Positions 1 to 64,000 of a stretch of DNA of 64,000 nt are shown here, in pieces. Within the stretch, counting starts at the first letter, position 1. The number at the start of each line of letters is the position of its first letter. This stretch comes from SAR202 cluster bacterium bin87 (GTDB lineage Bacteria; Chloroflexota; Dehalococcoidia; Lucifugimonadales; UBA3495). The notes beneath the pieces are model-generated. The model had not been told where the DNA came from. It saw only the letters and a list, made by a program, of their open reading frames with translations, and searched no databases. The stretch covers positions 1 through 64,000 of the forward strand of contig MPNC01000005.1 in assembly GCA_002238825.1 (NCBI GenBank), read 5' to 3'. The translations under genes and the position numbers were made by a program.

Positions 1-3000
1 AACCGCATCCCCAAGGTCGACCCGGAGACCGGCCAGCCCCAGCGGGACGCCGACGGCAAGGTCGTCTACCACACCCGCACCGTCACCATGGCCGAGTACA
101 TCGCGCTGCTCGGAAACTACGCGCGCCAGGCCGAGACCCACGCCCAATACCTCGAGCGCATCGGGGCCACCCTGGAGAGCTGGGATAACAGCACGCCCTA
201 TGCGGACCTGACGCCGGCCCAGCGGTTCTTCTGGGTCCGCGGGAAGGGCGTACCGACCTACCGCACCGCCGACGGCGAGCTGCTCGGCACCGACGCCCTC
301 CTCGCCCGACACCCCACCGTGGACCGGCTGGTGGCGAACACAGCCACGCCCACCGCGCCAACCGCCCCCGACGGCGCCCAGCAGCGCCTGGCCTTCCAGG
401 CCGCATCCGCCGAGCTCAACACCATCCTCGAGACCGCCGAGCCCGAGGACGTGGCCGCCCTGCAGGACCTGGCCAACAGCCCCGCCGGACAGACCACCGT
501 CACCGTCGACCCCGACGGCGACGGCGGCAACCCGCCCCAGGAAATGACGCTGGCCGAATACATCAACCAGACCCTGATCCCCAACACCCAGCAGCGCCTG
601 GCCTACCAGGGCGCATCCGCCGAACTGGACCAAATCCTCGAGACCGCCGAGCCCGAGGATATCGCCGCCCTGCAGGCCCTGGCCAACAGCCCCGCCGGCA
701 GCGCCACCGTCACCGTCGACCCCGACGGCGACGGCGGCGACCCGCCCCAGGAGATGACGCTGGCCGAATACATCAACCGCACCCTGATCCCCAACACCCA
801 GCAGCGCCTGGCGGCCCGCGCCACCGATCCGCCGCAGGGCAGCCCGCCGGAGACCGCGCCGCCCGCCGCGACCGACACCCCACCGCCCACCCTGGTAGAT
901 GAGCTGGCCGCGCTGCGGGAGCGATACCCCGGGCGGAAGTTCGCCGTCACTCAGACCGGACGCATATATTCCGTCGGGCCGGATGATCCGCTGTACAACC
1001 TGGACGAAGCGGACGACGTCCAATACCACGCGCGCCGGTCCACGCTGAGCGATACCGAGCAATTTCACGTCGAGTCCCAGGATAAGACTGACCCGGGTGA
1101 TGGCGCTGGCGGCGGCGGCGGCGGCGGCGGGCGCCGCTACACCGTGGCCGACGACGGCACCGTAAAGTTCACCGAGAATGGCAAGACCTACACCGTCAGT
1201 GACGATAACCTGGCCGACGCCGTCCGCGCGGCCGCCGCCACCGGCGACGCCAGCGGCCTCACCGGAACCAACCAGCGGGTCACGGTGTCCGACGCCGCCG
1301 GCAACAAAATCACCGACAACTTCACACCCCAACCGGCCGATACGCAGGCAGCAACTCCGCAGGCCCTCGCCCAGCAGCGCGCCGACCTCCTGGCCCGGGC
1401 CGACCAGCTGGGCGTCGGATATCACCCCGAACGCCCCGACTTCGCCCAGGTCCTAGCCGACGTGAACACCGCCGTCGACAACCAGAACCGCGACTTCGTG
1501 AACCATTACCTGCCCGACACCGTCCCCGCTGGCCAGGCACCGACCCAGGAGCAGGTCGAGGCGGCCCAGGCGGTGGCGAACGACATCGCAGCCCTGGAGC
1601 GCGCCTCCGCGCCGTCCCGGGCCCGTGCGGCCGCCGACCTCGCAGCCCGCAACCGCGACTTCGTGAACTTCTACCTGCCCGACACCGTCCCCGCTGGCCA
1701 GGCACCGACCCAGGAGCAGATCAACCAGGCGTCCGCGGTGGCCGCCGATATCGCCTCCCTGCAGCGCACCTCCGCGCCATCGCAGGCCCGCGCGGCCGCC
1801 GACCTCGCAGCCACCGCCGAGCGCGTGTTGACCGACGGCGGGATCGACACCTCGGGGATGACTCCCCAGCAAAAGGTCGCCGCCGCACAGCAGGTCCAGC
1901 AGATGGCCTACCAAAACGCCGTATGGAGCGCCGAGCGAGTGTTGACCGACGGCGGAGTCGACACCTCGGGGATGAGCGACCAGCAAAAGGTCGCCGCCGC
2001 ACAGCAGGTCCAGCAGATGGCCCGCGACAACGCCTTGCGAGACTACTACGCCCAGAACAATCCGCTGTCCGACGAGGCCACGGCGCTGCCCTCAATGGTC
2101 CAGCGCGTTCAGGATGCGCAGCAGGCCGTTGCTGACGCCAGGATCGTGGTGCAAAAGGCGGAGGAACGCGCGGACCTGTTCAATGCCGACCTGGCCAACA
2201 GCGGGGAGCTGTCGACGGTTTACGACCGTCCCGACCTGCAGCAGGCCCGCGCCGATCTCGCGCGGGCAGAACGGCGCCTGGCGCATGAGATGGCGGCCCT
2301 GGAACTGACCCTGCCCTACGGCAGCCAACGCCAGCGGGTGCGCGACCTGGAGCTGATGCTGGAAAAGGCCCACGCACGCGGGCCACTGTACGATCCCGAT
2401 CAGTACGGCGAAGAAGCTTTTGCCGCCCTTGCGGGACGCCCTGACATTGCCCAGCTGGAGATCGACCTGGCCAATGCTAGGCGGGGATTACCGGAAGAGA
2501 TCGCCCGGCAGGCTCAGGAGACTGTGGCAATGGCCGCCGCGGTGGAACGCGCGGCCCAACAGCGTCTGCAGCAGGCGATCATCAACCGACGCGGCAATCG
2601 CGGTCGTCAGGAGGTGATCAACGCGCAGCGCGCTCTCAGCGCCGCCCAAGCCAGCCTGAACCAGGCGCAGGCCATCGCCGCGCAACGCCCGGATGCGACC
2701 GCTCCCTGGGACTCGACCAATTCGGCCTACGATTATGCAATGGACTTGCTGCGCCAGAGCCAACCGCCAGTGAGGACTTTGGCAGCCGGCTATGCGGACA
2801 GCGTGGTGCCCTCGGCCGCCGCCATGGCCCAGGCCCGCATGGAGGTGGCCAATAATCCCGCGGCTATGGGTTATTCTGCGGCCGCAAGATACGGGGGCCC
2901 GTCCGACACTCTCATCCATAATCGAGCACAGCAGATTCAAGCGGCAATGGATGCTGGAGGCTGGAATTGGCGACGGGTATTGGCAGCCGATGATGCAGAC

Positions 3001-6000
3001 CGGATGCGCGCCTCAGTGTCCGTCGACATGCCCATCACCCAGGGGATGCTGCGGGACGCGTGGTACGGCCTGAGCAATCAATACCACCGGATCGGCGAGG
3101 GCGAGACCGATGTTCGGGATCAGCCGATCAACCTGTCCGCCATCGACTTCGTGCCGGTATATGGGACCGCCATAGACGCCCTGTCGCGCGGCCGCGACGG
3201 TTACAGCCGTGGCGACCTGGCCTGGATCGCCGCCGGTGGCGCCCTGGACGTGCTGCCGCTGCCCGGTCCGGGCACCGTCATCCGGGCCGGCACGCGGACC
3301 GGCATCAAGTCCCTGGACGCCATCAACGCCCTGCGCGGCACACGCTTGTCCGGCGTCGCAACCTACTTCGGAGACCAACCGATCCCAATGAACTGGCGCA
3401 ACTACGTGCCGCCCAAGCCGTCCATCAACCTCATGCCCGGTTTCCGGATGTTCCAGGAGATTGAAACCGGCGTGGGGCGCATCCCGCTCGGCGGCGCGTT
3501 GAAGATGCCGACGAGCATGCACGGCCAGCTGGTGCAGCCCGGAGGCCCCTGGCGATTCGTGCGGGACATCGATCCCAGGTTCGCCCCGAGTCCGGAGCAC
3601 GCGGACTTTTACGCACGCACGCTCCGCGATCCCGCCGCAGTGCCAATCATGGCCCGGGGTGATTCCACCCGCCAGGTGCTGGACACGGTGACGGCGGACT
3701 GGATGGCCACCGGCCAGCCCGGGCCGCGCACGTTCACGACGGTTGACGACGCGGGCCGGATGCAGGTGCTGGAGGTGGACTATCGCCCGTCCCCGCTGGG
3801 ACTGGTCCTGGCGGAGAAGACCGGCGTGGGGCAGGCGTTCCACGCCTCGCCCTTTGCGCGAGAGGTGGTGGGCAGCCCCACCAGCGATCTGACCATGCTG
3901 GGCGACATCGGCGCGCCCAATGCGCTCCTGCCCTCCAACGTGCGGGCCGACGTGGTGGGGCGCACCGGCGAGATCTACCGCGCCGATGTGCCGATCAAGA
4001 TGCAGGGCGGCCGGCCGATGCCCATGCAGGAGCAGGCGGGTTTCGTCGCTCCGGGGACCCCGGTGCAGGGTTACCAGCTGGGAGCGGCGGTGGGCACTCC
4101 CGGCGGGATCAAGTCCGGGCTGGGCATTCTCAACGTGGACCCGCGCGGCAACCAGCTGCTGGCCAGCGCGTCGCGTCCAAACCTGGTCCGCTCCGAAGTC
4201 GAGAGCATCACGCCGTTGGGCGACCAGTGGCGGGCCGGGCGTGAAATACCAGTCACCGAAGAACTGGCGATATTGCAGCGCGCCGATCAGCTGTATCCCG
4301 GCAACCGGGCCCGCGCTGAGGCATCGGCTCGCCAGGAGCTCGAACGGCGCGTGTTCGGAAGCAGGACCGACACACCGACCTATCTGCCGGCGAACGCCCA
4401 GGGACCGGCCGGAGACCTGCGGCCAAGCGCCGTGGCCATGATCTACGACCCGAAGCAGGACGCCGTGCTCATGGTACAGGGCGCTTACGGCAAGGGACGG
4501 CGCGGCAAGTGGCAGTCGCCAGGCGGTCTGATCGACCCGGGCGAAGATGCGGCGCAGGCCGCGGTCCGCGAGGCGCTGGAGGAGACCGGCGTCACCGGCC
4601 GCATCCGGATGAAGGCTGCAGAGGACAATGCCATCAACCATCACGTCTTCGGCGTGGAATACCGGTCGGGAACGCCCAAGGCGCAGCCAGGCGAGGCGCT
4701 GGCCATCAAATGGGTGCCCTACGATGACGTGCTCAACAAGCGGATCAACATGTCGTTCCCGGAGGCGGAGATCGAGGCGCTGAGGCGGCTGCGGGAGTAC
4801 CAGCGCACCGGCCAGCAGCCCAGGCTGCCGCACACCGAGCCGCTGCGGGTGAAGGCCGACCTTACCGGCCAACAGCAGGCCAACCCCTATGGCGACATCC
4901 TGCCGCACTCGGTGCCGGTGGCCCAGGAAATCCCAGTCGGCATCGGGACGCGGTTTCGCGCCGACGATGGCGAGATCGTCTCACCCGTCTACTACCACAC
5001 GTCCCCAGAGAAGCTTACCCGCGCGGACATCCGCCGGATCAACCGCATGGGTTTGCGCAACTGGATTCGGGACCCGTTCGGCCGATACCGGGTGCCCGGG
5101 GCCGACGCGAAAGGCGAGGACGCCTGGCGCCAGACCCTGCGCAGCAACTTCGCAGTTGTGGAAACCGACCCGGTGACATACACTCAACGTCTCGCCGCGG
5201 GCGCGACGACGCCACCGTTGCGGCATTTCGGACCCAGACCAGTGGCCGGCAGTTCCAAGGCCCTGGACGAGCTGGGCGATGCGCTGGCGGATAGGGCGAG
5301 CCGCCGCGCGGACGGGAACCGGCTGGCGCGTGATGTGTCATTCGAGATACCCGTGGATCTGAACTACGGCAGCAACCTGTTTGCTCGGGCATGGAGGGCA
5401 GATGAACCAAAACGCATCGAAGACGAGGCAGATGCCGATAGCCGTAATATTGATCGGAATAGGGACGATTTTGGTGTTGCTCGGCCTTTGGGCGAGCTTG
5501 ACCCACCTCTTCGCGGGGAACTACTGGTCAGCGGGCCCGATGGGGTTGTGTACCGTGGGGCTATGGCTCGTCATGATGGTGTACGCAGCCCGGAGCTCGC
5601 GCCCGCCGAAGTCGTAACGCCGGCCCCGAGCGAGCTGCCCGCCCGCGTCCCGGGCGAAGTCCCAGGAGAGGTCCCGGGCGAAGTCCCGAGCGAGCTGCCC
5701 GCCCGCGTCCCGGGCGAAGTCCCAGGAGAGGTCCCGGGCGAAGTCCCAGGAGAGGTCCCGGGCGAAGTCCCAGGAGAGGTCCCGGGCGAAGTCCCGAGCG
5801 AGCTGCCCGCCCGCGTCCCGGGCGAAGTCCCAGGAGAGGTCCCGGGCGAAGTCCCAGGAGAGGTCCCGGGCGAAGTCCCGCCAACCACGCCTCCGCCAAC
5901 TACACCGCCAACCACGCCTCCGCCAACTACGCCTCCCAGGCGCCCTCCGCGGCGCCCTCCGCAACGCCCACCCGGTGATCCCGACAAAAACCCCGAGCAA

Positions 6001-6456
6001 TTTACGACCGTCCCCAGGGAGGGCGCTTATCCCCGGGTGGTGGAGCACCTGGAGATAGCCAAAGTCCGGACCGACGTGGATACACACCAGGTCACGGCCG
6101 AACTCCTGGAGCCCATGCCCGGGGCCGAGGTGGTGCTCTACGACTTCACCAGCCCCATCGAGGGCACGCGGATCAGCGGCCACGCCCAATACGACGTGAC
6201 GTCCGACGGCATAATCAACTTCACCGCCCGCCCCGTCATCGACCGCGAGGACGCCATCCTCGAAATCCCGCAGTACGACTTCGCCAGCTCCCGCGCCCAG
6301 ACCGGGGCCGAGGCCGAGGCCGGCCGATACTTCAAGGGCAATCCCGGCCTCGACCGACGCCAACAGGAAAACCGGGTGAGCAACCTACCAGGGCCGCCAC
6401 GAAAGAAGTCAGCAGCTCCCCGCAAGCCTCGCTGGGGCGGATATCGCGGCCGCTAA
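1..6456 (+). CDS. Giant phage/polymorphic-toxin-like protein, partial at 5' end; internal duplicated modules, pretoxin-like segment, Nudix domain, PGEV repeats
   Basis: Frame 1 open from base 1 to 6456. Repeated ~70-aa modules (QQRLA.QxASAEL...MTLAEYIN.TLIPNT). Pretoxin-like IDFVPVYGTAIDALSRGRDGYSRGDLAWIAAGGALDVLP. Nudix box GGLIDPGEDAAQAAVREALEETGV. Confidence 0.8.
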   Translation, partial: NRIPKVDPETGQPQRDADGKVVYHTRTVTMAEYIALLGNYARQAETHAQYLERIGATLESWDNSTPYADLTPAQRFFWVRGKGVPTYRTADGELLGTDALLARHPTVDRLVANTATPTAPTAPDGAQQRLAFQAASAELNTILETAEPEDVAALQDLANSPAGQTTVTVDPDGDGGNPPQEMTLAEYINQTLIPNTQQRLAYQGASAELDQILETAEPEDIAALQALANSPAGSATVTVDPDGDGGDPPQEMTLAEYINRTLIPNTQQRLAARATDPPQGSPPETAPPAATDTPPPTLVDELAALRERYPGRKFAVTQTGRIYSVGPDDPLYNLDEADDVQYHARRSTLSDTEQFHVESQDKTDPGDGAGGGGGGGGRRYTVADDGTVKFTENGKTYTVSDDNLADAVRAAAATGDASGLTGTNQRVTVSDAAGNKITDNFTPQPADTQAATPQALAQQRADLLARADQLGVGYHPERPDFAQVLADVNTAVDNQNRDFVNHYLPDTVPAGQAPTQEQVEAAQAVANDIAALERASAPSRARAAADLAARNRDFVNFYLPDTVPAGQAPTQEQINQASAVAADIASLQRTSAPSQARAAADLAATAERVLTDGGIDTSGMTPQQKVAAAQQVQQMAYQNAVWSAERVLTDGGVDTSGMSDQQKVAAAQQVQQMARDNALRDYYAQNNPLSDEATALPSMVQRVQDAQQAVADARIVVQKAEERADLFNADLANSGELSTVYDRPDLQQARADLARAERRLAHEMAALELTLPYGSQRQRVRDLELMLEKAHARGPLYDPDQYGEEAFAALAGRPDIAQLEIDLANARRGLPEEIARQAQETVAMAAAVERAAQQRLQQAIINRRGNRGRQEVINAQRALSAAQASLNQAQAIAAQRPDATAPWDSTNSAYDYAMDLLRQSQPPVRTLAAGYADSVVPSAAAMAQARMEVANNPAAMGYSAAARYGGPSDTLIHNRAQQIQAAMDAGGWNWRRVLAADDADRMRASVSVDMPITQGMLRDAWYGLSNQYHRIGEGETDVRDQPINLSAIDFVPVYGTAIDALSRGRDGYSRGDLAWIAAGGALDVLPLPGPGTVIRAGTRTGIKSLDAINALRGTRLSGVATYFGDQPIPMNWRNYVPPKPSINLMPGFRMFQEIETGVGRIPLGGALKMPTSMHGQLVQPGGPWRFVRDIDPRFAPSPEHADFYARTLRDPAAVPIMARGDSTRQVLDTVTADWMATGQPGPRTFTTVDDAGRMQVLEVDYRPSPLGLVLAEKTGVGQAFHASPFAREVVGSPTSDLTMLGDIGAPNALLPSNVRADVVGRTGEIYRADVPIKMQGGRPMPMQEQAGFVAPGTPVQGYQLGAAVGTPGGIKSGLGILNVDPRGNQLLASASRPNLVRSEVESITPLGDQWRAGREIPVTEELAILQRADQLYPGNRARAEASARQELERRVFGSRTDTPTYLPANAQGPAGDLRPSAVAMIYDPKQDAVLMVQGAYGKGRRGKWQSPGGLIDPGEDAAQAAVREALEETGVTGRIRMKAAEDNAINHHVFGVEYRSGTPKAQPGEALAIKWVPYDDVLNKRINMSFPEAEIEALRRLREYQRTGQQPRLPHTEPLRVKADLTGQQQANPYGDILPHSVPVAQEIPVGIGTRFRADDGEIVSPVYYHTSPEKLTRADIRRINRMGLRNWIRDPFGRYRVPGADAKGEDAWRQTLRSNFAVVETDPVTYTQRLAAGATTPPLRHFGPRPVAGSSKALDELGDALADRASRRADGNRLARDVSFEIPVDLNYGSNLFARAWRADEPKRIEDEADADSRNIDRNRDDFGVARPLGELDPPLRGELLVSGPDGVVYRGAMARHDGVRSPELAPAEVVTPAPSELPARVPGEVPGEVPGEVPSELPARVPGEVPGEVPGEVPGEVPGEVPGEVPGEVPSELPARVPGEVPGEVPGEVPGEVPGEVPPTTPPPTTPPTTPPPTTPPRRPPRRPPQRPPGDPDKNPEQFTTVPREGAYPRVVEHLEIAKVRTDVDTHQVTAELLEPMPGAEVVLYDFTSPIEGTRISGHAQYDVTSDGIINFTARPVIDREDAILEIPQYDFASSRAQTGAEAEAGRYFKGNPGLDRRQQENRVSNLPGPPRKKSAAPRKPRWGGYRGR
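5402..5617 (+). CDS. Overlapping small two-TM, holin-like protein (candidate)
   Basis: Alternate frame inside the giant ORF. GGAGGG 3 nt before ATG; hydrophobic MNQNASKTRQMPIAVILIGIGTILVLLGLWASLTHLFAGNYWSAGPMGLCTVGLWLVMMVYAARSSRPPKS. Confidence 0.45.
   Translation: MNQNASKTRQMPIAVILIGIGTILVLLGLWASLTHLFAGNYWSAGPMGLCTVGLWLVMMVYAARSSRPPKS
5614..5880 (+). repeat. Tandem 24-bp repeats (GTCCCGGGCGAAGTCCCAGGAGAG) in a larger PSELPARVPGEV super-repeat
   Basis: Direct reading; encodes (VPGE)n with three PSELPAR interruptions. Confidence 0.95.
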
Positions 6457-7325
6457 TGGTACGGGTGCTCCGCGGGCGGTGGCTCCTCCGCGGGCGCTTT
6501 CCCTACCTTGCCCTGGAGCTTTCCCACCGCCCGCTTGACCAGCCCGCGCCGCATGATCTGCCACGCCGCCACGCCGAGCACCAAAACGCCACCGACCCAC
6601 AGGAAATAGTCGGCTCCGCCTCTGGCCTCCTGGTCAGGAGGAGTCGGGGCCACGTCGTCCGCAGCCTCCGGCGTCGGCGACGGCTCCACCGTGGGCTCCG
6701 CCTCCAGCGTAGGCTCCGCGTCCACAGTCGCAGTCGGCTCCACCGTGGCCGTGGGCTCCAGCGTGGCCGTGGGCAACACCTCCAGCTCAGGGACCGGAGT
6801 ACCGGCGCCCTCCGCGACCGGAGCAGCATCAGCCGACGGCCCCACAGTCGGAGTGGGCTCCGCAGGCACGTCCACGATCCACACCGTGGTCAGCCGACTG
6901 GCACGCGTTGGGAACGACAGGTTCTCCGACCAGCCCACGATCTCGAGCGTATAGGTCTCCGCCGGCTCGGCCTCAGCATCGGCGAGCGCCGACACCTCGA
7001 TCACCCCGGTCAGATTAAACGCCACCCGACTGGCCACATCGACCCCGTCAAAGTCGAGGCCCAACGTGGCGGAATCATCGGGATTTTCATAGAGGACGTA
7101 ATCGACCCAGGCGCCCTCCGCGACATATTCGCTGGCCACCAGGCGCACCGTTACGGATTGCCCCTCGGCCACCTCGATCCAGGCAGGCTTGATCACCACC
7201 GCGCACGGGCAGTCCGCGAACACGGGCCGCGGGGCACGCCACCCGAACACCAGCACCATCACCACAGCCGCGACCGCGATAGCCAGATAAATACAAGCAA
7301 ATAGCCATATGACACGCCGGTCCAT
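6453..7325 (-). CDS. Membrane-anchored protein with Calx-beta-like extracellular domain and Pro/Glu/Thr-rich linker
   Basis: N-terminal TM, VTVRLVASEYVAEGAWVDYVLYE...TYTLEIVG, low-complexity PTATLEPTATVEP, C-terminal TM. Confidence 0.65.
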   Translation of the reverse strand: MDRRVIWLFACIYLAIAVAAVVMVLVFGWRAPRPVFADCPCAVVIKPAWIEVAEGQSVTVRLVASEYVAEGAWVDYVLYENPDDSATLGLDFDGVDVASRVAFNLTGVIEVSALADAEAEPAETYTLEIVGWSENLSFPTRASRLTTVWIVDVPAEPTPTVGPSADAAPVAEGAGTPVPELEVLPTATLEPTATVEPTATVDAEPTLEAEPTVEPSPTPEAADDVAPTPPDQEARGGADYFLWVGGVLVLGVAAWQIMRRGLVKRAVGKLQGKVGKAPAEEPPPAEHPYH

Positions 7326-7399
7326 GCCCCAAGTTTACATCACCCCGACCGCGCTATAATTGTCATGGGCGAGCACCCGCTCCAGGGACCGCGCAAGCG

Positions 7400-7861
7400 A
7401 TGAGGAGGACGGGACTTGCCCAACGTCATTTCAGGGAGCTGATCATGGTTCGATTGCTTTCGATTGCGGCATGCACTACCGCCATCATCGCTCTGGCTTG
7501 GGCCAGCGCCCCGATAGTGGAATACGCAGCCCTGGTCCAGGCGGACGGAATATCATCCTGCGTCACAGAGACCAATCCTCACCACCCCCAGCGAGCGCAA
7601 TGCCTGCTCCACGCCATCGCTTACCCTCCCGACCACATACCCTGGTGGGAGACATACCTCAAAGCCGCGGCCCTGCGCATGGACCTGGCGCTCCTGGCCT
7701 GCGTATACACCGCGACGGCGGTCACGAGCTGGCTGACAGCCAAGATGACTGCACTGATCTACCATAGTCTCCAGGATTACGAAAACCGCCGCCCCCAAGC
7801 GACGAAACCCGGCCATAAACCAGCTGACGCGGATCCCGGTTGGCGACGGAATTCGGAATAG
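7400..7861 (+). CDS. Hypothetical membrane protein
   Basis: ORF with two hydrophobic segments. Confidence 0.5.
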   Translation: MRRTGLAQRHFRELIMVRLLSIAACTTAIIALAWASAPIVEYAALVQADGISSCVTETNPHHPQRAQCLLHAIAYPPDHIPWWETYLKAAALRMDLALLACVYTATAVTSWLTAKMTALIYHSLQDYENRRPQATKPGHKPADADPGWRRNSE

Positions 7862-7964
7862 AACACCCGCCGAAACCCAGCGACGAAAACCGCCACGGGG
7901 CCGCCGGCCAGCGCCCCCGAACAAACCGGTTTACGTAACATATATTGTTCGACCCTGGGGCGCC

Positions 7965-7986
7965 CGACTTTTCCCGGGAAAAGTCG
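7965..7986. repeat. 22-bp perfect palindrome CGACTTTTCCCGGGAAAAGTCG
   Basis: Direct reading; no loop. Confidence 0.95.
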
Positions 7987-8000
7987 CCACGAGCAGACGC

Positions 8001-8042
8001 TTGACGGGTTCTATCAGACTCGCTATTATGGGGTCTATCAGA
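8001..8042 (+). promoter_or_regulatory. Sigma70-like promoter (TTGACG-17-TATTAT) with flanking TCTATCAGA direct repeats
   Basis: -35 at 8001-8006, -10 at 8024-8029; TCTATCAGA at 8010-8018 and 8034-8042. Confidence 0.6.
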
Positions 8043-8083
8043 GCAGCGCACCCATACCGACGCTGCCATACGGAGGCTCCGAT

Positions 8084-8440
8084 ATGACGAGCATACCAAC
8101 ACCACGGTCCCAAGTCGCAGAGCAGGAATGCCCTGGTTGCGGGGAGACATTCAGCGACGCGGGTCTGCACCTGACGACCTGCCCGACCTACATCGAGCCC
8201 CAAAATTACGACTTCGGATTTTGGGGAACCTGGCAAGCATGGGAGCAGACCATCGGCATCTCCACTGAGGAGGCCTGGATGGCAGCCGTACAGGCCCACA
8301 TGGGGTGGTCAAACGCCAGCCCGGAGAGGGCTCGCGATCAACTGGACTCGAAGCTGGGGAGACACTACGCCGACCTGGTCATCGACCGCCTGATGGCCGG
8401 CCAAAGCTTGGCCGATGCGCTGGCCGGTCGGCGACAATAA
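8084..8440 (+). CDS. Small Cys/His zinc-finger-like protein
   Basis: EQECPGCGETFSDAGLHLTTC; paralogous motif in the 8666 ORF. Confidence 0.65.
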   Translation: MTSIPTPRSQVAEQECPGCGETFSDAGLHLTTCPTYIEPQNYDFGFWGTWQAWEQTIGISTEEAWMAAVQAHMGWSNASPERARDQLDSKLGRHYADLVIDRLMAGQSLADALAGRRQ

Positions 8441-8665
8441 AGAAACGCGCCACCGGCAGGAGACCAGAAACCAACCGCACGACCCGCCGCTAGACGGAGG
8501 TAGACACTCCATGAAAGACCGGATCATTACCATCGCAGCATATCTCTTTGTGTGCACAGCTGGAGCCGTGTACCTATACGCCACCCTCGTGATGGTGGGC
8601 CTGCACATGGACTGAGAAGTCGACCTCCATACCCAGGCCGCTCACCTACGCAGGAGAACACCGAT

Positions 8666-8896
8666 ATGCCTAGAATCTCAATCACACGGATCCCGGTCCG
8701 AGAGCAAGAATGCCCCGCCTGTGGCGAGACATTCAGGATGAATGACGGAGGCCGGCACCTGAAGAACTGCTTAGCCTACCAGGACCGCGCCGCAGCGTTG
8801 GTGGCCGACTGGGAGGATGAGAACGGGGTCTGGTGGACCTACGACCACGACGAAAGCCAATGGCGCCGAAGGACCAGGAGCCCACAGGAGGCGTAA
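8666..8896 (+). CDS. Small Cys/His zinc-finger-like protein, paralog of 8084 ORF
   Basis: EQECPACGETFRMNDGGRHLKNC. Confidence 0.65.
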   Translation: MPRISITRIPVREQECPACGETFRMNDGGRHLKNCLAYQDRAAALVADWEDENGVWWTYDHDESQWRRRTRSPQEA

Positions 8897-8899
8897 CCC

Positions 8900-9130
8900 A
8901 TGAAGACGATAGCGCGATGGGCCAGGTCCATCATCAGATCAGAGGACGTCGCGGCAGTATGTTTGCTATCAGCGGTACCGTTGGGAGGCATCGCCGCCGT
9001 GGAGGCCGGCACCGCAACTGAATCGAGGGTCCTGGCCATTGCCGCCATGTTCGCTACCTTCGGACTGCTAACAGCATCATCAATTGCAATACTCCTGCTT
9101 AGACACTGCTGCCCACCCGAACGAAAATAA
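8900..9130 (+). CDS. Small membrane protein
   Basis: ATG 4 bp after the previous stop; two hydrophobic segments. Confidence 0.5.
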   Translation: MKTIARWARSIIRSEDVAAVCLLSAVPLGGIAAVEAGTATESRVLAIAAMFATFGLLTASSIAILLLRHCCPPERK

Positions 9131-9311
9131 GCGCCATGCCCTACAAAGATAAAGCCCAGGAACTGGCCGCGAAACGCAAGACCGCAGCCAAACGGAGAGC
9201 AGCGGGGCTCTGCAGCCGATGCAACACCCCCAGGCTCCCAGACGACTCGCGCTGCCAGGCCCACCGCGACGCCGAGCGCAAACAGCCCGCGACAACCAAA
9301 GGAGTAGAAGC

Positions 9312-9641
9312 GTGACGACCGACAGCAACCCACATGACAAAACCCCCTGGCAGCCGCGCGGCGAGGTAGACGAGCAGAACCTTCAGGAGCTGAGAGAGGA
9401 CATCCGCAAGTTCGGAATGCGGCCGCCGCCCATAGACATAGAAAGATACCTGCGTGACGAAGAAACGACCACCGGCATCCACGACCGGATCATCGCCGCG
9501 TGGCCGCACCTGGGCCTCGTAGCCGACCGAGCCCGCCAGGGAGACCTGCACGCCCGTAAGGTCGTGGCCACCACCGTACTCATGGGCGCTATCCGCAGCC
9601 CCTTGACCCTGCATGACATACGGGACATCAGCAAATGGTAG
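9312..9641 (+). CDS. Hypothetical phage-type protein
   Basis: GTG-start ORF co-directional with neighbours. Confidence 0.4.
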   Translation: MTTDSNPHDKTPWQPRGEVDEQNLQELREDIRKFGMRPPPIDIERYLRDEETTTGIHDRIIAAWPHLGLVADRARQGDLHARKVVATTVLMGAIRSPLTLHDIRDISKW

Positions 9642-9921
9642 CCAAACCCGGCTGACGCCACCAGCCGCCGTCACGGAGCTCCTCACGGGGCTCCGTTTTA
9701 GGTTTCTGGCGCCCACACAGGACCCGTTTGCGCCTCGGACGCACAAGTCCCCTTCCGGCCCGCGAAACGCGAGCCAGGGCCCTCCAGCGCACGCCGTGAG
9801 CCCTCCCTGACCACCCGCGCGACCGCCTGCCACCCTAACAGGTGATGGAGGTGATGGATTGCTGGTATGGCGGCGCACCCCCGGCGTAGAATTGGGCCAT
9901 AACCTAACCAGGGAGGCCCCA

Positions 9922-11247
9922 ATGCTTGAAGTACTTCCCGCGACCACCACGCCGCCGGCAACGATACCGCCGGAAGCCACTACCATAGTTGACAACCTCG
10001 AGCGAGGCTCCCAGCTGCTGGCGGAAGCCAGAGACGACTACACCAGGCTGCACATCCGAGACGGCGCAAAGGCGGCGATGGCCGCGGCTCGCGTGCTCGG
10101 TCTGCAGGAGGTCGTCGTCAACGCCAGCCTCCTGATCTGCCGCGCCGAGCGCGCCATCGCCGAGGAGAATGCGGCCATCCCTCCCCACGCCAGCGGCGCC
10201 ATGAGGTCTGCTTCCAAGGGCAATACCTATTTTGAGAATCCGGACAAACCCGTGATCTCCACCTCCAGCCTGTCCCGCATGAGAGCCGCTCACCTGGACA
10301 TACAACCCGACGAGTACGAGGCCATCGAGGCCGAGGCCATACGACGCCTGGAGCCCCTGACCCGCAAGCATCTAGCCGCCATCGCCCAACAACGCCGCCT
10401 GCAGGCCAAGGCCCCCGACGCCACGCGCCTGAGAGCCCTGCAGTACATCGGCGGCAAGAACGGCTCCCAAATGACGGGCCCCTGGATTCGCAGCCTGCTC
10501 CCCTACCACCCGCGATGGACCTACTGCGAGCCCTACTTCGGCATGGGGTCCATCCTCCTAAACCGCCCGAAGGCCAACACCGAAATCGCCAACGACCTCA
10601 ACGCCCGATTATTCAACTGGTGGACCGTCCTCCAGAAACAAGGCGAGGAGCTCAAGCACATCATCCGCAACACCATCTGGCATAAGCTGGTCTACGACTA
10701 CGCCAAGCGACACATCGACGACCCAGCGCACACGGACCTGGAGCGCGCCGTGCTCTACCATATCCTGATCGATATGAGCATCATGCGGAACGACCTCAAG
10801 TCGGGATTCTTCCTACGCTACCAGCCCTCCTCTACCCGGGGCGTCGGGCGCTGGCCGGAGAGCAGGTGGGACTCCCTCATCGACCGGATCAAAGACGTCC
10901 AGTTCGACTGCCGCGACGCCGCCGACGTCCTCAAGCGGACCGCCCTGGAACCCAACATAATCGTCTACTGCGACCCGCCTTATCCCAGCGCGGACCAGTC
11001 CCTATACCTGCACCAGGATATCGACCAACCCGCCATCTCGGAGCTGCTACGCCAACAGCAGGGCCTGGTGGCCATCAGCGGTCAGGAGGGAGACGCCTGG
11101 GGCGACCTGTTACCCGACTGGCACACCTCGGTCAAAGACGGCGTGGCCAGGCTGACGCCGACCGGCGACGGATCGCACTACCGCCACCAGCGCACCGAGA
11201 TGCTCTGGACCAACTACGATCCGCACAACATACCCAGCCTCGAGTGA
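9922..11247 (+). CDS. D12 class (Dam-like) N6-adenine DNA methyltransferase with ~170-aa N-terminal extension
   Basis: YIGGKNG...YCEPYFGMGSILLNR...VYCDPPYPSADQ. Confidence 0.88.
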   Translation: MLEVLPATTTPPATIPPEATTIVDNLERGSQLLAEARDDYTRLHIRDGAKAAMAAARVLGLQEVVVNASLLICRAERAIAEENAAIPPHASGAMRSASKGNTYFENPDKPVISTSSLSRMRAAHLDIQPDEYEAIEAEAIRRLEPLTRKHLAAIAQQRRLQAKAPDATRLRALQYIGGKNGSQMTGPWIRSLLPYHPRWTYCEPYFGMGSILLNRPKANTEIANDLNARLFNWWTVLQKQGEELKHIIRNTIWHKLVYDYAKRHIDDPAHTDLERAVLYHILIDMSIMRNDLKSGFFLRYQPSSTRGVGRWPESRWDSLIDRIKDVQFDCRDAADVLKRTALEPNIIVYCDPPYPSADQSLYLHQDIDQPAISELLRQQQGLVAISGQEGDAWGDLLPDWHTSVKDGVARLTPTGDGSHYRHQRTEMLWTNYDPHNIPSLE

Positions 11248-11293
11248 CATAAGCCCCCTGCACCTCCTCCGGCTGCCGTGGTTCGCACAACGC

Positions 11294-11342
11294 ACGTTAT
11301 GTAGATAGCAAGCACGATTCCAGCCCCTTTTTTACATAACGT
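11294..11342. repeat. 10-bp perfect inverted repeat ACGTTATGTA/TACATAACGT, 29-bp spacer
   Basis: Direct reading. Confidence 0.9.
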
Positions 11343-11350
11343 CCGCCCTA

Positions 11351-11385
11351 GAGACCCGGCGCGGTGTCGCGCCGGGTCTCTTGTT
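11351..11385 (+). terminator. Strong intrinsic terminator
   Basis: GAGACCCGGCGCG-gtgt-CGCGCCGGGTCTC then TTGTTTT. Confidence 0.9.
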
Positions 11386-11413
11386 TTCGGATTGCTCGCG
11401 AAATGTCCCCCGG

Positions 11414-11442
11414 TTGCCGTGTCGATATACCAAGGCTATAAT
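11414..11442 (+). promoter_or_regulatory. Sigma70-like promoter of tRNA array
   Basis: TTGCCG-17-TATAAT, 22 bp before first tRNA. Confidence 0.7.
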
Positions 11443-11463
11443 GAATCGCACCTGGTCACGCTC

Positions 11464-11539
11464 GGGCGGTTAGCTCAGCGGTTAGAGCGCCTCGTTCACA
11501 CCGAGGAGGTCGGAGGTTCAAATCCTCCATCGCCCACCA
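11464..11539 (+). tRNA. tRNA-Val(CAC), CCA encoded
   Basis: Acceptor GGGCGGT/ATCGCCC; loop TTCACAC. Confidence 0.95.
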
Positions 11540-11577
11540 TACCGACCGCAGCGGGACCAACAATCGGAAACCACCTT

Positions 11578-11663
11578 GCCGAGGTGGCGAAACGGCAGAC
11601 GCGCTGCGTTCAGGGCGCAGTGTCCTTTAGGACGTGTGGGTTCAAATCCCTCCCTCGGCACCA
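11578..11663 (+). tRNA. tRNA-Leu(CAG), CCA encoded
   Basis: Acceptor GCCGAGG/CCTCGGC; loop TTCAGGG; long variable arm. Confidence 0.95.
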
Positions 11664-11674
11664 TTTTCCGACGC

Positions 11675-11750
11675 GCGCTTGTAGCTCAGTGGATAGAGCG
11701 CTGCCCTGCGGAGGCAGAGGTCGTGAGTTCGAATCTCGCCAAGCGCGCCA
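11675..11750 (+). tRNA. tRNA-Arg(GCG), CCA encoded
   Basis: Acceptor GCGCTTG/CAAGCGC; loop CTGCGGA. Confidence 0.93.
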
Positions 11751-11777
11751 TTTCTTTGCCCATGCACGGCTGCTCCC

Positions 11778-11854
11778 GGGCGGTTAGCTCAGATGGTTAG
11801 AGCGTCTGCTTTACACGCAGAAGGCCGGGGGTTCGAGTCCCTCACCGCCCACCA
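11778..11854 (+). tRNA. tRNA-Val(TAC), CCA encoded
   Basis: Acceptor GGGCGGT/ACCGCCC; loop TTTACAC. Confidence 0.95.
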
Positions 11855-11977
11855 CCTCCCCGATGGATATTCCACCCCAACATTCTGGCGGCCGGTCCGA
11901 TCCTGGAGCAAAAGTTTGCGCCCACAAGCCTGTCCCCCGCACCCTCGTTTCGCCCCGGTCAACAGGATGCTAGCCCC

Positions 11978-12292
11978 ATGATGGAGCACCAGGGCATGCG
12001 CTGGGGCTACGTCTTCCTGCGCGCTCCGAACTTTCTCAGCGGCGAGGACCGGGACGCCCTGATGACCACGGCGGTTGAGATGTACCTTGCCGGAGAACCG
12101 GAGCGCGACGTTCAATCCGAGGGATACGAGGGTCGCGTCTACACCGAGCGGCGCTTCGAAATGCTCGGAGCGTTCGGGGGGCAGCGGTTTGACGCCGAAC
12201 TGGAAACCGTCCACGGCCGCGACACTGCCACCTTTTTGGTCAACGAGCAAACCCGCGGTATCGGCGGCGGCGGCGGTTTCTCGCGTAACTGA
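11978..12292 (+). CDS. Hypothetical protein
   Basis: ORF with plausible amino-acid composition. Confidence 0.45.
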   Translation: MMEHQGMRWGYVFLRAPNFLSGEDRDALMTTAVEMYLAGEPERDVQSEGYEGRVYTERRFEMLGAFGGQRFDAELETVHGRDTATFLVNEQTRGIGGGGGFSRN

Positions 12293-12413
12293 ACCTTGCC
12301 GCAGGCACGCCTTCGTGAAGCGCCTCAGCCTGCCGACCAAGGGTGGCTCGCGGGCGATGTGATATATTGGGCCAAACCTCAGCGCGGCAGCCGGGAAGGA
12401 AGGCGGTCAACTA

Positions 12414-13363
12414 TGCCAGAGGATCTTTTCACCTTTACTGACAAACCGGACGCCAGCTATTTGCTGGCCGGTTGGCGTCGCCAATGGTCCAATGGCGGCC
12501 GGATCTCCAGCGGGTTGCCCCGCTACCTCATCGAGAAAAACGGCGCAAGGCAGGTCGGACAATTCAGCGAATATGTCAACCGGATGTGCTATCCGTTCCA
12601 GGTCGCCGGCACGCACGACGCGTTTCGACCCTCGGCAGCATTCCATGAAGGGTTGCCCAGCGTTGCGATGTCGCGACAGAACTCCTTCTACGAGATCGGC
12701 AGCGGCTTGATTGTTTTCCTCGGCGAGGAACCCTGGTATCGCCTTGACATCTACGCGGAGGCCTTTTTCTCGGCAATCAAGGAATTGGGTGTCCAACAGA
12801 CCGTCGCCGTGGAAGGTGTCAATGGGCCGGCGCCCCCAGATCTGGAACGCCGCATTACTTGCGTGTATTCCCGCGCCGAAATGCGCGAACAGTTGGAACG
12901 CCACGGCGTCCAGTTCAGCAGTTATGGCAGCCGCGGCCGGCAGGGGCCAACCATCGGAATGGCCCTGGTATCCGTCGCCCACTACCAGTATCCGGACGTT
13001 CAGATGTTCCGCATGGGAGCCATGGCGCCCATGTACCCCTTCATGACCAGCAACAACAACCAGCTGGGCATCACCCAGGACCACCGCGCATACTACGACA
13101 TACTCCGGCGGCTCCGGTCAATCTTCAAGATCGAGATGGACCTGTCCGAGTTGGAGCAGATGGGCAATCGGGAATCGCAGGAGCTTCTGGACAACCTGGA
13201 GCGCCTGGGTCGCACCAATAGCGAAGCCAAGCAGATCATCGATCAGGTGCGCCTCGACTACCAGTACACGCCGTATGTCGAACCGGTGGATCTGGATCCA
13301 GCCCTGGACCAGGCGCTGGAGAATATTCTCCGGGACATCGGGGAACCCGGGCAGGAAACCTGA
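12414..13363 (+). CDS. PAC2 family protein
   Basis: PAC2-like sequence with PSVAMSRQNSFYEIGSGLIVFLG, ITCVYSRAEM..., GPTIGMALVSVA. Confidence 0.75.
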
Positions 13364-13380
13364 TCCTCGGGTCGGACGGC

Positions 13381-14763
13381 TCACACAATTGGCCAGCGTG
13401 GTGGGAACGCCACGCTGGTTCTTTTTAACAGGGCCTCTCCCCGTCCTTGCACCTCTTCCACCAGGGACGCCTCGTCCACAAACAGCGGGCGGTGATCCGC
13501 CACAACAACCTTGCCGTCCACGATGACCGTGTGCACACTGCGTCCATCGGCGTTGTAAACCAGGCTGTTGACCGGATTGTGCAGCGCGCCCCATTCGGCG
13601 CGGCGCGTGTCGAACAAAACCAGGTCCGCCGCCTTGCCGGGCTCTATCGAACCGGTCAGGTGGTCCATCCCCAGGGCAGCAGCGCCGCCGATGGTTCCCA
13701 GCTCCAGCGCCGTTTCGGCAGGGATCATGCCGACGTCTCGACGGCCGTCCTTGTACAGCACGGCGGCCAGGTAAACCGACCGCAATGTTTCCAGCAGGTT
13801 GGAATTGTTGCCGGCGTCGGTACCCAATCCCACGGTCGCCCCGAATTCCAGCAGTTCCGGGAGCAAACCGTTTGCGGATGTTCCGGCGCCACCTTTGACT
13901 GCAGCGGTGGGGCACATCACCACCGCGGATCCGCGGTCTGCGATCAGGCGCGCTTCATCGGTGTCGATGCCAAGGCAGTGCGCCAAGGTCATTCGCGGGT
14001 TCAGCACCCCGCATCTGTCGAGATACTCCGTAGGTGAACAGCCATGCGTTCGCCGGCACTCTTCGACCCAGCGCGGCCCGTTGTTGAAGTGCAACGTTGA
14101 TCTCGTTTCATGGTCTGAGGCAATCCGGTCGCATGCGGCCAGCAGCTCCGGCGTGCAGAATTCCGCGGCGAACGGCATCGACCACCCGGATACCAGATCG
14201 CTGTTGGCGCTTTCGGCCAGGGCAATGGCCTCCTCTGTCGCCTCGATCGCCTCATCAGTCCCGTACACCGGCAAGTTCAGCGGGTTGGGACGGTCCTGGA
14301 CGTTGCGGCCAACAACTATGCGGCAACCGGCCTGATCATAAGCCGCCAGGCATTGGCCGAGATGGGTTGTAGTTCCCGGGTCTATGAAGGTGGTGGTGCC
14401 GTACTTCAACAGCTCGGTTATGGCAAGCATCGACGTAGCGTACTCGTCATCGGCGGTCATCGCCGCCTGCAGCCGAAACACGTTGGGCAGGTACTCGGCT
14501 CCGAGGTCATCCGGAAACAGACCGCGCGCCGCATGGGCGTAGCTGATGTGCATGTGACCGTTCACGAATCCCGGAGTGAGAACCATCCCGGTTCCGTCAA
14601 TCGTTCGGTCAGCGGCGATTGACGCCAGGTCGGCAGACTTGCCAACCTGGCTGATCCGGGTTCCGGTTATGACAACCGAACCATCGGCCACGATGCGGCG
14701 ATCCGAGTCCATCGTGACGATGTAGCGCGCACCGTCGATTTTGAGAGTTGGGACTTCGGTCAT
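13381..14763 (-). CDS. Amidohydrolase (chlorohydrolase / SAH deaminase-like)
   Basis: GFVNGHMHISYAHAARG, LAHCLGIDTDEARLI, GLGTDAGNNSNLLE. Confidence 0.88.
   Translation of the reverse strand: MTEVPTLKIDGARYIVTMDSDRRIVADGSVVITGTRISQVGKSADLASIAADRTIDGTGMVLTPGFVNGHMHISYAHAARGLFPDDLGAEYLPNVFRLQAAMTADDEYATSMLAITELLKYGTTTFIDPGTTTHLGQCLAAYDQAGCRIVVGRNVQDRPNPLNLPVYGTDEAIEATEEAIALAESANSDLVSGWSMPFAAEFCTPELLAACDRIASDHETRSTLHFNNGPRWVEECRRTHGCSPTEYLDRCGVLNPRMTLAHCLGIDTDEARLIADRGSAVVMCPTAAVKGGAGTSANGLLPELLEFGATVGLGTDAGNNSNLLETLRSVYLAAVLYKDGRRDVGMIPAETALELGTIGGAAALGMDHLTGSIEPGKAADLVLFDTRRAEWGALHNPVNSLVYNADGRSVHTVIVDGKVVVADHRPLFVDEASLVEEVQGRGEALLKRTSVAFPPRWPIV
13393..13425 (+). terminator. Intrinsic terminator
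   Basis: CCAGCGTGG-N8-CCACGCTGG TTCTTTTT. Confidence 0.85.
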
Positions 14764-14779
14764 GGAACACTCCAGGCGG

Positions 14780-15415
14780 TTAATCGGTCCAATCGCGGAA
14801 ACCCCAGCGGTTGAACGAGGTGACCTCCGACGGCGGGCGACGGGTTGTGGGTCCAAAACTCCCGCGCGGATAACCGACTGGGGTCAAGCAGATCATTTCT
14901 GCATACTCCGGAAGCCCCAGCAGCTCCCGCACTTCATCTTCCTTGCGGTTCAGAACCGTGGTGATGCGCGTGCCAATCCCCAACGCCCGGCCGGCCAGGA
15001 ACAGGTTCTGGATCGCCGGCCAAACGGAGGCCGCATGCCGTCCCCGTTCGATGGGCTGGTCCGGCTGGAACCCGCCGCCGCGTGAGTGGTCGGCGCACAC
15101 TACTATCATCGCCGGGACTTCGGGCATGTGATGCGCCAGGTATCGGGCGTGACGGTAAACCCTCGACTCGGTAGGTGACGGCTCCCAGCCCATGGCGTCC
15201 AGCCACGTGTTCTTGTACAAATCCCCCAGGGCCTTCACGGTGTCCGGGTCGTTCACTACGACGAATTCCCACGGCTGCGTATTTCCGCCATTGGGCGCGC
15301 GCACTGCGGCGTCGATCAGCTTCTGGATCTCAGATTGCGGAACCGGATCCGGTTTGTAGCGGGTGATCTGGCGCTGACTGTAGATTGCCTCAAACAGGTC
15401 GAATTGATCAGCCAT
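14780..15415 (-). CDS. Nitroreductase family protein
   Basis: YSQRQITRYKPDPVP...AAVRAPNGGNTQPWEFVVV. Confidence 0.9.
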   Translation of the reverse strand: MADQFDLFEAIYSQRQITRYKPDPVPQSEIQKLIDAAVRAPNGGNTQPWEFVVVNDPDTVKALGDLYKNTWLDAMGWEPSPTESRVYRHARYLAHHMPEVPAMIVVCADHSRGGGFQPDQPIERGRHAASVWPAIQNLFLAGRALGIGTRITTVLNRKEDEVRELLGLPEYAEMICLTPVGYPRGSFGPTTRRPPSEVTSFNRWGFRDWTD

Positions 15416-15478
15416 TGCAGTCCTCCAGCGTCGTTGTTGGATAGCGTCGGGGGCATTATAGCCGCTGCCCGAAGCGAA

Positions 15479-16363
15479 TCACCGAAACGCGGTGATCAAT
15501 ACCAACCCGACGACAATCATCGTCGCCCCCACGAGCCTTCCCGCCGTGATCACTTCCCTCAGCACGATTGCGCCGAGCAGCAAGGCGAACAGGAGGCCGA
15601 TTTCCCGAGCCGGCGCAACGTAGCTGACGTCGGTCAACCGCATCGCGGTGAGCACGAGGCCGTACGCCAGGAAAACGAGACCGGCGGCAACAGCTATTGC
15701 CCAGGGTCCGGATCGCCATTCCCGGCCGATCGCAGCGGCGCCGTGGGCACGCAGGACGTACGGCAACATGCCGGCGGTCACGCCGCAGGTGGTCAGGTGG
15801 AGGTACAGGAACGGGCTCACGTAGGACACCCCCTGTTTGTCGACCAACGTGTACAAGGCGATACACAAGCCAGTCATGAGAGCATAGGCGATCCCTGAGC
15901 CGCTTCCGGCGAGTCGCCCGGCGGCAATGCGGCGCACCTGACCCCACCATGCCATCGTGTAAATGCCCAATACGATGACGCCGATGCCCACCCAGGCGGC
16001 GGCGGTAACCGTTTCTCCGAGGGCGAACACCGCGAGGACTGGGACCAACCCGGGGCCAAATCCCCGCGCAATCGGGTACGCCACCGACAAATCCGCGCGC
16101 GCAAGGCTCCGTCCCAGGCTGAGAAAATACAAGATGTGAACCAGGGCCGACGCAACGATGAACCAAAGCCCGACCGGCTCGAATTCGGTGGTGAGCGCAA
16201 GTATGACGGCGACGGGGGCGCCTCCGACCGCGCCTGCGGCCGACAGCCACCAGACGAAAACTTCCTGGTGTTGGGCTCGTTTCAGCAGCAGGTTCCAGGT
16301 GGCGTGAGCAAAGGCCGATGCCAGCACGAGAACCAGCGCCAGCAGCGTCGCAGAATCCACCAT
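15479..16363 (-). CDS. EamA/DMT family transporter
   Basis: About ten TM segments; AHATWNLLLKRA; DVSYVAPAREIGLLFALLLGAIVLRE. Confidence 0.8.
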   Translation of the reverse strand: MVDSATLLALVLVLASAFAHATWNLLLKRAQHQEVFVWWLSAAGAVGGAPVAVILALTTEFEPVGLWFIVASALVHILYFLSLGRSLARADLSVAYPIARGFGPGLVPVLAVFALGETVTAAAWVGIGVIVLGIYTMAWWGQVRRIAAGRLAGSGSGIAYALMTGLCIALYTLVDKQGVSYVSPFLYLHLTTCGVTAGMLPYVLRAHGAAAIGREWRSGPWAIAVAAGLVFLAYGLVLTAMRLTDVSYVAPAREIGLLFALLLGAIVLREVITAGRLVGATMIVVGLVLITAFR

Positions 16364-16434
16364 CGCGGGAACCCCAACCAGGGCCAAAATCAAATCGCCG
16401 ACAGCCCGATAACGGCGTCGGCGTGACTTACAAA

Positions 16435-16511
16435 TGGTGGCGCATAGGGGATTCGAACCCCTGATCTCCGCCTTGAGAGGGCGGTGTCCTGGGCCGCTAG
16501 ACGAATGCGCC
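16435..16511 (-). tRNA. tRNA-Glu(CTC), CCA encoded
   Basis: Reverse complement GGCGCAT...loop CTCTCAA...ATGCGCC-A-CCA. Confidence 0.93.
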
Positions 16512-16958
16512 AATTTGACCCGATTGGCGGCCCAATCGGAACGTTCCAAGATTATAGCACGTACGATTCGGCTTGCAACCGAACGGCCCGGACATTGCGC
16601 CAGCGACGCCCAAAAACCCCGTCTGCGGATATCCTGCTGTATGCTTGCAGGCGGCGAGCGCCAGTATGGTGTGCGTCGCCATGACCAATCGGACTATCGG
16701 AGACGCGACCCCGCGACGACAGACCATCTTCCCAACCAGGACGGGGCCCCAAGAGGATCGAGATCCATCAACTAAACCCGAGGGATCAGCGCACCATGTT
16801 ATGTCACGTGGATCAAACCAGTCCATGTTGGTCACGAATCCTCCTGGCGGTGAACGGCGCCGAGTGTAGCCGAGAAGGTCCAACCAAAACATGGTGATCA
16901 AATTTTTCGATCGGACGATGCGGGTTCTGGCAATCCGTTATTCAGATAGGTAAACGAA

Positions 16959-17984
16959 TTGGAAACTGGCAAACTGCCTCCGGATCTACTGCAGGAATTA
17001 CTGTCCGATCTGGACATCGTCGACCCGCGAGTTTTGGTCGGCCCCGGGGTTGGTGAGGATTGCGCGGTGGTCGACATGGGCGATCGCCTACTGATCGCGA
17101 AATCGGACCCCATAACGTTCGCGGCCGACAAGGTCGGTTGGTACGCAGTCCAGATCAATGCCAACGACGTTGCCTGCACCGGTGGCGTGCCGCGTTGGTT
17201 CCTCCCTACTGTGTTGCTGCCGGCCAGCGCAACGACCCACGACGTGCGGGCCATTTTCGCGGACATCTCGGACGCATGTCGGGACATGGGAGTTGCAATA
17301 ATCGGGGGCCACACCGAGGTAACCGACGGGCTTCCGCGGCCAATCGTAGCGGGGACCATGCTGGGCGAGCTCGATGATCGATCCCGATTGGTTTCCACGG
17401 GTGGAGCCCAGGACGGCGACAGCATCATCATCACCACCGGCGTGGCCATCGAGGGCGCGGCGATTCTGGCTCGGGAACATGCGCCTGACCTACGGGCGCG
17501 CGGCCTGGACACCCAGACGCTCGACACTGCTGCTCGCTACCTGGAGGATCCAGGCATAAGCATATTGTCGGCAGCGCGCGCCCTGTTTCAGACTGGCGCC
17601 GTGCATAGCATGCACGACGTTACTGAGGGTGGCCTGATAACCGCCCTGCGGGAGATCGCCGCGGCGTCGCAGCTCGGCCTGGTTGCGGAAGCGGAAAGCG
17701 TGCCGTTGCTACCGGAATGTGCAGCCATCTGCGAGGCGTTGGAACTCGACCCACTCGGCCTGCTGGGCTCTGGCGCGCTGATCGCCACCATGGCAGCAGG
17801 AGACGTTCCACGGGCGCTCCGCGCGCTGGACCGGATCGGGGTCAGCGGCTGGGAAATCGGCCAAATGATGGACCCGTCGGACGGCCTGTGGTTGATTGAC
17901 CGGAGCGGAGAACGCACGTTACCCGAATTCCGACGGGACGAGCTGGCGCGCTACCTGGAAGAACGCGGTCATTCTCCCAAGTAG
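16959..17984 (+). CDS. AIR synthase-related (HypE/SelD superfamily) protein
   Basis: VGPGVGEDCAVVDMGDRLLIAKSDPITF...NANDVACTGGVPRWFL; MHDVTEGGLITALREIA. Confidence 0.8.
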   Translation: METGKLPPDLLQELLSDLDIVDPRVLVGPGVGEDCAVVDMGDRLLIAKSDPITFAADKVGWYAVQINANDVACTGGVPRWFLPTVLLPASATTHDVRAIFADISDACRDMGVAIIGGHTEVTDGLPRPIVAGTMLGELDDRSRLVSTGGAQDGDSIIITTGVAIEGAAILAREHAPDLRARGLDTQTLDTAARYLEDPGISILSAARALFQTGAVHSMHDVTEGGLITALREIAAASQLGLVAEAESVPLLPECAAICEALELDPLGLLGSGALIATMAAGDVPRALRALDRIGVSGWEIGQMMDPSDGLWLIDRSGERTLPEFRRDELARYLEERGHSPK

Positions 17985-18937
17985 AGGTCGATGCAATCGC
18001 GGAGTTGCGCCAACGTGATGTTTCCGCCGCTCACCGTGATGGATATCTTCCGCCCGCGGACCAGGTCCCCACGGCGTGCCGCGCCGGCCAACGCCGTTGC
18101 CCCGGCGCCCTCGGCAAGGGTATGCGCCTTTTCAATCAGCATCGCCACGGCGCGGCGGATTTCGTCCTCGCTCACCAGCACGAAATCGTGCAAGCGGTGC
18201 CGCATGATTTGCTGCGGCAGTTCGTAACCTTCGGCCGTCGCGGTTCCCTCCACCCAGGTGCGCATGGGCGCCTGCACCAGTTGGCCCTGTTCCCAGGACA
18301 GGTAGGCGGCCGGGGCGGCTTCGGACTGGACGGCGACCACCCGTATCTCCGGGTTCAGCGCCTGCGCAACGATGCAGGCCCCGGAAACTCCGCTGCCTCC
18401 ACCAATAGGCAGGAACATCACGTCGATGTCGGGCAGGTCTTCGATGATTTCCAGGCTGGCGGTGGCCACACCGGCGATTATTTCGGGCTCATTGACCGGA
18501 TGTACATACCGGTAGCCCTCTTCTGCCGCCAGTCGCTCGCAGTAACGGCGAGCCTCATCAAAGGTCTCGCCATGGAATATCAGCTCTGCGCCCAAAGCTT
18601 CCATTGAAGCGACCTTGTTCGGGTTGGCGCCTACAGGCAGACCAATCAGGGCCCTGGCTCCGAAGTCCCGGCATGCACTTGCGATCGACTGACCATGATT
18701 GCCGCTGCTGGCGGTGATCACCCCGCGCTGCCGGTCCGCGGCATCCATGTTGGCGAGGAGATTGATTCCTCCTCTAGCCTTAAATGCGCCCAGGGGCAGG
18801 TGCTCCTCGTGTTTCAAGTACACCTCCGCATCCAAAGCCTGGCTCAGTCCAGCCGAGTAGGAAAGCGGCGTGCGCGGGAAGTGAGGGCTGATGGTGGCGC
18901 GAGCGCGATAAACATCGCGCAAAGTTGGGATCTGCAC
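17969..18937 (-). CDS. PLP-dependent threonine dehydratase-like ammonia-lyase
   Basis: KHEEHLPLGAFKARGG, ITASSGNHGQSIA, LPIGGGSGVSGA. Confidence 0.9.
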   Translation of the reverse strand: MQIPTLRDVYRARATISPHFPRTPLSYSAGLSQALDAEVYLKHEEHLPLGAFKARGGINLLANMDAADRQRGVITASSGNHGQSIASACRDFGARALIGLPVGANPNKVASMEALGAELIFHGETFDEARRYCERLAAEEGYRYVHPVNEPEIIAGVATASLEIIEDLPDIDVMFLPIGGGSGVSGACIVAQALNPEIRVVAVQSEAAPAAYLSWEQGQLVQAPMRTWVEGTATAEGYELPQQIMRHRLHDFVLVSEDEIRRAVAMLIEKAHTLAEGAGATALAGAARRGDLVRGRKISITVSGGNITLAQLRDCIDLYLGE

Positions 18938-19100
18938 AGCTAGTCTCCTTGACGGCCGCCAACGCGGTTTTTCGTCTTCGCCGGAAAGCCTAGGGATGAC
19001 CTTCCAGGGTGTCAACTGTGATCTGGAGCCCGGGCCGGTGATCCTGCCGACCGCCCGTGCAGACGGCGAACTGCGCGCGTTTTTACGGGGATCGTCCGGA

Positions 19101-19426
19101 GTGTAATACCACCGCATTCCCCTTTTGCCTTTCGATCAGGCTGGCCTCCTCTCGCCAATTACACGCACGCGGATGTACTTATGAGCGATTACACCAGACA
19201 ACCAATTAGTGCGTGTACTCGCACTCGCTGTTCGTGCAACGCTCGCGCGATGATGTACTGGGCTTCGCATCGGTACATTCACGTTTACTCGTTACACTGA
19301 TGTTGATCGGATTACACTCAATAGATGGACCAGCCCCACGTCCGCAGTGTACTGACGGTTATTACACCGACATGCCATTGGATACGGTCGGCGCAGGGTC
19401 GAAAACGATACCGCTCAGCAGTACAC
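19101..19426. repeat. Clustered degenerate TTACAC/GTGTAA/GTGTAC/TGTACT motifs, ~12 copies
   Basis: Copies near 19101, 19159, 19174, 19189, 19213, 19254, 19273, 19292, 19312, 19347, 19362, 19421. Confidence 0.7.
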
Positions 19427-19645
19427 CAGACTTGGAACGAATGATTCGCTCCGATCGCGGGCTATCGGTTACCAGGTAAAAGCCGACCGAAGTTCCGCGG
19501 TCCGGGTCAACCCGAGGCGACGAAGCTCCCTGGGCACCAGGCGACTGGACCAGCCAAAAATCGCCGAAATTGCCCGAATTCGGTTTTCGTGTTCCTAGCG
19601 CCCAGGGTTCCCGCGTGTCACAATAGGCACGTAACCAGGGTCGTT

Positions 19646-19670
19646 CTAAAAGAATATAAAAATCTTTTAG
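19646..19670. repeat. Inverted repeat CTAAAAGA-N9-TCTTTTAG
   Basis: Perfect 8-bp arms in an AT-rich segment. Confidence 0.9.
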
Positions 19671-19689
19671 GATTGTTCTTTAGTTGCGC

Positions 19690-19718
19690 TTGACAATCGT
19701 CAAATCGACCGGTAGTGT
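19690..19718 (+). promoter_or_regulatory. Promoter TTGACA-17-TAGTGT with overlapping TTGAC-aatc-GTCAA dyad
   Basis: Direct reading upstream of the 19811 ORF. Confidence 0.6.
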
Positions 19719-19810
19719 AGCGTGATATCGACTTCGGTAACGGAAAAACGGCGTACCTGCGCTGCCGACTGGCGAATGTACAAAAACTGGTACACCGACG
19801 GAGGTGCATC

Positions 19811-20035
19811 ATGGCACGCAAAACCAAATTGATGCTTCGCGTAGAAAAGGAATTCGACCAGCCGTTGGAGCGGTTGCTCCCCGAACTGGTCAACGATCAA
19901 GGGTTGACGGCGACGGCCGACACCCTGGGCGTAAGCAAGGCCACGCTGGGCTACTGGATGCTCAAGATGGGCATCAACGTGAAGCGGGTCGCATTGGCCC
20001 CGGGTGAAGTCCTGGAAGTCAAGCGCACCAACTAA
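19811..20035 (+). CDS. Small HTH DNA-binding protein
   Basis: LTATADTLGVSKATLGYWMLKMGI; upstream GGAGG. Confidence 0.7.
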   Translation: MARKTKLMLRVEKEFDQPLERLLPELVNDQGLTATADTLGVSKATLGYWMLKMGINVKRVALAPGEVLEVKRTN

Positions 20036-20041
20036 TCGCAA

Positions 20042-20190
20042 CCACGTCGCGGTGTGCGCCCGAGGCCACCCGCGACGCAGGTGACACGTCGACGACCCAA
20101 AGGCGAGCGGGTCGGACGGCGCACCGGTTCCTCGCGCAAGCGAGGGACAGCGGAACTCCCCGGCCGGTGGCAAATGGTCGGGGTGTTTTG
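20042..20190 (+). ncRNA. Possible structured 3'UTR or small RNA ending in a terminator
   Basis: GTCGCGG/CCGCGAC, GACCC/GGGTC, CACCG-GTTCC-TCGC(GCAA)GCGA-N8-GGAAC-N8-CGGTG, then CCCCGGCC/GGTCGGGG TGTTTT. Confidence 0.3.
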
Positions 20191-20255
20191 CTGTCCGACC
20201 GGGTCAGAGACATGCGGCGGTGACCCTGACCACGTTGGGTTTGGCAAGATTAAGC

Positions 20256-20283
20256 ACAAAAAGGCGCCCCGATTGGGGCGCCT
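20256..20283 (-). terminator. Intrinsic terminator (minus strand)
   Basis: AGGCGCCCC-gatt-GGGGCGCCT; T-run on minus strand. Confidence 0.88.
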
Positions 20284-20310
20284 CGAGCATGCCGCAGGTG
20301 GGTGGCAGAG

Positions 20311-21423
20311 TTATCCGTTGAAAATGCCCTCGGGAAGGAAGGCGGACACCGTGACGTTGGGCAGGTCCACGATGTTGCTGATGCGAAGATCCACGGCAAC
20401 GCTGCAGATTATGTAGGCCTGCTCAGCCGTCCAGCCGCGCTCCTGCAACAGCGCGATCATGTTCAGGAGGGCATTGCGGGCAGCCAAGGTCAGACTATCT
20501 TCGCCCTCCTGGGTGCCGTCAGCGCGTATGGGGTAACCGATGGTGGCGGTGAAATTGCGGGGCGCGGCCCACTCCGGCGGGAGGAAGTACCCCGGGTGTG
20601 AGTAGCGCGGGAAGATTATGTTATGCCGCGCTGCCTCGCCCTTATGGATCGCGAAACGGACGGCCGCGGTCGCGCCCATCTCGATGGCGGTTATGCAGAC
20701 CTCGCCGTCGCCCTGGGCGAAATGGCCATCACCCGCGGAGTACAAACCGCCGGGGACAGCGACCGGGATGAAGAGACGGGACCCGGTGGTGAGCTGTTTG
20801 GCGTCGACGTTGCCGCAGTTCTCGCGGGGCGGGATAGTGCGCAGGCCCTCGTTGGCGATCTGACCGCCGTAAGGCACGGCATCCTCCGGGTCGGGCGGCG
20901 CGGCGGTGCCGCCACGGTTGACCCAATCGGCCTCGCGGGCGGTCCAGGCCGCGACCTGCGCATGGGACGGAGCGAGGCCGGCGGTGCCCATGAAGGATCC
21001 GTCGGGAATGCGGACGCCGGGAATCTTTGCGGAGGTGGCCCAACCACCGGCGATGTCCCAGTGGACCAGGTACGGTTCGGCGTACAGGTCGCGGAGAAAG
21101 CCGGAGCCGGGACGACTGCGGGTCCAGCCACGTGGCTGAGCAGTTATGTCAAGGTATTCGATTTCCAGGAGATCACCGGGCTCAGCGCCTTTCACGTAGA
21201 CCGGGCCGGTGAGAGGGTGGCCAACCTTGGCGTCGAGGCCGGCCATATCCGCCTCCGTCATGTGGGGTTGGATCTGCGAGTCGGAGGCATCGCGGGTCTC
21301 GAGGACGACCTCTTCGCCGGGATCAACCTCGACGATGGGCGGGATGTCCGGGTGCCAGCGGTTATGGCCGAATTGCGGTTCTTCCTTGAGGCGCTTGGCG
21401 CGGTCGATAGTTACGGTTTGCAT
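20311..21423 (-). CDS. Acetamidase/formamidase family protein
   Basis: MQTVTIDRAK...GHPLTGPVYVKGAEPGDLLEIEYLDI; GDGHFAQGDGEVCITAIEM. Confidence 0.92.
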   Translation of the reverse strand: MQTVTIDRAKRLKEEPQFGHNRWHPDIPPIVEVDPGEEVVLETRDASDSQIQPHMTEADMAGLDAKVGHPLTGPVYVKGAEPGDLLEIEYLDITAQPRGWTRSRPGSGFLRDLYAEPYLVHWDIAGGWATSAKIPGVRIPDGSFMGTAGLAPSHAQVAAWTAREADWVNRGGTAAPPDPEDAVPYGGQIANEGLRTIPPRENCGNVDAKQLTTGSRLFIPVAVPGGLYSAGDGHFAQGDGEVCITAIEMGATAAVRFAIHKGEAARHNIIFPRYSHPGYFLPPEWAAPRNFTATIGYPIRADGTQEGEDSLTLAARNALLNMIALLQERGWTAEQAYIICSVAVDLRISNIVDLPNVTVSAFLPEGIFNG

Positions 21424-21554
21424 GGTGGTCCCTCCTGGCTTGATTGAGGTCAGAATAGCAGGCGGGGCGGGTTTGGCACCCGCCCCGGCAACAGTTTCTG
21501 AGAAGGCAAGGGGCGAAGCATGTCCGCCCCCACCGGACTACCGGACGAGTCCCA

Positions 21555-23237
21555 CTACAGGGACCAGTCGTCCGGGATTTCGGGAGTGGGCAGCGGGCGG
21601 ATCATGACCTCGACAAGGGCAGACTGACCTTCCTCGGTGGCGCGGATGGCGCGCTGGAAAGCCGGTCGGATGTCCTCGGGGTTCTCGACGCGCTCTGAGT
21701 AGCAGCCCAGGCCATCGGCGACGACGCTGAAATTACCGCCGAGCACGGCCATCTCCGGGGGCGTGCCGTTGGGGTCTTCCATGCCCATCATGCCGCCGCC
21801 GGTGCCGCCGTTGTTGATGACGACGGTGAGGATGGGCAGGCCCATGCGGGAAGCGGTCTCGAGGTCCATGCCGGTCATGCCGAAGGAGGCGTCACCGAGG
21901 ACGTGGACAACCAGGTGGTCGGGGCGGCCCAGCTTGGTGCCGATGGCGGCGCCGACGGACCAACCCATGGCGGCCATGCCGCCCATCGCCACAAAGTTGC
22001 GCGGACGGGTGGTCTGCCAGAAGGGGACCACGTAGCCGCGGCTGCCGCCGGCGTCGTGGAGGGCGATGGTGCGGTCGGGGTCGATTAGCTGCTGGAGCTC
22101 GTGGACAACCCGGTAGCCGTTGGTAGGGGTTTCACTGTCAGTGAAGCGTGGCATCCACTCGGCTTCGGACTTCTCGTGGCAGGCGCGGATCTCGTCGACG
22201 ATCTCCTGTTTCATTCCCCCGCCGTTCGCGCCGATGCGCTGGCGGACGGCGTCGATGATGGCGCGCAATGCCAGCTTGGCGTCAGCGAGCATGGGCAGGT
22301 CGACCTGGTAGGTCTTGTTGAGGTCGGCGGGGTCGGCGTTGACGTGGATGATGCTCACGCCGGCCGGGATGGGCCGGCCGTCGGTGCCGTTGGGTTGGCG
22401 GAAGGAGTTGCCGACGGCAAGAATGACGTCGGCCCGGCGATTGATCTGAATGGCCGCCGCGGAGGCGTAGCGGCTGCGGGGATAGACGCCGCCACCGAGG
22501 GAAAGCGGGTGATTTTCGGGGAAGACACCCTTGCCCATGATGGTGGTCGCCACCGGCATGGAGAGCATCTCGGCGAGCTCGCGGACCTCGTCGGCGGCGC
22601 CGGCGCTCATGGCGCCACCGCCGGGGTTGAGGACGGGCAGGCTGGCGCCGACCAGCATATCGGCGGCCCGCTGGACCTCGGCGTCGGACGGGCCGGACTT
22701 GCCGGGCGTTCCCACCGGCGTGTAGGCCAGGACGGACTCGTCAGCCTCGGCGGTGAGGACATCCTGGTGCATTTCCAGGACCACCGGGCCGGGCGAGCCG
22801 GAGCGCAGGGCGGTGAAGGCGCGGCGCATGACCTGCGGTATGTCCTGGACGCGGGTGAACGAGCCGCGCCACTTGCAGAGGCCATCGAAGATGCTGGCGG
22901 AGACCTCCTGCTGCCACTCCTGGCCAAGGTTCCGCATGGGATGCTGGCCCATGAGAAGCAGCACGGGGACGTTGTCGGCGTAGCAGCCGGCGATGCCGGT
23001 GAGGCAGTTGGTGGCGCCGGGTCCGGTGCCGGTCATGGCGACGCCGACCTCACCGGTGGCGCGGGCGTAGCCGTCGGCAATCTCGACGCCGAGGCGCTCG
23101 TTACGGGCGGCGAAGGGCCGGACCGAGGAGGCGCGCAACGGGCCCCAGAGGGGATTGAGTCCGCCGCCGGCGAACCCGGATATGTAACGTATTCCTTCCT
23201 GTTCGAGGGCCCTGACAACGGCTTCGGATCCACGCAT
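21555..23237 (-). CDS. TPP-dependent enzyme (acetolactate synthase-like)
   Basis: GSEAVVRALEQEGIRYISGFAGGGLNPLW; GDASFGMTGMDLETASRMGLPILTVVINN. Confidence 0.9.
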   Translation of the reverse strand: MRGSEAVVRALEQEGIRYISGFAGGGLNPLWGPLRASSVRPFAARNERLGVEIADGYARATGEVGVAMTGTGPGATNCLTGIAGCYADNVPVLLLMGQHPMRNLGQEWQQEVSASIFDGLCKWRGSFTRVQDIPQVMRRAFTALRSGSPGPVVLEMHQDVLTAEADESVLAYTPVGTPGKSGPSDAEVQRAADMLVGASLPVLNPGGGAMSAGAADEVRELAEMLSMPVATTIMGKGVFPENHPLSLGGGVYPRSRYASAAAIQINRRADVILAVGNSFRQPNGTDGRPIPAGVSIIHVNADPADLNKTYQVDLPMLADAKLALRAIIDAVRQRIGANGGGMKQEIVDEIRACHEKSEAEWMPRFTDSETPTNGYRVVHELQQLIDPDRTIALHDAGGSRGYVVPFWQTTRPRNFVAMGGMAAMGWSVGAAIGTKLGRPDHLVVHVLGDASFGMTGMDLETASRMGLPILTVVINNGGTGGGMMGMEDPNGTPPEMAVLGGNFSVVADGLGCYSERVENPEDIRPAFQRAIRATEEGQSALVEVMIRPLPTPEIPDDWSL

Positions 23238-23713
23238 GGCTGTACCTCACTCGGTTGTAGGGAGGCCTGCAGTCCTGAGGTTCCGAGACCGCCGCCCCCG
23301 TTGGATCGCGGGGTTACGTGGCTGCGCTCAGAATGGCATGGACCGTCGGGCCATCCGGATAGCCGGGATGATAGGGCAGCGCGGGAGATGGGTCAACCGG
23401 GGATCATGGCATGGATGGGCAGGATATACGGGATCGGATGGATCAGTTATGTCAAGCAAGTACGTGGGAATGATGTGGCGCCGGCGGGGCACAGGCAAAG
23501 ACCCCTGCCGACGGGAGAACTCAGGTTGGTGTTGCGGTGGGCTGCCTCCTGGCTATTGAATGACGGCGAAGCGACCACTCGGCAGTCGAGGCTGTGAGGA
23601 CGCCTGCTCAGATTAGGACGGACATCGCTGTAAGTAGGAGAGCACAGGCGCAGCAATCGCACTGCGGCGGAGCCAATCAACCCGGTATCGTTTCGGGTGG
23701 CAGCGCGGCGTGA

Positions 23714-24328
23714 CTATGGCGCGACACCAACCAATACGAGCGGAACGGATGGAACACCCCGGCCCTGACGAACAACGTTCATGAGGTCGCGCTCGAAGTA
23801 CGGTACTCCCGAGGACATCTCTCGTTCTAATTCCTTCATCGGCAGGATCTCTATTCCCACGTCGATTATTTCCGCAACGTAAAAGCTCAAATGTTTGACA
23901 AAAAGGTCATGCGCAACGAAAGCATACTTGCCGAATTGGATTTCGATGGCAACGCGGTCCTTTAGGTAGTCAGTTTGATTGTAGGACAAGATAGGATCGT
24001 AGCCGGCGGCTTCAATGCGGTTCCTTTGTTCAGCATCCGAAAGGCCGTAGATACCACGAAGCAATTTCTCGTCGGGAGCGACATAGAAAGAATTCCGGCG
24101 TTCTCCCCAACCCCTGGATTTGAACTCCGCCTTGAAAGCGTCGTTCATATCTTTCGGGGAGTACAACAGTTTGCCGGGCATCGTCCGTTCGCGAGAAACC
24201 TTAGTCCGACACTCCTCTGCATCCACTTTGGTGATGACGTTCTTGACCTCGTCCCAAAGCCCGCGATGATGAACCAGCAAGAATTCTTCGCCGTTCAGGT
24301 GCGAATAGATGGATTTGATCTGCATCAT
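23714..24328 (-). CDS. Type II restriction endonuclease, BglII/BstYI-like
   Basis: Overlaps upstream MTase stop (ATGATG); family guess from YDPILSYNQTDYLKDRVAIEIQFGKYAFVAHDLFVKHLSFY. Confidence 0.7.
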   Translation of the reverse strand: MMQIKSIYSHLNGEEFLLVHHRGLWDEVKNVITKVDAEECRTKVSRERTMPGKLLYSPKDMNDAFKAEFKSRGWGERRNSFYVAPDEKLLRGIYGLSDAEQRNRIEAAGYDPILSYNQTDYLKDRVAIEIQFGKYAFVAHDLFVKHLSFYVAEIIDVGIEILPMKELEREMSSGVPYFERDLMNVVRQGRGVPSVPLVLVGVAP

Positions 24329-25272
24329 TGTCCACCGTTACGCTGATTAGGATCGTAAATCGGTTTGCCCATTGGACGGGTGCGCAATCGTCCTTGGCGT
24401 AGTTGTCGTACGCGCTCGGCTGCGATATCCACGTATTCCATGACATTGTCACAACCGTAACCGACACGATCATGCATCAACGCAGCAACCACAGACGAAC
24501 CCACTCCCATGTACGGATCATAGACGCGATCCCCGGGCTCAGTCATCGACAAGACTAATCGCTCCACCAATTCAACGGGAAATTGGCACGGATGGATTGT
24601 CTTTTCGGGGTGGTTATGCTTGACGTTTGGAAACTCCCAAACATCGCTGGGGTTTTTACCCTTCGGATTGCCCGATAACTGGCCAACATGCGGGCCTTTG
24701 AAATGGCGTTTATTGGGATATTTCGACGGTACCCTGATAGCATCCAGGTCCCAGGTATAGTCGTCACATTTGGTCCACCAATTGATCGTTTCGTAACGGC
24801 CAGACAGTCGCTTACTGCTGTGCAATCCATGCCCGAAGTGCCAAATGATGCGGTTACGCAATCTCATGCCGAGGTCCTTGAAAATTGGATAGAAAACGGT
24901 ATCGAGTGGGATGATCTCTCCGTTGGCGACAAAATTGCCAACTTGCCAACAAATTGACCCCTTCGGGTGCAGTACGCGCACACATTCCTCGATGACTAGT
25001 TCCTGCTCCGCCAAGTAATCATCGATCGCTCGGCGAGATTCGTACGATTTTCCGAGATTATATGGCGGCGATGTGACCACCAGCTTGATGCTCGCGTCTG
25101 CGATGCTCCGAGTAAACGAAAGGGTGTCTTCGCAAACGATCAAAAGTTGCTCATCCCTGACAGCACGATAGTGATAAGACTGATTCGGCACCAATCGATG
25201 TTGGTATGCGAAACCCGAATCGCCTCGTGGTTCTGCTATAGCCCCAGGGAGGTCGTTAATTTCATATGACAT
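24325..25272 (-). CDS. Site-specific DNA methyltransferase (TSPPY, beta-class)
   Basis: KLVVTSPPYNLGKSYESR...DPYMGVGSSVVAALMHDRVGYGCD. Confidence 0.92.
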   Translation of the reverse strand: MSYEINDLPGAIAEPRGDSGFAYQHRLVPNQSYHYRAVRDEQLLIVCEDTLSFTRSIADASIKLVVTSPPYNLGKSYESRRAIDDYLAEQELVIEECVRVLHPKGSICWQVGNFVANGEIIPLDTVFYPIFKDLGMRLRNRIIWHFGHGLHSSKRLSGRYETINWWTKCDDYTWDLDAIRVPSKYPNKRHFKGPHVGQLSGNPKGKNPSDVWEFPNVKHNHPEKTIHPCQFPVELVERLVLSMTEPGDRVYDPYMGVGSSVVAALMHDRVGYGCDNVMEYVDIAAERVRQLRQGRLRTRPMGKPIYDPNQRNGGQ

Positions 25273-25653
25273 TGCGCTGTCTTACCTGAGCACGTCGCAA
25301 TACAAAGTGACCGTATAGCGCGTGATTTAGCATATAGGACGGATGTGCCGATTCTAACAGTAAACGATCCCGCCATCAATTTCAGACGCGTCGTAGCTCA
25401 GCAGCGGGGAGGCCGACCGAATCCCTTTGTCGTGTGTTGGGGATCAGGGTGCGCTGTAGGGGATCGCCCGGTAAATCTCTGTTCGCTCTTTGTGAGCGAC
25501 GCATATGGTAGGCGGGATACCGATGCTGGTCAACGGACCGTCGTCACATGGAAAGGACGTTTGTTGACCGGCCGGCGGGCTGTGGGTATCATCGGCGCTA
25601 CTTGGCGGGCGGGTTGCTTGCCGATTTTATGTAACGCATTTCAGGAGACCACC

Positions 25654-27372
25654 ATGCCGCAGGCTCATGAGTTGATTGTGCAGTTTCTGGAGGAGGCGGG
25701 GATTGACGCCGTGTTCGGGATACCGGGCGGCGGGACGGGGCAGATTTTCACCAACCTGGTGGGGAAGGAACCTGCCATCAACACGTACCTGGCGCGGCAC
25801 GAGCAGACCGCAGCGATCATGGCCGACGCCTACGCGCGGGCCACCGGGAAGCCGGCGGTGATCATGGGCCAGGGGCTGTTCATGGGGTCGAACGCCGCGT
25901 TCGGGATCATGGAAGCAATGCTGAGCAGCAGCCCGATGCTGGTGCTCACGGACACGTCGGACGGCGGCGTGGGGCAGCATCCAGCGAACCAGTCCGGGGC
26001 CGGCGAGTACGGGAGCATCGACCTGCACAACATCTTCCGGTCGATGACCAAGTACACGACGCTGGCGACGTCGCCCAAGGAGGCGGCGCTGGGGGCGCAG
26101 TTGGCGATCAAGCACGCGATGAGCGGCCGGCCGGGTCCCGCGTGCCTGCTGATGCGTTCGGCGTCCATCGGAGGCGAGGTTGACCTGGAGTCGCCGCCGT
26201 TCATCCACGACACGGCGGGATACCTGAACACGGCCAAGCCGCAGGCGGCGCCGGCGGACATCGAGAAGGCGGTCGAAATTCTGTCGCAGTCGCGGCGGCC
26301 GGTGATCGTGGCGGGCAACGGCGTGCACATGGCGCGGGCGCACGGGGTGCTGCAGCAGTTGGCGGAGCAGTGGAACGCGCCGGTGGCGACCAGCTACAAG
26401 GGGAAGTCGGCCATCGCGGAGACGCACCCGCTGTCGGTGGGCATGGTTGGGGTCTACGGACAAGAGGCGGCGAATCGGGCGGTGGGCGACGCCGACACCG
26501 TGCTGGTCGTGGGGGCGAAGCTGAGCCCGCAGGACACGGTTCGGGAACGGCCCAACACGTTCAACCCGCGGGGCCAGCGGATCATCCAGATCGACATCGA
26601 CGACCGGAACGCCGGCTGGACCTTCCCGGTGGAACTGGGGCTGATCGGCGACGCGGGGAGCATCCTGGGGCAACTGGTGGACGCGTCGGCGGATGCATCG
26701 GCATCGACGGCGGGCGACCGGAGCGAGTGGGCCGGCGCGCTGCCAGGACGGAAGCGGGACGCTGAGTTCTATGAGGACGCGGGACTGCACACCGATTCGT
26801 CGCCGGTGCTGCCGCAGCGGGTGGTGCGGATCCTGCAGGAGACGATGCCAGCGGACACGGTGTACGCGCTGGATGCGGGGAACAACCGGACGTGGATGGC
26901 GCACCTGTTCCAGTCGCAGCAGGCGCACACGTTCTTCTGCCCGGGCGGCACGGCCGGCATGGGCTGGGGATTGCCGGCGTCGGTGGGACTGCAGGTGGCG
27001 TATCCCGGGCGGCCGGTGGTGTGCGTGACCGGCGACGGCGGGTACATGATGACGGTGAACGCGCTGTCGACGGCGATGCAGTACAACCTGCCGATCATCT
27101 GCGTGGTGTTCAACGACGGAGCGCTGGGCATGGTGCGCCACCACCAGGAGCCGGGGCAGTACATCGCCTCCGAGTTCGCGGAGACGGACAATGCGGCGGT
27201 GGCGCGCGGTTTCGGGTGCTTCGGCGTGCAGGTGGCGGACTCGCGTAACCTGGCCGACGCGCTGCGGGACGCGCGGGCGTCGGGCCTGCCGGCGGTCGTG
27301 GACGTGCTGATCGACCGGGGGCCGAGTCCGGACGACTGGCGGGCGGACGCGCGGCGGTCGGGGGAGACATAG
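25654..27372 (+). CDS. TPP-binding enzyme (acetolactate synthase-like)
   Basis: AHELIVQFLEEAGIDAVFGIPGGGTGQIF; GDGGYMMTVNALSTAMQYNLPIICVVFND. Confidence 0.92.
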   Translation: MPQAHELIVQFLEEAGIDAVFGIPGGGTGQIFTNLVGKEPAINTYLARHEQTAAIMADAYARATGKPAVIMGQGLFMGSNAAFGIMEAMLSSSPMLVLTDTSDGGVGQHPANQSGAGEYGSIDLHNIFRSMTKYTTLATSPKEAALGAQLAIKHAMSGRPGPACLLMRSASIGGEVDLESPPFIHDTAGYLNTAKPQAAPADIEKAVEILSQSRRPVIVAGNGVHMARAHGVLQQLAEQWNAPVATSYKGKSAIAETHPLSVGMVGVYGQEAANRAVGDADTVLVVGAKLSPQDTVRERPNTFNPRGQRIIQIDIDDRNAGWTFPVELGLIGDAGSILGQLVDASADASASTAGDRSEWAGALPGRKRDAEFYEDAGLHTDSSPVLPQRVVRILQETMPADTVYALDAGNNRTWMAHLFQSQQAHTFFCPGGTAGMGWGLPASVGLQVAYPGRPVVCVTGDGGYMMTVNALSTAMQYNLPIICVVFNDGALGMVRHHQEPGQYIASEFAETDNAAVARGFGCFGVQVADSRNLADALRDARASGLPAVVDVLIDRGPSPDDWRADARRSGET

Positions 27373-27428
27373 GACTTGCGTCGATGCACAGGATGGACGG
27401 GATTTTTCGATCCTGATTTTGGGTGAAA

Positions 27429-27450
27429 GGGGCGAATGGATATTCGCCCC
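27429..27450. repeat. REP-like hairpin GGGGCGAAT-ggat-ATTCGCCCC
   Basis: Perfect 9-bp arms. Confidence 0.85.
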
Positions 27451-27891
27451 TGCGATTGATCGGGGGAGCCGTTGGGGGATCGCTGGAGGTCATTCAGCAC
27501 CGAAGAAGCCAAGGCGCTTCGGGATGTGCGGCTGGGGCTCGTAGGATGCGGATGCGGGTCGTGCAGCACCATCGCCGGCATGGAGTTTGGCCTTGAGGGC
27601 AGGCAACTGAGGTCGGGTAGGAAGGACAATCCGGTGCACCATTATCTTTCCATGCGGGCGTTTGCCATTGACCGGATAGCCGGCGGTGGGATGGGATCGT
27701 TCGCGTTCGAGGGTTATCTGACCATCATTGCGCTGGTGCTGAGGTTGGCCATGTTGCCTCAGGGTCCACAGGACTATGACGACAGTTACGTGGCCGACGT
27801 GAGAAGCGACGCAATGAAGATTGCCGATGAGAATGGGATCGGTCCGGGTTTGGGATACGGCCTGGATATGGAAGCGATACGCGAGTACGTA

Positions 27892-27920
27892 GGGGCGAAC
27901 GCAGGCTAGGCGTTCGCCGC
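27892..27920. repeat. Related hairpin GGGGCGAACG-N9-CGTTCGCCGC
   Basis: 9 of 10 arm match. Confidence 0.7.
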
Positions 27921-27943
27921 ACGAGCAAAGAGGGAGAACACCG

Positions 27944-30067
27944 ATGGATTTCTGGAATGATACGCAGCTGGCTTCGATTGACCGGATGCTGAACCCGCGA
28001 TCGATTGCGGTGGTGGGGGCGACGCCTCGGATGCAGTACGGCGGGCGGTTCGTGGCGTCCGCGATGGGCGCGATGGAGAATGGGGTCAGCGTGTATCCGG
28101 TGAACCCGCGCTACGAAGAGGTGCAGGGGTTGCGGTGCTATCCGTCGGTGTCGGCGCTGCCGGAGGCGCCGGACGTGGTCGGCGTCGTTGTGCCCTACCA
28201 CGCGGTGCTGGACACGCTGCGCGAGAGCCACGAGAAGGGCGCGAAGTCCGCCATCGTGATCTCGGCGGGGTTCTCCGAACGAGCCGTCGATGACCGGCGG
28301 GACCTGCAGGCCGAACTGGGGCAGTTCGCGCGGGAGTCGGGTATGCGGGTGAGCGGGCCCAACTGCCTAGGGCTGGCGAACCTGAAGGACGACATCTGGG
28401 CCAGCGCAGGCTCGCGTGGAGCGGGAGGACTGAGCGGGCCGATCGGGCTGGTGTGCCAGAGCGGGGCATCGGCGTTCGGGCCGTTCCTGACGCGGGCGGT
28501 GGACGAAGGCATCGGGTTCACGTACATCGTGTCGACGGGCAACGAGGCAGACCTGGACTTCTGCGACTTTGCGCGGTACCTGCTGGACGACGACGACACA
28601 CGGGTCATCGCCGGCTTCGTGGAGGGTTTCAAGGACGGCCGCAAGTTCCTGGAAGTGGCGCGGATGGCGGCGGAGCGCGGGAAACCCATCGTGCTGATCA
28701 AGATCGGGCGTTCCGACCTGGGATCTCGGGCGGCGGGTTCGCACACGGCGGCGCTGACGGGAGTGGACGAGGCCTACGAGGCGGCGTTCGCGCAGTACGG
28801 CGTGATACGGGTGCAGGACTACGACGACCTGCTGCAGGTGTCCAACATGATGGCAAGGTGCCCACGCCCTTCGAAGCGGGGGGTTGCCGTGGTTTCGCAC
28901 TCGGGCGGGATCAGCAGCCTGACCGCGGACATGTTCGGGCAGGCCGGGCTGGATCTGCCGCCGCTTTCCGACCGGGCGCAGGACGGGATCAACGACATCC
29001 TGAAGGGGTTCGGATGGGCAGCCAACCCGTCGGATGTGACCGGGTTCGCCAACAGCGACGATTTCCCGGCGATCATGTCGTTCATGGCGGAGGACGAGGA
29101 CGTGGGCACGCTGGTGGTGGCATCGGCGGGCGCGGATCCGCAGGCGACGCAGGTTATCGCCCAGCGGGACGCCAGCGGGATGCCCGTGGCGTTCCTGTGG
29201 ACGGGCACGCGGGGCGCGCAGTCGGGTCTGCCGATGCTGCGTCAGGCCGGGATTCCGGTGTTCTACGTGCCCGACAAGCTGGCGGCCGGCGTGCGATATC
29301 TGAACGACTACCACGACTGGCGGGAACAGCGGCTGGCGCGGGGGTTCGGATCAGCCGGCGAAATGACGAGCGAACAGGCCGAAGCTGCCAGGGCATTGGG
29401 TCGCGGCGGGGCATTGTCCGAGTACGACAGCAAGGGGCTGATCCGGGCGTTCGGCGTGTCGACCACACAGGAGGAGGTCGCGGCCGATGCCGAGGCGGCG
29501 GTGGTGGCGGCGGAGCGAATCGGGTACCCGGTGGCGCTGAAGGTGAATTCGGCGGACATTCTGCACAAGACGGAGGCGGGGGCGATACGGCTGGGATTGG
29601 GTGACGCCGATGCGGTTCGGCGGGCCTTCCGCGAAGTCACCGCCAACGCGACGGCTTACGACGCTAATGCGCGGGTTGACGGAGCGTTGGTCCAGGAGAT
29701 GGTTTCCGGCGGTGTGGAGACCATAGTGGGCGTGTCCTACGACGCGCAGTTGGGGCCGGTGCTGCTGTTTGGGACGGGCGGCGTGATGGTTGAGGTGTAC
29801 AACGACGTGGCGCTGCGGCTGTGCCCGATCACGCGCGCGGATGCGCTGGATATGATCGACGAGGTCAAGGGGGCACAACTGCTGCGTGGGTTCCGGGGAG
29901 CGCCGGCGGCGGACGTGGACGCGCTGGCGGACGTGCTGGTGAGCGTTTCGCAGATGGCGGCGCAGCTGGAAGGTTCACTGGGTGAACTGGACATCAACCC
30001 GCTGATGGTTCTGCCGGCTGGTGAAGGCGTGAAAGCTGCAGACGCGCTGGTGGTTGGCGCTGGATAG
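27944..30067 (+). CDS. Acyl-CoA synthetase (NDP-forming)
   Basis: MLNPRSIAVVGATPRMQYGG; VISAGFSE; GPNCLGLAN; ATP-grasp C-terminal half. Confidence 0.93.
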   Translation: MDFWNDTQLASIDRMLNPRSIAVVGATPRMQYGGRFVASAMGAMENGVSVYPVNPRYEEVQGLRCYPSVSALPEAPDVVGVVVPYHAVLDTLRESHEKGAKSAIVISAGFSERAVDDRRDLQAELGQFARESGMRVSGPNCLGLANLKDDIWASAGSRGAGGLSGPIGLVCQSGASAFGPFLTRAVDEGIGFTYIVSTGNEADLDFCDFARYLLDDDDTRVIAGFVEGFKDGRKFLEVARMAAERGKPIVLIKIGRSDLGSRAAGSHTAALTGVDEAYEAAFAQYGVIRVQDYDDLLQVSNMMARCPRPSKRGVAVVSHSGGISSLTADMFGQAGLDLPPLSDRAQDGINDILKGFGWAANPSDVTGFANSDDFPAIMSFMAEDEDVGTLVVASAGADPQATQVIAQRDASGMPVAFLWTGTRGAQSGLPMLRQAGIPVFYVPDKLAAGVRYLNDYHDWREQRLARGFGSAGEMTSEQAEAARALGRGGALSEYDSKGLIRAFGVSTTQEEVAADAEAAVVAAERIGYPVALKVNSADILHKTEAGAIRLGLGDADAVRRAFREVTANATAYDANARVDGALVQEMVSGGVETIVGVSYDAQLGPVLLFGTGGVMVEVYNDVALRLCPITRADALDMIDEVKGAQLLRGFRGAPAADVDALADVLVSVSQMAAQLEGSLGELDINPLMVLPAGEGVKAADALVVGAG

Positions 30068-31175
30068 CGCAGCGACGGTGGATCCGGCCGAAGAAATCGA
30101 ACATCTCGCGCCAGCGCTGCGTTCGGACCGGTCGCTGGCCGAAAGGTTCCGGAGGTTCGCCGCTGAGGAATGTTCGGAGGCATCGGACGAAGGGGCCGGC
30201 TCCCGGACCTACGAGATACTATCCGAAGCGGTGGCCGTCGACCCGGCTCTGAAAGGCCTGGCGCGCAGGTGCCGCGTTGGCCAGCCGATACCCAACCTGT
30301 TCTTTGCGGCCGTCAAGCGGACGGCCGCGTTCTTCCCCGGCTCCGGACTGGCCGAACATTACCGTCGGATTGCAGCAGGAGATGGGCCGACGGCGGGCTT
30401 GGAACAGGCTTTTACGGAGTTTGCGCGGGCGCATCGGGACCAGATTGTCGGGTATCTGGAATCGCGCATGGTGCAGACCAACGAGGTTGGTCGGTGCGCT
30501 TACCTGTTGCCCGGTTTCCTGACCATTGCCGCAGAGAACCCGGGCCTGCCCTTGGCGTTGCTGGACGTAGGAGCCAGCGCCGGCCTTAACCTGAACTGGG
30601 ACCAATACCGGTATCGGTACTCGACCGGCGATGAATTCGGGCCGGCCAATTCCAGAGTCGTGATCGAGTGCGACGCCAGGAACGGGTTGCCGGAATTGCC
30701 CACGGCCTTCCCCGAGGTGAGTTTCAGGGTCGGGATCGATCTGGCTCCGGTGAACTTGGGAGACGACGAAGAATACCGGTGGATGCAGGCTTTGGTCTGG
30801 CCAGAACACCGGGAACGCGCGGCCGCGTTATCCTCCGCAAGGGACGTCTGGATACATTCGCGGCCTACGGTATTGCAAGGCGACACCGTGGAACTGCTGC
30901 CAACTACGCTGCGGGACATACCGGAAGATTCCGCGCTGTGCGTGTTTCACTGCCACACGCTGAACCAGTTTCCCGCTGCGGCGCGGGAGCGGTTCGCGGA
31001 CATCCTGCGGACAGAGTCGATGGAGCGTGTCGTATATCACATTCCGTCGGAGGGTGAACGGGTCTCGCTACGGAAGATTGTCGGGGGAACCGCGGAGACC
31101 CTGCTCACAGCGCGCAGGCAGGTACACGGCAAATGGATCGCATGGGATACTGATATAAGGGTATCCGCTGAGTAG
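30054..31175 (+). CDS. DUF2332 family protein
   Basis: EVGRCAYLLPGFLTIA; LLDVGASAGLNLNWDQYRYRY. Confidence 0.8.
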   Translation: MALDSAATVDPAEEIEHLAPALRSDRSLAERFRRFAAEECSEASDEGAGSRTYEILSEAVAVDPALKGLARRCRVGQPIPNLFFAAVKRTAAFFPGSGLAEHYRRIAAGDGPTAGLEQAFTEFARAHRDQIVGYLESRMVQTNEVGRCAYLLPGFLTIAAENPGLPLALLDVGASAGLNLNWDQYRYRYSTGDEFGPANSRVVIECDARNGLPELPTAFPEVSFRVGIDLAPVNLGDDEEYRWMQALVWPEHRERAAALSSARDVWIHSRPTVLQGDTVELLPTTLRDIPEDSALCVFHCHTLNQFPAAARERFADILRTESMERVVYHIPSEGERVSLRKIVGGTAETLLTARRQVHGKWIAWDTDIRVSAE

Positions 31176-31256
31176 AAAATAGCCTGCGGCACGAATTTGA
31201 CACCGCTCAATGGCGAGGACCCGCCCCCGGCCGGAATGGCGGAGCGCGCTAACCGG

Positions 31257-31517
31257 TCAACGGGACCAGGTCTTTACGGCGATCACAGTGGCGCACAACA
31301 GTGAGGCGATGCAGAAGGTGGGCGTGGCCGCTAGTGACACTGCGTCCCATCCGGGTAGAAGCGACATGACGGCGATCCCGAGGCCGGCAGATCCGCCCAC
31401 AACGAGGCCACCCAAAATTGAGGTGGCCAAAACGTTGGTGTACCACGGTCTGCCCTCCTCGGTGTGGAGGGCGGAGGCCGTAATTCGCGCGATGGAAACT
31501 GAAAGAATATGGTTCAT
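31257..31517 (-). CDS. Small membrane protein
   Basis: Two hydrophobic helices; overlaps downstream stop of the 31930 ORF. Confidence 0.55.
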   Translation of the reverse strand: MNHILSVSIARITASALHTEEGRPWYTNVLATSILGGLVVGGSAGLGIAVMSLLPGWDAVSLAATPTFCIASLLCATVIAVKTWSR

Positions 31518-31930
31518 CGTTCCTGGAGGACTTCTCCTGAGAGTTGGTTGATTCGATAGAGGCGAACGAGGACAGCGGCGCCAGTGCGGTCGGGGTCGCG
31601 GTCCAGTTCACCCTGGACCGTGCGGGACATGACGTTGTCGCGGATGGCGCCTTCCCGGTACATGGTGGCCGTGCCGTAGAAACGCAGGTTGACCCGTTCG
31701 GTGGGATGACGATAGAAGAGCACGACTTTGGAGCCGTTCTCGATATTGGCAGCGGAATTCCGCCAACCGCGCTCCCAGAAGGCCAGAGTCTCACGGTCGA
31801 ACACGAGGACGCTGCCTCGCATGCTGATCTGCGGCTCGCCATCCGGGGACACGGTGGCGATGAACATGGGGCAGCGGTCAGCCAAAGCGTTGTCGATACG
31901 GCGACGGAGTTCATCGTCGATGTGGATCAT
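31514..31930 (-). CDS. Pyridoxamine 5'-phosphate oxidase-like protein
   Basis: FIATVSPDGEPQISMRGSVLVFDRETLAFWERGWRNSAANIENGSKVVLFYRHP. Confidence 0.8.
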   Translation of the reverse strand: MIHIDDELRRRIDNALADRCPMFIATVSPDGEPQISMRGSVLVFDRETLAFWERGWRNSAANIENGSKVVLFYRHPTERVNLRFYGTATMYREGAIRDNVMSRTVQGELDRDPDRTGAAVLVRLYRINQLSGEVLQER

Positions 31931-32070
31931 GGAAAACTCCTCAAGGATCCGGCGGGATGCGGAGCCGTTTTGAGGAACTTGCTCCCGGCCCGTCGAATGG
32001 CCCCTATAGAATACCCGACGAAACGCCGGAGGGTGAGCGTAATCTCTCGTACGTACCCGCTCCCATAAAT

Positions 32071-32182
32071 CGTCAGAACCAGGATTTACGGGATTTTATG
32101 ATTGGGCAGGGTTGGGAGATCTCCGTCACAGTACGGTTCAAATCCTGATAATCCTCAAATCTTGGAAAGCCTGATTCTGACG
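32071..32182. repeat. MITE-like palindromic intergenic element
   Basis: CGTCAGAACCAGGATT (32071-32086) vs AAGCCTGATTCTGACG (32167-32182), 14 of 16 complementary. Confidence 0.5.
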
Positions 32183-32280
32183 TTGCCCCGCCACAAACCA
32201 AGTGCGGGCGAGAGCCAGACCCGGATTGACGGGCTATCGCTAGCCCATCCAGCACAAACGGAGTGTACAAGGGGCGAAAG

Positions 32281-33234
32281 CTAGCCTATCACCGGTATCG
32301 AGGAGTCGAAAGAAGCCTCTGCGGCGGCCAGAGCAGCCTGCTTCTCGGCGTCACGGGCGGCGCAGGCAGCACTCATCGCCAACACATCCTTGGCCCACTC
32401 GTCCACGGGCACGTCGATCATGCGCCCCGCGAAGGGAGCGGCGGCAGTACCGGCGGCCAACGCCTGAGCAAATACTTCGCGCACCTGCGTGTAGTAGTCG
32501 ACCAGCGACTCCGTTGGCGTGTAGGCCTCGTTGACGGGGTCGATCCAACTGGGGTGTCCGCAGACCATGCCCTTGAAGCCCAGGTTACGCGAGTCGGTGG
32601 CAATCTGAGTCATCGTTTCGTGGGAGATCTGGCCGGTCTGCACACCCATCGGATCGGCAACGGCGATGGGCTGCACGCCGGCGGCCGTGGCCTCGATACA
32701 CAGGCGGCCGCGGGCGAACACGAAGGCGTCGTGCTCGGAGGACTGGGTGATACCAAGAGAGGCAGCGAGGGCGGCCTCGTCAATGCCGACCTGCCTGACG
32801 CGGGGGGAGGCGGTGATGATTTCGCGAATATGCCAGATGCCGGCCGCGGTCTCGATGGATGGCGTAATTTCGAGGGAGCCACGGGTCACGCCGTGTATTT
32901 TTTCCAGGTCCGCCAAAATCGCATCGGCCTCCGCCACCTGATCCGCGGCCTCGACACCGGGAAGCACTATTCCGGTCAACGCCGGCCCAATGGCTGCATT
33001 GCTGTCGGCGTAAACGAAGTCGGCGTTGACGCGCACGAATACCTGCGCTCCGCCCTTGCCGGCGAGAGCCACGGACTGACGGAGGGTTTCGCGAACCCGG
33101 GCGAGTTCGGCGGCGGGAGTGCCGTCCTGCAGGTCTACGGTGACGGCGTCAGCGTGGCGCGTCCAACTGCGCACGACCATCCGTGATTGGACCGCCGGCA
33201 CGACAAGGTTGGAGCGTCGTACGAGGATCGACAT
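32281..33234 (-). CDS. HpcH/HpaI aldolase/CitE family protein (copy 1)
   Basis: DAVTVDLQDGTP...AQVFVRVNADF; ITPSIETAAGIWHIREII. Confidence 0.88.
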   Translation of the reverse strand: MSILVRRSNLVVPAVQSRMVVRSWTRHADAVTVDLQDGTPAAELARVRETLRQSVALAGKGGAQVFVRVNADFVYADSNAAIGPALTGIVLPGVEAADQVAEADAILADLEKIHGVTRGSLEITPSIETAAGIWHIREIITASPRVRQVGIDEAALAASLGITQSSEHDAFVFARGRLCIEATAAGVQPIAVADPMGVQTGQISHETMTQIATDSRNLGFKGMVCGHPSWIDPVNEAYTPTESLVDYYTQVREVFAQALAAGTAAAPFAGRMIDVPVDEWAKDVLAMSAACAARDAEKQAALAAAEASFDSSIPVIG

Positions 33235-33250
33235 ATTGGACAGCTCCCGG

Positions 33251-34273
33251 TCAGCCGGGGGATTCCGCGGCCTCGGCGGCGTTCACGCGGGCAACCGCCT
33301 CGGCTTTCTCCTGGTCGCGTTCCTGGCACCGGGATCGCCATTGTAGCAATTCTTCAGCCCGCGCGGCTTCGTAGCGATCAATCACGCGGTGGCGGCCAAG
33401 GTACGAGTCAGCCGCCATGGGGCGGGGTGATCCCTCCCGATCCACGGAAGCGACGTCGACCTGCACCCAAGTCTCCCCGGTACGGTCCAGCTTGCGGTAC
33501 TCCTGGAGAACCCACATGGCGTCCGAAATCTCATCGTCGGTGGCCGCGAAGCCACGGATTTGCGGTTCGACAACGGCCGGATGCAGGCCACCGCCGATGC
33601 GGAAGCCACATTTTCGCGCCGCGTCGGCTTCGGCGAAAGCGCGGTCAGGATCGCTGACGCTGCCGGTTATGTTAGGCGTGAACGGGACCGCATGGGGCTC
33701 GCGGCCCGCAGCGCGAGCCGCGAGTTCGACCTCGCCCTTACCGTAAACGAACTGGTCGAAGCCCACGAACATCTCGACGCCGAGGTCACGGGACATGTCG
33801 TAGCCGGAGGCGCCGCCGAAGTCCATCACCCGGGAACTCGCGGTGACGATCTCGTAGGCGTTGGCGACGCCGACTGCGGTCTCGATGTTGGCGCCGATTT
33901 CCACGGTGCCGGGCCGGATGCCACGTTCGGCTTCCAGGCGAGTGATGATTCCGTCCATCCGCTGAATTTCGTGGGCGTACTCCGCCTTGGGATAGTTGAC
34001 CATCATCAGCCCGGGCCAAACGACGGCGTTGAGGTCCGCCTCCATCAGGTCGTGGTTGATGCGACATACGGCGTCGGCGCCGCCCTTGTTGACGACGGAG
34101 ATGGATTCACGGATCAGGTTGCGGGCAACGTCCTTGAGACGGGGAGGGACCGAGTCCTCCAAATCCATGTTGATGTAGTCGCAGCCGCGATGCCAGGCGT
34201 TGTTGATAAAGCGCGGGGTGACAACGGGCATGGTCAGGCCGGACCGCTTCAGTCGCCGTGGTGTGCTGGCCAT
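33251..34273 (-). CDS. HpcH/HpaI aldolase/CitE family protein (copy 2)
   Basis: CDYINMDLEDSVPP; GANIETAVGVANAYEIVTASSRV. Confidence 0.88.
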   Translation of the reverse strand: MASTPRRLKRSGLTMPVVTPRFINNAWHRGCDYINMDLEDSVPPRLKDVARNLIRESISVVNKGGADAVCRINHDLMEADLNAVVWPGLMMVNYPKAEYAHEIQRMDGIITRLEAERGIRPGTVEIGANIETAVGVANAYEIVTASSRVMDFGGASGYDMSRDLGVEMFVGFDQFVYGKGEVELAARAAGREPHAVPFTPNITGSVSDPDRAFAEADAARKCGFRIGGGLHPAVVEPQIRGFAATDDEISDAMWVLQEYRKLDRTGETWVQVDVASVDREGSPRPMAADSYLGRHRVIDRYEAARAEELLQWRSRCQERDQEKAEAVARVNAAEAAESPG

Positions 34274-34282
34274 GGGGAACTC

Positions 34283-35224
34283 CTATGGAACGGGCATGGG
34301 AATGCCTTCGACAGCGGCGGCCTTCGAACGGTCGCGGGTCGAACAGGCTTCGGCCAAAGCAATCGTATTGGCGGCCTGGCGAACGATGTCCGGTGTGAGG
34401 ACGCGATCATCCACCAGGACCACGGCGCCAGTGCCGGAGGCGGTGGCCGACGCATAGGCCTCGCAAAGACCGTGCGCTGCCGCGACATCGGATTCGGGTG
34501 GGGTGAATCCCGCGTTCAAGGGAGGCACCTGATCGGGCTGCACGCAGAAAGAGCCGTGGAAGCCGATGGCGCGTCCACGCTGGGCAGCGGCGAGAGTGTT
34601 CGCGGGGGTAGCGAGCAGGCCGCGGTCGGGGAAACGCCACCACGCGCCTAGCGGAACGGTTCCGGTGGCCGATGCCAGAGTGACCAATCGCTGCATCAGG
34701 TACTGCATGAGATGGATCTCGCCCGAGGGTTCCGGCCGCAGGTCCATGACCAAGTCGGCGCGGCCCAGCGAAAGCCCCCAGGTGCGCGAACTGGCGGTGG
34801 CGACCTCATACCCGTTGTGGTTGCCCAGGGCAGTTTCCAGGCAGAGGACCAATTCAACGCTGCCGGGCAGCATACCGCGGCGACTTTCCAGGTCGGAGAT
34901 GATGGCGTCGATGGCGGCAACCTGCTCCGGAGTTTCGGCGCGGCTCACCACGATGCCGTCAAGCCCGGGCCACACGGAGGCGCTGAGATCCGCGAGCATC
35001 AACTCGGGGTCGATCTGGACAAACACCTCGGCGCCGGTGGATTTGGCTGGAACCAGTAACTCCGACAACGACTCGCGAGCCGCGGGTTTGCCGGCTTCGG
35101 CCACGAACTCGGCCAGGTCCAGGACGATGACGTCCCCGCCAGCCGCTGGGGCATCCGAGACACGCTCGGAGTGTGAGACAGGGCAGAGTAACCAGGAGCG
35201 ACGAACTTTGGGAGAGCCGGTCAT
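34283..35224 (-). CDS. HpcH/HpaI aldolase/CitE family protein (copy 3)
   Basis: VIVLDLAEFV; ELVLCLETALGNHNGYEVATASSRT. Confidence 0.85.
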   Translation of the reverse strand: MTGSPKVRRSWLLCPVSHSERVSDAPAAGGDVIVLDLAEFVAEAGKPAARESLSELLVPAKSTGAEVFVQIDPELMLADLSASVWPGLDGIVVSRAETPEQVAAIDAIISDLESRRGMLPGSVELVLCLETALGNHNGYEVATASSRTWGLSLGRADLVMDLRPEPSGEIHLMQYLMQRLVTLASATGTVPLGAWWRFPDRGLLATPANTLAAAQRGRAIGFHGSFCVQPDQVPPLNAGFTPPESDVAAAHGLCEAYASATASGTGAVVLVDDRVLTPDIVRQAANTIALAEACSTRDRSKAAAVEGIPMPVP

Positions 35225-35256
35225 GGAGGATACCCGTGCGTCAATGAGGAATGAAC

Positions 35257-35283
35257 GGCGGCATTATGTTGTATAATGCCGCC
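35257..35283. promoter_or_regulatory. 11-bp perfect dyad GGCGGCATTAT-gttgt-ATAATGCCGCC over a TATAAT
   Basis: Direct reading in the divergent intergenic region. Confidence 0.65.
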
Positions 35284-35651
35284 GATTCGATAAGGGTCGG
35301 AAGGTTTGCCGGAAAAGTGCCGTGAATTATATGTGAGTCGGCCCGGTGTGGCAACATGACTGGACCGCGTTGTGAAGTTTACGGAGCCGCCAACGAATGA
35401 CCAATCCGACGTGACTCTTCCAGCCTCCCGGGCCTTAACCAAGTTGCGCGGTTGCAAAAAGGTTCGCTAAAAGGCGACTCATCGCCGGCAGGATTAGAGT
35501 TGTCGCGGAACGCCGACTGCCACTGCCGACCCTGCGCCTGAAGGCGCACATCTCTACCACCCACGATGCGCCGGCTAATCCTGGCGGGCGCGCCCAGTCC
35601 ACCCGATCCGAACGATCAGTCGTTCCCGGATCGACAGGAGCAATCTCCAAA

Positions 35652-38600
35652 ATGGCCGCTAGTTTGGAAATCCACGATCTGTTCGATGAGGGACAGGTAC
35701 AGGTGCGACTGGTAGAAGCGTCGGGCGAGGCGCGCGAAACGCCACCCGTGGGCTTCGGCATCGACCTCTCCGACGAGGAACGCGCAGCGCTGGACCGGTA
35801 CCACACCGAATTTCGACGCGGGACGCAAGGGGGAATCGCTCAGATTGAAGCGGTCGAACTGGCCATGCGCAACCTGGGACGACTGCTGTTCGAGTCGGCC
35901 TTCGGCGCGGAAAGCGAAGGCCGCGCGTTGCTGGACGAAGTGATGGGCCGCGACGAACGTGGGGTCCTTACGATCGTGTCCACGCGGCCGGAGTTCATGT
36001 CGCTGCCCTGGGAGCTGATGAACGACCCGTCGCTGGGATATTTCATCAACGGGCTGGTGGGAGTGGTGCGTCAATCCTCCACCCGGGCGCCGGACGACGG
36101 TGCGGAGGTGGCTGAGGAAGACACGCTGCAAGTGCTGATGCTTTCCCCGAGCCCGTTGGCTCTCGGGGCGCCTGGTTCGGGGCCACTGATGGCGGAACCG
36201 GCGGCAGCGGGAGCCAGCCTGGCCGAAGCGACGGTGGCCGCGCTGGAGGGACTCAACGTCCAGGTGTCGCTGGACCATCCGAGGCCGGCCACGCTGAACG
36301 CGCTGGAGGGCCTGCTGGAACGCAGCCCAAATCATTACCACGTAGCCCACGTTGATGGAGCCACCCTGGGCGACGGCGGGACGATCATCCTCGAGCAGGA
36401 AGACGGCAGCCCTGATTCCATCCCCGCGGCTGACTTGGGGAGCGCTCTGGCTTCCGGAGGCGTCAACGTGGCGCTGATCACCGCTGGGGTCCAGGAAGAG
36501 TTTCCGGCGATGGCAGGATGGGCAGAGGCGGCGCTGGCGATCGCAGACGCCGGCGTGGCCCAGGTGGCGGTTCTGCCGGCTCCGATGCATCCTGATGCCG
36601 GTGAAGGGGCGATCGCGACGTTCTACCGCCGCATCGCGCAGGGAAACACGGTGGCAGAAGCCGTGTCCGCGATCAGGCGTGGGCTGATGGACACGCCGGA
36701 GCGGGTCACGATGTACGGCCGCCGCGTGTTCTGGGACTGGCACCTGCCCGGGGTCTACCAGTCGCGCAACCACCAGCCGCCCGTGATCACACAGCTTCAG
36801 CCGGACCCGCTGGCGGCGCCGGTGATCCATCCCGAGGAAGCGCCCACGGATGACCTGCAGATCCCGGTGGCCGGTCAGTTTGGATTGGTGGGCCGGCAAG
36901 CGGAACTGCGGCAACTGGAAAGGGCGTTGAAAGCGCACTCGGTGGTGCACCTGTCGGGCGACACCGGCGTGGGCAAGACGGAACTGGCGCTGGCGCTGTG
37001 CCGCTGGTTCCTGAAGCCGGCTCGGATCGCCTATCCGGGCGGCGTGTTCTACGCGGCGTTCGAGACGTCGCAGCCGGCCGGCCTGGAGCGGGTAATCCAC
37101 GAGATCGGCACGGCGGTGTCGGGCCTGGATTTCGCCGACATGCCGGCGGAGCAACAACGGCGGTGGGTAACGGCGTACCTGCACGAAAACGCCTCGCTAC
37201 TGGTTTGGGACAACGTCGAAAACGTGGCCGGCTTTCCCGACGGGGTTCCCGGCCTGTTGGGCGACGAAGAGTTGCCGGACTTGGCGGCGTTCCTCGGTGA
37301 GGTGACCAGCGGGCCGGTGGGGACGAATGCGCTGCTGTTGGGCAGAAGAGCCAACGAGGAATGGGTTTCGACGCCGCACGCCTCGCTGACGCTGGAGGGA
37401 CTGGCCGGGGCCGACCGGTTGGCGTTGACCGCCCGGATCATGCACCAGGCGGAGGTGCCCGCCTCGCGCGTCGCCGCGGATTTCGTTGATCTGCTGGACC
37501 TCCTGGACGGGCACCCGTTGGCGATGCAGATCGCAATACCGCCGGTGAAGGACGTTCCGGCGGCGGCGGCAGTGAGCGAGATAGCGCGGCTGATAGATAG
37601 CGGGCCGGAAGGCGCGGAGGCGGGCCGGGGATCGACGCTGACCGCAGCGATGGAGTATTCGTTCTCGCGGATGTCGCGGCGCAACCGGACGCATCTGCCG
37701 TTCCTTTCGCTATTCCAACGCCGGGTCATGCTGGACGTGCTGTCACACATCACAGAGGAGAGGGCGTACGGGCAGATCATGGGCGACGATCTCACCGCCG
37801 GGGCGACGCGCAGCCTGCTCTCGCCGGAAGGCGGGATGCAATCCTCGGGTCGTTCGTACGCGGCGTGCCGAACCATGTTGCGGGCGGCGCAAGCCGCCGG
37901 GTTCCTGGAATCGATCTCGCCCAGCGTTTACCAGATCAACCCGTCCATGCCGTGGTTCCTGGGGCGGAAACTGGGACGGCAAGTATCCGGCAACGGAATA
38001 CAGCAGCTGGAAATGGAGTTCGTCCGCGTGTACGCCGACACGGCGGACTACTTTATGGAAAGCCTCTACGAGAACCAGGACACCGGTGTCACGGCGGTGC
38101 TGGCGGAGGAAGGAAACCTGACGCAGGCGCTGGGTCTGGCGCTGGAATACCGGCAGTGGGATAACGCCCAGGTGCTGTTCCAACCGTTGGCGCAGGTCTA
38201 CCGGATGCAGAAACGGTTCCCCGAATTGCGGCGGCTGCGTGGGCAGTTGCTGGACACCATCGGGCATACCGCCGGCGAAGCGGACGGCAACGGGGCCATC
38301 GAGTTCTGGCAGTATCTGCTGGGAACCGACGCTATGGAATCGGTGGAGCGGATGGACCTGGAACGGGCCGACCTGTTCAACCGCCAGCTTTTGGACTACC
38401 TGCTGGAACTGCCGGATGGCGAAACGGACCCGCGCACTGCGGCCGTCTACCACCAGAACGGCCTGATCGCCACGCGGAGGGGTCAATACGACACCGCTTC
38501 CGAGTGGCTGGAGCGGGGACTGGAAATCATCGACGGTGGTGAGGACCAGGAGTCCATCGCCGACGCGTGTTTTGCCATCGGACAGGTGCGACACCACCAA

Positions 38601-39407
38601 CGCCAGTACGGCGCCGCCAAGGAGTGGTACACGCGGGCGTTGGACATTCACCAGCGGCTGCCCGATTACGAGGAGATGATCAACGACTTTCGCGCGCTGG
38701 GATCGGCTTGCCACCTGCGGTTCGAATACGACGAGGCGAGGAGCTGGTACCACCGGGCGCGGGAAATGGTTGAAGAGAACCGTGACGAGGAAACGGCGGT
38801 TTACATCTTCCACTCCCTGGGAACGGTGGACCACTCGGAGTACCTGTTCGAGGATGCCCAATCCTGGTACCAGCAGGCGTTGGGCCTGAGCGACCGCTTG
38901 GGCATGACCGAGCAGATGATCGTCGAGTTTCATCACCTGGGCACGCTGGCGCAGGCGCGTGGCATCCTGGACGAGGCCGACGAGTGGCTGCGGGTCGCGA
39001 TGGAGTACCGCGAAGAGATGGGCGATCTGCGGGGCGTCGGCGTCGAGGCTCGGCAACTGGGAGTGGTTCACCACGAGCAGGGGGACTTGGAACAGGCGTA
39101 TCACTGGTACGACCAGGCCCGGATCGCTTTTGAGAGCGTGCGCGACGTGCTGCGGGCGGCGCGAACCTACGGTCAGCTGGGCATGGTTGAAGAACAACGC
39201 GGAAATCTTCCCGACGCCCTGGAATGGGTGGCGCGCACCTATCAACTGGCGGCGGACCACCAACTGCCCATGATGGTGCAGGTCAAGGCGCACCTGACGC
39301 GGCTCAAGGAGCAGATGGGCGAAGAACCCTTCGCGCAATGGTGGCGGGACAACATCGGAGTGGAACCGCCGACGGATCTCGACGTGGACGCGAGCGCAGT
39401 CTTCTGA
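35652..39407 (+). CDS. CHAT-like (probably catalytically degenerate) / NB-ARC STAND ATPase / TPR protein
   Basis: CHAT signature FMSLPWELMND; P-loop HLSGDTGVGKTELALALC; LLVWDNVENV; C-terminal TPR. Confidence 0.82.
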   Translation: MAASLEIHDLFDEGQVQVRLVEASGEARETPPVGFGIDLSDEERAALDRYHTEFRRGTQGGIAQIEAVELAMRNLGRLLFESAFGAESEGRALLDEVMGRDERGVLTIVSTRPEFMSLPWELMNDPSLGYFINGLVGVVRQSSTRAPDDGAEVAEEDTLQVLMLSPSPLALGAPGSGPLMAEPAAAGASLAEATVAALEGLNVQVSLDHPRPATLNALEGLLERSPNHYHVAHVDGATLGDGGTIILEQEDGSPDSIPAADLGSALASGGVNVALITAGVQEEFPAMAGWAEAALAIADAGVAQVAVLPAPMHPDAGEGAIATFYRRIAQGNTVAEAVSAIRRGLMDTPERVTMYGRRVFWDWHLPGVYQSRNHQPPVITQLQPDPLAAPVIHPEEAPTDDLQIPVAGQFGLVGRQAELRQLERALKAHSVVHLSGDTGVGKTELALALCRWFLKPARIAYPGGVFYAAFETSQPAGLERVIHEIGTAVSGLDFADMPAEQQRRWVTAYLHENASLLVWDNVENVAGFPDGVPGLLGDEELPDLAAFLGEVTSGPVGTNALLLGRRANEEWVSTPHASLTLEGLAGADRLALTARIMHQAEVPASRVAADFVDLLDLLDGHPLAMQIAIPPVKDVPAAAAVSEIARLIDSGPEGAEAGRGSTLTAAMEYSFSRMSRRNRTHLPFLSLFQRRVMLDVLSHITEERAYGQIMGDDLTAGATRSLLSPEGGMQSSGRSYAACRTMLRAAQAAGFLESISPSVYQINPSMPWFLGRKLGRQVSGNGIQQLEMEFVRVYADTADYFMESLYENQDTGVTAVLAEEGNLTQALGLALEYRQWDNAQVLFQPLAQVYRMQKRFPELRRLRGQLLDTIGHTAGEADGNGAIEFWQYLLGTDAMESVERMDLERADLFNRQLLDYLLELPDGETDPRTAAVYHQNGLIATRRGQYDTASEWLERGLEIIDGGEDQESIADACFAIGQVRHHQRQYGAAKEWYTRALDIHQRLPDYEEMINDFRALGSACHLRFEYDEARSWYHRAREMVEENRDEETAVYIFHSLGTVDHSEYLFEDAQSWYQQALGLSDRLGMTEQMIVEFHHLGTLAQARGILDEADEWLRVAMEYREEMGDLRGVGVEARQLGVVHHEQGDLEQAYHWYDQARIAFESVRDVLRAARTYGQLGMVEEQRGNLPDALEWVARTYQLAADHQLPMMVQVKAHLTRLKEQMGEEPFAQWWRDNIGVEPPTDLDVDASAVF

Positions 39408-39693
39408 CCGGTATGGGCAGGTATGGACACGATGAACGGGATGGTGCGCCGGATTCTGGGATTCACTGACATCGGCGAATTTGCCCGGTGCGCATTCACG
39501 GAGGCCATGACCCAAGAAGGGCGGGTTTCCCGCTGGCGCGAGGATGACAGTTGCCCGGGACAATAGAAATGGCATCGCGGGAATGCAAACAGACTCTCGG
39601 ATGCAATGACCGGCATAAGGGGATCGAAATGCGCGGGTGGGTGTTGGGAAGTGACGTTGAGGATCTGCCGAGGCTGAAACGAGGTGCGAGGAC

Positions 39694-41685
39694 ATGGCGC
39701 TAGTCAGACTGGAAGTTACTACGAGGAAGCCGTTCGCTGGAGGCCAAACTTTCGGCGCCACGGGCGGTTACGAGCGAATCGACGGAGTCGCGCACTTCGC
39801 AGTGGATCCGTCGCATCCCGACAACACCGCAATCGCCGACATTGGGCTGGCGCCGCGAAACGGCGAAGGGCTCGTCGAGTTCTCTTCCGATTTTCGGATT
39901 ATCAAGCCGGTTGACAACGATCACGGCAACGGCCGGCTGCTGCTGGACGTGCTGAACCGAGGCAAGGAACTGGCGCTGAAAAACCTGAACAGCGCGCCGG
40001 ACGGGCCCCCCGATGCCGACCCGCATCCGGGCAACGGCTTCCTGATGCGGCAGGGCTACAGCATGGTGTGGTGCGGCTGGCAACACGACGTGCCGGACGC
40101 GCCGGGACTGTTCCGGTGCAACGTACCCAACGCGCACAATCCTGACGGTTCGCCAGTCTCGGGCAAGATCGTGGTCTCTTTCCAACCGCTGGCGCAGATC
40201 GACACGCAGTTCCTCTCCGACCGGGATCACAGGCCGTATCCCACCAATCACCTGGAAAGTTGGGATTCCGTCCTCACGGTGCAGGAGCACGAGGATGGGC
40301 CGGAGACGGTCATCCCTCGCGAAAAATGGGCGTTCGCGCGCCTGGTGGACGGTCGCAAGGCGCCGGATGCGGCCCACGTCACCCTGGAAGGGGGATTTGA
40401 GGCCGGCAAGGTGTATCGGGTGGTATACGAGACCTCCCACGCGCCGGTGATCGGACTGGGGCTGCTGGCGACGCGGGACATTGTAGGGTGGCTGAGGCAT
40501 GGAAAGACGGACGGCGCGGGCACGGCCAACCCGTTGGCCGGCGCCCTGGGTCGGGCCTACGCCTACGGACGCAGTCAAAGCGGGCGTTTCCTGCGGCAGA
40601 TGCTGCACCTTGGTCTGAACCGTGACGAAGAGGGCAGGATCGTCTTCGAGGGAATCCTGCCCAACGTGGCCGGCGGCAAAATGGGCGAGTTCAACGTCCG
40701 GTTCGGGCAGCCGTCGAGCCTGTCCAACCGGAGCGTGAACAACCTGCCGCCATTCCTGGACCTGGAACCCGGCGGCGCGGATGGCGTACTTGCGGAGGTG
40801 ACGCGTCGGGGCGTGGCGCCCAAGGTGATCTACACCAACACGTCGTCAGAATACTGGGGCGGGCACGGAGCCCTGGCCCATGTCACCGCGAACTGCGAAA
40901 AGGACGCCGCGCTGCCCGAAAACGTGCGGTCCTGGCTTTTCTGCGGAACGCAGCACGCTCCGGCCAACCTGCCGATCTCGGACACCAACCCGGATTCGGG
41001 AGCAAGGGGCACCCATGCGCTGAACTACGTGGACTATCGCCCGCTGATGCGGGCGGCACTGGGGCAACTGGACAATTGGGTTACCCATAACGAACCCCCA
41101 CCGGCTGATGGGTATCCCAAATATGCAGACGATACCATCGTTGAGGCCGGGAAGTTGGCGGAACTCTTCCGCGCCCTCCCGGGAGTGGAGTTCCCCGAGC
41201 ACCATAAGGTCATGCGCCATCTGGACTTCGGGCCGGATCGGGCCGTCCCTACGGTGATTCCGCCGGCGGTTGGCGATGCGTACCCGTCGCTGGTGTCCGC
41301 AGTGGATGCTGACGGCAACGAGGTGGGCGGCATCCGGCTGCCGGCAATTGCGGTGCCACTGGCAACCTACACCGGATGGAACGTTCGCCACGCTGACATC
41401 GGCGGGCCGGGACAGGTCCTATCGCCGGGCGGCACTGTGGTGGGTGGAGCAATTCCCTTTGCGGTGAGCCGCGCAGAACGGATGGCGTCCGGCGATCCGC
41501 GCGCTTCGATTGAGGAACGCTACGGATCACGCGACGAATACCTGGCGCGGGTCCGCGAGTACGCCGAAACGCTGGTTAAGCAGGGCTACCTGCTGGAAGA
41601 GGACGTGGACGTGGTGGTGGGTCAGGGCGCTGAGGTGTACGACGCCATTGTGGGCGTGCGGGAAGCCGTGGCGGCCGACGATTGA
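39694..41685 (+). CDS. Alpha/beta hydrolase domain-containing protein
   Basis: YAYGRSQSGRFLRQMLHLGLNRDEEGRIVFEGILPNVAGG; FCGTQHAP. Confidence 0.8.
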   Translation: MALVRLEVTTRKPFAGGQTFGATGGYERIDGVAHFAVDPSHPDNTAIADIGLAPRNGEGLVEFSSDFRIIKPVDNDHGNGRLLLDVLNRGKELALKNLNSAPDGPPDADPHPGNGFLMRQGYSMVWCGWQHDVPDAPGLFRCNVPNAHNPDGSPVSGKIVVSFQPLAQIDTQFLSDRDHRPYPTNHLESWDSVLTVQEHEDGPETVIPREKWAFARLVDGRKAPDAAHVTLEGGFEAGKVYRVVYETSHAPVIGLGLLATRDIVGWLRHGKTDGAGTANPLAGALGRAYAYGRSQSGRFLRQMLHLGLNRDEEGRIVFEGILPNVAGGKMGEFNVRFGQPSSLSNRSVNNLPPFLDLEPGGADGVLAEVTRRGVAPKVIYTNTSSEYWGGHGALAHVTANCEKDAALPENVRSWLFCGTQHAPANLPISDTNPDSGARGTHALNYVDYRPLMRAALGQLDNWVTHNEPPPADGYPKYADDTIVEAGKLAELFRALPGVEFPEHHKVMRHLDFGPDRAVPTVIPPAVGDAYPSLVSAVDADGNEVGGIRLPAIAVPLATYTGWNVRHADIGGPGQVLSPGGTVVGGAIPFAVSRAERMASGDPRASIEERYGSRDEYLARVREYAETLVKQGYLLEEDVDVVVGQGAEVYDAIVGVREAVAADD

Positions 41686-41760
41686 TGATCCATTAATCTG
41701 GGCGGTGAAGATGTACGCTGGACGGGCCCGAGGGCTGAGTTGCGGAAGAGGCATCTACCA

Positions 41761-41967
41761 ATGGATGAGATCGTTTTTGAGATTACCGGGACACCTGATG
41801 GCGGCTACGATGCGCGGGCGGTCGGACACAGTATTTTCAGGCAGGGCAGTAATTGGACGGACCTCAAGGAAATGGTAAGAGACGCGGTGCATTGTCATTT
41901 CGACGATGACGAACTGGCAGCGTCAATCCGCCTGCGTTTGGTGCAAGATGAAGTCGTGGCGGTATGA
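41761..41967 (+). CDS. hicB: HicB-like antitoxin
   Basis: MDEIVFEITGTPDGGYDARAVGHSIFRQGSNWTDLKEMVRDAVHCHF; precedes hicA with ATGA overlap. Confidence 0.75.
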   Translation: MDEIVFEITGTPDGGYDARAVGHSIFRQGSNWTDLKEMVRDAVHCHFDDDELAASIRLRLVQDEVVAV

Positions 41968-42218
41968 CACTGCCTCGCGACCTCTCGGGCGACGACTTGG
42001 TCGGGTTGTTGCGCCACCATTACGGGTACCGGGTGATCAGACAACGAGGCAGCCACATCCGGTCGGCGAGCGTCTTGCATGGGGATGAGCGTCGCGCAAC
42101 GGTCCCGCGTCATAGAAAGTTGAGTGTTGGGACGCTGAGTGGGATCATATCCGATGTATCCGACTATTTGAGCATGACACCCACCCAAGTCCGCCGAGAG
42201 CTGTTCGGCGGCCTATAG
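41964..42218 (+). CDS. hicA: HicA-like mRNA interferase toxin
   Basis: LSGDDLVGLLRHHYGYRVIRQRGSHIRSAS...VPRHRKLSVGTLSGIISDV. Confidence 0.82.
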   Translation: MTLPRDLSGDDLVGLLRHHYGYRVIRQRGSHIRSASVLHGDERRATVPRHRKLSVGTLSGIISDVSDYLSMTPTQVRRELFGGL

Positions 42219-42242
42219 ATCTGCGCCAAAGGAGCACACGTT

Positions 42243-43085
42243 ATGTCTGTTGGAACTTCCATACCCTTGCCGGCTTACACGCTGGATCCGGCGTTCATGG
42301 CCCGCACCGCCGAGTCGCTGGGCTTTGAATCGATCTGGTACGCCGAGCATCCCATCCTGCCGGTGCAGAGCGGGAGCCAGTTTCCTTCGGGAGGCGATAT
42401 CCCGTGGACCTACGCGCATTTCGCCGATCCGTACATAGCGCTGGCTCGAGCGTCCGGCGCCACGAGCACGATCAAGCTGGGAACCGGCATCACGTTGGTG
42501 CCGGAACGAAACCCACTGATGCTGGCCAAGGAGATCGCCACGCTGGACCGGATCAGCGGTGGCAGGTTCCTGTTCGGCATCGGTGCCGGATGGAACCGGG
42601 AGGAGACGGAGATATTCGGCGGCGACTTCGACCATCGCTGGACGCAAACCCGGGAAGCCGTCGACGTTATGAAAGAGCTGTGGACCAAGGAAGAAGCCGA
42701 GTTCCACGGGACCTACTACGACTTTCCGCCGGTCATGTGCAACCCCAAGCCCATCCAGCAGCCTCACCCTCCGGTGATACTCGGGGGGCTGGCGCGCCGG
42801 GTGTTGCAGCGAGTTGCCACCTGGGGCGACGGGTGGCTGCCCAACCGGATTACGCCGGCTGAGGTGGAGGAAAGCCGGAACCGCCTGAATGAGTTGGCGG
42901 AAGCCAGGGGCCGTGATCCCAAGTCACTGACCATCTCCGTTTACGGTCAAGCGCCGGACGGCCAGCTCGTGCAGGACTTCCTGAACGCGGGCGCCGACCG
43001 CGTCGTGGTGCGTCCGGAGCACTGCGAGACCGAAGAGGAAATGTCCGCTCAAATGGAGCGCATCGCAGAAGCGGTGATTCGCTGA
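42243..43085 (+). CDS. LLM class F420-dependent oxidoreductase
   Basis: GTGITLVPERNPLMLAKEIATLDRISGGRFLFGIGAGWNREE. Confidence 0.93.
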   Translation: MSVGTSIPLPAYTLDPAFMARTAESLGFESIWYAEHPILPVQSGSQFPSGGDIPWTYAHFADPYIALARASGATSTIKLGTGITLVPERNPLMLAKEIATLDRISGGRFLFGIGAGWNREETEIFGGDFDHRWTQTREAVDVMKELWTKEEAEFHGTYYDFPPVMCNPKPIQQPHPPVILGGLARRVLQRVATWGDGWLPNRITPAEVEESRNRLNELAEARGRDPKSLTISVYGQAPDGQLVQDFLNAGADRVVVRPEHCETEEEMSAQMERIAEAVIR

Positions 43086-43177
43086 TCGACGGTCAAGCGA
43101 GATCACGGGCCGGCGAACTGTAGAATGGTTCGCGTCGGGCTCACCGGGAAACGCGAAGAAGAGAGGTAACGGGGCAT

Positions 43178-44530
43178 ATGGACCGCACCACCGAGCTGTT
43201 GAGCTCCTACGCTTGCAATCTCACCTACGAGGACCTGCCGCCCGAGGTGGTGCATCAAGTGAAGCGCACCGTTGCCGACACCCTGGGTTGCGCCGTCGGC
43301 GGCTACCTGAGCGAGCCGGCCAAGGTGGCCCGCAAGCTGGCTGGAGACGTGACCAGCAAGACATCGGCCAGGATCCTGGGCACGTACGACCGGTCGTCGC
43401 TGGACATGGCCGGCTTTGCCAACGGGGTGATGGTGCGCTACCTGGACTGCAACGACTCGTATTTCTCGCCCGGCGGCGGCCATCCGAGCGACATGATTCC
43501 CGCCGCGCTGGCGGTGGGAGACAGCGTCGAGGCCGACGGGCGGACGCTGATAACGGCGATTGCCCTGGCCTACGAGGCGTTCTGCCGCATCGCGGACCAC
43601 GTTCCGGACAACCAATGGGATCAGGGCGTGCTGAGCGTGATCGGCGCCGCCTGCGCCGCCGGAAAGATCCTGGGGCTCGACGAGGAGCAGATGGGCCACG
43701 CGATATCGCTGGCCGTGGTGCCGAACGTACCATTGCGCGTTACCCGCATGGGCGAGTTGTCGATGTGGAAGGGCTGCGCGGCTGCGGCGGCCACGCGAGC
43801 CGGCATCTTCGCTGCGCAGCTGGCAGCGGAAGGCATGACCGGGCCGTGTGAGCCCTTCGAGGGGCGCAAGGGGTTGTGGGAGCAGGCGATAGGGTATCCG
43901 ATTGAGCTCTACGCCATGGGCGGCGACGACGCCCCATTCCGGATCACGGACACCATCTTCAAGTTCTACCCGTCACAGATTCACACACAGGCGCCCATCG
44001 ACCTGGCGATCCAGTTGCACGACCGGGTGGACGTCACCAACATCGCATCGATCAAGATTCATTCGTACCGGTCAGCGGTGAGCAGCGCGTCCACCGAGCC
44101 GGAGAAATGGGACCCGCAGACCCGGGAGACGGCCGATCACAGCATCCCCTTCCTGGCGGCGGTGGGACTGCGAGACGGAGAAGTGACGCCGGCCACGTTT
44201 GCGCCGGATCGGATCGCTGACCCGAGCCTCCGCGAGATCATCAACAAGATGCGGATAGACGAAAACGCAGAGTTCACGGACAAGTATCCCGCCGAGTACA
44301 ACTGCCGCATTGAGGTGATCAAGAACAACGGTCAAACCGAGGTGGCGGAAACCAGTTTCCCCAAGGGGCATGGCAAAAATCCGCTGAGCGACGCCGACGT
44401 CGACGCGAAGTTTCGCCGGTTGGCCTGCCCGACGATCACCGAGCAGCAATGCGAGCAGTCGCTGGAGCTGATATGGTCGCTGGAAAACCTTCCGAATATC
44501 CAGGGCATATTCGACAGCCTGGTGGTCTAA
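43178..44530 (+). CDS. MmgE/PrpD family protein
   Basis: VKRTVADTLGCAVGG; DCNDSYFSPGGGHPSDMIPAALA. Confidence 0.92.
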   Translation: MDRTTELLSSYACNLTYEDLPPEVVHQVKRTVADTLGCAVGGYLSEPAKVARKLAGDVTSKTSARILGTYDRSSLDMAGFANGVMVRYLDCNDSYFSPGGGHPSDMIPAALAVGDSVEADGRTLITAIALAYEAFCRIADHVPDNQWDQGVLSVIGAACAAGKILGLDEEQMGHAISLAVVPNVPLRVTRMGELSMWKGCAAAAATRAGIFAAQLAAEGMTGPCEPFEGRKGLWEQAIGYPIELYAMGGDDAPFRITDTIFKFYPSQIHTQAPIDLAIQLHDRVDVTNIASIKIHSYRSAVSSASTEPEKWDPQTRETADHSIPFLAAVGLRDGEVTPATFAPDRIADPSLREIINKMRIDENAEFTDKYPAEYNCRIEVIKNNGQTEVAETSFPKGHGKNPLSDADVDAKFRRLACPTITEQQCEQSLELIWSLENLPNIQGIFDSLVV

Positions 44531-44651
44531 CGCCGCAGGTTGCCTTATCGCGAGATTGCGGGGAGATAACTGACCGCAGCAATCCAGAATGGCGGACCGT
44601 TCGTAGATACTGATAACCAGGCATTGCGAAACCCCTGATAACTTTGGAGGG

Positions 44652-45227
44652 GTGGTGTCAGATAATCCACATAGCGAAGACGCTCAGCGCATAGCAGCAG
44701 TCGGTTCCGGGGACGAGAGAGCCCTGGAAGAGATTTACGACCGCTACGCCCAGAGGGTTTTCTCGCTGGCAGTCTCGATCCTGAAAGACGAAGCACTCGC
44801 AGAAGACGCCGTGCAAGAGGTGTTCACCAACGTCTGGCTGAAGGCCGGAAGTTACCGGCGGGAGATGGCCGCGCCGAGCACCTGGATCATGTCCGTGGCG
44901 CACCACAAGGTGGTGGACATGTACCGATCCCGGAGGCGCACCACGGATCACACGGTTTATCCCGAGATGGACGCGCTGCACCGCATTCCCGACGCCAAAA
45001 TGAGCGTGGAGCGCCAGGTGGAGCGCGGTTTTGACGCCAGACTGGTACGTGAAGCATTGTTGACCCTTCCCGAGGAACAGAGCCAACCGCTGTACCTTTC
45101 GGCATGGCACGGATACAGTCAATCCGAGATATCCAAGATGCTGGGGATACCACTGGGCACCGTGAAGACACGAATGCGACTGGGCATGCAAAAACTCAAG
45201 GCAGCGCTGGAAGCTCATGTGGTCTGA
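44652..45227 (+). CDS. ECF RNA polymerase sigma factor
   Basis: LEEIYDRYAQRVFSLAVSILKDEALAEDAVQEVFTNVW; SQSEISKMLGIPLGTVKTRMRLGMQKL. Confidence 0.95.
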   Translation: MVSDNPHSEDAQRIAAVGSGDERALEEIYDRYAQRVFSLAVSILKDEALAEDAVQEVFTNVWLKAGSYRREMAAPSTWIMSVAHHKVVDMYRSRRRTTDHTVYPEMDALHRIPDAKMSVERQVERGFDARLVREALLTLPEEQSQPLYLSAWHGYSQSEISKMLGIPLGTVKTRMRLGMQKLKAALEAHVV

Positions 45228-46278
45228 CGATGCGGGCGAAATTTACGCCGGGTCGGAGCATCCGGAAGGGGCGCTGGCAGCCTTCGCGCTGAATGCGCTG
45301 GACGATGCCGAGTTCCAGTCCGTGTTCCACCACGTGATCCGGTGCCTGCACTGCCAGGAGGTCCTGCTGGGGTTCCAGGAGACCGCGGCACGGCTCACGG
45401 CCTCGGCGCCGGAAGTCGAACTGCCGTCGGGCCTCAAGCAGCGCGTGCTGGCCAACTCGGTGGGCCGGCGGGGTCCCTCGGGCACAGCGAGACGCATCGA
45501 TGCGGACCCGCGCTGGTCGGTGAAACGACTGCGCCGGTGGATAACGCCGTTGGCAGTGGGCGCATTGAGCCTGCTCCTGGCCGCCTCAGTGGGTTTCATG
45601 ATCTCCCAGCACCGGGAAATCAGGAACCTGACGGCTGGGCAGCAGTCAGCCGTTATGGCATCTGCGGTTGAGTCCTCCGGACAGCCGGCCACAGGCGAGG
45701 CAAGCGCGCGGCAGGTGGTGGCCGAAGCCGACGCCGACGCCAGCATCGGGCAAGCCATACCGGTCAGCCGGACCAGAGACTCCCTGAACCTCTCACGGAA
45801 CGTCGGCCAGTTTGCCGATGGCGAGGCGCGCGCGGCGGAAGCATCGGAATCGGTGGACCTGGTCAAGCAGGGAATGGCCGACATGGTCGAAGCCACCGTG
45901 CTCTCGGCGCAGCCGGAGACGGAGAAACTGTCGATGACCTCCCCGATGGGGACCGAAACCGAGGCTCGTGGCCTGTTGATGGTCGACCCGACGGGCACGC
46001 ATGCAGTCCTGATGGTGACCGGAATGCCGGCCGATTCCTACCAGATTTGGCTGCTGCGCCACGACGCGCGACAATTGATCGATCGCATTGTGGTGAACGA
46101 GAACGACGGCAGCGGCGTCAAAGACCTGGAACTGGACCAATCGATGTTCGGGTTCCACGAGGTGGCGTTGCTGCCGGACGAGCGCCACGGACCGATGGCG
46201 CCCACGGGCGAGAAGTTCCTGAGCGCTCGCATCATCGGCGGGCCACCGGTGCCGCCTTCAATCTGGAGAGGGAGGTGA
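45217..46278 (+). CDS. Anti-sigma factor (RskA-like)
   Basis: N-terminal H/C region, central TM, C-terminal LLMVDPTGTHAVLMVTGMPADSYQIWLLR. Confidence 0.88.
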   Translation: MWSDDAGEIYAGSEHPEGALAAFALNALDDAEFQSVFHHVIRCLHCQEVLLGFQETAARLTASAPEVELPSGLKQRVLANSVGRRGPSGTARRIDADPRWSVKRLRRWITPLAVGALSLLLAASVGFMISQHREIRNLTAGQQSAVMASAVESSGQPATGEASARQVVAEADADASIGQAIPVSRTRDSLNLSRNVGQFADGEARAAEASESVDLVKQGMADMVEATVLSAQPETEKLSMTSPMGTETEARGLLMVDPTGTHAVLMVTGMPADSYQIWLLRHDARQLIDRIVVNENDGSGVKDLELDQSMFGFHEVALLPDERHGPMAPTGEKFLSARIIGGPPVPPSIWRGR

Positions 46279-46284
46279 TGGAAC

Positions 46285-46437
46285 ATGACCAATCAACGAA
46301 CCCTACCTCAAACTCCACGCCCACCACAGCGTGACGACGGGTTGGACTGCGAGATCTGCGGCAACCGCATGCACGAACGCAGCTGCAAGATCATCTGCCG
46401 GAACTGCGGGTTCACCCGCGACTGTTCGGATCCCTAG
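46285..46437 (+). CDS. 50-aa double-CxxC zinc-ribbon/rubredoxin-like protein
   Basis: MTNQRTLPQTPRPPQRDDGLDCEICGNRMHERSCKIICRNCGFTRDCSDP; upstream GGAGG. Below ORF-track cutoff. Confidence 0.6.
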   Translation: MTNQRTLPQTPRPPQRDDGLDCEICGNRMHERSCKIICRNCGFTRDCSDP

Positions 46438-46449
46438 CCGCAGGCCGGG

Positions 46450-47862
46450 CTAATCGCTGCTGAACGGCCACCAGTCCGGAGCGTTACGCAGGGGCAGATG
46501 CCGGAAAAGTTCCGGCTGCGCCTCCACGGCGAGGTGCATGGCTTCCAGGACCGGTTGGCGAATCGCCGGATGAGCCTGGCGGGAGGTCCGCAGCTTGAAC
46601 AGGTGGTAGCACTCCCGCAGGTTCATCTTCGAGAGAACGCGCTGGCGGTGGGCGTGGGTCACCGCGTACTGAGCCAGAGGGGGATGCTCGGCTGCCAGCG
46701 CCCAATACAGCCGCTCGGACTGCGCAACGGCCTGATCGAATACAGCGGTCAGGCCGGATTCATTTACCAGGGGCGGCGTATCACAGCCCGTAGCAACGGT
46801 TAACGGCTGCCCGAGGTAGGTCTGCATGCGGTGGCGACGGAATTCCCGCATGGCGCCGTAGTCGAAGACGAACTCGAAGGTGTACCCGGCCAGTTCGAAC
46901 TCGCGGGGCGGGGCATCGTGCGGGCCGATTTCCCGGATGGCGCCGTCGATCAACTCGATCCGCTGCGTTTCGGTCATCGCTTCGGACAAGGCAAGGGCGT
47001 GGCCATAGTCGCCGCCCCGCCGAAACAGCAAGGCCGCCGTCAGCTTGCGCGTGGCGTCGCGGTCGTAATCGAGCAACCTGACAGATACCGGCGCGGTGTC
47101 GGGGGCCGCTGCGTTCGTGACAGGAGATGCCAGCCGGTTGGCGGCGAGGTAGGGGTTATGGTCCGCGTACTTGACGAGGGTAGGGGTTATCGACCGGCCC
47201 TGTTCGCGCAACTCTGAGCCCACATCGCGCTCTTCGGCCAAGTCAGAGGACATCAACTTGCTGATGGCATGTTCGAGGGTGCGGGCGTTGGCGGTGACGC
47301 CCACGTTGGTGAGGGTGGACGCCGGCAGCAAGGCACGGCACGCGTCGGTGGCCTGTCGGCGCAGGCGGAGGGCGTAAGCGGATTCGCTTTCGTTGTCGCG
47401 CCGAGGTTGCCGGGAGAGCAGGTGGGAGGTGACGCCGGCGATGAGCTGGGCATAGGCCACGAACAGGGCACGACAAACGGATACGTACTCGGCGCGGAGA
47501 CCGGGGTGAGCGTCCAGCTCCGACGGGATGTGGAAACTCTCGGGGTCGATCACCTGGTATCGCGAGGACTTTTCCGTGTACGACGCGAGGCGGTTGTCCT
47601 CGAGGGAGTCGCAGGCGAGGCGGGAGATGTTCTCAACGGCCAGGTGAACGATGGCGTGTTCGGCCACGGAGGCATGACCGTATCCCACGACCCATCGTTC
47701 GTTGAAGTCGGCGGCGCGTTCGGCGCTGACCTGCTGGGCGATTTCGTCGAAGGGTTCGGGCCGCCGGGAGGTCATGGCGAAGGTGACGGCGATCTGCTCC
47801 TCGGTCAGGTCACGGGGAGACAAAGGGTAGATGCGGCGCGAACGTGCCGTCACAGATTCGCT
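46450..47862 (-). CDS. thyX: FAD-dependent thymidylate synthase, tandem-domain ThyX
   Basis: N-half YGHASVAEHAIVHLAVENIS/EKSSRYQ; C-half FRRHRMQTYLGQPLTVATG. Confidence 0.82.
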   Translation of the reverse strand, partial: SESVTARSRRIYPLSPRDLTEEQIAVTFAMTSRRPEPFDEIAQQVSAERAADFNERWVVGYGHASVAEHAIVHLAVENISRLACDSLEDNRLASYTEKSSRYQVIDPESFHIPSELDAHPGLRAEYVSVCRALFVAYAQLIAGVTSHLLSRQPRRDNESESAYALRLRRQATDACRALLPASTLTNVGVTANARTLEHAISKLMSSDLAEERDVGSELREQGRSITPTLVKYADHNPYLAANRLASPVTNAAAPDTAPVSVRLLDYDRDATRKLTAALLFRRGGDYGHALALSEAMTETQRIELIDGAIREIGPHDAPPREFELAGYTFEFVFDYGAMREFRRHRMQTYLGQPLTVATGCDTPPLVNESGLTAVFDQAVAQSERLYWALAAEHPPLAQYAVTHAHRQRVLSKMNLRECYHLFKLRTSRQAHPAIRQPVLEAMHLAVEAQPELFRHLPLRNAPDWWPFSSD

Positions 47863-47985
47863 CATCGGGCTAACAATGTATCGTCGCACCATGTGGGCAA
47901 GCGCGGGATAACCCGATTCTAAAAAGCTGGCCCGGAAAAGGCTAGGGCCTGGATTCCGATTTTCGCCGGAATGACGAGGGTATTT

Positions 47986-49626
47986 CTATTGGCGGCAGAA
48001 GGCGGGGAAGCCGTCGGGCATCACGACTTCGATGAGGTGGATGCGGTCCGCGGCAACCGCGTCCTGCACGGCGCGGGACATTTGGGCGACGTTGTGCACC
48101 CGGGTGCCGCCGATGCCGTAGGAGTCGAACAGCTTGATGAAATCGGGATTCACGAGGTCGGTGGCCATCCGACGGCTGCCCCGATCCTGCTGGTAGCCCT
48201 TGAGGACGCCCCAAGCGGAGTCGTTGAACACCATGACTATGGGATTGATCCCGTACTGCACCGCAGTCCCCAGCTCCTGGGCATTGTACTGGAACCCGCC
48301 GTCGCCGGTGACGCAGATCACGGGGCATTCGGGGCGGCCGACCTTGGCCCCCATGGCGGCGGGGAAACCGAAACCGAGGCCAGCCCAGCCGTGGGGGTAC
48401 ATATAACTGCGAGGACGGTCCATCTGGAGGCAGCGCACGGCGCGGTTGGCCGGGACCGTGGCGTCGAGGGAGAAGATGGTGTCGTCAGGAATGACGGAGC
48501 GGACGGCCTCCCAAGCCTTGAGCTCCGGACCCCACTGCTCCTGCAAGCCGGAGTAGATACTGGACTTCAGCTCGGCAATCTCCTTACGGTAGTCATCTGA
48601 AGTCCCCAGGTCAGCGTCCCCGGCGGCGCTGAGGAACTGGCGGACAACGGCGCCGCTGTTAGCAGCGATGCCAACTTCGGTTTCGTAGTTTTTGCCGATG
48701 TAATCCTCATCCAGGAGGACGTGGACGATTTTCTCCGGCAAATTCACACCCACGCCCGATGTCGAGCGATAGGGGAGATTGCTCCCCAGAACCAGGGCGA
48801 CGTCGCAATCGCCCATCCAGTCCAGGACCGGGTTCTGGCCCCAGATGCGATTGCCCAGGGCCATACCCAGGGACAGAGGGTGGCTCTCCGGGAAGGTGCC
48901 TTTGGCGCCGTCACCGGTGACCACTGGAGCGCCGATCCGTTCGGCCAGGCGGATTATGTCATCCGCGCCGCCGGTGGTATGGATCTCCTCACCGAGAAAG
49001 ATCACGGGCCGCCTGGCGTTGCGGAGCAGGTTCCAGGCCCTTTCGACCTGAACCGGGTCACCCTGGGGCACGTCGGGTTGACGGGGCCGCAGCACCTCGA
49101 CTTCGGCCTGCTGACCGAGGAGGTCGGTAGGCACCTCAAGTTCGATGGGCCGGGGACGACGCTCACCGAACCGCACGAAAGCCTCGACAAAGTGATCCGG
49201 AATGGATTCGATCTGGTCGATGCGGGCGTTCCAGTCGGTCACGGCGGCGAACATGCCCAACTGGTCCTTGGTCTCGTGGGTCGCCATCTTGCCGCTGCCG
49301 ACAAACTCGGTCTCGACGTTGGTGGTGACCTGCAAAATGGAGGAAGCGGAGAAGTACGCCTCGCCCATTGCCCCCACGGAGTCGGCAGCGCCGGGGCCGG
49401 TGCTGGTCAGGATCACGCCGGGTTTGCCGGTGGCGCGGGAGTAGCCGTCGGCCATGTAGCCGCAACCCAGCTCGAGGCGTCCCCCGATGAACCGGACATC
49501 GTCCTGACGGTCAAACAATGCGTCGAACAGGTCGAGGGTGTGGACGGATATGATGCCGAACACGGTGTCGACACCCTGGGCGTGCAGGGACGCGACCACA
49601 GCCTGGCCGCCGGTCATCTGGGGCAT
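47986..49626 (-). CDS. TPP-binding enzyme (acetolactate synthase-like)
   Basis: TGGQAVVASLHAQGVDTVFGIISVHTL; GDGGFQYNAQELGTAVQYGINPIVMVFND. Confidence 0.92.
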   Translation of the reverse strand: MPQMTGGQAVVASLHAQGVDTVFGIISVHTLDLFDALFDRQDDVRFIGGRLELGCGYMADGYSRATGKPGVILTSTGPGAADSVGAMGEAYFSASSILQVTTNVETEFVGSGKMATHETKDQLGMFAAVTDWNARIDQIESIPDHFVEAFVRFGERRPRPIELEVPTDLLGQQAEVEVLRPRQPDVPQGDPVQVERAWNLLRNARRPVIFLGEEIHTTGGADDIIRLAERIGAPVVTGDGAKGTFPESHPLSLGMALGNRIWGQNPVLDWMGDCDVALVLGSNLPYRSTSGVGVNLPEKIVHVLLDEDYIGKNYETEVGIAANSGAVVRQFLSAAGDADLGTSDDYRKEIAELKSSIYSGLQEQWGPELKAWEAVRSVIPDDTIFSLDATVPANRAVRCLQMDRPRSYMYPHGWAGLGFGFPAAMGAKVGRPECPVICVTGDGGFQYNAQELGTAVQYGINPIVMVFNDSAWGVLKGYQQDRGSRRMATDLVNPDFIKLFDSYGIGGTRVHNVAQMSRAVQDAVAADRIHLIEVVMPDGFPAFCRQ

Positions 49627-49655
49627 GATGGGAACTCCGTGGGTTGACTTGGGAC

Positions 49656-50885
49656 TTACAGCAGCAGGCTGACCGGGTTTTCGAGGACCCGCTTGATCTC
49701 CATGAGGAACTGCGCCGCTTCCGCGCCGTCGGCGACGCGATGGTCGGTGGAGAGGGTGGCCTTCATCATGGTGCCAACGGTGAGCTCGCCGTCTCGGACC
49801 ACGGGCTGCTGCTTGACGCTGCCCACGGCCAGGATGGCGGCGTGGGGCGGGTAGATGATGGCGGTGAAGCTCTCGACGTCGAACATGCCCATGTTGCTGA
49901 TGCTGAACGTCGTGCTGCTGTACTCCTCGTTGCGGAGGGTGCCGCTGTTGGCGCGGGCGATGAGGTCCTTGGTGGCGGACGCGATCTGCAGCAGGCTCTT
50001 GCTCTCGCAGTTGCTGACGCCGGGCAGGATCAGGCCGGACTCCAGGGCGATGGCGATGCCGATATTCATCGCGCCATGAACCTCAAGATGATCGCCGCGG
50101 AAGAACGAATTGAACTTGGGATGCTTGGCCAGGGCCAACGCGCAGGCTTTGACCATCAGGTCATTGACGCTGACCCGGTTCTCGGGGTCGGAAGCGTCGT
50201 TGACGTCGCGCCGCAGCGACATGGCGCTGCCCATGTCGACCTCGGCGGTGACGTAGAAATGCGGCGCGGTGGACTTGCTGTCAGAGGTCACCCGGGCGAT
50301 TGTCTGTCGCATGCGGCTGAGCTCGATGCGGGAGTCTGAGGGCGCGGCCACGGGTTCGGGTGTTGAGGCCGGAGCGGGGGCCGTTTCGGGGGCAGCCGCC
50401 GGAGCCGCAGCCTGGTAGTTTTCCACATCCCGTTCGGTGATGCGGCCGTTGGGACCGGAACCGGCGACCAGCGCCAAATCGATGCCGCGTTCGCGAGCAA
50501 GGCGCCTGGCGATGGGAGATGCGCGGACGCCGCCGTCTGAGGCCGGAGGTGGCGCAGCAGCCGGTTCGGGTTCGGCAGCCACCGGCGCCGGCGCCGGCAC
50601 AGCGGCCGGGCTGGGGGCTGGCGCAGCGGCTTCCGGCACTGATTCTCCGGGCTCGGTGATGATGGCGATCAACTCACCGACCGGAACGGCAACGCCCGCT
50701 TCGGCGACGATACGGCCCAGCACCCCGCCGGTGTAGGCCTCGAATTCGACCGTGGCCTTGTCGGTCTCGATGTCGGCGATAACCTCGCCGCGGTCGACGG
50801 TCTCGCCTTCCTGCTTGTACCAGCGGACGACGGTGCCTTCGCGCATATCGTATCCCATCTGGGGCATGACGACGTTGGTAGCCAC
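49656..50885 (-). CDS. 2-oxoacid dehydrogenase E2
   Basis: Lipoyl IETDKATVEFEAYTGG; PSBD ASPIARRLARERGIDLALVAGSGPNGRITERDV; STDHRVADGAEAAQFL. Confidence 0.93.
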   Translation of the reverse strand: MATNVVMPQMGYDMREGTVVRWYKQEGETVDRGEVIADIETDKATVEFEAYTGGVLGRIVAEAGVAVPVGELIAIITEPGESVPEAAAPAPSPAAVPAPAPVAAEPEPAAAPPPASDGGVRASPIARRLARERGIDLALVAGSGPNGRITERDVENYQAAAPAAAPETAPAPASTPEPVAAPSDSRIELSRMRQTIARVTSDSKSTAPHFYVTAEVDMGSAMSLRRDVNDASDPENRVSVNDLMVKACALALAKHPKFNSFFRGDHLEVHGAMNIGIAIALESGLILPGVSNCESKSLLQIASATKDLIARANSGTLRNEEYSSTTFSISNMGMFDVESFTAIIYPPHAAILAVGSVKQQPVVRDGELTVGTMMKATLSTDHRVADGAEAAQFLMEIKRVLENPVSLLL

Positions 50886-50946
50886 GATGTTCTCCTGTGG
50901 GTTTGCGGGTTTGGGGGAATCGGCGGACGGACGCTGCCGGCCAGGT

Positions 50947-51930
50947 TCAGGCGCCGTTGACCAACTTTCGCGCGGCGGCCGCGACGGTTTCCGGGCTGGG
51001 AATGGCCTGCTGCTCGAGCGGGAAAGAATAGGGCATGGGCACTTCCGCGGCAGCGACGCGGCCCACCGGGGCATCCAGGTACTCGAATGCTTCTTCCTGC
51101 ACCTGGGACACCAGCTCGCCGGCGAAACCGCCCATGCGGGTAGTCTCCTCCACCATGAGAGCCCGGTGTGTCTTCTTGACCGAGGTCACCACCGTGTCCA
51201 TGTCCAGGGGACGCAGGCAGCGTAGGTCGATCACATCGGCTTCGATGCCTTCTTTGGCGAGGATATCAGCCGCCTGAGCAGCGACCAACGCCATGCGGGA
51301 GTAGCCGCAAAGGGTGATGTCGCTGCCGGTGCGCCGGAGGTCGGCCTGGCCAATGGGGATACGGAAATCGCCGCTGTCGGGGGCCTCTCCGCGAGTGCCG
51401 TAGAGCAGAATGTGCTCCACGAACATGACCGGGTCGTTCAACTCGCGGCAGGAGCGGAACAGGCCGATGACGTCGCGGGGGGTGGAGGGGGTGACGACCG
51501 TAAGGCCGGGCACCGAGGCGTACCAGCCTTCGAAAGACTGGGAGTGGGTCGCGCCGACCGACGCTCCGGCGCCGGTCACGGTGCGGATGATGAGCGGTAT
51601 CGAGAACTGGCCGCCGGACATGTACCGGATCTTGGCGGCGTGGTTGACGATTTGGTCCATGGCCAGGAGGCTGAAGTTGATGGTCATCAACTCGACAACA
51701 GGGCGCAGGCCGGCCATAGCCGCTCCCACCCCGGCGCCGACGATGACCGATTCGGCCAGCGGGGAGTCCTTGATACGCCGCTTGCCATACTGTTCCCAGA
51801 AACCCTTGGTGACAGCGAAAGCGCCTCCGTAAGGGCCAATGTCCTCGCCCATCAGGAAGACGCGGTCATCCTGATCCAGGGCTTCTCTGAGAACCGACGA
51901 AACGGCGTCGCGATATGTGATGACCGACAT
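50947..51930 (-). CDS. 2-oxoacid dehydrogenase E1 beta
   Basis: GEDIGPYGGAFAVTKGF; KTHRALMVEETTRMGG. Confidence 0.95.
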   Translation of the reverse strand: MSVITYRDAVSSVLREALDQDDRVFLMGEDIGPYGGAFAVTKGFWEQYGKRRIKDSPLAESVIVGAGVGAAMAGLRPVVELMTINFSLLAMDQIVNHAAKIRYMSGGQFSIPLIIRTVTGAGASVGATHSQSFEGWYASVPGLTVVTPSTPRDVIGLFRSCRELNDPVMFVEHILLYGTRGEAPDSGDFRIPIGQADLRRTGSDITLCGYSRMALVAAQAADILAKEGIEADVIDLRCLRPLDMDTVVTSVKKTHRALMVEETTRMGGFAGELVSQVQEEAFEYLDAPVGRVAAAEVPMPYSFPLEQQAIPSPETVAAAARKLVNGA

Positions 51931-51960
51931 GGTGGTTCCTCTCGCCTGGGGTGGTTGGTG

Positions 51961-52968
51961 TTACGCGGGGATACCTTCAGTCGGTCGGTCGGTGTACACG
52001 TCGTCATACAGGGCGGCGGTTTCGGGCCACGGGGATGACTCGCCAAACTCAGCGGCGACGACAACTTCCTCGTCAACGCTGGCGTCGATCTCCTCGAAAT
52101 CCTCCACGGTGGCGATACCTTCGTCAGTGAGCCACTCACGGAAACGCGGGATCGGGTCCTGGCCGGCCCAGTAGTCGACCTCGTCTTCAGGGCGGTAGTT
52201 CGCCGGGTCGGCGACCGAGTGCCCACGCAGACGGTAGGTTCTGGCGACGACGAAAGCAGGGCCACTGCCGGAGCGGACCTCGGCGTTGATCTTTTGCATC
52301 AGCGTCCGCACTTCCAGCACGTCGTTGCCGTCCACCTCGTAGCGGGACATGCCGTAGGCGGCGGCCATTTCGTGCAGGGAGTCCCACATGACGAGGGTTT
52401 CCTTGGACGAGGCGCCCATGCCGTAGAGGTTGTGTTCACAGAAAAAGATGACGGGGAGGTTCCAGATGGCGGCGAGGTTCATCGCCTCGTGGAACTCGCC
52501 CTCGTTGACGGCGCCGTCACCGAAGAAGCACAGGACCACCTGGTCGTCGCCGCGGTATTGCACCGCGAGGGCCAGTCCCGCGGCGATACAGAGTTGGCCA
52601 CCGACGATGGCGTAGCCGCCCATGAAGTTCAGGTCGGAGCTGAACAGGTGCATGGAACCGCCCTTGCCCTTGCTGCAACCGGTGGCTTTGCCCATGAGTT
52701 CGGCCATGACCTCGTTGCTGGTCATGCCGCGGGCAAGGGCCTGGCCGTGGTCCCGATAGTGGGTGACGATGTAGTCGTCGGGACGCAGGGTGTTGATGGC
52801 CCCGACTGCGATAGCCTCCTCGCCGTTGTAGACGTGGAGGAAACCCTTGATGTTGCCTCGGGTGTACTGCCGCTCCGACTCCCGCTCAAACTCTCGTATG
52901 AGCTTCATTTGCCGGTAGAAACCGAGCAGGTCGGACTTGTTAAGTTCGGGGACGTCCGCTTTCAGCAT
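51961..52968 (-). CDS. 2-oxoacid dehydrogenase E1 alpha
   Basis: GGSMHLFSSDLNFMGGYAIVGGQLCIAAGLAL; FFGDGAVNEGEFHEAMNLA. Confidence 0.95.
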   Translation of the reverse strand: MLKADVPELNKSDLLGFYRQMKLIREFERESERQYTRGNIKGFLHVYNGEEAIAVGAINTLRPDDYIVTHYRDHGQALARGMTSNEVMAELMGKATGCSKGKGGSMHLFSSDLNFMGGYAIVGGQLCIAAGLALAVQYRGDDQVVLCFFGDGAVNEGEFHEAMNLAAIWNLPVIFFCEHNLYGMGASSKETLVMWDSLHEMAAAYGMSRYEVDGNDVLEVRTLMQKINAEVRSGSGPAFVVARTYRLRGHSVADPANYRPEDEVDYWAGQDPIPRFREWLTDEGIATVEDFEEIDASVDEEVVVAAEFGESSPWPETAALYDDVYTDRPTEGIPA

Positions 52969-53030
52969 ATCCCTTCCTCAATGGCAGATTTGAGGCGCCG
53001 CCGTAACGAAGGCGACGTCCATGAGCCGGA

Positions 53031-54431
53031 CTACATATGCAGGGCGCGGCCCTCAGCGTCGAGGGCGGCTTCGTGCACCATTTCGGCGACGCTGGGGTGG
53101 GCATGAACCGCCCAGCCCAATTCCAAGGTGGTGCCTTCCAACAGGTGGGTCATCTGCAACTCCGCCAGGAGTTCGGTGACCTCGGGGCCGCACATGTGGC
53201 CTCCAAGGATCTCGCCATAGTTGGCGTCGATGACCAGTTTGACCATGCCGTCGTTTTCGCCCATGGCGACCGCTTTGCCGCTGGCCTGAACGTTGAACCG
53301 CCCGATCTTAACCTCGTAGCCCTGTTCAATGGCCTGGGCCTCGGTGAGCCCGAAAGAGGCCACCTGGGGATGGCAGTAAGTGGCGCGAGGCATGAAGGTG
53401 TAGTCCAGCGGCTGGGTCTCTTCGCCAGCGATTGATTCCACAGCCGTGACGCCCTGGGCGGACGCGACGTGGGCCAGGGCCAACTTGCCGGTGACGTCGC
53501 CCACGGCGTAGATGCCGGGAACGTTGGTGGCCATCTTATCGTCAATGACGACGTACCCCCGTTCGGTGGCAACCCCAACGGTTTCAAGTCCCAGGTCCTC
53601 GGTGTTGGGCAACACGCCGATGGCGACCAGCACCTTGTCAAACCGGGCGGTCTCGGCCACGCCGTCCTTGTCAATGGTCAGCGTCACGCCACTGGCGTCA
53701 GCCTGGGCATTGGTCACGCCGGCTCCGGTGATCATCTTGATGCCGTGGCGATTGAACGCCCGCTCCAGTTGCTGGCAGATTTCCTCGTCCTCGTTGGGCA
53801 CGATATGGGGCAGCAGTTCGATGACCGTGACCTCGGCTCCATACATGCGGTAGATGTACGCAAACTCGACGCCGATCGCTCCGCCGCCGACGATGGCAAT
53901 CGAACCGGGCACATCCTCGGCAACTATGCTCTCACGGCTGGTGATGATGCGCTCGCCGTCTACCGGAAGCGGAGGAATGCTTCGAGGGCGCGCGCCGGTG
54001 GCGATAATGATGTTGCGGGCGGAGATCCGCGAGGTCTGACCGTCCGGTCCGGTGATCTCGACCTGGTTGGGCGCAACGATGCGGGCGGTTCCCGAGATGC
54101 TGTCGACGCCGTTCTTGCGGAGCAGGAAATCGACACCGCGGGTCATGCGGTCGACGACCTGGCGGCTGCGCTTCATCGCGACGCTGTAGTCAGCGCGGAA
54201 GTTGTCGAACTGCAGCCCGAACTGGTCGGCGCGGTGGACGTAGGAGACGATCTCGGCGTTCTTGAGCAGGGCTTTTGAAGGGATGCAGCCCCAATTGAGG
54301 CAGACACCGCCCAGCGCTTCTTTCTCGATGAGGCAGCATTTGAGGCCCAATTGACCGGCTCGGATGCCGGCAACATAGCCGCCGGGCCCGCCGCCAATTA
54401 CTGCTACGTCATACTCCGAGACGGTCGTCAT
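53031..54431 (-). CDS. lpdA: Dihydrolipoamide dehydrogenase E3
   Basis: GGPGGYVAGIRAGQLG; GGVCLNWGCIPSKALL; HAHPSVAEMVHEA. Confidence 0.96.
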   Translation of the reverse strand: MTTVSEYDVAVIGGGPGGYVAGIRAGQLGLKCCLIEKEALGGVCLNWGCIPSKALLKNAEIVSYVHRADQFGLQFDNFRADYSVAMKRSRQVVDRMTRGVDFLLRKNGVDSISGTARIVAPNQVEITGPDGQTSRISARNIIIATGARPRSIPPLPVDGERIITSRESIVAEDVPGSIAIVGGGAIGVEFAYIYRMYGAEVTVIELLPHIVPNEDEEICQQLERAFNRHGIKMITGAGVTNAQADASGVTLTIDKDGVAETARFDKVLVAIGVLPNTEDLGLETVGVATERGYVVIDDKMATNVPGIYAVGDVTGKLALAHVASAQGVTAVESIAGEETQPLDYTFMPRATYCHPQVASFGLTEAQAIEQGYEVKIGRFNVQASGKAVAMGENDGMVKLVIDANYGEILGGHMCGPEVTELLAELQMTHLLEGTTLELGWAVHAHPSVAEMVHEAALDAEGRALHM

Positions 54432-54730
54432 TGATCTTTCCGGACAGGTGGATTATTCGAGCGTAACGCCCCCTGCATACGGCTGGCGCCGGTAGCGCGG
54501 GGCTGCGCGCGGACTTTGGCATTATAGCGGCGGCGGTTAGGTGCGGCAAGGCGACACGACGGAAACGCAGAGCTTGTACTAAGTCCCTCCTCCCGTTCGT
54601 GGTGAGTTCGTCGAACCACGACCCCGGCAACGGCGGCATCCATCGACAGGCTCCGGATGATTCGACAGCCTCAGGATGGGCGGAAACCAAAGAAGTCCAT
54701 TACTTTGCACAGGCCCTAACCGAAACGAAC

Positions 54731-54758
54731 TCCGCCCCCGGTCGGGACCGGGGGCGGA
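54731..54758 (-). terminator. Strong hairpin downstream of Sec-FTR gene
   Basis: TCCGCCCCCGGT-cggg-ACCGGGGGCGGA, 12-bp perfect stem. Confidence 0.7.
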
Positions 54759-54804
54759 AGGTTCACAGCCGGATCGCACCGGCAAGGCCTGATGTTTGAC
54801 GGGC

Positions 54805-55230
54805 TCAGGAAGGACGTTCCCTGCGCTCGATCTCGCGTTCCTCAGCCTTGTGGCGCAACGGGCGACCCTTGTCCGGTGTGGGATCCTTCACCTCGCCGTA
54901 AATGGCGCGGCCTTCGTGGTCTTCGGGGAGATGTTCGGTGATGGGCAGACCTGCCTCATTCACGAACAGCAGTCAATGGCAGTACTTGTAGATCTGCATA
55001 TCGTCGCAGGCACAGATCCAAGTGCGGTGCTTGACCTCCTCCGTCTTGTCCGGATAGAAACGACAGGGGCAGAGCGGGCGGCCGATCTCGTCGACGTTCT
55101 GGGCCAAGCCCAGAATCACGGCTTCGGCCACACCCTCTTCCGGATGCGTGAATGTGCCTGATTTGTTGCAGTATCGCTCTACGAACAGGCGCATCCTTTC
55201 GATTGATTTTTCGCTGGGCTGATCAGCCAA
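54805..55230 (-). CDS. Ferredoxin:thioredoxin reductase catalytic-like selenoprotein, UGA=Sec at 54973-54975
   Basis: CPC-X16-CAC-X8-CH-UGA, then LLFVNEAGLPITEHLPEDHEGRAIYGEVKDPTPDKGRPLRHKAEEREIERRERPS to TGA at 54805-54807. TTG start at 55230 with GGAGG 6 nt upstream. Confidence 0.9.
54933..54967 (-). promoter_or_regulatory. Bacterial-type SECIS-like hairpin
   Basis: mRNA GUUCG-UG-a-AUG-a-GGCA[GGUC]UGCC-CAU-CA-c-CGAAC; starts 5 nt after UGA; GGUC loop 21 nt after UGA. Confidence 0.85.
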
Positions 55231-55624
55231 TTGGATCCTCCTCAATTATGCGTCGGTGCGGCGGCCAATCTCGGGATTGGCGGTATGGCTGTTGGGTCAA
55301 TGGTATTCGCATCTACGAATTTCTGCAATGCAGGCCGCAGGCGCTCGGGCCCGGAGGGCGCAGCTTCGCCCGCACTAGACCACATTGGGGCGCTTCGGCC
55401 GGAACGCCAGTTTTTGGGAACTCACGCGTACCCAGTTTCGCTGGAACTTTCTTGCGAACCAAGCGCTGCAATCTCGTTGGGACGAGGGACGCAGCTGCGG
55501 GAAGGAGATCGGTACGTTGCTTCACGCCTCGCGATGACAAAATGGGTACGTGTGAGGTTTGACGAAATGGTGGGGTGTCCGGCGTTCTGTTAGAATGGTC
55601 GAACCTCCCTGGAGACTGAGCAAC

Positions 55625-55819
55625 ATGCGCATTGCGGGACTTGGCCTGACCGAACTACTGATCATCCTACTGGTGGTGCTGCTGATATTTGGCGCCTCCC
55701 GGTTGCCGGGCGTCGGTTCCGCGCTGGGCAAAGGAATACGATCCTTCAAGACCTCGGTGACCGGGGAGGACGACAAGCCGACGGCGGACCGTAGCCCCAC
55801 GGAGGAGCCACGCCCGTAA
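55625..55819 (+). CDS. tatA: Twin-arginine translocase TatA/E
   Basis: LTELLIILLVVLLIFGASRLPGVGSALGKGIRSFK. Confidence 0.93.
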   Translation: MRIAGLGLTELLIILLVVLLIFGASRLPGVGSALGKGIRSFKTSVTGEDDKPTADRSPTEEPRP

Positions 55820-55848
55820 GCGTCGCAAGAACACCAGCCGAACAAAAC

Positions 55849-55875
55849 GGGCTCGCTTTAGGCGAGCCCATTTTG
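55849..55875. terminator. Bidirectional terminator between tatA and tatC
   Basis: GGGCTCGC-tttag-GCGAGCCC ATTTTG. Confidence 0.85.
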
Positions 55876-55882
55876 TTGTCCG

Positions 55883-56722
55883 TTACTCGCTGGCGGGTTC
55901 GGCGTTCAAAGCCGAGTGCGCCCGGTTGCGCCGTCCGGCCAGACGGGCGAGCAATACGCCAACCTCGTACAGCACGATCAGCGGACCGGCGACGATGGCC
56001 TGGTTCAACGGGTCGATGGTGGGCGTAATCGCCGCCGCGATCACAAAGGCGATGACCAGCCAAAACCGCCGGAAGCGAGCGAAGGTGCGGGCGTTGACCA
56101 CCCCCAGGACGGCCAGCACGTACATGATCAGGGGCGTCTCAAAGGACAATCCGAGCCAGAAGAGCAGCCGGATCATGATGTTCACGAGGTTACTGATGCG
56201 GATGAGAGGATCCGCAACCTCGCTGCCGAACCCGATGAGGAAGCTGAGGGCCGGCGGTATCATCACGAAGTAGCCGAACGCCATGCCGGCGACAAAAGCC
56301 AGCAACGCGGCGGGCAGGAACGAAAAGAGGATTTTACGCTCCCGGGGCGTCAATCCCGGGGCAACGAAGCGAATCGCGTTGTACAGGATCACGGGCAGGG
56401 CCAGAACGAAGCCACCCACGAGCGAGAGCCGGACGGTGATGCTCAGAAACTCGGTGACCTCGGTGCGAACGGGTTTGAACCCAGCCGTCTGTTCAGCTGA
56501 GGCGGCGGACTTGAATACACCGAGGTTGAAGTCCTGGTAAAAGCGGAGCGGGTTGACGCTGTCGGTGGTCGCCGCATGCTGCGCGGGCCACAACAGAACT
56601 CCGTAAATTTCCTGGTAGAAGTAGAAGCAAACCGCCGTGCCGACGAGCAGGGCGATCACGCAGGCCAGCGCGCGGGAACGCAGTTCGCGGAAATGCTCCC
56701 GCAACGGCATCGACTGACTCAT
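55883..56722 (-). CDS. tatC: Twin-arginine translocase TatC
   Basis: MPLREHFRELRSRALACV; six TM segments. Confidence 0.93.
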   Translation of the reverse strand: MSQSMPLREHFRELRSRALACVIALLVGTAVCFYFYQEIYGVLLWPAQHAATTDSVNPLRFYQDFNLGVFKSAASAEQTAGFKPVRTEVTEFLSITVRLSLVGGFVLALPVILYNAIRFVAPGLTPRERKILFSFLPAALLAFVAGMAFGYFVMIPPALSFLIGFGSEVADPLIRISNLVNIMIRLLFWLGLSFETPLIMYVLAVLGVVNARTFARFRRFWLVIAFVIAAAITPTIDPLNQAIVAGPLIVLYEVGVLLARLAGRRNRAHSALNAEPASE

Positions 56723-56733
56723 CGGGAGCGGGT

Positions 56734-57045
56734 CTAACGTTGGTCCGAAGGCTGGGAAGCGGTTGGGTTGTCAGCGTCGTCGTTTTGGGCCGCCAGGTGA
56801 GGCGGCGGAGGCACCGGATCAGTGGGCGGCGACGGTTGGGGCGATGGACTTGCGCTATCACCGGCGCGTCCACCGCGCTCATCAAGCGAGGCGGCATCCA
56901 TGATGTCGGTGAAGGTTCGACGGGCCTCGCGGGTCATGCGTCCGATGGTGCGGGCCACTTCGACGGTTTTGCCGGGGCCGAGGGCGATGAGGGCCACGGT
57001 CAAAATGACCAAGAGCTCCAGGGTGCCGATACCAAAGAAGTTCAC
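56734..57045 (-). CDS. TatA/TatB family protein
   Basis: MNFFGIGTLELLVILTVALIALGPGKTVEVARTIG. Confidence 0.88.
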   Translation of the reverse strand: MNFFGIGTLELLVILTVALIALGPGKTVEVARTIGRMTREARRTFTDIMDAASLDERGGRAGDSASPSPQPSPPTDPVPPPPHLAAQNDDADNPTASQPSDQR

Positions 57046-57064
57046 GGTAGCGTGTCCGCCGCGA

Positions 57065-58927
57065 TCAAGAGCAGGCCGGGCGCAGGGAGCAAGGCACGGT
57101 GCATCCCGCGGGTACCACCATCGAGGCGCGATCAGGCATCACGCAGCCCATCTCGGCCAGGGTGTCCACCACTCGACAGGCGGGCAACCCCATCACGTTG
57201 GAGTAGCAGCCCGACAGCAGGGAGGCGGGCCGGAAGTCCGTATCCTGGATGGCGTATGCGCCCGCCTTGTCCATCGGGGTTCCGCTGGCGATGGACGCCT
57301 CCATCTCCGCGTCCGTGAAGTCCCGCATCTGAACGTCGGCGGCGTTGGAGTCGGTAATGCAGCGCCCGGTGGCCGCATCGTAAACGGTGAACCCGGTGAT
57401 CACCTGATGCGTCGTTCCGCGCAGCCGGCGGAGCATGGAGCGAGCCTCGGCGGCGTCAGCGGGTTTGGCGATGGACTCGCCATCAAGTACCACCGTACTG
57501 TCGGCGGCTATGTAGTATCCGGACTGCGGGGATTCGGTGTCGGCCACCGCCAGCGCTTTCTCTCGCGACAGCCGGCGCACCATGTGCTGAGGGGTCTCGC
57601 CAGGCTCCGGGTCTTCAGGTATGTCAGAGGGCGCGACGCGGAATTCGATGCCCAGTCCAGACAGTAACTCTCGGCGCCGGGGAGACGCGGATGCAAGCAC
57701 GATTTCCGCAGTAGCCAGTTTCGCCACCAGGGTCACGACGCATTCCACGTGATGGGTTTGCGGAAACATGTCCACGGGCTGAATCGCCTCAATTCGATAG
57801 CCCCGGCTCAGCGTGCGCAAATCCCGGGCCAAAGACTCGGGGTTGCAGGACACATACGCGATGCGGCGCGGTCGCTGGGTCAGCAGAGCGTTGAGAACCG
57901 CCGGCTGACATCCGGAACGGGACGGGTCGAGGATCACCGCATCGGGCGCGAGTTCCATGTCCGGAAGCACCTTTTCGACTTTGCCGGTGACCAATTGAAT
58001 ATTGGCGTGGCCGGACGCGTTCACCTCGGCATCGGAGATGGCCGCCGTAGATTCTTCAACGGCAATGACGAGACGAGCCCAGGGGGCCAGCAGGACCGCG
58101 AAGGTTCCGACGCCGGCGTAGGCATCGACAACAACCTCTTCACCGGTAAGTTGCAGCGCGTCCTTGACCAACTCGGCCAATTGCGCCGCCTGCCACACGT
58201 TTACCTGGAAAAACGACGGCGACGCCACCCGGAACTCCTGACCGGCGACGGATTCGCGGTAGGTTTTCTGTCCCGTGGGGATGGGGACCTCGGGACTCTT
58301 GAGCGTGGGCTGGACGAGGTAATCGCCGGTGTCGGGGGAACGCCGGATCGCCAGTTGCGATGTTTCGGCGCAACGTCCCTGCAATTGGGCGAGAATGTCG
58401 TTGATGCCGTCGTCCATCAGCATGCACCGATCGATGCGCACGAAGCGGCGGCGCTCCCGATGGGTGAACCCGAGGCTGCCGCTCTCGCGCCAGATGTTGA
58501 ACCGGGCGTGGTTGCGGTAATTAAACCGGCGCGGCGACGCCAGGGTGGGCCGGACGTCCGGGGAGTGAAAATTCCCCACCCGCTCCAAGGCATCGCGCAC
58601 GATGTCCGTTTTGACCTCCAGTTGCGCGTCATAGTCGACGTGCTGCCACTGACAGCCGGTGCATTGGCCAAAGTATTCGCAGGGCGGTTCGACCCGGAGT
58701 TGCGACGGAGTGATTACCCGAGTCACCTGGGCGGCAATATATTTCCGGCGAACGGCGACGATTTCGGCCTCGACCCGCTCGTCGGGAATGCCGCCGAAAA
58801 CGAAAACGTCGTACCCGGCGTGGGAGGCCATGGCCTCGCCGAGCCGACCCCACGAGTGAAGGTCCAGCTCGACCACATCGCCGCGTTGAACTGGGACCGA
58901 TTCGTTGACGGGAGCGTTCGAAGTCAC
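57065..58927 (-). CDS. RlmD/TrmA-type RNA uracil-5 methyltransferase fused to Maf-type nucleotide pyrophosphatase
   Basis: CEYFGQCTGCQWQHVDY; DAYAGVGTFAVLLA; YVSCNPESLARDL; then Maf LASASPRRRELLSGLGIEF; AADSTVVLDGESIAKP. Confidence 0.9.
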   Translation of the reverse strand: MTSNAPVNESVPVQRGDVVELDLHSWGRLGEAMASHAGYDVFVFGGIPDERVEAEIVAVRRKYIAAQVTRVITPSQLRVEPPCEYFGQCTGCQWQHVDYDAQLEVKTDIVRDALERVGNFHSPDVRPTLASPRRFNYRNHARFNIWRESGSLGFTHRERRRFVRIDRCMLMDDGINDILAQLQGRCAETSQLAIRRSPDTGDYLVQPTLKSPEVPIPTGQKTYRESVAGQEFRVASPSFFQVNVWQAAQLAELVKDALQLTGEEVVVDAYAGVGTFAVLLAPWARLVIAVEESTAAISDAEVNASGHANIQLVTGKVEKVLPDMELAPDAVILDPSRSGCQPAVLNALLTQRPRRIAYVSCNPESLARDLRTLSRGYRIEAIQPVDMFPQTHHVECVVTLVAKLATAEIVLASASPRRRELLSGLGIEFRVAPSDIPEDPEPGETPQHMVRRLSREKALAVADTESPQSGYYIAADSTVVLDGESIAKPADAAEARSMLRRLRGTTHQVITGFTVYDAATGRCITDSNAADVQMRDFTDAEMEASIASGTPMDKAGAYAIQDTDFRPASLLSGCYSNVMGLPACRVVDTLAEMGCVMPDRASMVVPAGCTVPCSLRPACS

Positions 58928-59220
58928 GGGAAATATACTAACATTTATCGGGGTCGTGGGCCCGTCCAGGCCGCGCGTCGACGGTGGGGAGTGATCGTAC
59001 CGCCGCGCGCCCCCGCCCAACCGCGGCTCCGTCGAAACGGAGATCTCCATCCCGCCGAACGGATTGGAATCAGAGCCAGGGCAGGCCTTGGGGCGAACCG
59101 AGTTCGGTTGACCGCCCCACAGGCGGGGTATAATATTGCCAACATCCCGGCCGGCTAACGTGACGGCGGATGCTGTTTGCGGTTACGGCTACATAGCGAT
59201 TCAGTCTGGAGGAATTAGAA

Positions 59221-59549
59221 TGCCCGAACCAATCGAAGTGAACGGAGAGAACTGGCAAAACATCGTGATGGACTCGGATCTGCCGGTGATGGTGGACTTC
59301 TGGGCAGAATGGTGCGGGCCCTGCAAGATGATCGCTCCCGCTGTGCACGACTTGGCGCTGGAGTATGAAGGCAAGCTCAATGTGGCCAAGCTGGACGTGG
59401 ACAACGCGGGGGAAATCGCGGCGCAGTACGGCATCCGCAGCATTCCGGCCCTGATTTTCTTCAAGAACGGACAACCGGTCGACCAGGTGGTTGGCGCGCA
59501 GCCCAAGCCGGCGCTGAAGCGCAAGATCGACGCAGTGCTGGAGAGCTAG
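59221..59549 (+). CDS. trxA: Thioredoxin
   Basis: VMVDFWAEWCGPCKMIAP; YGIRSIPALIFFKNGQPVDQVVGA; GGAGGAATT upstream. Confidence 0.96.
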
Positions 59550-59561
59550 TCCGGTCAGCTT

Positions 59562-59658
59562 GGGAGTGGATGGGGCCCGGTGGCTCTTGCGGACTTCAAA
59601 TCCGTTATGCCTCGTGACGAGCGGGGTAGGTGGGTTCGACTCCCTCGCACTCCCGCCA
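59562..59658 (+). tRNA. selC: tRNA-Sec(TCA), CCA encoded
   Basis: Loop CTTCAAA; 6-bp D stem with 4-nt loop; long variable arm; TTCGACT; 3' end GCCA. One acceptor G-G mismatch. Confidence 0.93.
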
Positions 59659-59699
59659 ACTAAAACCTCGGCGACCTGAACCACCGCCGCGATTTATGA

Positions 59700-59727
59700 G
59701 CCCCGACGATCAAACGTCGGGGCTTTT
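59700..59727 (+). terminator. Intrinsic terminator just inside insert
   Basis: GCCCCGACG-atcaaa-CGTCGGGGC TTTT. Confidence 0.9.
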
Positions 59728-59787
59728 CGATTGCCCATCTGCCGGACGCCGGGCCGCTGGAAATTTGATAATGCAAAGGGGTGAAGG

Positions 59788-60201
59788 ATGACTAACCGCT
59801 TCAGTTTCATTGATAGTGTTATCGAAGCCTCCAAACCGCGGAACGTTTTGTTGAGCAGGTTGAGGAAGCGAGACTGGGTGCGTTCCGATGCCGCAGTGCG
59901 AATTGCCATGCTCGAATTGCTCCGGCAGCGGGTGAACGATCCAAGGTTCCTGTGGGAATACCACACGGATATGCCGTCTGAGGAATTTGCCGCCGGTGAA
60001 CTGCTAAAAAATTCGGGCTATCTGAACGTCGAGGGAGGAATCACGCTGGCAGGAATAGACTACTACCGCAGGGAAACTGCCAGCCCGGTACTAACATGGC
60101 TAAAGGCAAATTGGTTTGCGGTTGTGGTAGCCGCCGCGACAGTGTCGGCAGCGGTATGCGGGCCGTTCTTTGATTTTCTTTGGCGAATCGTTTTACCGTA
60201 G
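59788..60201 (+). CDS. Winged-helix-like protein with C-terminal TM helix
   Basis: AAGELLKNSGYLNVEGGITLAGIDYYRRE then WFAVVVAAATVSAAVCGPFFDFLW. Confidence 0.6.
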   Translation: MTNRFSFIDSVIEASKPRNVLLSRLRKRDWVRSDAAVRIAMLELLRQRVNDPRFLWEYHTDMPSEEFAAGELLKNSGYLNVEGGITLAGIDYYRRETASPVLTWLKANWFAVVVAAATVSAAVCGPFFDFLWRIVLP

Positions 60202-60306
60202 CCTGCTCAAAATGAGCAGGCAAATTCGGCTCAAATCGGCCTGAAGTTGCCGGCAATGCCAGCACTCACACTCCCGCCAAATACTAACTAGCGCGCCTTG
60301 GAACTC

Positions 60307-60348
60307 GCCCCGTTTCCTGCTCCGTTCGAGCGAGAAACGGGGCTTTTT
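60307..60348 (+). terminator. Intrinsic terminator after distal repeat; probable original selC terminator
   Basis: GCCCCGTTTC ... GAAACGGGGC TTTTT with inner GCTC/GAGC. Confidence 0.85.
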
Positions 60349-60552
60349 GTTGTGCTCATGCGCCAAGGCGCTCATGCTCAAAACGCAGGGAGACCATTCC
60401 GGCGGCGACGGTTTGGCCTTTGTGGACCAGCACGCCAGAAACAGCGTCCGGGCAAAACGATGGGTGGAAGTGAGATTCGTTCGGCGTATTGCGCAAGGTC
60501 GGCCCACGGGCAATCCGACCCACGAGGTTGCCACAGCCAGCGGGAAATACTT

Positions 60553-60578
60553 GGGCCGCACGTGTGCACGTGCGGCCC
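60553..60578 (-). terminator. Hairpin downstream of CoA-transferase gene
   Basis: GGGCCGCACGTG-tg-CACGTGCGGCCC. Confidence 0.6.
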
Positions 60579-60602
60579 GAAATCTTCGCCTGGTGGGGAA
60601 TC

Positions 60603-62879
60603 CTACCCAGCCGCCACTCCGTCGGTCAGTATGACTCCCGAATCGAGCAGGGTTTGGTAGCGGCTCCCCAAACCATGTTCGTCCAGAATTTCTTGGGCAT
60701 GGATACCAGGCTTGGGAGCAGGAATGCCCGGGCGCACGGGCGTGCGCGACAGTCGCGGCGCCGGGCCGCAGGTCGTCACCATTCCCAAATCGTCGTGCTC
60801 CCGAGTGAGACTGAGTCCATGGGACTCGACCCAGGGGTCGGTCATCAGATCCCTGACATTGGTGATGACCCGCTGCGCGCCGACACCGGCGGCGGCCAGT
60901 CGCTCCACCCAGGAGGCCACGCTGTTCCCCTGGAACCGTTCTTCCAGCGACGAGGCCAGGGCATCCCCCCGCAGGGAGTCGATTCCGGAGAGACCCTCCA
61001 GGCCGGACAGCGCTGAAAGGGCGGACTCTGGGGCTCCGATAAAGAACCAGCCGTCGCTGGCCTGGTAGGCCCGATGCAACGGACCCGTGCCCAGAGCGTC
61101 CTGCCCGCTGGTCTCGTCCCACTGCTTGCCCTCGTAAAGCTGCATGAAGGGCGATTGCAGCGTCATTGCGGTGTAGGCAAGGGCCGAGTCGATGTGCTGC
61201 CCCTGGCCGGTGCGCTGCCGGTGCAGCAGGGCCAGGGCCACACCGTAGGCGCCCATGAACCCGGTGCCGTAGTCGTTCACCGGGTTGGGCTGCGACTCGG
61301 GCATACCGTCGCCGCCGAAGCGGCGGGTCATTCCGGCCGTGGCCTGGGCAAACCCCTCATGGCCGGGCCGCTCCGCCCAGGGGCCGATGTGCCCGTAGGC
61401 ATTCAGGGAAGCGTAGATGATGTCGGGCTTGCGCTTTTTCACCTCTTCATAACCAACGCCCAGACGCTCCAGGCTGCCCGCCCGGTAGTTCTGGGCAACC
61501 ACGTCGGCGTCCTCCAGCAATGTCCAGAACACATCGCGCCCCTCTTCAGACCTCAGGTCCAACAGGATGCTGCGCTTGCCGCGGTTGATGTCGTTATGCC
61601 GGGCAACGGTGGAGCCGCGCCTGGGGTTGTCTATCTTGATGACATTGGCTCCGTACTCGGCGAGGGTCCGGCCCATGGTCGGGCCGGCGAGGATGATGCA
61701 CAGGTCCAGCACCTTCACCCCGTCGAGGGCGGCACGCATGGCGTCCTGGTTATCCGGCGCCTTCGCGGCGGGGCGCGGCTTCAACTCGGCCAGAATTTCC
61801 TCCCGATGCTGGTCGGGAGCGGGAGCGGGACCGCGCACCCGGCCCGGCGTCAAAGACATCCGGGCGTTGATCCCCGGCTGCAGCATTTTGCCGTAGGTGG
61901 GGTCGTCAACCTCCACCACCATCTGGGAGGCGCGGGCATGGGGATGGTCAAACCATTCGGCGCTGGTGCGGCAGACGGCGCCTTCGCTGCCCGCCTCGGC
62001 GATCAGGTCTTCCCATTCCTGAGCGGTACGAGTCCGGAAAAGATCCTCAATTCGCTGCTGGGCCTCGGCGCGGAATTGGGGGACTTCCAGGGGTCGATCG
62101 AAGTCAGTAAGACCCTCATCGTCCCAGGACGTGATCCCGGCGGCTTCGACGAACTGCCGGAAATTCTGGTTGCCGGGTCCGCCGAATCGCACGTACTCGC
62201 CGTCGCTGCATTGGAAGATGCCGCCCCACAATTCCTGTAGCGTCGGTACGGAAGGCGGGGCGTTGTGCACTCGCACGCCGAAACGCCCGATGGACTGGAA
62301 CATGCTGTCAAACAGGGGGACTTCGATTCGTTGCCCCACGCCGTCGCGCTCCCGGGCATTCAGGGCGACGGTGATGGCTACCACCGACTGAAAGGCCCCG
62401 TAGACCGAAGCGATGGGAATGGCCGTGTAGACCGGACGCGCACTATCGGCGTTGGGCGGGCGGAAACTGGCGGATGCCGCTCCCACAATCCCTTCGTAGG
62501 CCGGCATGGCCGCCCGGGGATCGTCCGACGCAAATCCGGGGATGGAGCAGTAAACCAGGCTCGGGGTGTCCCGGGTCATCTCCTCGGGCCCCAATCCCAA
62601 CCGGTCCATGGTTCCGGGACGGAAGTTCTCGACCACCACGTCGGCAGTCTGGATGAGGGAGCGGGCAGTGGCCGCGTCATCCGCATTTTTGAGGTCCAGG
62701 GTAATGCTCCGCTTGCCCCGGTTCCACGTTGAATTGGCCGGGGTGTTCCAGCGGGGCCCGCCGGGAGGATCAACCCGCACGACGTCAGCGCCCTGATCGG
62801 CCAGCAACATTCCCGCCAGTGGGCCGGCTATATATTGCCCGAAGTCGATTACCCGAATGTGTTCCAGTGCTCCAGCCAT
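60603..62879 (-). CDS. CaiB/BaiF type III CoA-transferase, two fused domains
   Basis: IRVIDFGQYIAGPLAGMLLADQGADVVRVDPP and VKVLDLCIILAGPTMGRTLAEYGANVIKIDNP. Confidence 0.92.
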   Translation of the reverse strand: MAGALEHIRVIDFGQYIAGPLAGMLLADQGADVVRVDPPGGPRWNTPANSTWNRGKRSITLDLKNADDAATARSLIQTADVVVENFRPGTMDRLGLGPEEMTRDTPSLVYCSIPGFASDDPRAAMPAYEGIVGAASASFRPPNADSARPVYTAIPIASVYGAFQSVVAITVALNARERDGVGQRIEVPLFDSMFQSIGRFGVRVHNAPPSVPTLQELWGGIFQCSDGEYVRFGGPGNQNFRQFVEAAGITSWDDEGLTDFDRPLEVPQFRAEAQQRIEDLFRTRTAQEWEDLIAEAGSEGAVCRTSAEWFDHPHARASQMVVEVDDPTYGKMLQPGINARMSLTPGRVRGPAPAPDQHREEILAELKPRPAAKAPDNQDAMRAALDGVKVLDLCIILAGPTMGRTLAEYGANVIKIDNPRRGSTVARHNDINRGKRSILLDLRSEEGRDVFWTLLEDADVVAQNYRAGSLERLGVGYEEVKKRKPDIIYASLNAYGHIGPWAERPGHEGFAQATAGMTRRFGGDGMPESQPNPVNDYGTGFMGAYGVALALLHRQRTGQGQHIDSALAYTAMTLQSPFMQLYEGKQWDETSGQDALGTGPLHRAYQASDGWFFIGAPESALSALSGLEGLSGIDSLRGDALASSLEERFQGNSVASWVERLAAAGVGAQRVITNVRDLMTDPWVESHGLSLTREHDDLGMVTTCGPAPRLSRTPVRPGIPAPKPGIHAQEILDEHGLGSRYQTLLDSGVILTDGVAAG

Positions 62880-63150
62880 GTTCGAACCGTCCACCTTGTT
62901 GGCCTAAAGATTAGCCTGATCGATTGGGCGCACGCTAACATCGCGGGTATGCGCGGTCAACCGATGGCGTTCAAGCGTGCGGACGCAACGCCCGTGGCGT
63001 CAGGGCGTTTCGTTGTTCACCCCGCGTCCCAAGATTGACCCTCTCGATATGGGTTACTATAATCGCCAACACCCACAGCAGTACCGGGACTTTGCCCACG
63101 CAACGGAAACCGTGACTGCCACATTCACTGCTTACGTGAGGAGGACTTTC

Positions 63151-63669
63151 ATGGTTGAACAGCAGGCAGCGGTACTGAGCCCCCAGGCTTTGATCGAAGA
63201 ATTCGAGAAGAACGGTGTCACCCATGTGGTGACCATTCCCGACAGCGAGACCAACTACCTTTACGAGTTGATGAAGGAAGAGCCCTGGATGGACATCGTT
63301 CCCGCATCCCGGGAAGGCGAAACCTTCGGTGTGGCCCTGGGACTGTTGGTCGCCGGCAAGACTCCGGTGGTCCTGATCCAGAATACGGGCATGATGGAAT
63401 CTGGCGACTCCATTCGGGGCATGGTCCTTGATGCCGGGTTCCCGCTGGTAATGGTGGTGGGCTATCGTGGCTGGAATCGCCACGGCGTCATAACTGACTC
63501 GGCAGCCACTTATACCGAGCCTTTCCTGAACGCCTTCCGCATCAACTACTACCTGGTGGAACATGATGCCGACAGTTCGCGCATCAGCACGGCCTTCGAG
63601 GAGGCCCGGGCCACCAAGCGGCCGGTTGCCATCCTCGTGGGCGACGAATACCACGGGTTCAACCGCTAG
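63151..63669 (+). CDS. TPP enzyme N-terminal subunit (sulfopyruvate decarboxylase alpha-like)
   Basis: VTHVVTIPDSETNYLYELM; PASREGETFGVALGLLVAGKTPVVLIQNTGMMESGD. Confidence 0.82.
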   Translation: MVEQQAAVLSPQALIEEFEKNGVTHVVTIPDSETNYLYELMKEEPWMDIVPASREGETFGVALGLLVAGKTPVVLIQNTGMMESGDSIRGMVLDAGFPLVMVVGYRGWNRHGVITDSAATYTEPFLNAFRINYYLVEHDADSSRISTAFEEARATKRPVAILVGDEYHGFNR

Positions 63670-63786
63670 ACGGATAACCATACGCCAAAAATTGCTTGCT
63701 CCGCTGGAGCCCCAACAACCGCAGTACATCGTCTCGGACTGAGGCGGGACACGGAGCAAGAAAGACCCACCCAACGGAGGCAAAGT

Positions 63787-64000
63787 ATGATTCAATCCCA
63801 GGACGTATTCCGAGTGTTCCAGGAGCACCGGGGCGACGCCATCGTGATTCCCACTGGCACGTCCGGTCGCCACTGGCGGGAATTCAGCACCAACGAGAAC
63901 CGGGACCTGAACATGGGAGGCGCGATGGGCCAGACCACTTCGGCTGCCCTGGGACTGGCCCTGGGTCTGCCTGATGAAAAGGTGGTGCTGTTCGATTCCG
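63787..64000 (+). CDS. TPP enzyme C-terminal subunit (sulfopyruvate decarboxylase beta-like), truncated by window end
   Basis: FRVFQEHRGDAIVIPTGTSGRHW...NMGGAMGQTTSAALGLALGLPDEKVVLFDS. Confidence 0.78.
   Translation, partial: MIQSQDVFRVFQEHRGDAIVIPTGTSGRHWREFSTNENRDLNMGGAMGQTTSAALGLALGLPDEKVVLFDS

Follow-up and report, generated by a model that had tools for sequence, protein, structure and literature searches.

A stand-alone FTR-type catalytic chain with a predicted selenocysteine at its last redox position in a SAR202 cluster bacterium

Organization of the FTR locus

The window, by which we mean the whole stretch of 64,000 nucleotides analysed from contig MPNC01000005.1 of SAR202 cluster bacterium bin87, an uncultured member of the Chloroflexota, carries on its minus strand a gene for the catalytic chain of ferredoxin-thioredoxin reductase (FTR) that is interrupted by an in-frame UGA (Table 1). 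The coordinates listed for this gene in the first-pass annotation were correct, and the strand, which was not given there, is minus. The frame proposed to be open past the UGA was found to extend for 55 codons up to the terminal stop, and the product on readthrough is 141 amino acids followed by the stop codon. The motif spacing also agrees exactly with that initially described, CPC-X16-CAC-X8-CH-UGA, with both the ligand and redox motifs present, the first redox residue encoded by a Cys codon and the UGA located at the codon of the last redox Cys. This position, Sec86, is the last Cys of the CPC..CxC..CHC motif and corresponds to Cys87 in the Synechocystis FTR numbering. Two further elements of that annotation, a SECIS-like hairpin after the UGA and a gene for tRNA-Sec in the same window, were both detected, the hairpin being real and specific to the Sec genes.

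Table 1. Positions of the FTR gene, its signals and the associated features within the window
Feature	Position	Strand	Evidence or remark
Shine-Dalgarno AGGAGG	55242-55237	minus	6 nt 5' of the TTG start; from sequence
FTR catalytic-chain gene, predicted selenoprotein	55230-54805	minus	PF02943 (FeThRed_B), 79.2 bits (cut-off 22); aligned with relatives 64-95% identical
TTG start of FTR gene	55230-55228	minus	Read from sequence
In-frame UGA, predicted Sec86	54975-54973	minus	Cys in 62 homologues, UGA in 18
Bacterial SECIS hairpin directly 3' of UGA	54968-54932	minus	-15.8 kcal/mol, fold z = -2.66; kept in Sec, not Cys, homologues
Apical SECIS stem-loop GGCA-GGUC-UGCC	54955-54944	minus	Loop GG starts 21 nt past UGA
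Terminal stop TGA of FTR gene	54807-54805	minus	Second in-frame stop
Terminator-like 13-bp hairpin	54759-54730	minus	3' of FTR gene, before dihydrolipoamide dehydrogenase gene
Thioredoxin gene beside tRNA-Sec	59136-59549	plus	PF00085, 112 bits
tRNA-Sec	59562-59658	plus	Rfam RF01852, 66 bits

The terminator-like hairpin downstream of the FTR gene suggests that this gene is transcribed as a one-gene unit. An operon including the neighbouring genes of the pyruvate dehydrogenase type was considered and rejected, because this hairpin lies between them and because the gene order is kept in the closest relatives only. Elsewhere in the window, an open reading frame at 57065-59050 on the minus strand joins a tRNA (uracil-5-)-methyltransferase domain (PF05958) to a Maf-like domain (PF02545), and is matched in the related loci L046-L049.

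Selenocysteine machinery of the genome

In family searches of the own genome, selB (353 bits), selA (545 bits) and selD (373 bits) were all found. The SelD of this genome (locus L196, positions 1470-1550 on contig C42) is itself a selenoprotein, with an in-frame TGA near its N-terminus. Many SelD proteins are themselves selenoproteins. After a survey of 393 genomes of the class, selA was detected in 75 of 83 genomes with UGA-type FTR but in 31 of 63 genomes with Cys-type FTR, as counted among the matches listed and with kinship uncorrected. The estimated completeness of the eight UGA-FTR genomes in which selA was missing was between 71 and 92%.

Conservation of the UGA codon and of the sequence past it

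Among 80 public genome loci, the codon at the position of Sec86 was UGA in 18 and TGC or TGT in 62, and the UGA was matched with the Cys of both FTR homologues and PDB chains. All of the 18 UGA loci came from Chloroflexota records, those with a more detailed name being Dehalococcoidia or SAR202. In addition, exactly one in-frame TGA was present inside the FTR match in 72 genomes of the class. Taken with the 18 loci, this recurrence of UGA at the same codon is far beyond chance. For a sequencing or assembly error at a TGC or TGT codon, a change of one base would suffice; the probability of such an error is nevertheless negligible, since 12 loci of the own genus share this UGA, as do other genera and public records that were assembled separately.

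The sequence following the UGA aligns along its full length with the Cys homologues. In all 16 Sec genes measured, the extension past the UGA was exactly 55 codons long, the inner stop was always TGA, and the terminal stop varied between TGA, TAA and TAG. The dN/dS ratio in the Sec genes was 0.086 past the UGA versus 0.071 ahead of it. If the UGA were a true stop, the gene would be a truncated or degenerating FTR with 85 residues and no last redox Cys, and two observations are in line with such a view, namely that the standard ORF listing ends at this UGA and that UGA is also the real terminal stop of the same gene. The purifying selection past the UGA, however, contradicts termination at this site, as do the equal length of the extension, the variation of the terminal stops, the Sec-specific hairpin directly past the UGA and the sharing of this UGA by tens of species, making a true stop very unlikely.

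The open frame could also be explained by insertion of an amino acid other than selenocysteine, either through a reassigned code or by plain readthrough, as the frame stays open under whatever reassignment of UGA. Against this explanation, UGA terminates the same gene, TAA or TAG being used there in relatives, the other codons at the inner site are all TGC or TGT, and both the Sec machinery and the SECIS are present; insertion of a different amino acid is thus extremely improbable. On comparative sequence grounds, the UGA at 54975-54973 is almost certainly decoded as selenocysteine. The original reading of this gene as a Sec-FTR is supported by the alignment to Cys homologues, the Sec-specific SECIS hairpin and the presence of selA, selB and selD, and we consider it very probable that the FTR gene is a functional selenoprotein gene for a stand-alone FTR-type disulfide reductase.

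Searches of viral contigs for relatives of the FTR gene and of plasmids for matches to it gave none. One genome bin (G031) carries two near-identical Sec-FTR genes, L009 and L029, on separate contigs, which could represent either two copies or two strains.

The SECIS hairpin

The apical GCAGGUCUGC of the window SECIS recurs unchanged in the SECIS of E. coli fdhF, as compared with fdhF records, the inner 10 nt of the apical part being the same in both. With RNAalifold, the Sec sequences of the window-like group did not yield a consensus, probably due to variation of the loop size between 3 and 5 nt. A per-sequence hairpin test was therefore employed instead, in which a loop over the GG of the conserved Gly codon (+8) had to be closed by a stem of 4 bp or more, with synonymous recoding of codons as the control. 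Distinct Sec sequences passed this test in 16 of 18 and 39 of 39 cases, where synonymous recoding would have given 8.0 and 10.1; for the Cys homologues the counts were 5 of 51 and 1 of 16. Overall, the GG-loop hairpin was found in 55 of 57 Sec sequences versus 6 of 67 Cys homologues.

The same region is also conserved at the level of codon choice. GAA GGT CTT is unvarying across the 39 distinct sequences of one Sec branch, and at the Gly of this triplet set all Gly codons are in use among the Cys homologues. In the Sec genes the Pro codon that comes next has a third base that tracks its pairing partner (p = 1e-10, kinship uncorrected), CCG Pro codons having CG opposite in 17 of 18 cases; no significant link between this codon and its partner was detected in the Cys genes. 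The p-values for both codon use and covariation ignore the relatedness of the sequences.

Predicted fold and absence of the variable chain

The nearest solved chains are those of plant and Synechocystis FTR, with which all six Cys positions were aligned without gaps. An AlphaFold model of the window protein, made from 40 sequences, gave a pLDDT of 90.6 and was superimposed on the plant and Synechocystis FTR chains with an rmsd of 1.0-1.1 A over about 85-90 residues. As shown by this model, the predicted structure of the window protein has the FTR catalytic-chain fold. The variable chain FTR-A (PF02941), which marks the classical heterodimeric FTR, gave no match in the own genome, while the control search detected PF02941 in Synechococcus; the enzyme of this genome is therefore a stand-alone catalytic chain. 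Since homologues of the NADPH-type TrxB are present in the own genome, FTR should provide a parallel route to thioredoxin, and for the same reason its role as the sole thioredoxin reductase of the genome was rejected.

Candidate partners

Reduction of the thioredoxin family by the stand-alone catalytic chain is inferred, and the window FTR probably reduces thioredoxin. The thioredoxin encoded at 59136-59549 is a plausible substrate. Its gene, which is not next to the FTR gene in the own genome, is located about 4 kb from FTR and adjoins tRNA-Sec in the own genus, and the block from FTR to thioredoxin is conserved in the close relatives L046, L048 and L049. In L064, L065, L066, L071 and the Sec-type L077, five relatives in all, FTR is followed at a distance of 38-85 nt by a thioredoxin gene.

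Selenocysteine may be inserted and the main partner still not be thioredoxin. The enzyme would then act on a glutaredoxin-like protein or on a different disulfide, or the gene would serve as a switch for the selenium level, with the short form made under selenium shortage. FTR is followed by a glutaredoxin-like gene in L085 and L088, the genome is without FTR-A, and the solved stand-alone relatives 4tpu and 7pwe are named ferredoxin disulfide reductases, all in agreement with a different partner. On the other hand, true thioredoxin genes follow FTR in the five relatives above and the fold is nearest to that of FTR solved with thioredoxin, and we regard a main partner other than thioredoxin as unlikely.

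Proposed mechanism

FTR is the textbook example of the conversion of an iron-sulfur electron to a thiol signal. The division of roles between the two redox residues, Cys57 and Cys87, is here taken over from the Synechocystis enzyme and presumably applies to the window protein. Decoding by SelB, which, guided by the SECIS hairpin, would bring Sec-tRNA so that the ribosome passes the UGA and completes the 141 amino acids, is strongly supported by sequence comparison. By homology, Cys54, Cys73, Cys75 and Cys84 are predicted to be the ligands of a 4Fe-4S cluster, with the redox-active pair made up of Cys56 and Sec86. Following the FTR mechanism, one-electron reduction via the cluster would open the selenenylsulfide, and Cys56 would attack a disulfide in thioredoxin or in a protein resembling it, with Sec86 staying a selenolate next to a cluster iron or bound to it; the second electron would then free the reduced thioredoxin. 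Selenium at the cluster-side residue may be the better leaving group and may make the intermediate more stable.

According to the summary in PMC3838966 of Dai et al. (2007), the cluster iron of FTR gains a fifth ligand in catalysis. We tentatively propose that the repeated appearance of Sec at this fifth-ligand residue reflects a selenolate-iron intermediate, and that the CHU, CYU and double-Sec forms of FTR might be a main thiol-reducing system of Dehalococcoidia/SAR202. The repeated natural swap of Cys to Sec at the cluster-side residue makes its role testable with matched Sec and Cys enzymes, and selenium would allow the five-coordinate intermediate of the cluster to be followed by spectroscopy (77Se, Se K-edge).

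Branches of Sec-FTR and previous descriptions

A tree of 153 FTR sequences contained 61 of the CPC..CHU type, 7 of CPC..CYU, 13 of CPU..CIU and 72 Cys forms. The window gene is placed in a separate, chloroplast-like single-Sec branch which, as judged from the sequences, belongs to a type widespread in Dehalococcoidia/SAR202. On this tree the single-Sec label changed at least 10 times, at least 3 of the changes being forced by well-supported branches, so that the exchange between Cys and Sec has been repeated, its exact number being uncertain with the short alignment behind the tree. Within the tree, the UGA of single-UGA sequences was located in 68 of 68 cases at the last motif Cys, which in FTR turns into the fifth ligand of a cluster iron, and the thioredoxin-attacking Cys was replaced solely in the double-Sec form. 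The single replaced Cys is thus, by alignment, predicted to be always the cluster-side residue. Beyond the class, a single-TGA FTR match was also detected in one Chloroflexota genome, at G456:C292:3181-3441.

The double-Sec set formed one clade (SH-aLRT 97), its genes coming from other genera of the family, order and class of the window organism; in the searched genomes of its own genus, no double-Sec FTR was seen. The seven CYU sequences (L157-L163) carry a C-terminal rubredoxin-like domain, PF21349, together with a single UGA at CYU, and rubredoxin-fused FTR also exists in Cys forms (L131, L136 and L153). By its sequences, the rubredoxin-fused CYU set is predicted to be a second, separate single-Sec branch, the third branch of Sec-FTR overall. 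None of the NCBIfam models scored a rubredoxin-fused FTR above its cut-off.

The window FTR is a real selenoprotein gene, and the existence of Sec-FTR had been proposed before. Two Sec-FTR sequences, one of them with two Sec, were predicted in ocean metagenomes (Zhang and Gladyshev 2008, as represented in PMC2398784), and the other may have been an early sighting of the single-Sec type. Reviews of 2022 and 2026 include a Sec-FTR family, CxU, and the 2026 table gives two Sec and is tied to NF041072. The question of novelty, left open in the first-pass annotation, is thus answered in part: the kind was described in 2008 and the double form has been catalogued, but the single-Sec branch was not found described. 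In the searched papers and profile libraries we found neither the chloroplast-like single-Sec branch, its breadth within Dehalococcoidia and the repeated exchange with Cys, nor the rubredoxin-fused Sec-FTR. For SAR202 or Chloroflexi Sec-FTR, the literature gave nothing beyond papers naming FTR among selenoproteins, and the main text of deep-Sep (PMC12013277) has no mention of ferredoxin or Chloroflexi. Sec-FTR genes, cut at the UGA by plain ORF calling, are widespread in this marine and sponge-associated lineage.

Comparison with known systems

The window gene and the double form of NF041072 have in common FeThRed_B, Sec at the last motif Cys, a bacterial SECIS and an origin in marine bacteria. 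The double form is, however, CPU..CIU with Sec at both redox positions, whereas the window gene is CPC..CHU and lies in a different part of the tree. Accordingly, a double-Sec member passes NF041072 with 231.8 bits, whereas the window protein gives 45.4 bits against the cut-off of 160.

The catalytic chain of plant and cyanobacterial FTR (7bzk, 1dj7 and 2puk) shares the predicted fold and the six Cys positions with the window protein, at 41-49% identity over about 90 residues, but has Cys where the window protein has Sec. It works together with the variable chain, which was not found in the window's genome, and the likeness stops near residue 91, leaving unmatched the last 50 or so residues of the window protein, which form a conserved C-terminal tail. 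The proteins of Methanosarcina acetivorans (4tpu) and Desulfotalea psychrophila (7pwe) are, like the window protein, stand-alone, their FTR-type catalytic domain not being part of a classical heterodimer. In contrast, their similarity to the window protein is far lower (20-23%), they are larger (169-194 residues), with a glutaredoxin domain in 7pwe, and both are Cys enzymes, going by the chain descriptions.
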